Assembly: GCA_038501625.1 (NCBI GenBank)
Contig: JAZAYU010000061.1
Coordinates: 3,026,303 to 3,090,302, forward strand
Reading direction: 5' to 3'
DNA length: 64,000 nucleotides
Origin: Corbicula japonica
Lineage: Eukaryota; Mollusca; Bivalvia; Venerida; Cyrenidae
In this document: in pieces, positions 1 through 64,000 of the stretch
Position numbering within the stretch: position 1 is the stretch's first letter
Layout of the letters: each line of letters starts with the position of its first letter
Made by a program: the position numbers and the translations under genes
Notes under the pieces: model-generated
Database searches by the model: none
Seen by the model: only the letters and a program-made list of their open reading frames with translations
Told to the model about the DNA's origin: nothing

Positions 1-394
1 CATCAAGTACTAAATTTATTAACTACTTTAATGATGGCAGCATATATATGTTTAAAGACCGATGACAGAACTGGAGAAAAGTAACGAACAATAGACAAAA
101 CATAACTGTAGGCTAAACCGCCTTTATAGGATTGTCTAAACTAATCGGATTTATGAGGTTGAAGAAACAAAACAATTTACTCAGCAGTCATCAGCAATCT
201 GTATCTGAAGGCAAGTGATTTTTAAGTATTACAATACGCTTGTGTTAACCAATCAAAATAAGATTATAAGTCGGTCCCTAGAGGGCGCCGTCTTTTTATT
301 ACTTAAGGAGAATAGTCAAATTATTGATAAGGTCTTAAAATAAAGAAATATGATGTTGATATACCCCACGTTTCACGATAAAATGATTAGGGGT

Positions 395-694
395 GTGTTG
401 GAAAAAAACAACAGAACTGAATTTTTTCCGTATTTTGTTTTCTGAAAACGTTGATTTTATAAACTGGCTTGAAACCCGCATTGAATGTTCTATGTTCACC
501 GCCATAATATTATGCATAGTATCGTTTAGGATAGATCTAATTTGTTCAATTTACTTATGTATATACAGAGTTGCGCTCAACCCGGGGCTAGTCATGTCAT
601 TTCCATTAACGCCCAAGAACAGGCTCCATTAAACCAAGCCTGCAATATGTTCAGTTTTGCCGTGTTCGGTGTCTTTTTAAGTTCCCTTTTCATA
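395..694 (+). mobile_element. Rep-1 copy, diverged
   Basis: Shares the Rep-1 3' end (ctttttaagttcccttttcat) and the internal block with ttgcgctcaacccggggcta. Strand is given so that the conserved end is 3'. This copy appears absent from unit B at the matching place, so it inserted after the duplication or was lost there. Confidence 0.65.
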
Positions 695-1153
695 TGTTGT
701 CACGTGATGATGACAATCGCGTCTTGTAAATTTTCGTCTTTGTAAATTTTTTTTAACATTACAACAGGTAAATTTGCTGCGCATCATGTTCAAAAAGATA
801 ACAAATAAACTAATGTAATTAATTATAACTAATGTAATTAATATAGCATCTAAGAGAAGGTTCTTAAGCAACAGAGGTAGTGGCTCAAAGCTTGTTATCG
901 TTAATGTATTGAACATTTCTCTGGATAGTAGCTTGAAGACATAATGTTTGGGATATTAAGGTAATTTTGCATTAAAAATTGAACAACACGGTGCATAAAG
1001 ATCATAAAAACGAGATTAGCATAAAACGTTTCCTTCGTTTTGTCTTTCGTTTATCATCAAGCAATTGGTAGTATTTATTCTAAATCTACTCAACAGCTTC
1101 ATAAAACGGTTTATAAAAAGGTTTAACCCTTTCCTTCATAGAAATACCTTTAT

Positions 1154-1283
1154 TGTGTGGGCGAACAGTGTAGATCCAGATCAGCCGGCACATAGGTTAT
1201 TTCTGACCAAAATGCGACAAGTGCAGATCCTGATCAGACGCACGGATGTGTCAGCTGATCTGGATCTACACTGTTCGCACATG
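1154..1283. repeat. Foldback inverted repeat, arms about 38 bp
   Basis: The left arm reads gcgaacagtgtagatccaga and the right arm is its near-perfect reverse complement ending in ctgttcgcacatg, separated by about 50 bp. This is a typical small foldback or MITE-like structure. No protein is encoded. No second copy was seen in the window. Confidence 0.7.
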
Positions 1284-1637
1284 CGTAAAATTGCGTATAT
1301 AAATAAGAATGGTTTAATTATTTAAACATCTTACAGGCGCTGCGCTGCGCCGACTTGATACTCTGTAATAAACATTTCTTAAATCTGTATGAATTATAGA
1401 TAAATGAGATCGAGTACAAATTGCCACCTGCTTTTGATTAGAAAAGAATATGTGGCATTTCTACATAGATCGAAGGTCTGCTCAATCGCGCTCTGCCGGC
1501 ACACCTGCCCAACTGCACGTTTTCTATCTCGACCACTTCTAGGGTACGCGCATTTCATGATTGAGGCTAAGCAAGCGTATACTACATTTCCGTTTTTCTT
1601 ACTATCGATTCATTTGTATTCTAGGAGTACTGGACTG

Positions 1638-1734
1638 AAGATTATAAAACTGAGCATGGAAACCAAAGTCTCACGCATCTGATTGGTTGAAATGGCGACC
1701 AGTCGGTTTCCATTCCACGTTTTATAACCTTGGG
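1638..1734. mobile_element. CCAAT-foldback MITE, diverged copy 1
   Basis: Member of a four-copy family (others at 5322, 34675 and 62845). It runs from attataaaactgagcatgga to ttataaccttggg and contains the block catctgattggttgaaatgg. The arms are shortened, so the hairpin is incomplete. Confidence 0.65.
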
Positions 1735-2424
1735 ACCTGGTTTTGCTACATTTCATGGCCCAATCAATCTACAAATCTTTCATCTTGTGCTGTAAAAGTT
1801 TTCAGACACTTTTGATTTTAATTTTTTTTATATCTACCAATATATCCTCACAAACTGTGTTTTGGCGTAACCCAAACAATTTAATTCCCCTGAATCTAAA
1901 TCAATTAGCAAAGTACTTATTCAATGTCTTTATGAGAGAAAATTACATACTCTACTAATGCTCTCTGTTCTATTAAGCTGATAATGGTTCACTTTTCACC
2001 ATGGAGTATATTGGGAGTTTTTAAACTCTCGTTTTATTTTACGGAAAAATATCCAAAATGTTTGCTTCAGTTCCGAGATCCATTAGTTCAAAACTAAAAA
2101 AGTTTAAAATATTCCACTTAACAGAGAGATGAAATAAATGGAACAAAACATGAAGAGCTTAAATTTGTTAGCTCTGTGAGAAGCTAATGTTTTTCGCCCC
2201 GAGAATAGTGTATTACAATGATCTGATTTTAAGACTAATTCCTTAATAGACAGAAACCATTTTATATTTCAATGATTTGATAAATCCATGCGCCTGTCCG
2301 GGGAAACTCCGAGGCCCAAGATTTTAATCCAGGCTTCAAGATTGTACATGGAGACAAAGGACAAATAATTTATATTAACAAATAAATGATTTTTTTCTAT
2401 GCCTATTGTTTTCTCGTTTAGGGC

Positions 2425-2718
2425 AAACCCATTCTTTTATCTGGGGACCATACGCCGCTGAACATAGAATGGTATTAATCTGAAAATACCGCATTGAAGG
2501 TTCCATGTTCACCGCCATATGAATTCCATCGTTTGGGATGGATCTGTTTATTGGTGTAAATATTGAGTTTCGCTCAACCCGGGGCTAGGCGGCGTGGGCA
2601 GTAATATGCATTTCGGAATCCATTACTGCCCATGAACAGACTCAATCAAACCGAGCCTGCGATATTTTCATATTTGTCGTGTTTGTCGGTTCTCAAAGTT
2701 CCCCTTTCATCTAATAGT
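2425..2718 (+). mobile_element. Rep-1 copy
   Basis: Well-preserved piece from the block gggcaaacccattctt through ccgcattgaaggttccatg and gctcaacccggggctagg to the 3' end gttcccctttcatcta. It faces the opposite way to the copy at 4055-4510. Confidence 0.75.
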
Positions 2719-3189
2719 ATTTCAAATTTTACGGTAGACAGAATTCTTACGTTCATGTGAAAATTACTGCCGTTACCAGTTTTTTTCTGAGAAAAGCGAT
2801 AATAATTATGCCTTTCATTTACTATAAGGCTATATTTACTTATAGGCTTTCACAGAGTTTCCCTTATGATAACTGCAATAATATTCCATTTTCGACTGGT
2901 CTTAAATTTCCTGCAAGTTCTTCAGCATTTCCCCAGAAGTTACCGACAGTATACAATTACCGCTAATGGTCTTTCGTCATGTTAAAGTCTAGTTGGTGCT
3001 TTCGATAAAAATGCAATGGAACACTTACATTGTTTTCTACATTAGTTTCTTGGTTTGTAACAAAATAAAGGAACCTTGAATGAATAATTTGAAATGAATT
3101 TCATTTATTTAATATAAAAAGGGCAATTATCGTATACTTATAAATGTTGTTTCTACAGCAATTTAACAATGCATAACATCGTTTGAAAT

Positions 3190-3380
3190 TGTTATGGATC
3201 TTCATTTTACTGCCTACTTGTGTAAATATTTAGTTGTGCTCAACCTGTGGCTTGGTGGCGTGGGAAGTAAACTTCATTTCCAATACTGCTCATAAACAAG
3301 GTCGGTCAAATCGAGTCTTTAATATTTTTTATATTTGTCGTGTTCGGAGGCTTTCAAAGTTCCATTTTCATCTATTACAG
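3190..3380 (+). mobile_element. Rep-1 copy, 5'-truncated
   Basis: Contains the 3' part only (about 190 bp), ending ggctttcaaagttcc attttcatctatta. Truncation at the 5' side with a constant 3' end is the usual state of this family in the window. Confidence 0.65.
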
Positions 3381-4054
3381 TTTGCCAACCATTTCCAATT
3401 ATGAAGCAATTTATGTTTACTGATTTTTTTGCTTTCAGTAAAACGAGTGAAAATGCTTCTTATGTCAGAATGAATAGCATTTGAACTTAACATTTACGAA
3501 CGTTGACCTTTGATCTTTTATTTACTGCCGGTCAAGCGCCGCATCAAGAAAGTCTATTGCAGACGCTTTTGTGCAAAGTTTGGCAACGCGGGGAAGTTAA
3601 GCGTGACATCAATCAAAAACTTGATTGGCTCAAAAGCTTATTTGCAAAATTGTGTTTTATTATTGCTTCACCATCACAACCGAAATCTTAAGCATAAATA
3701 TTAGCATTTTGTTTTTTGACGGTTTTGAGAGGCAGGCGTTAATCCAAATGCGTGTGGATTCCAGTAGTGGAATTCGTTTCAAAGGTTAAAGTGGGAATGA
3801 TTACTGCATTAAAAGAGACAATTAAGCTAGAGCTCGTGACTGGTTTGCAAATTGGTCATGTCCTAAGGTCAACGGCAACCTACTTCAGAGATATCTTAGA
3901 CAAAGATGGAACGGTTTTCCCAGAAGTCACCAGTACCTAGCTACCCACCATAATCAGCTCAAAATGAAGAGGGAAAATATTGAGCTATAATATGATTATA
4001 CTATTTCTACCCCATTCAAAAAGATGACCTTACGATTATATCAAATGCACTAAA
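3381..4054. other. No recognisable feature
   Basis: Short overlapping frames of about 60 codons occur at 3503-3704 on the + strand, but they have no recognisable motif and overlap each other in different frames. I see no repeat family here. Confidence 0.5.
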
Positions 4055-4510
4055 TGGAATTACCGAAATAGATGGAAAGGGAACTTTGAAAGCCGACAAA
4101 CACGACCAACATGAAAATATTGCAGGCTCGGTTTGATTGAGACTGTTCATGGGCTGTAATGGAAATGCATATTACTGCCCACGCCGCTTAGCCCTGGTTT
4201 GAGCGCAACTCAATATTTACACCAATAAACAGTACAATTTTGATCCATCCCAAACGATGAGGCCTAGAAAAATAAATTCATTTATTTGTTCATCCTAATC
4301 ATTTATCCTTTGCGACCATTTACACCAATAAACAGTACCACTTTGATCCATCCCAAACGATGGTATGCATATGACGGTGAACATGGAACCTTAACTTGGG
4401 GTATTTTCAGATTAATATCATTCCATGTTCAGCGGCGTATGTTCCACAGATAAAACAATGGGTTTGCCCTACACGAGAAAACAATGGGCGAATCTAAACA
4501 GAAGGATCTG
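4055..4510 (-). mobile_element. Rep-1 copy with an internal 43-bp direct duplication
   Basis: Begins (on +) with tagatggaaagggaacttt and runs into the block before caaacgatgg. The stretch tttacaccaataaacagtac through caaacgatg occurs twice, at about 4216-4258 and 4319-4361, separated by about 60 bp of foreign sequence. This could be an insertion with a long target duplication or a template switch. Confidence 0.75.
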
Positions 4511-4959
4511 CAATCGAACCTGCGAGTGCTGAACTGCATTTAACAATACTATTATACGATTAAATAATATAATTGAATATTTGTGTTATTTTATATATAA
4601 CACATCATTTTCAGAATTATTTTGCACTCGCATGCAGGAGACATGTAAAATGTATAAGGTCTGTCTCAACTTGTATCCAGCTGTCAAGTTTGACAGTCAA
4701 ATACGCTTTGAGAGATATCTCCCGATATTTATAATCGGAACACATTGAACTGACAGCGATTGGTTGCAGTCGGCCAATAAATAAATATTACATCTGTGGA
4801 AGTAAGAACATGCGGAGACAAAATAATTGCAGCATATTTTAGGTAAGATGTCTTGCATACAACAAACAATAAACACATTTTAGATTTATGTTATTTAATT
4901 ATTTCTTACAACGGTTTAATAGATTAACCAGTAATAGATAACCGGAACTCGTTGACAAA

Positions 4960-5321
4960 CTGTATGTGTATTAGGAAAAAATAACACCCAGAAAACAGCA
5001 TTCACACAGTCAAGACGTACAAGAGAGTATGGTTTAGATTTTGATTTATTTCAAAACAGACACCACAAAGAATAAAAGAAATTTGAAAAACGAATTGCTT
5101 CTAGGGATCTAACCAGGTTCTAGGTTAAACAAACCTCACACTTGCCGAAAACATAAACAAACAGGCACAAGATGTTTTGGTGAATTAACTTCAACCCACA
5201 TAACAACTCGGCAATGTTTCATAGGACACTCGGATACAATTAAAACGTAAGAAGCTAATGGCATTATCAAGTGAATAAAGGCAGATACTCAATGCCCTTA
5301 CTGAGACCAGTGCCCAAGATC
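4960..5321 (-). mobile_element. Naiad PLE remnant, 3' region, old
   Basis: Aligns with the 3' non-coding region of the near-full-length Naiad at 12801-13318: ccaggttctagg, cctcacacttgcc, acttcaacccacat and ctcaatgcccttactgagaccag are recognisable. It is heavily mutated. The CCAAT-foldback MITE at 5322-5456 interrupts its right end. Together with 5820-6092 it may be one dismembered old copy. Confidence 0.65.
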
Positions 5322-5456
5322 ATAAAACTAAATCTGGAGATCAGTCTCAAATCTCAAGCATCTGATTGGCTGAAATGGCGACCAGTCGCCATTTCAGCCA
5401 ATCAGATCCTTGAGATTTGAGACTGATCTCAAAATTTAGTTTTATGATCTTGGGCC
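5322..5456. mobile_element. CCAAT-foldback MITE, near-perfect palindrome, copy 2
   Basis: About 65-bp arms reading from gcccaagatcataaaacta to tttatgatcttgggc with almost no spacer. The centre is gcgaccagtcgc. Each arm carries ctgattggctgaaatggcg, which includes an inverted CCAAT box. It lies about 1.3 kb upstream of the GPCR coding start and is absent from the matching place in unit B, so it inserted after the duplication. Confidence 0.85.
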
Positions 5457-5819
5457 CAGATCATGTTAGAACACATTCATCAACTCATTAAAACCCCTCA
5501 TTAAGACCACCTCGCTAATAAGACCACCATTGTTATGTCCTATTTTACAGTTTTGCACTATTTTCTATCCCTTTATCTCTTTAGTCATATTTTATTAGTC
5601 ACAGCTTCATTGACTAGAAAGATTTAGATAGTGGCTTTATTAAGATGGTGTTCTTAAGGATATGTTTTGTTCACCAGAGGTTGAATGATATTTATTTATA
5701 TCCACATTTAACATATCAAAGTTAAAGTCTTTAATACTGTTATCGTGTAGTTCGGAATACATATAAAATATCTTTCATAGCAGTATAAAAATAAATTAGC
5801 AACGATTAGTACACATAAG
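5457..5819. other. AT-rich spacer without gene
   Basis: Contains the low-complexity phrase cctcattaagaccacctcgc, of a kind often dispersed in introns and intergenic DNA. No open frame of note. Confidence 0.4.
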
Positions 5820-6092
5820 GATGCCTTTTACTTAAATTCTTAAAAAGACTTGGCAAATTTAACATAAATAATAGCCGGCAAGAATGCGAGTTACTCGTTA
5901 AGGTCTTGTAAGGTTCATAAAGTATAATCATCTTAAGAACCATCTATAACTTTTAAAAGCCCTATAATAGTAATTACAAGCGACAAAAGCTTTTTTTCAA
6001 AGGTTTTTAATTACAGTGGCGGGATTGTCTCTTATTAAGTTATGATAAAATAAGTGTAAAAATCATACTTTTGTGGAAGGTACTAAATAATT
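5820..6092 (-). mobile_element. Old Naiad reverse-transcriptase remnant upstream of GPCR copy A
   Basis: Diverged relative of 14080-14390 in the near-full-length Naiad: aaggtcttgtaaggttcat, aagtataatcatcttaagaacc and gtctcttattaagttatga match the RT region. It no longer encodes protein. The same remnant lies at 19225-19436 in front of GPCR copy B, so it was present before the duplication. Confidence 0.7.
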
Positions 6093-6480
6093 TACTTGGA
6101 TAAATGAAGAGATCGTTGAAAGCCATCGGAAAGGACAACTAATCAAAATACGAGCTTGTCTATGATAATGATGGAAGAAAAAGAAAAAAAAACAACAACA
6201 AAATACTCCCCGTTCCGCCCGGCCCAAAGCTGAGTGCAACTCATTATTTACACAAAAACATGAATTGTGCCCGCTATAATAACAACGCTGCTGTATTAAT
6301 AACAACACTGATTATAATACGTATGTACGGGGAGACTTTTTACCCGCCACATAACGGACAGCGCTACTGTGATACTTCGACAGATGAAATTTTGAAATTT
6401 GAAAGCCATTAAACATGAACAATTATCAAAATCTTTCACGCTCAGTTTGATAGAGCTTGTTAATAAAACTAACGTAACTA
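6093..6480 (-). mobile_element. Old Rep-1 copy upstream of GPCR copy A
   Basis: Includes the diverged Rep-1 3' end (atgaagagatcgttgaaagcc), the 5'-head block gtacggggagactttttac with gctactgtgatacttcgac, and then the start of a second unit (gatgaaattttgaaattt). This is a head-to-tail junction. The same arrangement exists at 19437-19800. Confidence 0.65.
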
Positions 6481-6699
6481 AAATACTTATTGTCCAAAAA
6501 AAAGATTCTAGTGCAGTTTAAAAGACACCGTAAATTTTCCCTGAATTTTAAGGAGGCACTAACCTATAAAACGTATATTAGTCAGGAAATAAATAATCGA
6601 TCGATATAAGTATTTATTTAAAAAGTCTTGTAAAGTAATTGTTAAAACAATCCTATTTCGCATGTTTGGTATCACGACAATAAAAGTAATTAGAGATCT

Positions 6700-6719
6700 T
6701 TTGTGTTTCTCTTTTGCAG
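6700..6719 (+). other. Probable 3' splice site of a 5' UTR intron
   Basis: A pyrimidine-rich run ending in ttttgcag (tgtgtttctcttttgcag) lies 17 bp before the GPCR start codon. Copy B keeps the equivalent tgtgtttctcctttgcag at about 20015-20032. This suggests the coding exon is joined to an upstream non-coding exon that I cannot locate. Confidence 0.55.
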
Positions 6720-6736
6720 GTTTGCAGATAAAAAAA

Positions 6737-8014
6737 ATGGTACAGTACATTGATGAACTTTGGAAAAACAGAACCTCAAAAGCTTCTGATGCGATTGAAG
6801 AATCGTCGGTATCCTTTAAAGAAAACTTGGCAATCACAATCATTCTTAGTATCTTCAGCGTAGTCGGAACCCTCGGAAATGGTCTTGTGCTGTACGTATT
6901 CACCAGAACGACCGGAAAGCTTACGTCTACGGTATTCATCATCGCACTCGCTGGAACAGACTTCATTACGTGTCTTGTAATAATGCCATTCACGGTAGCA
7001 GCTATCCAAACAGAATATCGTCTAGCATTTGACATTTTGTGTAAATTATATCAGTTCCTCATCACGTGCACGGTACCTTTATCTGCGTTTATAATGGTTG
7101 CTATTGCTGTGGACCGTTACATCTGTATTTGTCACCCGTTTGCTCACATAATGACCGTTACAAGAGCAAAGATTATTGTAAGCATACTCGCCGCCTTTGC
7201 CTGTGTTTTAGGCGTGATAACTTCACTTGGGTTCAGCTTGTACCAAGTGGTGGATGCAAACAATGTAACCGAACAATCTGCTAATACTACGACTATAAGT
7301 CACCCGTTTTCTTCGACGGTCATTGACAATACGAACAGGTTGGAAGCTGAACCAATTTATGTGAAGAAGTTTAACGGGATCTGCGAATTGTCCAATGTTT
7401 TGCTGTCTAAAGACTTTTTTGAAATGTATCATAAGATTTATTCAGCATTTTATCTGGTATCATTACTTATAGTTCTTATTCTATATGGCCTGATCTACAG
7501 TTCCGTGACGAAGCAACGAGCAAAGAGACGAGCCCAAAAATTAGGATCTCGCGCAAAACAAGTCAATTCCCAGTGCCAGACTGATGAAACAACTATTCCA
7601 CTTACTAGTAAGGATCAACAACATAACGCAAATCACAATGCACATCTTAAAGTTGAAATGGACGGTCAAACAGCTTGTACAAGACTCACAGAACATCAAG
7701 AAAATGGCGTCAGCGCTTCTGGACAAAAATCAATGAAACAGTCATCAGTAAGAAAGTTACGTAATGCCGAGAACCACCGAGAAAAGCGAGATCATGACAG
7801 GCTTGCTAATATCAAGACTGCAGTAATGCTGTTTATTGTCACCATTGTGTTTATTATTGCATTCTTGCCCGCTTGGCTGATGGCACATCGATGGCTAACA
7901 TTTAATGCAGTAGTTTTCTACATGTATTTTATTTACAATGTAGCAAACCCAGTAATCTATGCGTTCATGAATCAAATGTTCCGGGAGAACATGTTTAAAA
8001 TATTTACTTGCTGA
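6737..8014 (+). CDS. Rhodopsin-class (class A) G protein-coupled receptor, probable peptide-type orphan
   Basis: An uninterrupted 425-codon frame from ATG 6737, with A at -3 and G at +4. The frame is open upstream to 6662, but those 25 codons span the probable splice acceptor, so I prefer the later ATG. Seven hydrophobic helices fit TM1 about 30-56 (GNGLVLYV, N48), TM2 63-88 (LAGTD, D75), TM3 from C102 to D126-R127-Y128, TM4 144-170, TM5 234-257, TM6 361-383 and TM7 388-409 (NPVIY 404-408). C102 and C216 can form the conserved disulfide. N11, N176 and N183 are glycosylation sequons. Loop 3 is about 100 residues, and the tail is short, ending FTC. Position 3.32 is Ile, which argues against an amine receptor. 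TM4 lacks its usual Trp, and the CWxP site reads AFLP. The shape recalls molluscan cholecystokinin/orexin-like receptors, but the ligand cannot be inferred. It acts at the plasma membrane. Confidence 0.9.
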   Translation: MVQYIDELWKNRTSKASDAIEESSVSFKENLAITIILSIFSVVGTLGNGLVLYVFTRTTGKLTSTVFIIALAGTDFITCLVIMPFTVAAIQTEYRLAFDILCKLYQFLITCTVPLSAFIMVAIAVDRYICICHPFAHIMTVTRAKIIVSILAAFACVLGVITSLGFSLYQVVDANNVTEQSANTTTISHPFSSTVIDNTNRLEAEPIYVKKFNGICELSNVLLSKDFFEMYHKIYSAFYLVSLLIVLILYGLIYSSVTKQRAKRRAQKLGSRAKQVNSQCQTDETTIPLTSKDQQHNANHNAHLKVEMDGQTACTRLTEHQENGVSASGQKSMKQSSVRKLRNAENHREKRDHDRLANIKTAVMLFIVTIVFIIAFLPAWLMAHRWLTFNAVVFYMYFIYNVANPVIYAFMNQMFRENMFKIFTC

Positions 8015-8405
8015 AGCTTTCTATTGAGAAGCTTAGTTTTTAACCAAAAAGATTACGGAAGAAGTCATTGTGCCAACTGGAGACCACCTTTTACAAACTC
8101 AGTGTTGCTAAGGAAAAGAAGACCTGATTACATACAATCACGGAATATCAGTAATGAATGCGACGTAGAATATAATCATCTTTTAATTTAGCACAAGCAG
8201 AGTGTTTCCGACAAAACTATTGATCTGAGTCATCAGTGTATGTATAGCAAACGATTGTTTTCAATAATTGACAATCGACGATAATCTATTAGTGACTGAC
8301 GCTGTTTACACAAGAACCTGCCCTGATGCCGTATGGTTTTTAGCAGCTTGCCTAAACAGATGTGACAGCGAGTTGTAAATAGAATGTAGCTTTCGGTTAT
8401 CTTTA

Positions 8406-8411
8406 AATAAA
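8406..8411 (+). terminator. Candidate polyadenylation signal AATAAA for the GPCR
   Basis: First AATAAA hexamer after the stop codon, giving a 3' UTR of about 400 nt. It is followed by a T/G-containing stretch. The hexamer is common in AT-rich DNA, so the assignment is tentative. Confidence 0.4.
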
Positions 8412-8571
8412 CTTGCAATTGTCGGTTTCAAATGAATCACAGTTATGAGTTCCATCTACCCATCACCTGAATCATGTGCTGCTCCCTTCTATCGCCCCCA
8501 TTCACTTACAATTAGATATTCTATCCTTTAAAATAAGTTTGAACTTTTCTATTTTCGCCAATCAGCTTAAA

Positions 8572-8822
8572 TGGGGCGCGTCACGGGAAAAGGTATCTTC
8601 GGACAATTGACGTCAATCCTTGAAATGACGTCATAAAGTTGAGCAGACGACCTTGAATATAATGCCTTTGCGTTAAAAATATCATTTCATTGTGAAAATG
8701 TGTAAGAAAAGCACTCGTTAGTTATGAGAAATTTATAGATTGTTGTAACTTCTTTCTAAATATAGTAACAACTAAAATGTCACATAATATGACCGAAGGA
8801 ACCTTTTCCCGTGGCGCGCCCC
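8572..8822. mobile_element. MITE with GGGGCGCG termini, copy 1
   Basis: A 250-bp element with about 33-bp terminal inverted repeats: left tggggcgcgtcacgggaaaa, right complement tggggcgcgccacgggaaaa. The interior has two GACGTCA-type sites within 30 bp (attgacgtcaat and atgacgtcat) and no coding capacity. A related copy is at 23732-23990. The two sit at non-equivalent places in units A and B, so they are separate insertions. Confidence 0.85.
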
Positions 8823-9542
8823 AAATTACAGTTCCAGTTCATCATACCAATTATCCACGCTCTATTCATTTTTAATTTTGGAAGTACGAGTATGGAGAGA
8901 CTGTTTTCTGAATGTAGCTTTTATCAATATGCATATCTTGCTTTTTGAAACCAAATGTTTTGGCTTATTAAAACTTTTTTTTGAAATTGACCTTATGTAA
9001 ACTTAGCATTATTGTCTTGCCTTAAATATGGATTTGTCAGAACACTGCGATTATGTATTTTGAATCTCCTTTTTTTGAGTTTTGGTGTGTAACAATCTTC
9101 ATATATGATTCATCTTTCCAGCTTAAGCATTGTGTTACTTATTAATATTTATTCCAATTAATTTTTACTTTAGCATATTATTTCAATCTTTGGTACAACT
9201 TTACCTCCAGTTTTCCCAGCAAATATATGCAAAACAATTGTTGAGTAACTCAGACCTACACATTCGAATTTGTAACTCTTGGCATAGTTTTATGTTTAAA
9301 ACTTTGCTTGTATTATCACAAAATCTTATCCATTTAGTTCTTACTACATGTACTCATAACCACACTATTCATACACAGTTACCGTTTCGTTAATACTGAC
9401 TTCGAATTTCCACCAAAGAACTTATTAATCTTTGAATCTTTGAAAGATTAATGAAAGAAGGTTTGTTTTTTACTTTCGATAATTTTTAAAATGAACCGCT
9501 AATTCTTTATTACATGTGTAATAACTTGTTTTCTTAATAACT
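8823..9542. other. Duplicated non-coding flank downstream of GPCR copy A
   Basis: AT-rich, without convincing coding frames. It matches 20625-21140 of unit B at low to moderate identity (for example tggaagtacgagtatggaga versus tgggagtatatgggtaga). Confidence 0.5.
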
Positions 9543-9950
9543 GAAATATGCATATCGGTTATCGCCACACTCAGAAAACACAGCCTTCCCATGCAGCGAA
9601 AATTGGAGAAAAGAGAGCATGTGTCAAAAATAATATGAATTTCAAATATATACCATCAGCAATTAATGAAAAAGAGAACCATTGAGGTATTCGCCTTGGA
9701 ACATTGAGTGGCAAAACAATAAGCCACTTTAAACCAGGTTCTAGGGTGCACCAACGTCACACTTACCACAACAGGTTCTCATAAGAAATAGATGAAAATG
9801 GAACTTTGAAGACCTCCGAACACAACATATATGAAAATATTGCAGGCTCGGTTTGATTAAGTACAAGTAAAGGTTGTCCTGGTGAAAAAAAACTGGAAGC
9901 CATCCATCAGCTCTGTCAACAATGTTGCATACAAAAGCACACATACTACC
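9543..9950 (-). mobile_element. 5'-truncated Naiad, interrupted by Rep-1
   Basis: Begins (on +) with the family 3' end aatatgcatatcggttatcg and cacagccttcccatgcagcg, and continues to ttgcatacaaaagcacac. The stretch 9786-9866 is not Naiad but a Rep-1 fragment, after which Naiad sequence resumes, so Rep-1 inserted into Naiad here. No coding part remains. Confidence 0.8.
9786..9866 (-). mobile_element. Rep-1 3' fragment nested inside a Naiad copy
   Basis: tagatgaaaatggaactttg through aggctcggtttgattaagt, flanked on both sides by Naiad 3'-region sequence. It gives a relative age: this Rep-1 copy moved after the Naiad insertion. Confidence 0.75.
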
Positions 9951-10851
9951 ATTAACTTTAGTTCTGCATATTCATCGTCTTCCTCTATCCAACATCTTAT
10001 TAAATATATTTGCCAGAAAGTATTTTTGTCTAACAAACAAAACTATTTTCTGGTATTTGTATAACGCAAATCACATATATATACGAGAATATCCAATGGA
10101 CTAAGGGAGAGAAAGTCATCGTTGTCTTAATTACCAAAAACTAAAATAAAGAGATGGATAATTGCATATGCTTTACTTTAATTGTATTTCTTTAGTAAGA
10201 GATGTATTCGAACAAAGATGTTCTCCGTGTCGCTCGCATTGTATACCATCCCAAAGTATATGTTTATAAGTATGAAACTTGAAATGCTAATAAAGTATGT
10301 TGTCGATTGTTATTGTTTAAAGTTAATCATTTTAACTCATTTTGAAACCAGGCATCTCGAAACTAACAATGGAGTGGATGTTTGAGTATGACTGGACAAA
10401 AACAACCATATCTCATACAATAAACCGTGAAGGTTTTTTTTTGGATAATATTCCGTCATCCTTAATTTACCAATCCGCTATTTTTATTCGGGGATATTTC
10501 CCAAGAACCAAGGAAATTACGATTTTGTTCAATTATCAATTAACACACGCACAGATGTAGAAATACCGTAAATGCCGTGTTTACAAGTTGTACACACAAC
10601 CATTACTGAACATACATTTATGAACAGTTCAAAGTTTAAATGATCTCAAGTTTTGAATATTAGAAATAAACCACTTAGTATATGTTAGAGTTCCTCAGAA
10701 AATGAGAAAAGCGAATCGGGATTGCAGGCTTATATAATAAAACAGACTAAATCGCACTAATAGTGAAACGTAATCGTTTAATTAGCTTCGATCAGTTTAA
10801 TCATGGGATACAGTTGCGTACAGCATACCCAGGGTAGAGTACCAATAAACC
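9951..10851. other. Duplicated non-coding flank, right part of unit A
   Basis: AT-rich. 10180-10740 matches 24180-24865 of unit B (ttagtaagagatgtattcg versus ttgtaagagatgtattcgg). The 60-70 codon frames here have no motif and are not conserved in unit B. Confidence 0.5.
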
Positions 10852-11357
10852 ATCAAGTACTCAATTTTTTCACTACTTTAATGATGTCAGCATAGATATG
10901 TTAGAATTCCGATGATTAAACTGGGCAAAAGTAACGAACAATAGACAAAACATAACTTTAGGCTAATCCGCCTTTATAGGATTGTCTAAACTAATCGGCA
11001 TATGAGGTTAAAGAAACATATTAACAATTTATCTAGCAGTCATCAGCAATCTTAATCTGAAGGCAAGATATTTAAGGATCACAATGCACTTGTGGTAACC
11101 AACCAAATTAAGATTATAAAGCGGACGTTTCACGATACAAAATGATTGGTGGTGTGATGGAAACAAGCATAATTAAACTAACAACGAAGTTTAAAGTAAT
11201 AACGGTCCGTCTTTTGTTGTTTTTAATACTTTAATATGAATTCTTTTCGCTGCTAAATGATGTTAAATATCATATGACACACACAGTAAAATTGTATTGA
11301 TTTATTTTCGTAATTATTATTGAAAGGAATGTCATTATGTATAGGTGAAAAAGGTAA

Positions 11358-11532
11358 TAAGATGAAAAGGGAACTTTGAAAGCCATCGAACACGACAAAT
11401 TTGAAAATAATGCAGGCTCGGTTTTATTGAGCCTGTTCATGGACAGTACTTGAAATGCATGTTACTGCCCATGCCGCCTCTCAATATTTACACCAATAAA
11501 CAGTACAATTTTGACCATACCAAACGATGTTT
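11358..11532 (-). mobile_element. Rep-1 copy, 5'-truncated
   Basis: Begins (on +) with agatgaaaagggaacttt and ends near the block accaaacgatg. It interrupts the segment of unit B that matches the left part of unit A. Confidence 0.75.
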
Positions 11533-12084
11533 GATAAACTAAGTGTATAAACTAATTTGTTGTTTTTTTAAATAGTCCCTGACCAGCTCAGCATTCAAGG
11601 TAAATCCGAAGCGCATCACTTTCAGATGTAACCAATAAACTTAATATGTTATTTTTGTTGTAAATAGCATCTCCACTAACAGAGTAAAATAAGAGGTTCT
11701 TAAGCAACAGAGGTAGTGGCTATATTCTTGGAAATGTTTGCTGCAGTGTCGGGATCCAATAGCTCAAAACTAAGCATGCCTTAAATATTCAACAGTTTCC
11801 CCAAGTGATAACTGTAATACTATTCCATTTTCGACTGGTCTTAAATTTCCTGCATATTCTTCAGCATTTCCCCAGAAGTAACCGTTAGTATACAAGTACC
11901 GCTAATGGTCTTTCGGCATGTAAAAGCCTTGTTGTTGCTTTCGAACAAAATGCAACACTAACATTGTTTCAAACATAAATTCCTGGTTTGTAAAACATTA
12001 AAATGCGGTTACCCCAATGGTTCTTTTTTAGTTGTTTGTTGCGTCTTATTTGAATTGACATACTTAATACAGGCTGACAATTTG

Positions 12085-12205
12085 TCAGAAAGGGTATTTG
12101 ATTGATTTTTAGCCCAAGTTCGAATATGGGTCATCTGGGGTCAAAAACTATGTCAATGCCCAAATATGGAAAAACCTTGTGAACACTTTAAATATAGAAA
12201 AGTAA
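12085..12205. repeat. 143-bp satellite S1, left fragment
   Basis: Part of one S1 monomer (agcccaagttcgaatatggg, ggggtcaaaaactatgtca, atatggaaaaaccttgtgaa). It ends where a Naiad copy starts at about 12206. Confidence 0.7.
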
Positions 12206-12437
12206 TATATGCATATCAGTAATCGCCACACTCACAAAACACAGCCTCCCCACGCAGCGAAAAAGAAGAGAGGAAGAGAGAGAGAGAGAATTTTTGTTAT
12301 AAGTATGTCAATTCAAATAGGACGCCACAAATAACTAACGAAAAAGAGAACCTTTGGGGATACCGCCTTGGAACGGTCAGTGGCAAAACAAATTGCCACT
12401 GGGGGTTTAAACCAGGTTCACAAAACAAGTACAAGAG
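12206..12437 (-). mobile_element. 5'-truncated Naiad inserted in satellite S1, with an internal deletion
   Basis: Runs (on +) from atatgcatatcagtaatcgc through gggtttaaaccaggttc, then jumps to acaaaacaagtacaa. About 40 bp present in other copies (tagggtgcaccaacctcaca and the following bases) are missing. Satellite S1 resumes at gaggtaacatcagcccaaat. Confidence 0.8.
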
Positions 12438-12800
12438 GTAACATCAGCCCAAATATCCTTGTTATATGTCAGAAAGGTTATTTGGATGATTTCTAGCCCA
12501 AGTTCATATATGGGTCATCTTAAGTCAAAACTAGGTCACACAGCCCAAATAAAAATTATGGTAAAACCTTGTTAACACTCTAGAGGTAACATTTCTAGCC
12601 CAATTTTCCTGACTGTCAAAAAGGTTGTTAAGATGATTTCTAGCTCAAGTTCGAATATGGTTCATGTGTGTTCAAAAACGAGGTCACTTATCCTAAATAT
12701 GGAAAATTTGTTACCTCTCTAGCATGTCTAGAGGAAATATTTTAAGCCCAAATATCCTGAAAATATGTCAGAAAGGTTGTTAAGATAATTATTAGCTCAA
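12438..12800. repeat. 143-bp satellite S1, block of about 2.5 monomers
   Basis: Monomers carry agcccaagttcgaatatggg, ggtcaaaaactaggtcaca, aacactctagaggtaacat and tatgtcagaaaggttgtt. The block ends with agctcaa at 12794-12800, where the Naiad pair begins. Array resumes at 18354 with agctcaagttc. Confidence 0.8.
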
Positions 12801-12973
12801 AAAAAGCAACTAGGAATCGCCACACTCAAAAAACACAGCCTCCCCACGCAGCGAAAAAGAAGAGAGGAAGATAGAGAGAGCGCATGTTTTATATATGTAT
12901 GTCAATTCAAATAGGACGCCACAAACAATTAATAAACAAGAGAACCTTTGGGGATACCGCCTTGGAACGGTCA

Positions 12974-13000
12974 GTGGCAAAACAAATTGCCACTGGGGGT
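12974..13000 (-). other. Conserved 3'-region hairpin of Naiad
   Basis: On the minus strand cagtggcaa and ttgccactg form a 9-bp perfect stem with a 6-nt loop. The same hairpin is kept in the copies at 12375, 17160 and 22260, so it may be a functional RNA structure. It does not show the AUGA/GA quartet of a SECIS element. Confidence 0.5.
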
Positions 13001-13317
13001 TTAAACCAGGTTCTAGGGTGCACCAACCTCACACTTGCCCCAACAGGTTCTCGTATCACAAAACAAGTACAAATTGTCTTGGTGAAATAACTCCAACCCA
13101 CCCATCAGCTCAACAGTGTTGCATGCAAAAGCATACAAACATATAAACATAAGAATTTAATAGCATTGCAAAGCCAAAGGGCGGGTACTCAATGATCTTA
13201 CCGAGACCAGAGCACCTGGAGTAAAATCAGCAAGAACACGATGACAGGGATAAAAGAAACAAATCGAGCTTTTAGGTTCTTTTAAGAAAAGATTTCCCCA
13301 TAAACTTTCATAAACTC

Positions 13318-16300
13318 TTACACCCCTGCCACCGTCGTGCAACCAAAGAGGTAAGCATAATGATCAACTGTAGATGGGTTAATCACCAGGCCTGCAGAGC
13401 GCTGTAAAATATCATGTTGGTAACCTTTCTTTTTAAATTTACAGATGGTTTTTACGAATAACCGAGAGAAATTAACATCGCCTTTTATCTTCTTAAGTTT
13501 ATAAATTAAATCTCCATAAAAAACTGGCTGTGAAATTCCTTGTTGCAAAAGTGATTTTAAACTGCAGCTGTATTTATGAATTAGATCTGGATATCGGCGA
13601 TAAAACTTGCAAAAGGTTTTCCTAAATTTGTGATACCGATAACCTTGTTTTAAAGTTTTTCTGTTATGCAAAGATTACGTTCATTGAAATCATTCACATC
13701 GTTGCAAGCTCTTGAAAAGCGAACAAGCTGTGAGATATAAACCCCGTAAGAAGTTGCACGAGGAACATCGCCGTCTAGAAACGGAAAATTTACTATATTA
13801 AAATTAAAATCATCTCTTTTATCATAAATTTTAGTAGTGACGTAACCATTTTCGATGGATAGATTTAAATCAAGGAAGTTTGCTTGCTTTTCTGAAGTGT
13901 TCGCTTTGTTAAGCTGTAGTTCTTTAGGATAAATCTTATTAACCAGTGATGGAAAATGGTTATTATCTATATTTAATAAATCATCGAGGTACCTCGAGGT
14001 GCTGTTAAAAGCTGTAATAATATCATCTTGATGTTCGGTAGAAAGAGATAACATGAAATCTCTTTCATAACAGTATAAAAACAGATCAGCAACAAGGGGT
14101 GCACAATTAGTACCCATTGGAATGCCTATTACTTGTTTATAAATAGAGGTACCAAATCTCAAATAAATATTATCCAATAAAAATGTGAGCGCCTGGATAA
14201 GGTCTTGACAGGTCCATGAAGTATAATTATCATAAGAACCATCTGTAAAGAATGCCCTATGTTCATTACAAGCAATAAATGTTTTATTTTCTCTAGCAAA
14301 AGTTTTTTCAATGAGACTGGTTAGCTTGTCTCTTATTAAATTATGAGGGAGAGAAGTATACAAGGTAGAAAAATCATATGTAGACAAACAGAACGCCTGA
14401 AAATTATTTGATTTAAGTTTCTTCAAAACGTCATTTGAATTTTTTATAGACCAAACTAAATTTTTGCCAGTAGTTTCAAAAACTTTTTCGCAATACCTAA
14501 TTACATGTTCTTTTATAGCTGTAAGACAAGATGTTAAGAGCACGGATAACTTTGTTGTAGTACAAGAACTAGAGTTAGCGATAAATCTTGCTTTGTACGG
14601 TGTTTTGTGCATTTTAGGCAACCAATACATAGTAGGTACTTTGTCTTGTTTAGGCTCAACATTGATTCTAAATTTTGTAATTTGTAGAGTGTGTGCAGTA
14701 ACAATATCACTCTCGGATGAAGAAGTCAGTGTATAAGCATTAGTGCTATTAAGCTCTTCAGTTTGAACATTTATATAGTGTATACGTCACACTATAATAA
14801 CATTATTTGAAGCCTTATCAGCAGGTGTTAAAACAAATTTGTTGTGAAAATCTTGAATACCTTTTTTCAAATGACGAAAGTTAAAACGAGGTCGAGGTGG
14901 TAGTAAAGCTATGTTTCTTTTATAGAAGGATATACGAGTGTCAATTATATTGAATATTTGTTTTTTCCAGTTTGAAAGAGCATTAGGCTCAGCATGTTCT
15001 CGTTTACACCATTTATTGCAAAAAGAGTTTAAAGACTCTGCAATTTCTGCACGACAGGTATTAAAGTCGATGTCCGATGGAATTCTGTATTTTGGACCTT
15101 TTGAAATTAAATTGCGGATTCTAAAGTCTTTGATAACATTTAGATCCCCTGTAACGATATGACCGGCAGGTTGATAGCAAAATTTTGAATTAGAACAGTC
15201 TCAAGATAATGGTGTGTTTTCAACAATCTGTAAATCCGAGGTAATTTTGTTGTAATTGAAAATTGTGTTTCTAATAGGCTTGTTATATTTATAACAAACG
15301 ATGGGTGTTTCAGTATTCTTGAAATAATTAGGTATAGCCGATTCAACAGTTTTATCTTTAAATATACTAGGAAGGTCAATAAAATCTATGCCTTTATTTA
15401 AAAATGAAATTTTAAGGAAATGTCTTTGGTGATCAGATTCCAAGTCAATATGTGGTCTTAGAACATGCCGAGTGTAACACTGAGTAAGGCTTGCAACCTC
15501 ATAAAGTGGATGAGTTCTAATAACAATATCATCGGCTTCCTTATCCACTTTTTGTAAACTTGAAATAGAAAGAGAAGCTAAACGCGACAGCATAGCATGT
15601 CTTCCAGAATGTTTTAAAATATTTTGAAGGTCATGAATAGAACAATGAACACGTGATTTTCTTTTGATGTTACCATTAGTCCTTATCCCATGTGACCTCG
15701 ATTTTCGTTTTCGTATTTGAAGCAATCCAAAAATGTCAAAATCAGGGTTTTTTGAAATGTTGCCTTCTTGATAAATATTATCATTTAAACCAAGTGGATA
15801 AGGAATTTGTAGTTTTTTTTATCCAATTATCTTCTGAAACAAGTCTAGCTCTAATTTTAAATGCTCTTGAAGCACTGTTATCAAATATAATTTTTTCCAC
15901 AGGTTGAATACTAACGTGTTTTAAAGTGTGGCCTGATTGTTTAAAATGTTTATATAAATATGTATTGATTTTATTATTGTTTCGTATTTTAGAACAGTGC
16001 TGACTAAAACGTGTTTTTAAAGGGCGTCCCGTCTGTCCTACATATTGAATGCCACAATTTAAAGCGTTTCAAGTTAAAACATAAATTATATTATCTGTTT
16101 GTCAATCAATATCTGAATTAATATTTACTGAAAAAGTTCTTCCATTAACAGTTGATTTTATAGTCGAGCTACATTTTAAAAAACTAGAGAACTTACACCT
16201 CTTTAAATTACACTTGTATATAAAAGGATACGATCTGCGTCTTCCGTCGTTTAGTTTTATAGGCGTGGAAATGTTATATTTTTTAAGAATATGAGATTTG

Positions 16301-16548
16301 ATAGGTGACAATTTTATTTTTAAATTATTTTTAAATAAATGGGTACATTGTGCACTTTGCAAACCGGTCACATTGACGGAAGTAGCCGAAGATAAATTTA
16401 TTGGAGATAAACAAATTGACGGTTGCATGTATTTGAAAGTATTTAATTTAGCCGGAATATGGACAGAAGACGCAGAAGATAGCCTGGGAGTTAAAATGTT
16501 TCCTTTTATTTTAAACGCCATGATTATTTTGTTTGAAAAAAATACCAT
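13318..16548 (-). CDS. Naiad polyprotein: N-terminal GIY-YIG nuclease plus reverse transcriptase, with four in-frame TGA (putative selenocysteine) codons and two frameshifts
   Basis: Start ATG 16548, stop TAA 13318, about 1076 codons once two 1-nt slips are allowed for (T8 run at 15813-15820, lost base near 13650). Residue numbers follow that frame. The GIY-YIG nuclease is at about 150-240: IIYV 154-157, YVG 169-171, R180 and E218, with the zinc-site pattern 160/165/184 plus a later His. A linker with a CxC-type site follows at 449-451. The RT has motif A with D725 (TYDFSTLYTSLP), motif B 807-825 (IGIPMGTNCAPLVADLF), YLDD with D855 and D856, then a thumb-like SYGVYISQLVRFSRACN. Reading is stopped at codons 149, 160, 449 and 587, always by TGA, never TAA or TAG. 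At least three are expected Cys positions in PLEs. The protein would copy the element RNA at a nuclease-made nick. The frameshifts probably make this copy inactive. Confidence 0.82.
14787..14789 (-). other. In-frame TGA, codon 587, in the RT fingers region
   Basis: Context ADKASNNVIIV-TGA-RIHYINV. The preceding residues are the conserved PLE segment before RT motif A. Related PLEs, as I remember them, have Cys (sometimes Trp) here. Confidence 0.6.
15201..15203 (-). other. In-frame TGA, codon 449, first position of the CxC-type motif
   Basis: Context NTPLS-TGA-DCSNSKF. Reading the TGA as Cys or Sec gives C/U-D-C, matching the CxC motif described for the linker of N-terminal-nuclease PLEs. Confidence 0.65.
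16069..16071 (-). other. In-frame TGA, codon 160, first zinc-site cysteine of the nuclease
   Basis: Context IIYVLT-TGA-NALNCGIQYVG. Naiad nucleases place two Cys between the GIY and YIG motifs, and the second (C165) is intact. TGA sits exactly where the first should be. Confidence 0.7.
16102..16104 (-). other. In-frame TGA, codon 149, just before the GIY motif
   Basis: Context NINSDID-TGA-QTDNIIYV. The frame continues without other stops through the nuclease after this codon. Confidence 0.65.
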
Positions 16549-16794
16549 TATATGATTAGCGACCTTCAGTCATATCGCAAGTTTTTAAGTGACGTCACCA
16601 TGCAATACATGACGTAAATGTATGCGCGCTTATGGTTTTTTCTATAAATAGCACGCAGAACAATCTAAAAATATTGACATGTTGAATCACTGATGCCTAA
16701 ATAATAAATGGGACTGTAAATGGTGCTTCCGAGTATATACAAAGGCCCAATTCTGTAACCAGATAATACACAAGAATAATACCATTTAAATATA

Positions 16795-16980
16795 ACAGAA
16801 GGTCGGTGAACATACAACCTTCAATGTGGTATATAAGAGTATTTGGGTGAGTGGGGAGGGGTGTGAAAAATGACTGTAAAATACAATCCCTGAGGGATGA
16901 AACGATAACAGTATTGATTGAAAGTACGGGGAGACGTTTTACGGCCGCCACACAGCACAGACAAAACTACTGTGATTATA
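16795..16980 (-). repeat. Rep-1-like 5' head of the Naiad unit
   Basis: ggtcggtgaacatacaacct with caatgtggtat, then gtacggggagacgttttac and actactgtgatta, resemble two blocks of Rep-1 (compare 27430-27460 and 27800-27850). It abuts the poly-T-type 3' junction of the upstream partner, so it should be the 5' end of this Naiad unit, or a nested Rep-1 copy. Confidence 0.5.
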
Positions 16981-18353
16981 AAAAAGCAACATATGCATAT
17001 CAGGAATCGCCACACTCAAAAAACAGCCTCCCCACGCAGCGAAAAAGAAGAGAGGAAGATAGAGAGAGCGCATGTTTTATATGTGTATGTCAATTCAAAT
17101 AGGACGCCACAAACAATTAATAAACAAGAGAACCTTTGGGGATACCGCCTTGGAACGGTCAGTGGCAAAACAAATTGCCACTGGGGGTTTAAACCAGGTT
17201 CTAGGGTGCACCAACCTCACACTTGCCCCAACAGGTTCTCGTATCACAAAACAAGTACAAATTGTCTTCGTGAAATAACTCCAACCCACCCATCAGCTCA
17301 ACAATGTTGCATGCAAAAGCATACAAACATATAAACATAAGAATTTAATAGCATTGCAAAGCCAAAGGGCGGGTACTCAATGATCTTTCCGAGACCAGAG
17401 CTCCTGGAGTAAAATCAGCAAGAACACGATGACAGGGATAAAAGAAACAAATCGAGCTTTAAGGTTCTTTTAAGAAAAGATTTCCCCTTAAACTTTCATA
17501 AACTCTTACACCCCTGCCACCGTCGTGCAACCAAAGAGGTAAGCATAATGATCAACTGTAGATGGGTTAATCACCAGGCCTGCAGAGCGCTGTAAAATAT
17601 CATGTTGGTAACCTTTCTTTTTAAATTTACAGATGGTTTTTACGAATAACCGAGAGAAATTAACATCGCCTTTTATCTTCTTAAGTTTATAAATTAAATC
17701 TCCATAAAAAAACTGGCTGTGAAATTCCTTGTTGCAGTAGTGATTTTAAACTGCAGCTGTATTTATGAATTAGATCTGGATATCGGCGATAAAACTTGCA
17801 AAAGGTTTTCCTTAATTTGTGATACCGATTACCGTGTTTTAAAAGTTTTTCTGTAATGCAAAGATTACGTCCATTGAAATCCATCACATCGTTGCAAGCT
17901 CTTGAAAAGCGAACAAGCTGTGAGATATAAACCCCGTAAGAAGTTGCACGAGGAACATCGCCGTCTAGAAACGGAAAATTTACTATATTAAAATTAAAAT
18001 CATCTCTTTTATCATAAATTTTAGTAGTGACGTAACCATTTTCGATGGATAGATTGAAATCAAGGAAGTTTGCTTGCTTTTCTGAAGTGTTCGCTTTGTT
18101 AAGCTGTAGTTCTTTAGGATAAATCTTATTAACCAGTGATGGAAAATGGTTATTATCTATATTTAATAAATCATCAAGGTACCTCGAGGTGTTGTTAAAA
18201 GCTGTAATATCATCATCTTGATGTTCGGTAGAAAGAGATAACATGAAATCTCTTTCATAACAGTATAAAAACAGATCAGCAACAAGGGGTGCACAATTAG
18301 TACCCATTGGAATGCCTATTACTTGTTTATAAATAGAGGTACAAAATCTCAAA
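16981..18353 (-). mobile_element. 5'-truncated Naiad partner in head-to-tail tandem
   Basis: Very close in sequence to the full-length unit. It starts upstream at 18353 within the RT and ends with the same 3' junction aaaaagcaac (on +) at 16981 as the full unit has at 12801. The flanking S1 satellite overlaps by agctcaa on the outer sides of the pair. This is the pseudo-LTR arrangement known for PLEs. Confidence 0.8.
17515..18352 (-). pseudogene. C-terminal half of the Naiad RT (5'-truncated)
   Basis: Open from 18352 through motif B (IGIPMGTNCAPLVADLF), RYLDDLLNI and the thumb segment, and on through CITEKLLKHGNRYHK, so it does not have the 1-nt loss seen near 13650 in the full unit. An extra A in the run at 17704-17709 breaks the frame after QPVF, and the original stop lies near 17515. 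It lacks the nuclease and motif A, so it cannot act alone. Confidence 0.75.
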
Positions 18354-18785
18354 GCTCAAGTTCAAATATTGGTTATATGGGGTCAAAAAGTAGGTCACTC
18401 AGCCTGAATATGGAAAAACTCTTTTAGCACTCTAGAGGTAACATTTTCAGCCTAAATATCCTGAAAAGATATAAGAAAGGTTGTTTCGATTATTTCTAGC
18501 CAAAGTTCAAATGTGGGTCATGTGGGGTCAAAAACAAGGTCACAGAGCCCTAACAAGGAAAAACCTTGTTTACACTCTAGAGGTAGTTTTCAGCCCAAAT
18601 GTTCAGGAAATATGTCAGAAAGGTTGTTTCGCTGATTTTAGCCCAATTTTGAATAAGGGTACTATGGGGTCAAAAACTAGGTCACAGAACCCAAATATGG
18701 AAAAACCTTGTTAACACTTTAGAGGTTACATGTCAGGCCAAATATCCTGAAAATTTGTAAAAATTGTTGTTATGAGGCAAACAAG
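18354..18785. repeat. 143-bp satellite S1, three monomers
   Basis: Monomers start at 18354, 18499 and 18641 (periods 145 and 142), each with ggggtcaaaaa and a variant of aaaaccttgtt. It continues the array broken at 12800. Confidence 0.85.
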
Positions 18786-19224
18786 TTAGAATTATGTACA
18801 AAAATAAACATCTAAAATGAAATATTTCACAAGTTGTATTAAGTATCACTTTCAATCAATCCGAGTAAAATCAAATGATATAATGCATAACAGTTATCTC
18901 CATGAAGAAAATATCAGAAAAATTGAAATTTCCTTTAAGATTGACTTAGAATTCGTGTTTACTTTCAATTGTATTCGTATTCCAGATATGAAAATATATC
19001 ATTTCCAAGTAAATGTCTTAAGTTAAAAATAACACACAATTCATTCAAAATGGCGCTCCTGATCGATATTTTCAATAAAACAACCTTTGATACTATAATA
19101 CCAATTTTCGATTTACATCGCATACCAGTACGCAGTCTCGCACACATTAACCAGGTCCGTAACAACTTTGTTTAAAGTGTTTGTACTTGGGTGAGCGATA
19201 AAGGGCAAGTTTAAATAAAGGTAC
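18786..19224. other. AT-rich spacer without gene
   Basis: Several 62-69 codon frames on both strands overlap one another and show no motif. No repeat recognised. Confidence 0.45.
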
Positions 19225-19436
19225 TAAATCTAACATAAGCAATAGTGATGAAAAAGGGTCGTAAAGGTATTGACAAATCCATAAATTAAAGTTATTGTAA
19301 GAACCATCTTCAACTATTAAAAGCTCTATAGTCATACATAAGCGATAAAAGTGTTCTTTTCTTTAAACGTTTTCAATGAGACTGATGAGCTTGACTAACA
19401 AATTATGAGAATATTAAGTAAAAAAGGAGAATTTTC
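19225..19436 (-). mobile_element. Old Naiad RT remnant upstream of GPCR copy B
   Basis: Counterpart of 5820-6092. It keeps gacaaatccataaattaaag, aagaaccatctt and caatgagactgatgagcttg, which line up with 14210-14340 of the near-full-length Naiad. Not coding. Confidence 0.7.
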
Positions 19437-19800
19437 CAAACAACAAATTTACTTGAATAGATGAAAAGGCAACGTTGATAGCCACAGCACAAGACAAATA
19501 ATCAGAAGTAAGAATTCTGGGTTGAAAAAAATATAACTGCCCCTTATGCCAAGCCTTGGCTAAGCGCAATTCAATATTTATACAGGTATGCTGAGCCTTC
19601 TTGGCGGCATTTAAATGTCGTTACCAATAACAACACTGATTAAATGCACAGTGATGCATTTTACAGCCGCCACATTACAAATCAAGCTACTGTGATACTT
19701 GAATAGATAAAATTGTGAAAGTCACCCAACTCAAACAATTAAAAATATTGCATAATCGGTTTAGTCGACCCTGTTTATGAAATAAACTCAACTGAAAATA
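19437..19800 (-). mobile_element. Old Rep-1 copy upstream of GPCR copy B
   Basis: Counterpart of 6093-6480, with the same order: 3' end, shortened middle, 5' head (ttttacagccgccacatt, gctactgtgatacttgaatag), then the start of a second unit. Confidence 0.65.
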
Positions 19801-20046
19801 CTAATTAATTTAAGTACAGTAAAAAAAAGAAACCATACTTCTTCCCTGGATTTTTACGAGATACTTACTTATAAAACGTATTGTTTTCATTGAATAAAAT
19901 ATCGATCGTCATGAAATTATTTAATTCAAGTAAAGGAAAGTAATGGAAAGTAATAATAATGACATTATTTCGCAGGTGTCTTTTGGAGACATAAAAAATA
20001 ATAAGAGATCTCCTGTGTTTCTCCTTTGCAGGTTTTGTAGAAAAAA

Positions 20047-20550
20047 ATGAATGAGTACATTGCTGATCTTCGGAACAAAACCTCAAAGGCTGCAGATGTT
20101 CATGAAGTATGAAATCTTGGCAATAACAATCATCGTAAGCATCTTTAGCGTAGTCGGAACACTCGGAAATGGTCTTGTGCTGTACGTTTTCACCAGAATG
20201 ACAGAAAAGCTTACGTCTACGGTATTCATAATCGCACTTGCTGGAACAGACTTTATTACGTCTCTTATAATTATACCATGCACTGTAGTAGCTATCCACA
20301 CGGAATATCGTCTAGCATTTGACATTTTGTGTAAACTATATCACTTTCTCATAACTTGCACGGTCCTTTTATCAGCGTTTATAATGGTTGCTATAACTGT
20401 GGACCGTTACATCTGTATTTGCCACCCGTTTGCTCACATAATGACCGATAGAAGAGCAAAGATTATTGTCAGCGTACTCGCCGTCTTTGCCTGTGTTCTA
20501 GGCGTGATAACTTCACTTGCGTTCAGTTTGTGTGTGTTTCGGTTATAGGA
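20047..20550 (+). pseudogene. Truncated paralogue of the GPCR (TM1-TM4 only)
   Basis: Paralogue of the receptor at 6737-8014. The start region MNEYIADLRNKTSKAADVHEV ends in TGA because about 20 nt are missing relative to copy A. From about 20106 the receptor frame is open again through TM1 (GNGLVLYV), TM2 (LAGTD), TM3 with VDRYICICHPF and TM4. It then stops after ITSLAFSLCVFRL at 20548. Loop 2, TM5-TM7 and the 3' UTR are missing, so no working receptor can result. A frame from ATG 20051 gives 165 residues, but its first 17 or so are out of frame with the receptor. Confidence 0.88.
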
Positions 20551-20632
20551 AATAGTTCCTAGGCGGTTCCTTTGATAATCGTTTGTGGTGTCCTCTTCAT
20601 AATGCATCATAGCATAAATCCCTGCTCTCTTC
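20551..20632 (+). mobile_element. Short Naiad 3'-region fragment at the GPCR-B breakpoint
   Basis: cctaggcggttcctttgata, tcgtttgtggtgtcctctt and ccctgctctcttcatttcc are a diverged version of the Naiad stretch at 49395-49500 (caaggcggtatcc, ttgtttgtggcgtcctattt). It stands in place of about 1.6 kb of unit A (about 7240-8855). Confidence 0.6.
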
Positions 20633-21244
20633 ATTTCCACGTTTTGGGAGTATATGGGTAGACTTATTTATATATTCCCTCATATCACTTTCTGAAGCCG
20701 ACAGTTTCAAGACGGATTCTCCAACCTTTGACTGATTGAATTTTTTAAAATTTATTTGTATTTTGATATCTTTTTGAGTTTTTGTTGGTTTCCATTTTGC
20801 ACATGTGCTTCATTTTTCCAGCCTTAGCTATTTCTTTCTTATAATAATTTTCCCTATTTCTACAACTTAAGAAATTATTAAAATATTCGTAACCACTTAG
20901 CACGCCTGTGTCATAATAACATGCATAATAATCTTTTTATGTATAACTTAGTTAATCAGCTGATCGCACTTGAATTTGTAACAAGGGATTGTTTTATGTT
21001 ACAAACTATGCCTGTCGTATCACAAAGTAAATGCTTAATTCATAATCTTATTCATGTTCGTACTTCTTACTCACAACCACACTATTCATTATCTGCATTA
21101 CGATTAAAGTTGATACTGACCTTCACGCTAATTTACTCCTAATTCTTTAAGTAAAGATGGCTTCGTTTTAAGCTCGACTATTCGAAGAATAGGGGAGCTA
21201 TCCTACTCGCCCCGGTGTCGGCGTCCGTTAAACAAATGCGTTAA

Positions 21245-21590
21245 ACAAAAAATGCACTTTGGTCCATAACTTGAAAACTACCTATGGTATCAACTTGAAA
21301 CTTGGAATATATATTCACCATCAAATTTTACATCATTACCAACAAGACCCATAACTCTGCTGTAAATATATTTCAAGTTATGCCCCTTTTGTCTTATATT
21401 TTGTATTAAGCAAATTATGCATTTTGCCCATAACTTTAAAACTAATTGAGAAATTGTCTTGAAACTTGAAATATATTTTCACCATCTAAATCTACATCAA
21501 AACCAACAAGACCCATAACCCTGCTTCCAATAAATTTTTAAATTATGCCCCTTTTTCACTTACATTTTGTGTTAAGCAAAATATACACTT
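21245..21590. repeat. Two tandem units of about 165 bp
   Basis: aaatgcactttggtccataactt and aattatgcattttgcccataac begin two units, each with ttgaaacttg..atatattttcacc, acatca..accaacaagaccc and aagttatgcccctttt. The style matches other bivalve tandem repeats of this length. Confidence 0.65.
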
Positions 21591-22089
21591 GGCCCTTAAC
21601 TTCGTTATGAATGGAGGGATTTCAAAATAACTTGGCACAAATGTTCACCATGACAAGGCGGTGTGTCTGCACAATACCCATGCCTGTAGATCCAAGGTCA
21701 AGGTCACTGTTACTAAAAATAGAATTTTCTCGTCCTGGCTGTAACTTCGTTATGAATGGAGGGATTTCAAAATAACTTGACACGAATGTTCACCATGACA
21801 GGGCGGTGTGTCGCGTACCATGCCCATGCCTCCTGTAGGTCAAAGGTCACTGTTACTAAAAATAGAATTTTCTTGTCCGGGCTGTTACTTTGTTATGAAT
21901 GGTGGGATTTCAAAATTTTAGCACAAATGTTCACTATGACAAGGCAGTGTGTCCACACAATACCCAAGCCTGAAGGTCCAAGGTCAAGGTCACTGTTACT
22001 AAAATAGAATTTTCTTGTCCGGGCTGTAACTTCATTATAAATGAAGGGATTTCAAAATAACTTGACACAAATGTTCACCATGACAAAAA
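21591..22089. repeat. 143-bp satellite S2, about 3.4 monomers
   Basis: Monomers start with taacttcgttatgaatggag at about 21597, 21741, 21885 and 22027 (period 142-145). Each contains caaatgttcaccatgacaag and caaggtcactgttactaaaa. It is unrelated in sequence to S1 despite the similar period. Confidence 0.85.
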
Positions 22090-22918
22090 GGTGAAATATG
22101 CATATCAGGAATCGCCACATTCAGAAAAAACAGCCTCCCCACACAGTCAAGAAGAAGAGAGGGGAAGAGAGCATGGTTAATAAAATAATCAGTTTAAAAA
22201 AAGACACCACTAACAATAAACAAAAATGAGAACCCGAGGGGTTACCGCCTTGGAACGGTCAGTGGCAAATCAAATTGCCACTGGGGGTTTAAACCAGGTT
22301 TTAGGGTGCACCAACCTCACACTTGCCCCAACAGGTTCTCATATCACAAAACAAGTACAAATTGTCTTGGTGAAAAGACTCCAACCCACTTATCTGCTTA
22401 ACAATATTGCATGCAAAAGCACACAAACATATAAAACATAAGAAGCTAAGAGCATTGCAAAGCCAAAAGGGGTACTCAATGATCTTACCGAGACCAGAGC
22501 TCCTGGAGTAAAATCAGCAAGAACACGATGACAGGGATAAAAGAAACAAATCGAGTTTCTAGGTTCTTTTAAGAAAAGATTTCCCCAATAACCTTCATAA
22601 ACTCTTAAACCCCTGCCACCGTCGTGCAACCAAAGAGGTCAGCATAATGATCAACTGTAGAAGGGTTAATCACCAGGCCTGCAGAGCGCTGTAAAATATC
22701 ATGTTGGTAACCTTTCTTTTTAAATTTACAGATGGTTTTTACGAATAACCGGGAGAAATTAACACTGCCTTTAATCTTTTTAAGTTTATAAATTAAATCT
22801 CCATAAAAAACTGGTTGTGAAATACTTTGTTGCAAAAGTGATTTTAAACTGCATTTGTATTTATGAATTAAATCTGGGTATCGGCGATAAAACTTGCAAA
22901 AGGTTTTCCTTAATTTGT
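22090..22918 (-). mobile_element. 5'-truncated Naiad inserted in satellite S2
   Basis: Begins (on +) with aatatgcatatcaggaatcg and reaches into the RT C-terminal coding part (22605-22918). S2 is interrupted at ccatgacaa and resumes as aggcggtgtgttgcg. The left flank aaaaaggtg and right flank aaggcggtg suggest a target duplication of about 8-9 bp. Confidence 0.85.
22605..22918 (-). pseudogene. Naiad RT C-terminal fragment
   Basis: Reads LHKLRKTFCKFYRRYPDLIHK and ends GCTTVAGV stop, identical in layout to the end of the full-length frame (13318-13671). No catalytic motif remains. Confidence 0.75.
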
Positions 22919-23075
22919 GAAGGCGGTGTGTTGCGTACATTACCCATGACTGTTAGTCCAAGGTCAATGTCACAGTTACTAAAACTTGAATTTACTTGTT
23001 CGGGCTATAACTTCTTTATGAATGAAGGGATTTCAAAATAACTTGGCACAAATGTTCACTATGACATTGCATTGC
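22919..23075. repeat. 143-bp satellite S2, continuation
   Basis: aggcggtgtgttgcgtacat through cttctttatgaatgaaggga. It completes the array split by the Naiad copy. Confidence 0.75.
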
Positions 23076-23731
23076 ATTACCACCAACTTCTTCACAGACA
23101 TTTCGGTAATGAGAAGACAATAGTGCCACAAATACAAATAATTTACTTGACCTTCAAGTTTATGCAGATTCTTATAATTACTCGAACATCACTGTCTTTG
23201 AAATGCTATTATTCCTATCATTGCACTTGAGTGTCTGAAAACAATGCATAGCGGGGGCATCCGTGTCCCATATACACATTTCTAGTTTCATTTATATTTT
23301 CACTTAAGTGCACTTCATCGATAACTTTGCAAATACTTAAGGTATCAACTTCAAACTTCCATTATATTTTCATTTCAGTTCTTTTTCTATAACATTACTG
23401 AAGTGATTGATATTTGACTAAAAGTAAATGTCTCTTATAAAAAATTACTAACAAGTTTTCTAACAAATTCAGAAATATTTCATAGTTATTCCCCTATTCA
23501 GTTTAATATTTATGGTACATTAAGGAATTATTTCTGTTATTTGAAATGAATTTCTCCCTTACCATTCACTTGTAAATATTTTTCCTGATTGCACATGAAT
23601 GTATGGCCATAGTTGTTATTGTTTTAATCTTCAAATTGCATTTGTTTCAAATTATTCGAATAGTCGAGCATGCTGTCTCCTCTGACAGCTCTTGTTACTT
23701 ATTATCCTCAATCCTCTTATTCATTATTAAC
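23076..23731. other. AT-rich spacer without gene
   Basis: No frame or repeat recognised, apart from fragments of common low-complexity phrases (gataactttgcaaatact). Confidence 0.4.
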
Positions 23732-23990
23732 AATTGAGGCACGTCACGGGAAAAGGTACCTTCGGGCAGTTGACGTAAATCCTTGAAACGACGTCATAAA
23801 GTTAAGCAGACGACATTAATTATTATGCAATTCGCGGTAAAAATACCATTTTATTGTCAAAATGTGCAACAAAATCACTGTTTTGTTATGAGAAAGTAAT
23901 AGAAATTTGAAAATTCTTTCTAAATATAGTAACAACAAAAATTACACAAAAAATGACCGAAGGTACCTTTTCCCGTGGCGTGCCTCAATT
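23732..23990. mobile_element. MITE with GACGTCA sites, copy 2
   Basis: Ends aattgaggcacgtcacggga and tcccgtggcgtgcctcaatt are inverted complements over about 35 bp. The interior keeps agttgacgtaaatccttgaa and cgacgtcataaagtt as in the copy at 8572-8822. The outer bases differ between copies (ggggcgcg versus gaggcacg). Confidence 0.85.
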
Positions 23991-24870
23991 CGTTGTCTTT
24001 AGTATTATCAACCGTATAAATCAGCTTTATCACATACCTTCCAGTAGGGGAGCGAAATAACACTCGTTATAAATTTTCGATATATAACTTGTTATATATC
24101 GTAGCCGAATTACTATTCATTCGCTTTATCAGCAATTAGAACAAATTTATTAAAATGACTGATTTACTTGTGTACATGTATGTATTTCTTTTGTAAGAGA
24201 TGTATTCGGTTCAGAGGTGTTCTCTATGTCGCTTGTGTGATACACACATAAGGTGTTGTCAACTTTTTAAAGAAAATCATTTTCGTTATCTTTTAACACA
24301 TTTGCACTAAAATTACAATTACCAAGAAGATCCAGGTTCTGAAACAACGACATAAACAACTAAACAAGAAGAAGAGAACGGATGTTTTAGTATGACCAGA
24401 CAAAAGCAAAAACACCTCAAACAATAAAACGAAAAGGTTTTCGTTTATTCAATCCTCCTAATTTTACCAATCTCGATATTTATATGTGGAGGTATTTCCC
24501 ATAAAATAAAGACGCAAATTTGTGCACGTCCATATGATTTGGATTCGACTATTTCATAGATAATTATATGTGTCATATGCACATACGAACGGTAACTTTT
24601 AGGGTTTCGAATTATGTGACATTATTATACGGTTTGTATGGTGTTTTTTCCAAAAGTAACCCTAACACCCTGTACAATGTTATCAAGGTGCACTGACCCA
24701 ACAGAATGCAATATAAATAAAACAGGAATAGGACGGATGTAAAAGTTACACGCAGAAGCATTAATTAACATTTCAAAATTTTAATGACACCAATTCTCTG
24801 TTAAATATTTGAAATTGATCACCCATTATGGGAAAAACGGGAAGGCGAATCGAGGCCGCACACACAGGTA

Positions 24871-25659
24871 CCCTTCTCCATTTTCTGTAGATTTCGAACA
24901 TTGAAATCAATTTTGGTGTTTGCATTCATTGGACCTTCTTGTTCCTCCCAGTCTTGAGTAACGTTGTATTTTTGCGCGAAAGTTTCACTGTCCAGAAGCC
25001 TCGCAGAGATATTTCATTGTATGAAATCTTGGTTTGTTATAACTTATTAATATGTGATAATTCAGTCGCATTCTGCATTTTTATTGGACATGCCAGTATG
25101 CAACCGTGCTTTCAAGCATCAAATACGTTGCAATTAGTTCAAACATAGCAACATGGGCGTGTAGGTTTTTATATAGAGTTTATAGAGTTAAAGGTACATG
25201 AAATTATTAACATGAGACAGTTTGTCTACAAAAATAAATCGCCAGATATTTGTCGCACACATCTTCAGCTGAAAATGAGCCGACGTTAAATGACACTCAA
25301 ATCTGGAAAAAGATCTGTTATTGTCAAACGCAGGCGGCGAACGAACTGTACAGGCTTAACCTCGTTAAGTACGAGCCCGTGTACGATGGGTTCTTTCCTT
25401 CTCATCTTTATAAATATTACTTATTTTGTTACAGAATTTTGCGAAATTAAATTTTAAAAATCGGGATAACAGATTTCTACTCATTTAAAACCAAATGAAG
25501 TCAAAACAGTAAGTGAGATATCATCAGATAAGTTTTTCATTTACGTCTAAAATTGGCCTTAGTGCTGCGATTTTGAAGACTCTAGATAATCGAGATTTTG
25601 TTTCTATGTTTGCAAATAACATTAACATGTATATAGAAATTAACAATTAAAACCAGTGA
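24871..25659. other. Spacer right of the duplication, no gene recognised
   Basis: Frames of 66-69 codons at 24939 and 25250 have no motif. GC content is slightly higher around 25260-25400, but I find no splice-bounded exon I can defend. Confidence 0.4.
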
Positions 25660-27085
25660 AAAATTAATGCGTGGAACAGCCACATTCAGACAACACAGCG
25701 CTCTCTCCTACATACCAAGTAGAAAGGAAAAAGTAGCATGTGTTTACACTGTGACCAGTATCAAAAGAACTCCGAAAACAACGGAAATTGGAAGCCGAGA
25801 AACTACCACTGTGACACTGGAACAGTCAGTGGCAAAACAGTTTGACGGTTGGGGTTTAAAACTAAGTTCTATGGTGCAATAACATCTACAGGTCCACTTG
25901 TTTCTCATTATTATGAACAAACAAGCACAATATGCCCTGATGAATACACTCCTACCCACCTGTCAATTTGAGAACGCATAAACATAACAAACATTTTAAA
26001 AAGAAGACGTTATGAAGGAATTGTCAAGCGAAAAAGAAAGGTACATAAAATCAATTTCCTTACAGCTGAAGATCTTTTAAAAATTTAAGATAATCCAAAG
26101 CCTAGAGTTCAATGCAATGTAGTACACAGGTTAATCACTAAGTTTGCATATCGCTGTAGAATATCGTGTCCGTAGCCTTTCTTTTTTTTGAATTAAGATG
26201 TTTTTACGAACAACGTCGAGAAATTAATATCTCATTTTATTTTCTTAAGTTTATAAATTAAAAATTAAAAAAAAATAAAAATCGTTTTTAACAATGAGAA
26301 TGCTATTAATTCTTTTGTAATAAAAACTTAATAATGTAAAGAAAGACCACGACTAGATCAGTTCTAGTCAATTCTATATAGTGTATAGTATTTTTACAAG
26401 ACTCATCTGTCAAAGAACTCTATATTCATTACAAAAGATACCAGTTCTATTTTCGGTTTAGTTTTCTCTTGGGAACGTTTTTTTCAGTGAGGTTGATAAA
26501 AGAGTGTCTTGTTAAATTATATGTAAGTGAACTGTACAATGCAAAAAATCACAAGTGAACAAAAAGAACGCCTGAACATTATTTAAGCTTTTTTCAAACG
26601 TCTTTCGAGTTCTTAAAACGAGTTTCGCCAGAGTTTTCAAAAACCTTAGCACAATAAATATTTAAATTTTGTACGACCTGTAAGACAAGATTGCAATCAA
26701 ATGCGCGAAAAGCCAAACACGAATCATAGCCTTCCCACACAGCAAAAATGCAGATAGGAAAGAAAACACGTGTTTATCCATATCACCCTCCTTCTGATAA
26801 TTTAATTCGTCTATAAGAATTTGCACTGTTAAGGTCTTCTACAGTATATCCTACTTTTAAACGACAAAAGTGGAGGTTGAGGAGGTATTAAAGCTAGTTT
26901 TATAATAAATCAAGTTCTATTTTTTTTATTTCTAAAAACCGGTAGAGGTGATTCAGGACTATTTCTACAATTAGGTTCAATTCAACCGTTTTATCTTTTT
27001 ATTTAATATTTGAAAATCTATGATGATCAGATGGCATGTCATTGACTTGTATGAGAACAAGCCTGCCCAGCGTTATTTCAAATAG
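25660..27085 (-). mobile_element. Old, nearly full-span Naiad copy, heavily decayed
   Basis: The order of blocks follows the near-full-length element: 3' end (25667-25980), RT C-terminus (26120-26260), fingers and palm region (26390-26690, with tgtaagacaagattgcaatc), then a second 3'-type start at about 26704 (agccttcccacacagcaaaaatg), and sequence matching 14880-15430 (26800-27060). Indels and stops are everywhere. It is too decayed to tell whether TGA codons were present at the cysteine sites. Confidence 0.65.
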
Positions 27086-27104
27086 TTTTAAATAATTTGA
27101 GAAA

Positions 27105-27192
27105 AGTGAAATATGCATCGAGAATACTCATACCAAGAAAACATAGCCTCCCCAAAAAGTAGAGCGGTAGGGAGAGTATGAATTTATGAAAT
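27105..27192 (-). mobile_element. Short Naiad 3'-end fragment
   Basis: gaaatatgcatcgagaatac and aacatagcctccccaaaaag match the family 3' end. Only about 90 bp remain. Confidence 0.6.
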
Positions 27193-27225
27193 TGTCGAGC
27201 CTGATTTTCTTTCGTAATTTAATAG

Positions 27226-27990
27226 ATTTAAAGGGAACTTTGAAAGCCATCGAACAAGAATAATTCGAACATGTTGCAAGCTCGGTTTAATTGAGCCTTT
27301 TCACAGACAGTAATGGAAATGCATATTACCGTCCACGCCGCATAGCCCTGGGTTGAGTGCAACTCAATATTTACACCAATAAACAGTACAATTTTGACCA
27401 TCCCAAACGATGGTGTGCATATGGCGTTGGACATGGAACCTTCAGTTCGGTATTTTCAGATAAATACCATTCCATGTTCAGCGGCGTATGGTATAAGAAT
27501 GGGTTTGTGCTAAACGAGAAAACAATGGGCGGAACTAAACGAATAGAATCTTGACAGGGGATCTTAGAATATAAATCATCCATATTACAGACAACGCCAT
27601 AGGCAAAATTTAAAAAGCAGGAAGTATATCCTTGGGGGTGATTGAACAATCTAAATCTATATGGGAAATTGAAACCACCCATCTCACAACTGGCCGAAAA
27701 ATTAAAACAAAGGTAATTTTAGAAGTACTATTAACATAGTACATAAGTATCCTGCTCAACGACCTTAAAAGGACGTAATTGACAGCACTGATTGAATGTA
27801 CGGGGTGACTTTTTACAGCCGCCATACGGCACAAACAATGCTACTGTGATATTGGAATAGATTAAAAGGGAACTGAAAGTAATCGAACATGACAAATATG
27901 AGAATATTGCAGGCTCCATTTGATTGAGCCTGTTCATGGACATTAATGGAAATGCATATTACTGCCCACGCCGCCAAGCCCCTAATGTTG
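27226..27990 (-). mobile_element. Longest Rep-1 copy: one full unit plus part of a second, head to tail
   Basis: On + it starts tttaaagggaactttgaaag and passes through cattccatgttcagcggcgt, gaaaccacccatctcacaac and gcgtacggggtgac-like sequence to gctactgtgatattggaatag. It then immediately starts again with taaaagggaactgaaagtaa up to cgccaagcccc. The unit length is about 630 bp. It has no frame longer than 103 codons and none with a motif. Confidence 0.8.
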
Positions 27991-28861
27991 TGTTTAACTT
28001 TTATTTTACCAAACTAAATAATAATTTAACATTACAGAGTATTAATTAATTGAGTATGGGTATTTGTCCGGGAACTTTTCGACATACCCTCGCATTTCAT
28101 GTTTTCATTTGAAGCAAGTACATTATATATTCGTACAAGGATAGGTTCTTCGTATGAGAAGAGTAAATATACTTTTTGCTCTGCGTAGAAACTGATTTAA
28201 ACCCTTTGTAAATTGAACTCGATGGAGATGCTGTGTTTCCTGACTGTTTCCCAGAAAGAAATATCTGTCTCTTATGAGTTTAAGTTCTATTTTACATTTA
28301 TATACAGCTTTTCCCATTTTCAGATTAGTATTGCTAAGTTCTGTCAAAAATGTAATTTTCCATGCATTAATTTTATTTATTCATGGACAAAAGTTATTTT
28401 ACAAAATTCAGGAAACTATTATTCCCTATTCCCAGATCATGAATACATCATCCAGGAAACGAGTTTAGGCATGCATATTGTTTGGAACCTTTTTGTGTGT
28501 GTTATGGAATAACCGCGTCGAACAATTACGTTTAATGTCCGCTATTTCCGCTGAATTTGGAATTTTTCGTATGTTTATAAATTATCCAGTCTTTCATTTT
28601 TTTTAATTAGCGAGGTTGACATAAATCTAAACAGACATAGCCAGTATGAGCGATAAAACATTAGAAACGCAGATGCACACATTGTTCGTTACTTTTGAAA
28701 ATATTCCAGAAAACCAAATATGTGAAAGGTACTCAAATGATGAACCTATCGGTGCTTGCCGTTATAATCACCTCAACGTGGATCAAGTTTGTCAGCCATA
28801 TTGTTTTGAAATGAATTTTTTTTTCTTGCATTTTGAAAATCTAATCCTGTTAGAACGTGAT
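27991..28861. other. AT-rich spacer without supported gene
   Basis: Frames at 28213-28512 (99 codons) and from 28646 have no recognisable domain. The latter continues across a transposon fragment, which argues against it being real. Confidence 0.45.
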
Positions 28862-29000
28862 AAAAAGTGCATATCAAGAATCGCAACACTCACAAAACAC
28901 AGCCTCCCCACGCAGCGAAAAAGAAGAAAGGAAGAGAGAGAGAGCATGTTTGTTATCAGTATGTCAATTCAAATAAGACGCCACAAACATTTAACATTTA
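28862..29000 (-). mobile_element. Short 5'-truncated Naiad, 3' end only
   Basis: aagtgcatatcaagaatcgc, cacagcctccccacgcagcg and gacgccacaaacattta match the family 3' end over about 130 bp. Confidence 0.8.
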
Positions 29001-30570
29001 GTCATTCAGCACTCTATAAGCTCAATGAGATCAATGTGTCTCGCAGTTATACGCGCTGTTGGTGGTTATACTCTTTATTTACTGATGTGAATTTGTATTC
29101 TTTGGGTCCCAGTACTTTAAATGAGTGTGAGCAGTCAGTTGTCTGTCATTTTGAAAATTGTTTTACTGATAAATCAGTTAGTCTGTATTGCATGTTTTAT
29201 TGAAAGTTTAGGAGCAATAGTTCAATTATCAAGCCAGTACTGCTCCATTACGCAGGTGTATACTTAGAAAAGTTGTTAAGTGTAAATTAAATTTAAATTC
29301 TGCATATGCCAGACAAAACAAATGCAAAAGATGTTCAGGAGAAACCTTTAAAATGAACTTAAGTTTCTTTTTATTATTGTCTTCATGTTCTTACAGGTTA
29401 ATTCGTGATTCTCTGTCTGTACAAGTCCTCATAATGGCTATGTCTTTATTATCTTTAAGTGTATGTAACAAAGGTCGTTAAATGGACAGTTGGAATAAAT
29501 TCCTGAACCAAAAACACTTCGTTTCTACAGACAAGATCTTAGGAAGGTTAAAGCATAGTTTATTGTTGTACAATGATACTTTGATTCAGCGCTTAAAAGA
29601 AAATACATTTTGCAGCAAATCAATAACATCACAGGATTTCTTATCTTAAACTGCTTTCTTTTTTTTTTTTGGATAAAATATATTATGCATGTGCTTAAGC
29701 CTTCTGTTATGTGTGTTTACATGTACGAGCTTTTCAAATACCAATGGCGTTACTTTACCAAGAACAATATATAACTCAAGTAATTTACGAATTGACTTTA
29801 ATTTGCTTGTCTAAGTTGTAACTCACTTGAGAAAAATAACGCTATATATAACTTAAGTCACATTTGGTTTCAGTTCATCGGTTCTGAATATTGGCCAAAT
29901 AACCTTTTCAAATATAGAATTTATTGTTGGGTAGCTTTCTCTGTGAATTAGTTGTTTGCTTTGTATTCTACGGCGCTCTGCATGCGAAGATGCATAGACA
30001 TGTGTAAAACATGGTTATTTATTAGTTTTTTCAACATTGTGTGGTTGGCCCAATCCTTAGGAAATTTAAGCAAGGTTTTGTTTTGATAATAAATGATGCA
30101 TACTCGTCTGCATTTTGTCTCGAACGACAGTTCAAACAGGGTCGTCTGTCATAATTTTCATCGGCACTCATCCGTCAAAATATCAAGGCGTCTGAACTTC
30201 AAATCATACCGGTTATTTTTGTCGACATGTTTCCAGACAAAACGCATTATTTATCTAAATAAACCACTTATTTTGACTGCTCGTAATTGTTTCTTTTACA
30301 AAGTGAAAGAACAATGACCGAACGTTTTGCATTATTTATTGTATTAACATGTCAGACGGATTTTCATGAATAATAATAACTAAATCTAGTATATGCATTT
30401 CGTTCACTTCTTTATTTTTTCTTTTAATAATGTGCCCTTACATATTTACTCTTTAACTCTTTTGTTTGGCCGTGTGCGAAGGGTCTGTTGATTAGATGTA
30501 GCCTTTCCTGGAATACATATTCCAATAATATGAGACAATGCATAGCGTCAACGGTTATATTGTGATTGAT
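29001..30570. other. Non-coding AT-rich stretch
   Basis: I see no repeat family member and no convincing exon. Frames do not exceed 75 codons. Confidence 0.45.
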
Positions 30571-30700
30571 AAAGAAATGGGACTTTGAAGTCAGCGAACA
30601 CGACAAATAATCAAATTATTGCAGCCTCGGTTTGAATGTTGCTCACAGGCAAGAATGGAAATGCACATTACTGTCCACGCCGCCTAGATTATAGTGCAAA
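30571..30700 (-). mobile_element. Rep-1 3' fragment
   Basis: gaaatgggactttgaagtca through attactgtccacgccgccta. A possible oppositely oriented scrap (tcctgcaatattttcatact) follows at about 30742. Confidence 0.6.
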
Positions 30701-32184
30701 ACGGTTTTAAATAATGTAACTAAGTAAACAATCGTGCTGATCCTGCAATATTTTCATACTTGAGTTGTTCGATCGCTTCCAATATCCTGCATGCAACATC
30801 TTACGACGTCTGCATTACAAAATATATTCGCTTTTAAACTAGAACCTGTACTGAGATGTATCATTTGAAATCAGGGAACGCAATATAGCTATTGAAAGAA
30901 AGGTATTGATACCAAATATAATAAATGTTTTACCACCAATTCACAGATAAAATCCAAACCTAAAATGGCAGTTTAAAAGCCAATACCGCGAAAACGTATA
31001 TCTCAACGGGTTTGTTATGCAAATTTGATTTCAAAACTGAAGAAAATAAATGGAAATACCAACCTCTCATCTATTTTGGAAACAAGATTTTTATATTAAA
31101 AAAGAAAATATAACACGTTATTCTACAACGCTTTGAATGCATACAGTAGTGATAATCCAGTATCTATATTTGATCACTTTGCTCACCTCTCTGGCTTCAC
31201 GACGTTTGGTTGGACCGTAAGAGTTTATGAACATTTCTAGGGCAATTTTGAGAACATATGACACTTGGGCACTTACGAGATCTTGTCCGGGACCAATTAG
31301 TTTGCATTCATACCGCCTTTTAGAGAACAGAAGCGCGTGGGTTTCTTCGAGCTCGTATCATGATACTAGTGATGTTTTATTAGATATTTGTGGTTTATAT
31401 AAAACATTCCCGCCATCGCGATCATAATGAGGCGGTGTCTGGAAGCAAGTTTTCCTGACATGGAATAACGTTTATAACTTGTTTTAACGCGATTATAGAA
31501 ACAGACACCTCTTTGATAATTTTCTCGCGAGAACGTTGTCGAGATTCTGGAATCCTGTAATCTGACGGTCATTCACAGAATGACGGGATGACAAGAGCTT
31601 TCTTTATAAAACCATCCCACTTAGTTACGCGCGATGTCTTACTTTTATATACCGAAAAAAGTTTATTAAAATCGCATGCCGGTAATTTTATTGTATTTCA
31701 ACTTAAATTAAACTAAGCTTATCCGCTTGAATTTCGAAAAGATAACGTATAGAATCAAAACGTGACATTAAACGAAGTTTAAATATGAGTTTACAGATTT
31801 AACATTTTCATTAGTAAATTCAATAGACCAAACTCAGTCAAGTGTCGTCAATAAAGAGCTGACCTTAAATTATAACATTTCAGATAATTTATCATCAATT
31901 AATAATTCATGCTTATTTTTATGTTTTAAAATGGCTATTGTAAGTATGTAACATTTGTGGTTCCTCAAATGTCAGGAATTGTGCTACATGTATATTGCAC
32001 GTCGCGCCTTACCACCGAAGCATTCTTGGCGTTATAACAAATTACTTACCGCATATGTATCACACACGTTACGTTACGCCGTTATAATGTAAAAGCATTT
32101 TGTCGTAATGTCGTTATGTAACACTACGGGTAAAACTTCTTATACTGTCATGACATTTCATACTGTCTTCTATATGATATTGCC
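30701..32184. other. Non-coding stretch, no repeat or exon recognised
   Basis: Frames up to 68 codons at 31227-31572 run on both strands over the same bases and carry no motif. Confidence 0.4.
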
Positions 32185-32262
32185 TCTAGCTGGGAGCGAA
32201 CCCGCACCGTCACGGCGACAGCGCCTAGCCCTGCAATTCTTGTACGTTTTGATTTAGATAAA
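32185..32262 (-). repeat. tRNA-like fragment, possibly from a SINE
   Basis: On the minus strand the run ggctaggcgctgtcgc followed by gtgcgggttcgctccca resembles the D-arm to T-arm part of a tRNA with a B-box-like gggttcgctcc. The acceptor stem and a clear A box are missing, so this is not a working tRNA. Confidence 0.3.
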
Positions 32263-32393
32263 CAAAGCAGTTTGGCTTTTTTCTTGTTAAACAACAGATA
32301 ACAAAAAGCTGTACTACTATCTTTATTTTATCTGATTTTTTTATCCGTTATGATAAAGATAAGCTCATGAGTTATATAGTTCAAACGTTTATA

Positions 32394-32603
32394 TTATAAA
32401 ATTTATAAATAAAATACACTCTTTTTCGAATTTTCGAACTCTTGTTCTTTGTCAAGATTAATACAGAAATTATTGCTTAAGTGACATCCATGTTGAAATT
32501 CCAACATGGATGTCACTTAAGCAATAATTTCTGTATTAATCTTGACAAAGAACAAGAGTTCGAAAATTCGAAAAAGAGTGTATTTTATTTATAAATTTTA
32601 TAA
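32394..32603. repeat. 210-bp almost perfect palindrome
   Basis: Two 105-bp arms with no spacer, from ttataaaatttataaataaa to the complementary end at 32603. I find one mismatch only, 3 bases from the centre (32496 against 32501). The arms include tgacatccatgttg and its complement. The arm sequence does not recur elsewhere in the window. A transcript would fold into a long hairpin. Confidence 0.93.
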
Positions 32604-33318
32604 CTGACTTCCCTTTTGGAGGATTTTACGTAATTGTTTATATTATATATTATAAACGAAAAATTGTTTTTTATTTACGTCGTTTTTATTTAATCCCACG
32701 TCGACCACAACGTTCTACGCTATTTTGCGAAATCGAAAATATAATTAATGCACATGGGTTTTTAAACAGTTCATCTGCGCGAGGCTTTTTTTTTAATTAA
32801 GAACAACACATTAACACTTATTAAATATGACACGTCTTTTCCTATACTGCGAAAGCATGTTGTGTGTTTTGTTTTAACATGTTTTAAGAAACTAATATTT
32901 GAAATGATTTGCAATTGGTTTTGTAAATGCTGAATTATATTATGTTGAAATATACTTTAATTTTGCAGAAATGTTAATTGTGTCAGCACATTCGCCCTTA
33001 GGCTTAATAAACCGCGTAATAGATAAAACACATTCCTTCCCGCGTCTCAGGGGATAACTTCAACCTAATAAAATTGTCGCGTCAGCTTAATAACGTTTTA
33101 CAGTCAGTCGTTTGCACCCTAAGTCAACATAAAAATACTGGCAGTATAAAGGTGACAAAATATATTACTGACAAAAGGTTAGAGTTTTACTAACATGAAA
33201 TATGATTGTAATACAAGCGACCGTTCCTGGGTTATTCAAATCGCAACGGAAACCTCACGAGAATGAAAAAATGCTACACAATCAACAATGCGAAGTTCAA
33301 GGAGAACTTTGTTTATTG

Positions 33319-34336
33319 AAACATGTAAATAGTTGAAATCTGTTGGTTGAAACAAGTAAATGTTTGTAATCTGTTGATTGAAACATGTAAATGTTTGTAA
33401 TCTGTTGATTTAAACATGTAAATGTTTGTAATCTGTTGATTGAAACAAGTAAATGTTTGTAATATGTTAATTGAAACATGTAAAATGTTTGTAATCTGTT
33501 GATTGAAACAAGTAAATGTTTGTAATCTGTTAATTGAAACATGTAAAATGTTTGTAATCTGTTGATTGAAACATGTAAATGTTTGTAATCTGTTGATTGA
33601 AACATGTAATTGTTTGTAATCTGTTGATTGAAACAAGTAAATGTTTGTAATCTGTTGATTGAAACAAGTAAATGTTTGTAATCTGTTGATTGATACAAGT
33701 AAATACTTGTAATCTGTTGATTGAAACAAGTAAATGGTTGTAATCTGTTGATTGAAACAGGTAAATGTATGTAATCTGTTGATTGAAACAAGTAAATGTT
33801 TGTAATCTGTTGATTGAAACAAGTAAATGTTTGTAATCTGTTGATTGAAACAAGTAAATGTTTGTAATCTGTTGATTGAAACATGTAAATGTTTGTAATC
33901 TGTTGATTGAAACAAGTAAATGTTAGAATCTGTTGATTGAAACAAGTAAATGTTTGTAATCTGTTGATTGAAACAAGTAAATGTTTGTAATCTGTTGATT
34001 GAAACAAGTAAATGTTTGTAATCTGTTGATTGAAACAAGTAAATGTTTGTAATCTGTTGATTGAAACAAGTAAATGTTTGTAATCTGTTGATTGAAACAA
34101 GTAAATGTTTGTAATCTATTGATTGAAACAAGTAAATGTTTGTAATCTGTTGATTGAAACATGTAAAATGTTTGTAATCTGTTGATTGAAACAAGTAAAT
34201 GTTTGTTATCTGTTGATTGAAACATGTAAAATGTTTGTAATCTGTTGATTGAAACATGTAAATGTTTGTAATCTGTTGATTGAAACATGTAATTGTTTGT
34301 AATCTGTTGATTGAAACATGTCAAATGTTTGTAAGT
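33319..34336. repeat. 31-bp minisatellite, about 33 units
   Basis: Consensus monomer gttgattgaaacaagtaaat plus gtttgtaatct (31 bp). Variants carry acatgt instead of acaagt, or one extra A (32 bp). The same six-monomer order of variants occurs at 33443-33629 and 34126-34312, a higher-order block. Because 31 is not a multiple of 3 and no minus-strand frame has stops, all three minus frames stay open for up to 314 codons. This is a consequence of the repeat, not a gene. Confidence 0.95.
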
Positions 34337-34674
34337 GAAAATTTAAAAAAGCAGTTATTCATTTGTGTTGTTCTCGTTGTATTACCTGGTATTTTTTAAT
34401 GTACCCAAGATTGTACCAATAACCCAAATCGAACCTTTACTTAACAAGATAACTCGGCGGCCAAATAGACATGCAGCCGCTTTTGAGTGGGTCTGTTAGC
34501 AATCGTTAATGAGAAACAACTTTTCTTGTTATACTGGTTGTTCGGTGTCTCGCTTATCTGAGAACAGCTTTCAAGGTTATAAATCAGAAATAGAACCAGT
34601 ATCAGATCTTAAGCTGACTATTTATCATAAAAATAACAAATAAATCAGATTGTTAAGAAATTAACTCGGCTGAT

Positions 34675-34797
34675 GATTATAAAACTGACATTGGTGACCC
34701 TTCACAATTCTCGAGCATCTAACTGGCTGAAATGGAGACATCGGATCCTTGAGATTTGAGAATGGTCTCCATTCTTAGCTTTATAAACTTGGAGTCT
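34675..34797. mobile_element. CCAAT-foldback MITE, diverged copy 3
   Basis: gattataaaactgacattgg through catctaactggctgaaatgg and gatccttgagatttgagaat to agctttataaacttgg. The central part is shortened. Confidence 0.7.
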
Positions 34798-34835
34798 AGT
34801 CATATGAACTCTGATTTTCATTATGTATTGTAATA

Positions 34836-35215
34836 GATGAAAAGGGAACTTTGAAAGCTATGTAACACGACATATAATATGAAAATATTGCAGGCTCGGT
34901 TTGATTAAGCCTGTTCATGGCCAGTAATGGAAATGCATATCACTGCCCACGCCGACTAGCTACCCGGGGTGAGCACAACTCAATATTTACACCAATAAAC
35001 AGTACAATTTGATCCAGTCCAAAATGGCCGAAATATTAAAACAAAAGCATTTTAGAAGTACTATTAACATAGTACATATCGTGCTCAACGACCTTAAAAG
35101 GACGTTTCTGATAACAGAACTAGACTTTTTACAGCCGCCACACGGCACAAACACCGCTGCTGTGATATTAAAATTAGATGACCTTCAAAGGACGTAACTG
35201 CTAACTGTTAAATGC
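34836..35215 (-). mobile_element. Rep-1 copy with internal deletion
   Basis: tagatgaaaagggaactttg to the block cagtacaatttgatccag, then a jump to atggccgaaatattaaaaca, and on to ttttacagccgccacacggc with ctgctgtgatatt. About 250 bp of the middle are missing compared with 27226-27860. Confidence 0.75.
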
Positions 35216-36990
35216 CGAGGCATTTCAAAATAGTCAAATGGCAGTTCACGTAAGCATCAGGTACTTTGATTCTCTGTGAATTATGCGAAGGCATTTTTAT
35301 ACGAATAAAGTAATGAAATATATTTTGAGTTTGCTGTTTGACTTTATTTTCCGTTTCTTGAAGGAAATTAAATTATATATAAACGCTGGAACTGTCTTTT
35401 GATTTACAAAAGATATCAATTTATGTAATCATGACAAATTTGTATAGTGAAACAGAAAACGCAAGCAATTAAGTAATTAAAAGTTGATCATCATCGGAAA
35501 TTATGTATTACGAAGTAATATTCCACAAACAACTAACTGCGAAAGCAAACACTATCAAAAATATTTTGCAAAATCTATCTCACCGAGTTATCCGAGTATC
35601 ACATTTTTCAATACACATTGTATATTCAACTACACAAAAAATCAAAATGCACACTTCATAAAGGTTGATATTTTAAAACGTTTTATTGAACTATTCAAAA
35701 CATTGTAAACTACAGTAAAAAACCAATATTAGAACAGACAAACACAATTGCATGTGCATCAGCGATTGCAAAATAACACATTTGTCTTATCGGTGCACTG
35801 AAGGCGATTCTTCAGCCGATAACTATTGTTTCAGCAATTAGCTTGTATCATTATCTCTTTTATTAACTTGGATGCAGTTCCACAGGAAATGTTGCGCTAT
35901 ATTATTCAATTTCACAGAAATAACTTCCCGTCTGGACATGACGAACCAACACATTTTGTATTATTAGGCATTACGTAATCGTCGGGTTTCCGGGAAGCAA
36001 TTCGGTTTTTGGTCGCATTTTTTTTGTTCCAACAATTGTTAAATAGTTTTAACAAATTGGGAAGTGACATTTCTCTTCAAAACTTGTGTAACGACCTTTC
36101 TAGAATAAATAAGTATACTCATAATTAATCGCACGTGAAAATGCAACACGATTATGGATCATAGTGTGTCATTGACTTCAAACGAGAGGACCTACCTTTA
36201 TAAGTACATGTAACATTAATAACCGATATTCAAAAACATCCCTACAGTTTCTGCACAAACTGACAAAATTTAATTTTGAAGGTGTAAAATATTTTTGAGA
36301 TAAATTTCAAGGAATAGAAAGGAAGCTAAATAAATTAGAATTCCCATACGTTCTAATACTTGCAGCTATGAGCATCTCTCGGCGAATTAGTGTATTTATA
36401 ATTTGAATGCTCAAACTTTTCAAGTGCAAAAAAAACAATTAGTAAATCTTTTGCAATCAAATAAGTGCAGAAATGTTAAAGTTCACCGGGTTACATTTTC
36501 TAGGTAAAAATTTTGATTAAAAAGTAAAATAATCATATTCAGAATATATGATTATTGATTAGCTCTTTGTAATGTACCTATGATTATGAAGGCCTTAATT
36601 AGCTGTAATTGTTAGTTAAATATGTATTTGAGGGGTGTTGGCAACCACCTGATAACGGAAACGGTATTTTGGCGAAACCTGGGCGAAGTTTTAAGTGTAT
36701 GAGTTTGTTTCTGTAAAATATGGGGTTTTGGTAACCTAGTACATGTATGAATAAAGAATTTGAAAATTTCACATTTTCATTTTCGTACTATTCGGTGGCT
36801 TTCAAAGTTCCCTTTTTATGTTTTTACAAGTTAAATGGAGTTTCTGAATACAGTAAAATAACTGTTTACCCTTTTTCATTGAAAACAGGTATTACAATTA
36901 AAATCTTTAGATCATTTTAATAAATAAAACACCATATAATAGGGATTACCCGAACCATAATCGAGAATAAAAGTTCGACGGTGGCAGTGG
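35216..36990. other. Non-coding AT-rich stretch
   Basis: No exon recognised. A scrap of Rep-1 3' end (ggctttcaaagttccc) lies at 36797-36812. Confidence 0.4.
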
Positions 36991-37250
36991 TTAGACACTG
37001 ATGCCTCCACTGCTGCAACTAAATTTGTCATAATAAAGGGCCATAACTCTGGTTAAAATGGTCACAGGAAAAATCCTTTGTTTACAATCATCTACATGTC
37101 CTGCTTGATCATCTGTGCAAGATTGAAAGAAATCCGCCTGGTAGTTTAGGAGGAGTTGATGCAATAAGATTTGGGGATATAAGTACTTACGGACAGACAG
37201 ACGTAGGAGTGCAACTCTATATGGCTCCCACTTTGTGGGGGAATAAAAAG
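36991..37250. repeat. Dispersed repeat D1, copy 1
   Basis: atgcctccactgctgcaact, gggccataactctggttaaa, gattgaaagaaatccgcctg, and the terminal hairpin ggctcccactttgtggggg. A second, shorter copy is at 56440-56668 in the same orientation. Not coding. Confidence 0.75.
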
Positions 37251-37261
37251 TAAAATATGAG

Positions 37262-37850
37262 TATTCAAATAAGACATCACAAACAATAAACGAAAATGGG
37301 AACCCTTGGGGTTACCGCCTTGGAACGGTCAGTGTTAAATAATCTGCCACTTGGGGTTTAAACCAGGTTCTAGGGTGCACCAACCTCACACTTGCTTCAA
37401 CAGGTTCTCATATCAACAAACAAGTACAAGTTGTCTTGATGAAATAACTCCAACTCACCCATCATCTAGACAATGTTGCATACAAAAGCACACAAACATA
37501 AAACATAAGAATATAATAGCATTGAAAAAGCCAAAGGGACGTGTACTAAATGATCTTACCGAGACCATGGACGCACATTAGCAAGAACACGAGGACAGGG
37601 ATAAAAGAAAAAAATCGAGCTTCTAGGTTCTTTAAAGAAAACATTTCCCCATAAACCTTCATAAACTTTCAAACCCCTGCCACCATCGTGCAACCAAAGA
37701 GGTAAGCATAATGATCAACAGTAGATGGTTAATCACCAGGCCTGCAGAGCGCTGTAGAATATCTGTAAATTCAAAAAAAAAAGGTTACCAACATATTATT
37801 CTAAAGCGCTCTACAGGCCTGGACAAGTACAAGACAAAAATACACCCACT
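37262..37850 (-). mobile_element. 5'-truncated Naiad with an inverted 5' end
   Basis: Lacks the outermost 3' end but reads attcaaataagacatcacaa through the 3' region and into the RT C-terminus (aatcaccaggcctgcagagc at about 37731). Then at 37770-37833 the same stretch appears reversed (ggttaccaacatattattct, gcgctctacaggcctgg). Such 5' inversions arise in target-primed reverse transcription. Confidence 0.75.
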
Positions 37851-38089
37851 CGTTTTAATGTCTATGGGAAAATTAAACTGGAGGGCATTTATACCAGTTT
37901 TTCCAATATATAACGGAGAGGCTGTTAATACAAGAATGGTGTTCTAATAAATTAATAATACATAAGAGAGTAACTGTACGCGTTCTAATTTTAACTTAAA
38001 CAAATACTTTGCTCCCAAGTAGAGACAATATCATCTGAGAAAGTTAAATATGCATATTAAGGACCCCCACAATTAAAACACACAAAAGT

Positions 38090-38640
38090 TAATGGATGAA
38101 AAGGAGACATTGAAAGCGACCAAACACGAAAAATAGGAATATTGCAAGCCCGGTTTTATTGACCCCTTTCATGTTTAGAAATGGAAATGCTAATACTGTC
38201 CACGCGCCTACTACGGGTTGAACGTAACTTAATATAAACAACATCAACCTTGAACCGTTCCAAACGATGGTATACATATGGCGGTGAACATGAAACCTTC
38301 AACGCGGTATTTTCAAATGAACATTATTCCATGACCAGCAGCCCGAGATAAATAATTCGGTTTGCCCTTTTCGAGAAAACACTGGGCGGAACTGAATAGA
38401 ATAAACTTTTGACGGGGGATCTGAGAATAAAAATCATGCATATCACAGAGAAGGCCAAGGGCAAATCAGGAAGTACATCCTAGTGGTGATTCAACAATAT
38501 TTAAATCTATACTGAATGGGATATTAAAAACCACCCATCTTTAAACTGGCATAAATAATAAAACAAAAGTAATGTTAGATGTACTATAAACATACACAGC
38601 AAGTATTGTGCGCAACGACCTTCACAGAAAATTTCCAAGA
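38090..38640 (-). mobile_element. Rep-1 copy, diverged, nearly one unit
   Basis: atggatgaaaaggagacattg, ccaaacgatggtatacatatg, ttattccatgaccagcagc, cgagaaaacactgggcggaa and aaaaccacccatctttaaact follow the order seen at 27226-27720. Confidence 0.75.
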
Positions 38641-40120
38641 GAATGATTAAGCCATCAAAAAGACATCAATTATATTAATAATTAATAACATATTTCATTT
38701 ATGAGATTCATATTATCCAGAATTTAGATCTTTCTGTTTTAAGATTAATTGAAATGCTGTTTGGCAGAAAATATTCAGTATAATTTTTAAATTACTTGGG
38801 AATGTTTCCATATCTAATTTAATTCTGTTTAAAGTTTTCCCGAAATGCATTATTTATATTTAATTGTTGAAGAACCAGCTTGTCGGGATTTTGTTCAGAA
38901 GAAAATACCAATTACAAAACCTCAAGACTAAAGGATAGTCTTTTACGACCTTTCTATAGAAAATAGAAGCCGAAACGAACGCTTACTTGTAGCCATACGC
39001 ATGCGCAGAAAAAAAGATCGATCTGTTTTGTTCCCTTTTTAAATAGAAAATAGAAATGAGTTGTATTGAAACAAATCACTGAGGAATTTTGAATTTTCAT
39101 AGGTTCTAAGATGCTGCAAATGTAGGGCGATTAATTTAATGAATATTTTTTGTTTGTTTAAGTTACCAGGTCTTTGATAAATGCAATATATATGGACCAG
39201 GACCACATTAAATTTCCTACAGGTCATAATGCTCATATATGATGTCCTTGTTCTACATAACGATTATAACGATTAGTAGCATTCGGAAAAATCTTACCTT
39301 GAGAGTGCTTGATATCTATATCTAAAGGAAAGATGACTAAATCCATGATCTGCTGATTTTTTGCTTGTCAGACGACAGAATTTTCATGTAGATCTATTAC
39401 AAATGTAATAGTCTCCCTCTCGTAAGTAATGGGATTTTAAGACCATAAATTGCCAAACCAAATAATACCTTCGCAATATTAAGAAATTTGAAAAAAATCT
39501 AAACATTGTCTTATGTAGAGAAATATTCATATCCGGTGTGCAAGTAATTCTTCGAATAGTCGAGCTAAAATTGTCTTAAGTTACCGAACATAAAAACTGC
39601 AGAAAAAGATCAACTATTCATATTTAGCAAACAAATGTCACGTTAAACAAGAAAAGTATTACACAGATGTGCTATATGTGGACGACATTTAAAAGAAGTT
39701 AGATGTTGGGTGTAAGAGTTCATGCAGGTGATGGATTGTTTTTAAACAAAGAAAGAATTAAGTGACAATATATTGTTGTCTTTTACTGGCAAAGGGTATT
39801 GAACGTTAAAGGATGTGCTTGTGTATTACATGTAGCTGTGGATCGCGTTGTATACAAGGAGTGCGGTTTGAAATGAAATATACCGGGTAATGGGGTTTAT
39901 GATGAAATTTGTTTGCTGAACATTTACAAGTTTGCAGTAAATGAAGTGAATGATTTGAAAAACAAACGAATTGAACAGATTTCCTTTTAAATATAATGAA
40001 AACTTGCTAGAAAATAGTGGAAGAGATAGTTGCTATAGTAACGTGAATTATGATGAAGAATTGCCAGAACTATATGTGTTGATATGTATTCATTTTAGGA
40101 TACAAAATAATTTCTCATAT
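38641..40120. other. Non-coding AT-rich stretch
   Basis: No exon, repeat family or RNA gene recognised. Confidence 0.4.
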
Positions 40121-40125
40121 TTTAA

Positions 40126-40291
40126 GGATTCACTACACTCCTCCTTGCACCTTTATCGATAAAAAGTATCAACATTTCAAAAACGGCAAAATGCGTTTCA
40201 ATGAAATTTTGCACAAATGAATGTTACTTTTGTTTAGTTTGATAATTTTCTTTTTAATCGATTGTCGAACAAGGAGGAGTGTAGTGGATCG
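40126..40291. mobile_element. 166-bp MITE flanked by TTAA
   Basis: TTAA at 40122-40125 and 40292-40295. Inverted termini ggattcactacactcctcct and the complement of aggaggagtgtagtggatcg. TTAA duplication is typical of piggyBac-type insertion. The element is too short to encode anything. Confidence 0.75.
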
Positions 40292-40299
40292 TTAAGAGC

Positions 40300-41310
40300 A
40301 CTCAAAATTTCATAAATGTAACTGATTTTTCATTATTTTCATACATGTAGTAGATTTTCAGATACTCTACTGAGAGCTATGTAAGCCATTCCTTGTAATA
40401 TCGTTTTCCCGATATCAACAGCAGCTGAAGATAATGTTAGACCTTGCACTTTGTGGACAGTTACACCAACATTTAATTTTCATGAAGGAGTTACCTGGAA
40501 ATTAAACATTATCATAGCACTAACAACATTACAATGAATTTTCTCTATATAAACTCAACAGTACCTTTCAAAATTGTCCTACCACGTACATTGCAATTTC
40601 TTTGGTACTTTCAGGATGAAAATCAGGATGAAAATCTATACTAACTTTCTATATTCAGACACAGCATCTTGATCCCGTAAACCAGGGGGCTGGGGGATGG
40701 AAGGGGATGGGGTAAGTCACACTGCAATACCACCTCAAACCAAATTATTCTGAACAACAGAAAAAAAAACCTACAAAAATGGTTTTACAATATTTATTTA
40801 CTTTATAGACACGAAATCACCTTCTTCTTGTTAAACAGAAACCCACTAGAACCGTCAATTTCAACATCAGAAACATTTGTAAACAAATAACCATCATTAT
40901 ATAGGTCACATTCACGCGCAATAATCAAGTCACAGGATCGCCAATATTCGTAAACAGAACACAAATTTCAATATCTGCCAAGAATAACTAACTGAACAAT
41001 GTCTCTTACTACAGGTACACTCTTTCTATAACTGCTTACAACAATAAACTTTCAATTCGCATATACTTAACTTAAAAGAAAACACCAACTCATCGATCTA
41101 CATGTATTTATATACATGTAATCTCTATATATCTATACTCTCTATATAGATCTATTTATATACTCAATTATAAATACCCGGTAGCTTCACCTGGAACTTG
41201 CCGTTCGCTAACGCTTAAAAGAAAACACAAAACTCATCGATCTCTTTTATAACCGGGTGCACATTTCCGATCAATAGCGATCTAGAAAACGAAACTATCT
41301 CGTAGCACGG
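40300..41310. other. Non-coding stretch
   Basis: Includes an AT-rich low-complexity patch (about 41100-41165, ctctatatatctatactctc). No gene recognised. Confidence 0.4.
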
Positions 41311-41312
41311 TA

Positions 41313-43419
41313 TGGGACCGGACACCGGATATATACGCGTTTTTGAGTCAAAACAGTTTTAAAAAGTTAACAGAAGTAAGAAAAATCGAATTCTCAGCTC
41401 ATATGACACTAATCTGACCTGGGTTTGATTTTATGTTTCTCTTACTAAAGGCCAGATATCATAAAAGTACAAGTATCAACCAAAATATCAAGATTTGTTC
41501 AACTAGATGTAAAAGTTCACCGTTGCTCACGGGAAAAATTGATGCCCATGTACCAAAATCTAGTTTCATTATTAGTTTGGTCCAAAAATGAAAATTCTGA
41601 ATCGGCAGTTTTCTTATAATCCTCCTCATGTATTCACCTTTCAATTTTTATAAAGATCGACCATAAATTGATGTCTACAGCGACAAAAAATGCATGCGCC
41701 TAGTATATTATTTAGTGCACTGGGTATACTGAGTACCTTGAAGATTACTGTATAACTAAAAAAATCACGACATAAGTCAACGTTCGAGACTTTTTCTGAT
41801 ACTGTTTTGATCATTAAAATCATGATCATAAAAACATGATTCAATTGAGGTCTTTGATATGACAGAAAATAAGTGATTTAATATTAAGATCTTGCTTTGA
41901 ATCGAAAAAAAAACGTTTTTCCATTCAGTACATAAAATATGATAAATAAATTTGATCCATTCTCTTAATCGATAATCACCATATGCTTAATGATGTTACA
42001 TCAGTGTACCTAAAATTATTACAACTCATTGCCACTGTAAAAGGGTATTATCTGGAAACTATTTTTAGGTTTTTAAAAATAGGAAAGGGGCAATAACTAT
42101 GTTAAATATTAATGATATGAAGTCCAATTTAACCGTGATCTCTATTTTCTTATGTTACACCTATGTAACAAATCATTTTACAATCATTTGCCCTTATTAG
42201 TGGTAAGATTAGTTTTCGGAACCCGAACAAGGACTTGACTTGTTGATTTGATGAAGGTATACAGAGCTATCATCCGGAAACCATGTGATCGACCGACGAG
42301 CTCACGTCTATATCCCCATGGGGGTCTAGTTATCTATCGTACTTTCAAAATGGATATCGCTTCGGGTGCCAGTGAATAAAATGAAATAATATGCAATTTG
42401 TAATTTGTTCCTAAAGTGTACTTTTAGAAAACTATAGCGCTGTCTTCCCATTAATAATCATTGCACACGAAACATGATTAAATTTTACAAATGTCGGTTT
42501 ATATGCCATATGAAACACATTTAGCTTTTATATTATTTTAATGAATAAACTTAATTAAAATTTACATATTTATCCTTTATATCAACATCTTGAAAAATAA
42601 GCGTGTGTGTCCATTGTGTAACCATGACAAACGACTTGTGTATAACTTAATAATATCAAACTATAAGCCGAACTGCATAAATGTAAGTATTTATGTGGCG
42701 TATTTCCCAACTTTACAGAATAATTAAGTGCAATGTGTTATTTATTCTTGCATATATGCTTACCTTCATTATACATTCGTAACAAACAAAATACTTACTC
42801 AATCTCTGATACAACGCTTTCCGCATGTTCCATATCTTTCTGAAAATCAAACGATACTGCCATTGATGTTGATGATTATGATGACGACGATGATGACGAT
42901 TATAATGATAATGAATGTAATTATGGTATTTTATCAATGTCATTGCTCATTTTTATAATGTATACTCAGTACAGTTGCTCAGTATACCCAGTACACATTT
43001 GAGCAAAGATTTTGAATACCCAGTACACTAAGCGTGTGCATTTTTTGTCGCTGTAGAAGTCAATATTTGGTCGATCTTACTAAAAATTGGAATGTGAGTA
43101 CATGAGGAGGAGTAAAAGAAAACTGTAGATTCAGAATTTTTATTTTTGAACGAAACTAATAATGAAACTAGACTTTCGGTACTTGGGCATCAATTCTCTC
43201 GTGAGCAACGGTGAACTTTTACAAATAGATGAACAAATCTTGATTTGTTGGTTGACACTTGTACTTTTATGATATCTGGCAAATAGTAAGAGAACCATAA
43301 AATCAAACCCAGGTGAGATTAGTGTCATATGAGCTGAGAAATCGATTTTTCTTACCTCTGGTAACTTTTAAAGACTTTGTTTTGACTCAAAACGCGGTTA
43401 TATCCGGTGTCCGGTCCCA
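41313..43419. mobile_element. 2.1-kb non-autonomous element with inverted termini of about 430 bp
   Basis: Outer ends TGGGACCGGACACCGGAT at 41313 and its complement at 43402-43419, each preceded or followed by TA (41311-41312, 43420-43421). The arms (41313-41745 and about 42960-43419) match at moderate to high identity, including cagctcatatgacactaatc, agatatcataaaagtaca and ttgctcacgggaaaaattga. The middle (41746-42960) has no frame above 76 codons, so no transposase. It could be a long-terminus DNA transposon relic with TA target preference. Confidence 0.8.
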
Positions 43420-43421
43420 TA

Positions 43422-45039
43422 CTGTGAGTAGATGTAGATAACAAAAACTTACCGCAAACAATCCTATATGGCTATATCCACTCGCACTACCTAATCATGT
43501 ATACATGCTTTGCGTGCTGAACGCCATCTTGAAAAACCAGAGGGGTCAGTTCAAAGTTATCACGAGAAATCACAACAATCAATTATCTGACTAAACCTAC
43601 ATGAAATTGCATCTTGGTAATGTAAATATTTTGTTTATATATAAACATAAAACTTTTGCATACATAACCTACGACATTATGTAACAATACACAAAATCAA
43701 GCAACACAAAAAATATGTTGACATCTTCCCTCTTACTAATCGGATTTCCTTGGGTAATACCGTACCGTTGTACATACAACATAGTTCCCGTTCAGTACTC
43801 ACTGATCTATTTATAAAGCCGGGACACATGGTACTCGACATTCGCTACAAGTCTCTATTTAAAGCCGGGCCAATTATCCCTTTGGGCCGGACTAGTTGTA
43901 CAATAGTAAAGATCCTCAAGTAATAGTTACATAGTAATAATATATTATGACCCATAATTCGTCCAGAAAAAACTCCAAACATTAAACCTGAGGCACACGA
44001 GAAATAATTTGTTTGTAACTATCTACCATTGGTGATGGATAAGTAGTGTCACGTGTCATTGTTGATTACAATAACCATACTTATGCTTATGTAACGCATC
44101 TCCCAGACGATAAACCAAAGCACTCCGTGACGGCAGATACAAAAGAGTTAATTGTTTCGAGTTTCAGATAGTGTTTACATCTGATTTCCATAATGTAATG
44201 CTTAAAAGATGCCCTTAATCAGTGATTGTATTTGCTTACACGTCCCACATCGGGAATTGTTGTGCTTGTGAAAACGTTTTGAATAAATCAACATTTTAAT
44301 GTGAGCACTTAAAATGACCACTTTGTGATGGTGTTTGTTGCGCAAGTTTAATTTTGTGGAACCTTTAGATCTAGCGATTTTTCGTTTTTATTCTTACATT
44401 TCTTAACGATTTCATAAAAAGTAACTAATTTATTTATAGTTTTATTGACCTCTATTTTGTCGTTACAGATATTTTAAAAAATTTCTTGTTGACCGATTAG
44501 ACAGCAGATATTCAAATCGTCTACAGGCGCAAAAACAATAACTTAGCCAAACAATTCATTGGAATTGATTCTTCTGTTATGTTGAAATTGATACCATACT
44601 CTTGTTCCTCCTTTTATTTTGCTTTGTTCAGTTCTTCGTCTTCCTTTGTTGCAAAACCTTTTAACATCAAGATCTCTAAGAACTGATTCATTTATTTTTG
44701 CGTATAAAATCTTTTTTGACCTATTTTCTAGATACTTCTTATTATGAATAACAAAAGAAGTGGTGATCAAAATATGGTAGAAGCTTCTAGTCAAAAAAGC
44801 GTTATCCCAGGAATAACTTGTCTGCATCCATTTGCAACGAATAAATTGAACAATTCATGCAAAATACCGGTATATGCTTCTATGTAGTGGCTACATAAAA
44901 AAGCTAACTACACTCATGACCATATAATATTTATATGACTGTTATTTGTTATCTATAATGTAAGCTAATTATGCTAAATAAATTTATAATCAAATTGTTC
45001 TAATGTTATTATGTTTTTTATTTAATTTCTATTTAAGTA
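43422..45039. other. Non-coding AT-rich stretch
   Basis: A 94-codon minus-strand frame at 44543-44827 has no motif. No repeat recognised. Confidence 0.4.
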
Positions 45040-45125
45040 TCACATAATCAATAAAACCGAGCCTGCAATAGTTTGTTGTTTGTCATGTTCGGTGATACTC
45101 AAAGTTCCTTTTTCATCTATCAAGT
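45040..45125 (+). mobile_element. Rep-1 3' fragment
   Basis: aataaaaccgagcctgcaat to tactcaaagttcctttttcatc. Only the last 85 bp of the family remain. Confidence 0.65.
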
Positions 45126-45399
45126 TATTTTGGATTAATAATTAGATACATGTATAGAAGAGGTCCTGGTGATTGGACATCACGATACTCACTGGTCATT
45201 TACATGCTCTGATAGCAACCTGAAAAAAACGTCGAGATCATTTGGATAAATCATAGGACATGCAAATCGAATCCTGGTTTACATATTAACCGAATAAAAC
45301 TAGTCTAGTTGATAGCAGATCACAGGGAATAAGAGTGTGAATATAAAAATCATTCAAATATATACTACATTAATTTATATTTACTGTTATTCAAAATAC

Positions 45400-46400
45400 A
45401 TTGTTTGTAAACAAGAGCGATGACTTTCTTGATCTTATCCTTATATTGAACATGGATAAATATAAAATATATGAGAAAAGAGATGATTTAAATTTAAATA
45501 AAGTAAATTTTCCGTTTTCATACGAGGATGTTCCTCGTGCAATATCTTACGGGGTATTTCACAGCTTGTTCGCTTTTCTAAGAGCTTGCAATAACGTTCA
45601 TGATTTCAATCTTTTGAAACAAGGTTATCGGTATCACAAAGTAAAGAAAACCTTTTGCATGTTTCATCGCCGATACCCAGTTTTAATTAAAAATACAGGT
45701 GTAGTTTCAACAAGGAATTTCACAGAAAGTTTGTTTAAGGAGATTTAATTTATAAACTGAAGAAAATAAAAGGCAATGTTAATTTCTACCGGTTATTCTT
45801 AAAAACCATCTGTAAATTCAAAGGGAAAGGTTACCAACATAATTTTCTACAGCTCTCTGCATGCCAAGTGATGAACCTATCCACAAATGATCATTATGAT
45901 GATCTATTGTGTTGTTCAAAGGTGGCAGGGGTTTAAGAGTTTATGACGGTTTATTGTGAAATATTGTAAAAGAACCTAAAAGCTCGTTTCTTTTATCCCG
46001 TCATCGTGGTCTTGCTGATTTGACTCCAGTTGCTCTGGTCTCCGTAAGATCATTGCGTACCCGCACCTTGGTTTTGTAATGCTGTAAGCTTTTTATGTTT
46101 TATTATTATGTTTGTGTGCTTTTGCATGCAACATTGTTGAGCTGATGGGTGGGTTGGAGTTATTTCTACAAAATAACCTTTACATGTTTGTTCATATGAA
46201 AACCAGTTTGGACATGTGTAAGGTTGGTGCACCAAAGAACCTGGTTTAAACCCCCAGTGGCAAATTTTTTGGCCACTGACCGTTCAAAGGCGTTAACCCC
46301 TCAGGTTCTCTTTTTCGTTACTTGTTTTTTGTGTCTGTTTTGAAACTGATTATTGTATAACCATGCTCTCTACTCCCCTCTACTTTTGGCTGTGTGAACC
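45400..46400 (+). mobile_element. 5'-truncated Naiad on the plus strand, diverged
   Basis: Starts in the RT thumb coding part, continues through the 3' region (aaacccccagtggcaaattt, ccgttcaaaggcgttaaccc) and ends near gctctctactcccctctac with ggctgtgtgaac. It is more diverged than the pair at 12801-18353. Confidence 0.8.
45401..45748 (+). pseudogene. Naiad RT thumb and C-terminal fragment
   Basis: Contains IYEKRDDLNLNKVNFPF, EDVPRAISYGVF and a diverged FLRACNNV, GYRYHK and FHRRYP, parallel to 13650-13850 of the near-full-length element. Catalytic motifs are absent. Confidence 0.75.
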
Positions 46401-47010
46401 TTCGCACTTGGTCCCAATGTTTCAAGCTCATTGTGAACTCGAATAAGTATGAATTTCAAAGGTTGATATATATCGAACAAAGTTATAATTGCATTGTACA
46501 TTATGGTCGTAACGAATTTGACGCTAGTATTTTCACTTGAGAGCTTAAGGAATTGGTCAGGTTTGACATAAACTACAGTTAAATGATTCACACATAATTT
46601 AACGTTTTCCCAATTCAAGACTTGTGCGAAATTGGAGAAAAAGTAAAATCCACAATAGATTTTCAATTCTAGAACGCGAACTAGTTTTTAGAGATCCTTT
46701 CGATAGCTAAAATGAAGAGAAATTAGTTGAGTTGCTAGGTTTCCAGACTTAATGCGGACCCATAAATACTTAGACGCTTTGTCACGCAACATCTCTGTCG
46801 ATCGTCACTGGTTTCGTATACGATGCAATCTGCAAATTAACACACCACCTACTAAAATAATGTGATAACTTAAATCTCTTCTATCCTTATTTTTTTCCAG
46901 AAAAAAATGGGCGATTTTATCAAACACAACTTAAAGACGTTAATGTTTAATTTATTAAGTATTTTCTTTACCTAAATATGTCTACCCTTAACAATGTTTA
47001 ATATGGAATC
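46401..47010. other. Non-coding stretch
   Basis: The 98-codon minus-strand frame at 46370-46666 overlaps the end of the Naiad copy and has no motif. Confidence 0.4.
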
Positions 47011-47011
47011 A

Positions 47012-47205
47012 AATGGTAAGGAACTTTGAAAACAACACAGAAATGGAAATATTGAATGGATTCTTCAATTCGGCACTTTCAAACCATACTATTCCACGTT
47101 ATCTGCGGCGGAAGGTACCCGTTTGCTGTAAACGAGAAAAAATGGGAAAAACTGAATACCATTTTTACAGGATCTCTGATCTCTATCAGAACTTGATTGG
47201 AGTAA
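47012..47205 (-). mobile_element. Rep-1 copy, rearranged
   Basis: taaggaactttgaaaacaac, attccacgttatctgcggcg and gtaaacgagaaaaaatggga resemble Rep-1 blocks, with the block between them missing. Confidence 0.5.
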
Positions 47206-47270
47206 ATATTCTTGCATACCAGATCAGGTCATCCGATGTTTTCACCCGTGTAGGAAATTTCGATCCTACA

Positions 47271-47282
47271 CCCCCCCCCCCC
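47271..47282. repeat. C12 homopolymer run
   Basis: cacccccccccccc-type run, unusual in this AT-rich window. It marks a possible sequencing or assembly weak point. Confidence 0.8.
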
Positions 47283-47464
47283 ATGTAGAATGAGTCACGT
47301 GAGTGACGTCATATATTCAAGTTATTGACGTCATTTATAAAAAAAGGTTTGCGTTAATGTCAATATTTCAGCATAAGGAAAATAAAAAAGTTTGTATACA
47401 TACATAGAAATGTTATAAATAATAAAAGGTATGCAAGAAAAAGTATCTTGCATGAGACGTTCGG

Positions 47465-47578
47465 TAAAGATAGAAAAATCTGTCACCTCGGGTGAACTGT
47501 TTTGGCGGGAACTCGGCAGAGCCTCGTTCCCGCAAAACAGTTAACCCTCGGTGACAGATTTTTCCATCTTCACCTCAC
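47465..47578. repeat. Foldback palindrome, arms about 50 bp
   Basis: gaaaaatctgtcacctcggg and gaactgttttggcgggaact pair with the complementary ttcccgcaaaacagttaacc and ctcggtgacagatttttcc. The loop is short (gcagagc). Two gacgtcat motifs lie just to the left (47305-47335). Probably a small foldback MITE. Confidence 0.8.
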
Positions 47579-47599
47579 ACTCATGCATGATACTTATAT

Positions 47600-47745
47600 C
47601 ATGTAGCGCTCAACCCGGGGCTAGGCGTCTTGGGCAGTTATATGCATTTTCATAACTGTAAATGAACAGGCTCAATCAAACCGAGCCTGCAATATTTTCA
47701 TATTTGTCTTGTTCGTTGGCTATTAAAGTTCCCTTATCATCTAAT
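47600..47745 (+). mobile_element. Rep-1 copy, 5'-truncated
   Basis: gcgctcaacccggggctagg to ggctattaaagttcccttat catcta. Well preserved. Confidence 0.75.
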
Positions 47746-47799
47746 ATAATATCAAATCGCTCTTATTACTGAGAATGCCAAGAGCAAACCTCATTCTTG

Positions 47800-47880
47800 T
47801 GATAGCTGTACCACATCCAGCAGACACAGCCTCCCCACACAGCCAAAAAATAGACTGAAATACAGCTCATGGTATTAAGG
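47800..47880 (-). mobile_element. Short diverged Naiad 3'-end fragment
   Basis: gacacagcctccccacacag and the flanking bases match the family 3' end. The remainder is lost. Confidence 0.5.
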
Positions 47881-48184
47881 AGACCTTTTACATCAGCCAT
47901 ATGCACCGTTTTTGCCCCATCATTGTGAAAGTATAAGGCCAAATTCTCCCTTTCTATCTCATTCCCCATATCTCTGTGTATCTCTCCCAAATTCTGTCTC
48001 CCTGTCTTTATAAATATTGACTTTATTTTGTAGCTTTTAATGTTCCTTTGTAATCTTTAAATACTAGCGTAGGCAGTAACTCAAGCGTAAGTCGGCTGAT
48101 CGTCCTCACCAATGCTGTTTTCATGTTTTGTACGTCTTTGAGAAATCGTTGGTCGTTATTTATTAACTGGCTATATTTTTCAAT

Positions 48185-48410
48185 TATAAAAAGTGTCCCC
48201 GTACATTCAATCAGTGTTGTTTTCTATTACCATCTTTGAAGGCCGTTGGGCACATTTGTGTAAATATTGAGTAGCGACCATCTCGCTGCTAAACTGCGTG
48301 GACAGTAATATGCATTGCCAGTACTGCACATGGGTCTATAAAACCGATCCTGAAATATTTTGATGAGTCGAGTTCGTAGGCTTTCAAAGTTTGTTTTTTT
48401 TTGTTTTCAT
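48185..48410 (+). mobile_element. Rep-1 copy with its 5' head retained
   Basis: Starts with aagtgtccccgtacattcaatc (5'-head block), lacks the middle, and ends aggctttcaaagtttg. Confidence 0.65.
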
Positions 48411-49309
48411 CTTAAATTTTAATAACAAGTTTTTCACGTGATTATTTATTGTCAGAATGAAAGTCGTCACAAAGGTGTTATCTTCTTTCTGCAGAAATGT
48501 TTAACGTGATTACAAAAAAAACTGGTGATAGCAAAATTCATGGAAATTGGATGGTTTGCCTGCTGAAACTGTTCTATAACAATGAAGTGGTGATGTGTTT
48601 TCTTTAATTTTATTCAGCTTTTTTGCCTCAAGATACGAGATGATATTAATTGATAAAAGAACTTCTGCCGCTGAAGTTGTTTTCCTCTAAGTTTCAAATT
48701 TCTGGGATGGTTAATGCTGTTCTCGCATATAATAATATCAAATAGATACTGTCAACATCTGCTCCTTCGAAATGGAATATGTCGACGACTGCTAATAGAT
48801 GCACGTTAAATTTGCGTGAACAGCGCTTCCAATATTTAGCCGAAAGTTTCTTAACTTTTAACCAACTTTCTTAAAATGATTAATCGAACGATGTACTCAA
48901 AAGTTCACATAGGATTACATAGTGCATAGTATATTTTGGTTATGCTGTAGCAATACGAAAATGAAGTTTGGTGTAAAAAAAGAAGAAATCTTGGTTAATA
49001 ATTCGCGGTAATATTATGAAATAAAAACACGTTTACATCTTATTTGAGTGATTTCCTTAATATTCATAATGCATGTTCATTTATAAAAGTTGTAACAGGT
49101 GCCTGGTCACTTCTCAGGATGAAAATATTTAAGTGTTTTAATAATCAAAACTTACAGTGTAAGTATTCTTGAAGACCTGTAAACAAAGTAAATATGACGC
49201 AAAGACACCGTCAGTTTACGCGTGTACGAGTGAGATTACGAAGAAAGCCAAAGTTGTTATCGAGGAAAGCCAAAGTTGTTATCGCGTTACTAAAGTAGTA
49301 AAATTCACC
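48411..49309. other. Non-coding stretch
   Basis: A tandem doubling of gaggaaagccaaagttgttatcg-like sequence occurs at 49240-49285 (two units of about 24 bp). No gene recognised. Confidence 0.45.
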
Positions 49310-49540
49310 CACAACAGAACCTGTTGGAGCAAGTGTGAGGTTGTTGCACCCTAGAACCTAGTTTAAACCCCCAGCGGCAATTTGTTTTGCCACTAACCGC
49401 CCAAGGCGGTATCCCCGGGGGAAAGGTTCTCTTTTTGTTAATTGTTTGTGGCGTCCTATTTGAAACATACTTATATCAAGCATTCTCTCTCTTTTCCTCT
49501 CTTCTTTTTCGCTGCATGGGGAGGCTGTGTTTTGCATAGT
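49310..49540 (+). mobile_element. 5'-truncated Naiad, 3' region
   Basis: cacaacagaacctgttggag through ccaaggcggtatccccgggg to gctgcatggggaggctgtgt. It faces the copy at 49772-49942, with about 230 bp between them. Confidence 0.8.
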
Positions 49541-49771
49541 TTACTTTTTTTAAATGTTCTCATAAGTTCACACGTTTGGCAAAATTCGCTCTTTTCAGTC
49601 ATAAACCTGCATAATGAAGTGGTCAAATAAATATTAACCCCAACTGAGGCATTGAAGAACTCCACCCTGAACTGTGAATAGGCAGCTGTACCTTCGCAGA
49701 ACACTTTCCTCTTTAAAACTGGAATGCGTCGATGTTGATAGTTTTAGTGTTAACTTTCAGAATACTAAAAA

Positions 49772-49942
49772 TAGTGAAATATGCATATCAGGAATCGCCA
49801 CACTCGCAAAACACACCCTTCCCACGCAGCGAAAAAGAAGAGAGGAAGAGAGAGAGCATGTTTGTTATACATGTTATTCAATTCAAATAAGACGCCACAA
49901 ACAATAAACGAAAATATAACTTTCGGGGATACCGCCTTGGAA
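49772..49942 (-). mobile_element. 5'-truncated Naiad, 3' end only
   Basis: aatatgcatatcaggaatcg, cacacccttcccacgcagcg, then to gggataccgccttggaa, where it stops abruptly at unrelated sequence. Confidence 0.85.
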
Positions 49943-51861
49943 GTAATAAACGCGTTTAAATGTTGTGGTCTCAAAAAGATTCTCGGTAACTTGTTCACGT
50001 TGCTGGGTAGTTCATGATGTCTGTCTTAATAGCCTTATAGCACTAAAATTTTGTAGGTAGAATCAAGAAACCAAAGCATTTAATAGTGATAGGATACTGA
50101 ATCTTGATATTTTGCCGTAATATGCTAAATGATATTATCGAATGTTTATTATGTCTTAAAATGACTTGTATATTTATTTGTTAATTTATGTCAGGCCACT
50201 TTATCAGCTCTGTAGAGTTTGTGTTTTTGTTCATTCCAAAAACCGACCTGTTTGCAAATAAAATGTTCTTGATATGATTGTGGCAATGCTTACTTGTTCG
50301 TTGTTCAGACAGCGATGTTCGGATCAAACATACGTTTAGACCTTTTGTTCTAAAGTTGTACCACGCAGATTCTACTTTGTTGTTTTTTCATAATCTTTTT
50401 ATTATTATCATATTCTTTACTTTTTTCTTTTTTTTTCTATATACGTTTTGACTGAAAGTTGTTACTTCTGGCATATGTTTTATTCACGTGTTGATGATGA
50501 GACTAATATAGAATACAGTTGCTTAGTTACGGTAATTAATATTTTAAAGATTTTTCGGCGTAGCTGTCTAAGCTTGCTTTTGACCTAATTTAATAACCAA
50601 TGAAGTGTTGAAAATAATATCCATATCCCATTATTATGCAGCGGGAAAAGGAAATACACTATTTCGATTGGTAGTTATTTATACCAGAGAGGCATCCAGC
50701 AGGGCGAAGACTGAAGAGGTATCTAGTGGGATTTTTCAACAATTATATTACACTGTTTGAAACGATTACTGCTGTGACGTTTAGATCTTTGCTATTCTGT
50801 TAAGTTTTAAGATGCTGAAATGAGGCACCCCTCCAGTACTCATTGGCTAGGTTTAATTGTCATAAACAATACAGTCACTCTTTATCAACCTTTCTAACAT
50901 ACAAGTGAAATTAAGTGGAACTGCCTTAAAGAAAACGATGTTATACTTTCACTGTAAGGCTTGAAATTAAGTAATAAAATCTGAGAGCTTGAACTATTGT
51001 TATTGATTTTTAGTTAACGGAAATTTATCCCAGCTCTTCAGAAATTAAAATGTTTACCGTCTCTTAAATCTGGCATCTGCATATAATATGCTACGCGATA
51101 TTTACAATGAAATCGCTATTTAAGTCTTGAAATCATCACTAAATATGTTTTTATTCTTTTAGCAATTGATATATCATCTAATACATTATGTTATAAGAAT
51201 AAACAAAACCAAGACCTTTTAAAATACGTTACTTATATAAAATTCATTCTTTATCACGACTGAGGATTGTACGATGTGCTTACCAGTCTTAAACCTGGCA
51301 ACTACGTGTAATATACCCAACAAAAAAAGTTCTGCACACAAGTGTTCTTTTGTGAAAATTTTATAATGTAGCAAATAACTGGTATAAATACTTACATTTG
51401 TGTAAAGAAAACAGAATAAAAATTCACTGGTAAATAACCAAGAAATATCAATTTGAGTATGATAGGGGTCAATGGTCAAAAGTTGCAAAATTTGATGTAT
51501 CAAGGTAGAGGTGTGAAACCTATGCAATCATCTGCTTTTATAGCAATTATAAGCATGCACTGTGATGAAGCAGGAAGTAATCAAAAGTTGATACCAGACA
51601 ATTCCAGAATAACATTCAAACTTAAAATTTTATTAATTAAATAATCATATTATCTCGCTTTTTGACCTAAAGGGTAAAGATATGTCAAAACAGTTTAGCG
51701 ATGATTCGAACAGTTTCCATTCTGTATTAACGAGTCTTAGCATCATATTAATTAAGTGTATAAAAACAACAAAGAAATGCAATTAACACCCAATCTTATT
51801 TGAGAAAAACACAACTGCATTGTTTGTTATTCAAATTAATTTATTTCTTGCTGTCACCAAG
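49943..51861. other. Non-coding AT-rich stretch
   Basis: No exon or repeat family recognised. Frames do not exceed 102 codons and none has a motif. Confidence 0.4.
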
Positions 51862-51948
51862 GAAGGGCGGTGTGGTTCGACATTTGCCATGACGGTCAAA
51901 TTAACCAGTTTGACGGTCATGGCAAATGTCGATCCACACCGGCCCTTA
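51862..51948. repeat. Hairpin-forming inverted repeat, arms about 38 bp
   Basis: ggtgtggttcgacatttgcc with atgacggtcaaa pairs with tttgacggtcat and ggcaaatgtcgatccacacc. The loop is about 8 nt and there are three or four mismatches. The size and near-perfect pairing are compatible with a foldback MITE or a small-RNA hairpin. Confidence 0.75.
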
Positions 51949-52940
51949 GACGTATTTCTAAAAAAAGAGCACGTGCACTTGGCAGCTAGTTTATCTACCT
52001 GGTATTCTTGTTCACGGATGGAAACTTATTCCAAAATTGAAAATGCCTGGACTTAAGAACTCCATAAGACGACGCTTGGGAGAATGCCGGGTTCATCGTG
52101 GTGGATTTACTCACTATTAATTTAGTGATTTTTGCAACTTTTGTGTAGTAACCCCCGGTGACTTTAACAATGGATTGCTTATAAAGTGGTGATCGGATTT
52201 TATTTCTGACTTTTTTAAATTGTTAAGGATGAATGGCTGTTTTATTTGATATGTATCATATTGTTGTGTTCGGTGAAATTTAAAAGATATTTTATAAAAT
52301 GTCCAAGTGTGTAGAATTTATTTTGCCGAGTATATTTTACGCGAACGAACATCGAGTCCGATATTAAAGCACTCTAGTCATATCTAAGAACATGTTAGCG
52401 TAGCGGTTTTCAGGAGATGATTTAAATTAGCTATTAAAGCATACAGCTTTCATAGAATAGAAAATTGCGTTACATTCTAGAATTTTTACATATTACTAGG
52501 AAATATTATTCAATATTACAAAGAAAACAATGATAACTCTTAATAACTTTTTATTTCAAAAAGTCTTCTGATCTTTACTGAATTTATTTATTATCTCGGT
52601 GATTGATACATCCTCTACTACCTTGTTTATTATGTTTAAGATATTAATAATGCCAAGACCTTTAAAATACGTTTTTCATAATTATAAGACTCACATTTAT
52701 AAACAACTCTAACATCTATTTATCTGTTTGTTATTATCCGTTGGTCGTTATGTAATTTTACATTCAAATCTAAGTTATTTTAATTAAAAGTTTTTGTGTA
52801 GGATTCTCAATAAAATGATTTAATTTACACGTAAATCAAGATGAAGTGAATAATAGCAGCTGTAAACTGCATCATTTCATATACTATATACGCCGTATAT
52901 CTTTTTAAAGATATTTCTTGTAAAGACTATTTATAACTAG
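51949..52940. other. Non-coding AT-rich stretch
   Basis: Nothing recognised. Confidence 0.4.
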
Positions 52941-53395
52941 ATGGGTGTTCAGTTGAAAACTTGTGTCGCCCTCTGGTGCTATGTCGGAATAAAAATGCAA
53001 GTACAAAAAGGGGCATAACTCCATCAAATGTAAGTTGACCTAAAGAATTTGGCATCATCATGAGCGTGTTGTCATAAGCAATATGATTTGAAAGTTTGAT
53101 ATAAAAATATTAAGAAATGACAAAGTTATAGCCAATGTTAAGTTTTTGTATCTAAATCCAAGTAGAAAAAGGGGCATAACTCCATCAAATGTGACCTTGA
53201 CCTTGAGAATTTGGCATCATCTCGAGCGTGTTGTCATAAGCAATATAATTTGAAAGTTTGATAAAGAAATATTAAGAAATGGCAAAGTTATAGCCAACGT
53301 TAAGTTTTCGTGACGGACCGACGGACTGACGGACGGATGGACAAAGCGGTCCCTATGTATCGCCATTCCTTCGAAAGGACGACACAAAAACAATA
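52941..53395. repeat. Dispersed repeat D2 with internal duplication, copy 1
   Basis: tagatgggtgttcagttgaa start, then two units of aaaaaggggcataactccatc with catcaaatgt and gagcgtgttgtcataagcaa (about 52998 and 53165), then gacggaccgacggactgacg and agcggtccctatgtatcgcc. A related copy begins at 63712. Not coding. Confidence 0.8.
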
Positions 53396-53592
53396 CTGTT
53401 GTATCATTAAATTTCGCAAGGATCAAATTTCGCGCAAATGACATACGTGGCATTTTCGCGAGAGCTTAAATTCGCGCACTTGTATTATTCTAATAAGACT
53501 AGATATTCAATGGCATGATTTCGATAGGGTTTAATTTCGCGCACTTAACCTAGCGCGAAATACGCGAAAATTAAACCATCGCAAAATACAAT
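53396..53592. repeat. AATTTCGCG-rich inverted repeat, MITE-like
   Basis: Repeated aaatttcgcg motifs point right in the left half and as cgcgaaa-type motifs in the right half, with gtatcattaaatttcgcaa and ttaaaccatcgcaaaataca near the ends. The termini are not sharply defined. Confidence 0.4.
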
Positions 53593-54235
53593 GATAAAAC
53601 ATAAGTAATAAACGCTTTAACCGATCAGAAGAACTATAAACTTCTTTTTTTCGGTCCATAATCTGCAATTGTACAGCGATTTTTAATAAATCATAGCCAG
53701 TTCAACGACCGGTGTTTTGTTTCAATCAATTAATTTTGATTTATGGCCTCTGTAACCACTCACTATTTCTCCTAAAGTAATTTACAGGTACAATATGCGA
53801 TTTTACTAATTACTTAATTCAGGCAAAGTCTAGACACATAAATGACACAATGATATATGTTTATATTTCGCCTTGGGTGTAATCATATCTCATTTTCGAA
53901 AAAAACGTGTGATCAGTAAGCCCGGGCGAATAAAGTGATGTCATAGGACACGCAAGTACTCGTCTATTCCAAATGCAGACAACAATATTATATTTTGTAT
54001 CTTCGGTAATATTTTTGTCTCACCTACTTCAGGTACATGTATAGTAAATCTATGAAATCGCAGCATCGATGTCTATAAATTTAAGACCAAATTACAGATT
54101 CTTTTCTTACTTCTTTACAGTGTCTTTGTTTTTGTAAATGTTAATAATTTGTTATATGCATTTTAAATTTTTAGAAAGTCGTCGTGGTATAAATCATTCG
54201 ATAAACATATTTTACCAATAAAGTACCCAGTGACA
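53593..54235. other. Non-coding AT-rich stretch
   Basis: Nothing recognised. Confidence 0.4.
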
Positions 54236-54362
54236 AATTATTTTGGTGTCTTATTTGAATTTGACATATTAATAAACGCATGCTCTCTTTTCCTCTATGC
54301 TTTTACGCTGCGTGGGGAGGCTGTGTTTTGTGAGTGTGGCGAATCCTGATATGCATATTTCT
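54236..54362 (+). mobile_element. 5'-truncated Naiad, 3' end only
   Basis: ttttggtgtcttatttgaat through acgctgcgtggggaggctgt to cctgatatgcatatttctc. The T-rich tail follows directly. Confidence 0.85.
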
Positions 54363-56439
54363 CTTTTTTCAATTTTTCTGGGCTTATTGGAAAGCCTAAA
54401 TATTACCAATTACTGTGTAAAAAATAAATTATTCTTCATTTCAAAATTTTTCATGTAACCATTTTAAATGTCATTGTGAAGATATTTTCGCTGTAATCTT
54501 ACCAAACTTTAGCAATGGTCAGAAAACGCAGAAAAAAAAGTCTCAAAATGCTATTTAAAAAAGAAAAAAAGAACGCACATTCTTATAGACTGAACAACAA
54601 TCAGCGGTTACAAGCTATAAACTAAGGTCACGAAAATATAAAACTGCACGCGGCCACGACAAAATTTGAAATAAATGTGCGTTTTGTTTCTTTCTCCAAG
54701 ACATCAATTTTGTGATTTTTAAAACATTATTTTCTCCAACTACATTCCTGGTTTTAACAGGCGGTGATTTCAATTGTTTCACTATAATTCTTGAAAGAGA
54801 ATATAGCATACTTAACTTGAAAAGTACTCAAATAAGATATGGTTCAAAACCTGTATAATACGGCTGGCAAGACGGGCGAAAACAACAAACTAGAGGATTC
54901 CTTTTTGTAAATACATTTCATGAGCAAACTTAAAAAAACCTGTCGAATACGTGAACAAGTGAAAAATGTATTTCAGAAATAGTCACACTCCGAAAACAAT
55001 ATAAACCTTCAAAGATTGATGAAATAATATGAAATGGCAAAGTTATAGTTTTAGAATTATTATAAATTTTAAAGCTCTTTGACAATGTATCTCCTTTATG
55101 GGTTAATTAAAAATTGAAATTGACGGATCCTTACCTAAGGGCTTGGTCGCTTTAAAATGGCAACAAATGCTCAAAGAGAATTATGTCGATTGTAAAAAGA
55201 TTGCAATAGATGAAAAGCGATTTTTGCATTAGACAGGTGTTTTTTCTTTGAAACTTTCAGTTGTAGTTCTAAATAATGATAGCAAATTAGTCTTCATTTT
55301 ATCTCTGTTAATGTTGTGTCAATTTAAAGATGCTGCGCTTGGAAATTCTAAGCAAATTCCCTATAATTTGATTCGTTAAGTTTTCGCAAAATACAAGTTT
55401 GACATTTAAATAATAAAAAAAAATTGTCAGAAGGAAACATAAATGTCACCGATAAGACTAATTCAGTTACAACTACATATGCTCCTAGGATTACGAAACA
55501 GTATAACTTAATTGTTTCTAGCAAATCAAGACGAAATACATAAAGAGAAAAAAAACTCGACGGTTATGTTATATATGAACGCGAATCTCACTGAAATACA
55601 AGTACGATGAAATATGACATTCCAATAAAGGTTATAGTTGTTTACACAGGTTATTGTTTTTATCTCGAAAACCTAAACTTTCGCATGCAGTCATATATAA
55701 GAGTGAAATAATTTCGATAACGCTTTGGTACAAGCATGATATGGTTTTCCAGCCTGCAACATGCCAATTGCGCGACTGCTCTATTCGAGATTCATTCGAA
55801 CTACTACTGATAATATATATTAACATACTGTTTCAATAGAAAATAAAATCGATATTGTTCGTTTACATCATACCAGTACAAAGCACGAATGTACGGATGA
55901 ATGATGCTGTTAATGTTGCCAATCAACAAACTACCGTATTTGACAAAAAATATCTTGAGTCTTATTCGAAAAAGTTCAATTTGAAAATGCGTGCAAGAAC
56001 ATAAAGAAGAACGATAGTGCATATAACTAAGTGAAGGTTTTCTGTTTAATGGATATCGATTTACCTTGCAGTCGACTTTTAATTTAAAATGTCTTAGTCT
56101 TTGTGCTCGCTGAATATCGCCTCTTGCTGTATCACTGACGCCCGTCTATGGACAGTGGTAACTCACTGATGCCCGCCTATTGACAATTGTAACTAATGCA
56201 TTGTTATGAAGGTGCATTTAGGTAATAAATCTGTCAAATGATCAACAAACTCATGTTTTGAAGGATGAAAACCCACGAGGTCCGCAGCATACACATAAAT
56301 TCGGTCACATAAAAATATCAAAACAATGTTTTACAATAAATTTAAATTAAATAAATCGTATGTTTCTTTTTTTGTAAAATTGAAAAGAATTATTTAAAAT
56401 GTTTGTATTAGTAAGAGGAAAACAAATAAGACTAGAATG
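54363..56439. other. Non-coding AT-rich stretch
   Basis: No repeat family or exon recognised. Frames are at most 72 codons. Confidence 0.4.
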
Positions 56440-56668
56440 TGTCCTCGGACACTGATATCCCCACTGCTGCAACATAATTTTTAATAACAAAGGACCATAC
56501 CTCTGGTAAAAATTGTCGCAGGAAAAAAATCCTTTCTTTACGATCATCTATGCACGTTTGAAAGAAATCCGTCTTACAGTTTACGAGTTGATGCCACATG
56601 ATTTGGGGACGGACGGACGGAAGAGTGCAACTCTTTATGCCTCCCACTTTGTGGGGGCATAAAAATCC
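56440..56668. repeat. Dispersed repeat D1, copy 2
   Basis: gtgtcctcggacactgatat, ctgctgcaac, aaggaccatacctctggtaa, gaaagaaatccgtcttacag, ggacggacggacggaagagt and the hairpin atgcctcccactttgtgggg parallel 37005-37245. Confidence 0.75.
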
Positions 56669-56811
56669 ATACTACCTAAAAAGAACATGATGGGTTTACC
56701 GCCTTGTAAATAAACACAAGTTTCCCGCACCGAACGCGATATTTTAACATAAGCCAAGTTGGACTTTAACATAAAAACGATCTGATTTTAAAAGTAAAAA
56801 ATTCACATACT

Positions 56812-57262
56812 GTATAAGTACTTATTTTGGCGGTTGTTTAATATTGGCTGTATTGGCGGTCAGTCTGTTGTGCCAATATAAAAAATCACCGTCAATAAAT
56901 AATACCGCCATTTTAATATCTGGAACTTCACGGTAGATACCTATGATACAATAGCACATTTCTCAGTTTGATACAAATTTAATACAATCAGAATATGACG
57001 TGAATCAAACAAAGCAATCTATTATTAAGACTCTGTGATAATGTTTTCACACTGGTATTATTATAATTATGTGGTGTTGAATATTGAATGAAAATGGTTT
57101 ATTTTGACGATCTGTGTTAACGCCAATTTTACACTTGCGATTTTTCATTAAGGGCTTCATTTTGGCAGTCTGGTTTGTTTTCGCCAATTTATGACCACGC
57201 CAATTTAAAACACCTCAAAATATGCCAAAATTTGACACCGCCAATATTAAGCGCTATGTAGT
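56812..57262. repeat. TTGGCG-rich element with loose inverted ends
   Basis: tattttggcggttgtttaat with ttggcggtcagtctgttgtg on the left, and gccaatttaaaacacc with ccgccaatattaagcgc on the right, are roughly inverse. It may be a decayed MITE. Boundaries are uncertain. Confidence 0.35.
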
Positions 57263-59179
57263 ACACTGCTTGCGAGAAATGTCGTTCTTTAATTAAATTT
57301 ACTTTTCTGTCGAACCATGCTACAACATAGCGCGTGGATTTTATATATTCGTCCGTAAAACGAGTAGAAGCCTAATTTAATTATCGTGTACCGTTTCCTC
57401 TAAGAAAATTCAATTTATTCACTAAAACACCATATGCCAACTCGCACGATTTTTGTTCGAAAGAAAGCTTTACAAGTTCTGTTTATATTCATATTTTTCT
57501 ATGGTTTTAGAACGGATACAGTAATCTGTTGCTGAGTAGTTTGATTTGAGACATTAATGAAACATGAGAACGGTCTATCTGTTCTAAGACATCGCAATAT
57601 TTTGTAATGAAAGCCTATGGTTTCCTCCAGTTAATTTAATTTGTATCTTATTTGCTTTACTTGCCACGCGGTGTGGCTTAAAGCAATCTCATATGTCGCT
57701 TGGGGTCATCAGCGATACGAGTCTGATTAAAATCTACGTGTTTATATGTTCTTACCTAATTTGGTTTCTCTGTATTAGCATATTGTTTTCAGAGGCCACT
57801 TAGTGTGGAAAACTACAAATTAAATCGAACAACCTATGATTTGATCAGTGCGTTTCCGCTGTTGTTCTCGTTTTGTTTGTACAAAAACGCCTTTCCGGTA
57901 AAAATAACTATATTTTTGTACAAAATGATTTCAATACCTTAAAATGCCAAAGAGTCAATTTGCAGACTTGAAATAGACAAGTTTTTTTTGTCATAAATGT
58001 ATCTTATTTTGGTCTTTATAATTCAAGAATGGAGTTGACATTTTCAATGAAAATGTGAAAACAATCGTTTTTTTTATGCAAGATGTTGCAAATATCTCCT
58101 TCATTTTTTATTATGGTCAATGTTTGGGCAACAGAAAATAGACAGTCATGAATTAACAATTATGCCGATTTTCAACGCTTTAGTAACTTGATTTCAATCT
58201 TGTAATATCTGGTCTAATTTTTCAGTATTATTATAATATTTCTGTTTTCCCCCAAAACTTTTTATTTAACAATGGTTAAAAAATTGTCCAAACAAATTGC
58301 CCAAACTTACTATTTTTTCTACGACTACCAGTATGTTTCAGAGGCTTCTTGTTGCGAGTTATTCGATTAATGCGGCTTATAAATTAGTGCATGTATGACC
58401 ATATCCTTAAAGTTAAACGTTATATTTAACAAATTTCAATGGGTTGAATGCAATTATTATTTTTGAAAATTTAAATTTTAAGTTAATCATATGTAAAATA
58501 AACTTGAACGTTCGTAGACGGATCGAGTCAGTAAAGACACAAACCCTTGTATATACGCGTCATACGCAATACTGTTTATGAGTTAAAGAAACGTTTGGCT
58601 TCAAACATGATCATATAGACGGAAGTTGACTTATAAAATAAAATGCGATTCGCCTTATGTATGATGAGATACCAACTTCATTAGACTTGTTAATTTACCA
58701 TCACGGAACATTTTTATCTATGACAAAAACATGAACACCTATTTGTTTTGCGAAAAATGTCTTGTCAAAATAATGCAGATTTTTAATTAAAATATGTGTT
58801 GTTAGGTTTTTGCTTGCAAGGAAATGCTAACATTAGTTTACATAACCGTTCTATGGAATTTAAAGTTTCCGAACTTTTCTTTGGGTATAGTTGTAGCATT
58901 GTACGATATTTGTTCTAACACTTAATCGATACGATCATCATGATCATAACGATGATCAATACTTTTATCATTTGGAAGAGAAAGACATTATTAGATTTGC
59001 AGTAATGTATAAATAACAGATCAAATGAATGATCATGCATGATTCCTGTATTGTCGAGAGTGAAGTTTTGGTTGTTTATTTATGATTTATGATTTGTAAT
59101 TTGTAGCAAAAATGGTTTGGTTTAATTCTACGTTTTTGACAGTAAGCTTAAATGTAATCTATTAAATATGTTAAAATAA
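57263..59179. other. Non-coding AT-rich stretch
   Basis: Nothing recognised, except a small GATC-rich palindromic patch (acgatcatcatgatcataac, about 58930). Confidence 0.4.
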
Positions 59180-59185
59180 TATATG

Positions 59186-59186
<1 letters not shown>

Positions 59187-59241
<55 letters not shown>
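59187..59241. repeat. (TA)n microsatellite
   Basis: About 27 TA dinucleotides without interruption. Confidence 0.95.
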
Positions 59242-59243
<2 letters not shown>

Positions 59244-59244
59244 C

Positions 59245-60300
59245 AATAACTACAATAATTATTAATTATTTTCATCAGTAAGTGTTATTTAATTATTGAT
59301 TACAGTTTACAGTTTTAAAGTAATCGCCGGATTTCTAATAAACAATTTGTTGGCGGGGATTTATTATAAATTTTCTTTGATCTAAAATGTGAAGTTCCTA
59401 GAAACCGTCAAATGTTCCAATTGTTTCTTTTGATATGTAACAACTGTTCAAACATTTGCAACAGATGTCTTATTGTGCGTATCTTCATTAACTTTCGTCA
59501 ATATGGTTGGATGTCTTCCTTTTTTAAGCAAAATATATTTACTAAGTAATACAAAATGTAAGCCGATGACTACCATTACATAAGAAAGTCATATAAATAA
59601 TAGCGCACAATAAGTGAAGAATGTTAAATTATAAAACAAAAAAGTTAAAAATTCGGGCATAATTGACAGAAAGTCTATAAAATAAGCTTAAGAACAGACA
59701 ACTGTCGTCAAATGATCTGATTCGTTAGTTCAAACATTGGAGTTACCAAATAAAATGCTTAGCTGATGTATTTAGTTAACCTTTTGCTTTCTACGAACAC
59801 ATCGACAACCATCAAAGGTTTACTGAGAAATAAATCTACATAATCTCGTATGTGAACCTATATCTGTTTTCATAAGCTTATTTAATTTGGACTTTATTTA
59901 CTTTTTATGGCAGAAGTTTGTTTAAATCAATCTCTGGTGACATCTGCAAGTCGACCCTTCGAATACCGTGATTGAATACAACCGTCTATATGTCTTCTAC
60001 GACAGGCTAATCTTTCTTTATATTTTCGTTTCATTAACAGGTTCATTTCAAGAAAGACCAATTAATTTCTCAGACCAATCCGTATTGTTAAGAATGCCAG
60101 ACAGCCTGTAAATATACTGGCAATCAAAAGAACCCAATGTCCTTGTTCTTGCTCAGCGTACAGCTAAATCTGCTAATCTATGTCATCTAGTCATTTCCAA
60201 TGAAACACGTTAAAGCATATTCGAAACTTGTGTAGTTTTAAATCGATTTCTTTCACTTTTCACTCTGTTCTTTTTCCGAATCTTTCCTCTGATCATTGGT
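59245..60300. other. Non-coding AT-rich stretch
   Basis: No repeat family or exon recognised. Confidence 0.4.
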
Positions 60301-60548
60301 TTACCTCTGATGTTTCAACCAGCTGTACATAAATCCCAATGTTGAAGGTGTGAATTCAAAATTCAGTGAATATTTCTCCAGATCGATCATTCTTTTGAAA
60401 GAGACTGATATTTTAACTGAAACGTTGTGAAGTTTATGTCGTGTTTCAGTATAAAAAACATGACTTTTACGGTACTCACGTTTTATTTCAATCACGTATG
60501 ATTTACCTCCCTCACTGGAAATGCAATGATGTTCGTTTAAACCTGAGT
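60301..60548 (-). CDS. Possible internal or terminal exon, unknown protein
   Basis: A minus-strand frame of about 82 codons reads LNEHHCISSEGGKSYVIEIK onward to FTPSTLGFMYSWLKHQR and then a stop. It begins next to a plausible acceptor (tctattactcag, complement of about 60548-60559), and gaggtaaac at its end could act as a donor. I do not recognise the protein. No neighbouring exon was found. The frame extends into the MITE at 60561-60876, which would then lie in the preceding intron. Confidence 0.22.
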
Positions 60549-60560
60549 AATAGACATTAA

Positions 60561-60876
60561 GGTAGAGGATTTCTAAAAAATTCCCGCGTTTTTTGGCCGA
60601 TTTCGGCCCATTTCGGCAATTTCCGTACAATTTCCGTAATGACGTAAACTATTTGGTACCATCCGTCAATAATCAAATTTCTTGTAAAAACGTTCTATTT
60701 TTTAAAAAGAGGTGAAAATTTCTTTATATTATTGAATTTCCATTACGTAGAATGCCTTTTCAAATAGTCAAACTAAACAGAGTAAAAAAATAATAAAATT
60801 TATAAACCGAAAGTTGTGTGACGTAATAATCCGAAATCGGCCAAAAAACGCGGGAATTTTTTAGGCATACTCTACC
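60561..60876. mobile_element. 316-bp MITE flanked by TTAA
   Basis: TTAA at 60557-60560 and 60877-60880. Inverted ends ggtagaggatttctaaaaaa and the complement of aggcatactctacc, with an almost perfect inner arm aattcccgcgttttttggcc over about 35 bp. The interior is non-coding. Confidence 0.85.
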
Positions 60877-60880
60877 TTAA

Positions 60881-62844
60881 AGAGACGCCTAAACAGAGTT
60901 GTTTATTAAGCTTCACTTATTCTGATTTTATATTAGTAGAAAAAGAATTAATGACATTCTTTAGTGGTTGTAATTATACTCTATCCAATGTATTTGATTA
61001 TTTTCATGTTGTTAGGAACCTCTTATTTCATATTTCAGTACTTCCTTATCATTGAATGATTTACCCAGTAAGTGAAATGATTTGCTTTATAGAATTTTGT
61101 CAACCAATAAGTCAGTTATTGCTTATTAATGATCACTTACAAATTACATCAGCCACGCGGCTATTTCGCGCTTAATTCATATTAACATAATTTGTAAAAT
61201 GCTCATTAATAGACACGAACATATACTTAAAGGATCAAGAAGCATGTGAACAATGCAAGTGTTCCAATCAAGTAAAAACTGAATACTCGTTACATCACCG
61301 TTTGTTCGCGCTGTGTTGGATTTTTGTTTAGAGATTATGATATTTATCTATTTTGGAAGTTGATACAGAGAGAAAAAGTGATGTATTTTTCTCAAAGATA
61401 TAAATATTTTTGCATGCGCAAAACGGGGCTTTAATATCTCGGGGGAGGGGTTGAAGGTATCTCTACTAACCGTTCAACAAAATCTTTATATTCATAATAT
61501 TTGTATTGTTTTTCGCAAGATAAAATCATGACGGTAGCCAAATAGTTCTCTTTTTGTGTATTGTTCGTGGTAGGAAAAATAGGCTAAAGAGTATATAAAT
61601 ACTGTTTCATTTCCTGTTAAGTGTATTAAAAGATTTCCTTGTCTCCGAAGTTGCCAACCTCGCCTAGATTGCTTACCTTAGTACGAACGTAGTACCAGTG
61701 CACATTTGTTAAACAAATACTATTTATTAATAAAACTGGATTCATCGGAACATTTATAAGGTTAAATTAATTTTAGTTGAATTTAGATGTTTATATCTAT
61801 ATTAATGAATTTGATTTGCAATATGTCTATAGCGATTTACAAGAAATGGCAGACAATTCAAATTGAAAGGAGTTATACACGTACTGCGGTACTATATTTA
61901 ATAAATAATAAAATCAAGACACAAATTCAATATTAAGTGTTTAAACCTGAGAGTTTTCAAATTACAGAGATTTGTTATCATTCAAAGCTGACGGAGATAT
62001 TGTAGACAGATATGGGGCTTAGTGTTATCTACTTGGACTGAATACCCGCAGAGCCTTTTTCTGTTAATTATAAGGCGTAATTAGCTTAGGCTAAATACTT
62101 ATCTGCGAAATTATCTAGCGAGACATTAGGAACTGACCGTAAGATTAAACAATAAATCCGCGATAAACAAACATATGTGTTGCAATAATTAACTTTATAC
62201 TGCTACCGAGATAATAAATAGGAAAAAAGTGAAAGATTCATTGCAAAATTCGAGGGAAACGTATAACTAAACAATCAGTCTAAAGGACATTTCGACAAAA
62301 TTGCCATGTCAATGGAAAAAACACATCTATTGGGATGATTTTACGTTGATTCATACTTAGTTAATGGCTTGGTAAACATCTAATATAATTCTTTTTTTTT
62401 ACAATAAAAACAGCTATAATATATTCTGTCATTTTTGTCAACTTGTGCAAATGATAAGCCTTGAAGGAATATGGGAGTGAATGGATATTTGATCATAAAA
62501 ACAACATTGTCTTGATTGCAAATAGCCGTTAGAAATATTGGTGTTTTCCTAATAAATTGAAGCGATTAATCACTATTTTTTATTCTTTTAAACAATGTGA
62601 AATAAATTGAGTTGAATGGAATTCAACTGGCATAATTTGATACTTACTCGGCTGGGCAATAAAGTTATCTATATTTAATAAAGCGAGCTAATCACTATTT
62701 TCAATTCATTTCCAATAACTGACGAATTCGATAGAAATAAAACGGAAATATCATATAAGCCATCACATTAAATCGCATCACAAGAATCCACAGAAATATC
62801 GAAGAAAAAAAGAAAAATATTTCGTTTTTATGAAAGCAAGGTTG
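60881..62844. other. Non-coding AT-rich stretch
   Basis: Nothing recognised. Confidence 0.4.
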
Positions 62845-62982
62845 AAGGTTATAAAGCTAAGATTGGAAACCAGTCTCAAATCTCAAGCATCTGATTGGCT
62901 GAAATGGCGACTGGTCGCCATTTCAGCCAATCAGATGCTTGAGATTTGAGACTGGTTTCCATGCTCAGCTTTATAACCTTGG
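62845..62982. mobile_element. CCAAT-foldback MITE, near-perfect palindrome, copy 4
   Basis: aaggttataaagctaagatt to its complement agctttataacctt, centre gcgactggtcgc, no real spacer. Each arm holds catctgattggctgaaatgg. Nearly identical in layout to 5322-5456. Confidence 0.9.
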
Positions 62983-63565
62983 GCACAAGTATCTTCTACT
63001 GAGTAGTGAAAATATAGTCATTTATGATAAATATTTACCGTTGAACTCCGATATTAAACAACTTTAATGAACGTATAAAACCAGCGATCAATACGATATG
63101 GCAAACAAACACAACCAAACAACACAGCACTGTTCCCGGACATCAAACATTAGGCGTCGAGCAAGTTACAAGCCCAGTTATTTGAATAATAACAAGTGTC
63201 GAACTCTGTCAGTTAGTCTGTCAATATCACTGGTAAAATATCAAACAATTTGCTATAAAGCGCATCCAGAGAAATAGCGTGTCATCTTTAACAGCTTATT
63301 ACAGTTGACGTCAATCAAAGACGCTAGGTTCTGGTATCATATTAACTAAGATCATCGACTCGTTTCCCCTTAATTTGCGGAAGTTGAAAGTATTGACATT
63401 TAAAGATTGCTTCCTGTAAATTATCTGCGTGCGGAACGTACTGAATTAGCGCGTATCATAAAAATCTTCTACATGTAGAATTGCAAAATTCTAGGTTCAT
63501 TAAGAGTGCTTCATTAAGAGAAAGTACCTAATTGTTTTTGTTTCTTTTGCATTCGACGTAATAAA
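62983..63565. other. Non-coding stretch
   Basis: Nothing recognised. Confidence 0.4.
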
Positions 63566-63690
63566 AGCTTTTTTTTCGTTACTTGTGTGTGATGTCTTAT
63601 TTGCAACGGATCATTTTATTAAACCATGCTCTTTTTTTCTTTCCTGCTTTTGTTTAGCTTTGTGATGAAGCTGTGTTTACATGCATGGTC
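63566..63690 (+). mobile_element. Diverged Naiad 3'-end fragment
   Basis: tttttcgttacttgtgtgtg, tgatgtcttatttgc and gatgaagctgtgtttaca follow the family 3' end at reduced identity. Confidence 0.55.
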
Positions 63691-63711
63691 CACTTTTAAC
63701 CTGTTAATCTA

Positions 63712-64000
63712 GATGGGTGTTCAGTTGAATACTTGTGTCGACCTCGGGTACATTGTCAGAATATAAAGTCCAAGAACAAAAAAGCACAAGACTCCTTCAA
63801 ATGTGGCTTTGACCGAAAGAACTTGAAATCATTATCACCCTGTTGACATAAGCAACATAATTTGAAAGTTTGCTGAAGAAATATTAAGAAATGGCAGTTA
63901 AAGCAACGTTAAGTTCTCGTGACGGAAGGATGGACTGACAACGCGATCCCTATGTTTCACCGTTTCTTCGAAATGGCGACAAAAAAAATATTGTTTTTTT
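63712..64000. repeat. Dispersed repeat D2, copy 2, cut by the window end
   Basis: tagatgggtgttcagttgaa, aaagcacaagactccttcaa and gaagaaatattaagaaatgg parallel 52941-53395, with only one internal unit. Confidence 0.75.

Follow-up and report, generated by a model that had tools for sequence, protein, structure and literature searches.

Naiad-type Penelope-like retrotransposons carry an N-terminal GIY-YIG nuclease, a CxC linker and a telomerase-related reverse transcriptase (RT); their copies stand head to tail as pseudo-LTRs, and they lack a hammerhead ribozyme. Naiads of spiders and of clams have reportedly evolved several selenocysteines independently, as Craig, Yushenova, Rodriguez and Arkhipova are said to have found in 2021. 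In established selenoprotein biology, a SECIS hairpin recruits SBP2 and eEFSec. The host plasma protein selenoprotein P is a familiar case in which several UGAs of one mRNA are decoded through a 3' SECIS.

We analyzed a 64,000-nucleotide stretch of DNA from the bivalve Corbicula japonica (the window; positions below are counted along it). It holds a Naiad-type element with a 1,076-codon frame, whose four TGAs are very probably read as selenocysteine by means of a predicted SECIS at the stop codon. The four TGAs are constant among genomic copies and fall on cysteine columns; the frame is otherwise open and under selection beyond each of them, and a hairpin with SECIS features accompanies the stop codon.

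With the selenocysteine Naiads reported from clams and spiders, the element shares the N-terminal GIY-YIG nuclease, CxC linker, RT, tandem copies and several UGAs at Cys positions; a SECIS, reported for those Naiads, is predicted here. It may be one of the elements of Craig and colleagues or a close relative, the likeness being one of overall features. Since Naiads with several selenocysteines have reportedly been described before, the novelty here is a new member and the evidence for it. Like selenoprotein P, the element has several UGAs per mRNA and a predicted SECIS at the 3' end; unlike it, the element encodes the nuclease and RT of a mobile element, and in each unit a single hairpin was found, at the stop codon. 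Cys-only Naiad-like proteins (such as P0063, P0121 and P0122) share its domain order and the four columns and are 37-41% identical over the shared part, but these database proteins have Cys at all four sites and no in-frame stop where the element has TGA. A full-text literature search for Naiad or Penelope-like elements combined with selenocysteine found no paper in the collection searched. Excerpts from the reference lists of PMC11167929 and PMC12910113 include it (Craig et al. 2021, Mol Biol Evol 38:5005-20), and an excerpt of PMC10941475 merely lists Naiad as a class of Penelope-like elements.

The element and its domain layout

Self-comparison of the window delimited a complete Penelope-like retrotransposon unit at 12812..17001 on the minus strand, the strand of all features of the element given below. 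Upstream of it lies a 5'-truncated copy, head to tail (17002..18353, minus strand). This copy repeats 12812-14163 with 98.1% identity over 1,354 columns, which sets the length of the unit at 4,190 bp. Head-to-tail copies also occur elsewhere in the genome, with spacings of 4,190 on C1093 and of 4,900 and 4,186 on C1288. A 142-bp tandem repeat occupies 18358-18753 and has relatives, 72-83% identical, on the other flank at 12080-12800; because such repeats lie on both flanks, the element appears to sit inside a minisatellite array. Further 3' ends belonging to this element family, older and sharing 80-90% identity with the unit, lie elsewhere in the window at 22107-22920 and 37263-37763 (minus strand) and 45463-46344 (plus strand). 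Decayed Naiad-like fragments at 5630-5944, 19264-19428, 26088-26656 and 30772-31210 show 30-66% protein identity, most with several stops.

The coding region falls into three blocks. Block 1 (15814..16548, codons 1-245) encodes the N-terminal part and the nuclease; Pfam places the GIY-YIG domain PF01541 at its residues 154-203 (15940..16089; E 5e-6, 27.1 bits against a cut-off of 22.6). Block 2 (13653..15818, up to about codon 965) encodes the CxC linker and the RT, which aligns with homologues, and block 3 (13318..13662) encodes the C-terminus and ends in the TAA stop codon at 13320-13318. The nuclease is N-terminal to the RT, and the order GIY-YIG nuclease, CxC linker, telomerase-like RT is continuous in intact copies.

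The original prediction described an uninterrupted frame of about 1,076 codons from 16548 to 13318, broken only by four TGAs. The four in-frame TGAs, and the absence of TAA and TAG from the three homologous blocks, were borne out; the single frame was not. In the window copy, the three blocks lie in different frames, two frameshifts having been overlooked near 15,814-15,820 and near 13,650-13,662. Continued straight, the frame of block 1 runs into TGA TAA near 15,780 and that of block 2 into a TAA at 13652-13650. The stretch 16548-13318 still amounts to 1,077 codons because the two frameshifts compensate. The product had also been called a polyprotein, a loose term for what is one multidomain protein.

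In the CxC motif, 45/46 homologues have Cys at column 449 and 46/46 at column 451; the element has TGA at the first and Cys at the second. Rfam listed no hammerhead ribozyme family at E<=1 in 12300-18400, nor at the gathering threshold in the window. The protein chosen for structural modelling was the all-Cys homologue P0121 rather than the window protein; the model had a mean pLDDT of 80.9, and its 14 best PDB matches by Foldseek were telomerase RTs, with TM-scores of 0.25-0.34 by query length and identities of 10-12%. Telomerase has no nuclease, whereas the element has one of the GIY-YIG type. As far as a model of a homologue can tell, these telomerase matches fit Penelope-like RTs. Judged from its sequence, the element's domain order, CxC motif, tandem structure and lack of a hammerhead match fit a Naiad-type Penelope-like retrotransposon.

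Four TGA codons are kept across genomic copies

The assembly searched comprises 1.07 Gb in 1,630 contigs and includes the window. With block 2 as the query, 62 places were scored, 98-100% identical, and 58 of them had exactly two TGAs and were otherwise stop-free within block 2. The search passes U as Cys and is therefore not biased toward TGA. A second search for diverged families in the same genome used P0003, a homologue with Cys at both 449 and 587. It returned the same family again, at many of the places of the block 2 search; of the 54 places scored, 50 contained exactly two TGAs and were otherwise stop-free.

We compared 50 of the 62 places, the window copy (L012) included. Fourteen of these 50 copies, representing 12 distinct ORFs, are open from ATG to TAA except for TGA at codons 149, 160, 449 and 587; the frame of such intact copies has 1,076 codons, and their start ATG is codon 1 or codon 10. 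Codon cells were counted as readable where local identity to copy L017 was at least 80%. TGA was found in 44/45 readable copies at codon 149 (16102..16104), in 44/44 at codon 160 (16069..16071), in 50/50 at codon 449 (15201..15203) and in 49/50 at codon 587 (14787..14789): 187 of 189 readable cells, both exceptions being TAA. At all other positions of the 50 copies, 50,752 codon cells contained seven in-frame stops (four TAA, three TGA). When the identity filter was lifted, a few copies with diverged or truncated 5' ends differed at 149 and 160, including one TGT at 160. The copies are closely related and, because several sit in the same arrays, are not independent.

Such a count across other genomic copies had been suggested in the original prediction, which also held that random decay should give TAA and TAG as well. 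The outcome favors that prediction: at the four sites the other copies keep TGA instead of showing Cys or Trp codons or a mixture of stops.

All four TGAs lie on conserved cysteine columns

Protein homologues of block 2 numbered 636 at E<=0.001 among 7,994 candidates scored. We aligned the intact L017 frame with 46 of the 158 listed homologues, picked by length. Columns 149, 160, 449 and 587 are Cys in 36/38, 37/39, 45/46 and 44/46 homologues, respectively. The non-Cys residues among the 46 homologues are Trp (2, 1, 1 and 2 at the four columns) and a single Ala. Codon 160 is the first Cys of the CX2-4C pair that immediately precedes the GIY-YIG core, and codon 449 is the first Cys of the CxC; codon 587 follows PADKA-NNV in the RT. 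That the last three are usual Cys sites had been anticipated, and the alignment agrees; codon 149, left unassigned at the time, proved to be a further conserved Cys column.

Only nine columns with at least 15 homologues have at least 90% Cys, and all four TGAs fall there. If four codons were drawn at random from the 1,076, the chance of all hitting such columns would, by simple arithmetic, be about 2e-9. On this alignment, chance placement of the TGAs on Cys columns is excluded.

Among the matches listed, 14 of the 58 homologues that cover site 587 have Trp there (P0001, P0002 and P0010 included). The simplest account of Trp in database homologues is that gene calling translated TGA as Trp, and proteins with Trp at this site offer a possible route to more such elements. 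In 42 of the 120 matches listed, the protein starts past the fourth UGA site, by 31 residues at most. A search for the DNA of relatives in public genome contigs gave three loci; site 587 is covered in one of them, as Cys, and all three lack a usable 3' end. In viral contigs and phages, none was found.

Naiad-like RT fragments also turned up in records of a Bathymodiolus symbiont and in Candidatus Thioglobus metagenome-assembled genomes (MAGs; L001-L003), and the homologue P0066 lies on a contig labelled as a bivalve symbiont MAG. The simplest account of the RT fragments in bacterial MAGs L001-L003 is contamination of the symbiont assemblies by host DNA.

Shared changes are constrained beyond each UGA

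We measured pN/pS from single-base codon changes in the 50 copies, separating shared changes (found in at least three copies) from private ones; two-copy and multi-base changes were dropped. For shared changes, pN/pS was 0.18 in codons 1-148 (11 N, 20 S) and, in the segments following the four UGAs, 0.11 in codons 150-159 (1 N, 3 S), 0.13 in codons 161-448 (18 N, 43 S), 0.11 in codons 450-586 (1 N, 3 S) and 0.07 in codons 588-1076 (5 N, 24 S); the values for 150-159 and 450-586 rest on only four shared changes each. The corresponding private values were 0.89, 0.64, 0.67, 0.53 and 0.61. Copies had been ranked on likeness to block 2, which biases codons 249-965; codons 1-248 and 966-1076 lie outside the ranking. 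Because shared pN/pS is low and private pN/pS high, the lineages that produced the copies were under purifying selection at the protein level past the UGAs, while single copies drift. The copies of one genome provide direct evidence for selection on the four UGAs and on the frame beyond them.

A hairpin with SECIS features overlaps the stop codon

No SECIS element had been spotted by eye when the locus was originally described. Folding now predicts a SECIS-like hairpin at 13329-13244 that overlaps and follows the stop codon, with an Rfam score below threshold. In the main copy, the predicted hairpin (13244..13329) has its AUGA at 13311-13308; its counterpart in the upstream copy spans 17432..17517. 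Rfam matched SECIS_1 in the upstream copy at 17507-17440, with 25.2 bits against a gathering threshold of 35 and an E value of 0.15 over all families. No SECIS was listed for the main copy's hairpin stretch at E<=1 (12300-18400) or for nine fetched loci up to E 5, and the whole window gave nothing at gathering. Rfam matches to snoU85 and Flavo-1 scored far below gathering and were dismissed as chance.

Unconstrained folding of 88 bases gave one hairpin in each copy, at -25.1 kcal/mol in the main and -24.7 kcal/mol in the upstream copy; 3 of 500 and 5 of 500 shuffles, respectively, folded equally well. Both copies have the same layout: the UAA stop forms part of the basal helix; next, UUUAUGAA and CGAUUUGU face each other across an internal loop, and then come helix II and an apex with an unpaired GAAA followed by a small apical stem. 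The unconstrained folds thus contain an AUGA:GA core and an AAA bulge; excerpts of PMC8704476 describe SECIS elements as having a stem with AUGA:GA and a loop with AAR. When the borders were moved, the main copy took a different fold, and in 80-base windows some hairpin variants favored another fold.

We compared 54 copies of the region, representing 21 variants of the hairpin. Eighteen of the 21 retain 28 or 29 of the 29 pairs. A compensatory change is seen at one pair, where a lone variant has A-U and the other 20 have U-A; a single pair in a single variant is too thin for covariation to serve as proof. The variant with 19 pairs is the old fragment at 45.9-46.1 kb, where part of the hairpin has been lost; by its letters, it is without the GA side. 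Together, the folds, the motifs and the pairing kept among variants are suggestive of a SECIS, short of proof.

Discussion

The genomic copies, the Cys columns and the hairpin all support the multi-selenocysteine interpretation put forward in the original prediction, in which insertion itself is the inferred step. The predicted SECIS would recruit SBP2 and eEFSec, and the UGAs at 149, 160, 449 and 587 would be decoded as selenocysteine. We infer that host SBP2 and eEFSec load the hairpin, with selenocysteine inserted at each of the four UGAs. A ribosome that terminated at 149 or 160 would make no nuclease, and one that terminated at 449 or 587 would not complete the RT. A stop at any UGA would thus mean no complete enzyme, since the first two come before the nuclease or at its start and the last falls within the RT. 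Both nuclease and RT, and hence transposition, would then be gated by the selenium supply of the host, on which mobility would depend. With the stop codon placed in the basal helix, terminating ribosomes may open the hairpin.

These features could form a more elaborate scheme: a selenium checkpoint before each working part (the nuclease Cys pair, the linker and the RT fingers) and one SECIS that holds the stop codon and is opened by every terminating ribosome, tuning transposition by both selenium and translation rate. We offer this scheme as speculation and consider it rather unlikely in full.

Could the UGAs instead be leaky stops, read through as Trp, Cys or another residue without selenocysteine and setting the ratio of short to long products? 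UGA is generally the leakiest stop, and the sites do separate nuclease, linker and RT. However, two UGAs only 11 codons apart, before or at the start of the nuclease, are ill suited to ratio control; plain readthrough would not need all four UGAs on Cys columns, and a SECIS-like hairpin is present. We consider such readthrough very improbable. Less probable still is a variant nuclear code in which the host reads UGA as sense throughout, for example as Cys or Trp. The Trp at site 587 in database homologues, most simply TGA read as Trp, speaks for it, but a common sense UGA should be scattered through the frame, where the intact copies have exactly four, and its remaining 31 Cys residues are encoded by TGC or TGT. 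Ordinary decay of dead copies, to which the two frameshifts of the window copy might point, is ruled out as the origin of the TGAs, and we give it next to no credence: 14 of 50 copies share these four TGAs and are otherwise stop-free, the sites are almost invariably TGA, all lie on Cys columns, and the shared changes past each are constrained.

Decoding of the four UGAs as selenocysteine is thus the reading we prefer. Annotation misses such elements, as the listed homologues often begin after the fourth UGA site or show Trp there. If the selenocysteine reading is true, both enzymes of an abundant mobile element would be tied to the selenocysteine machinery of its host, and selenium supply would act on transposition.
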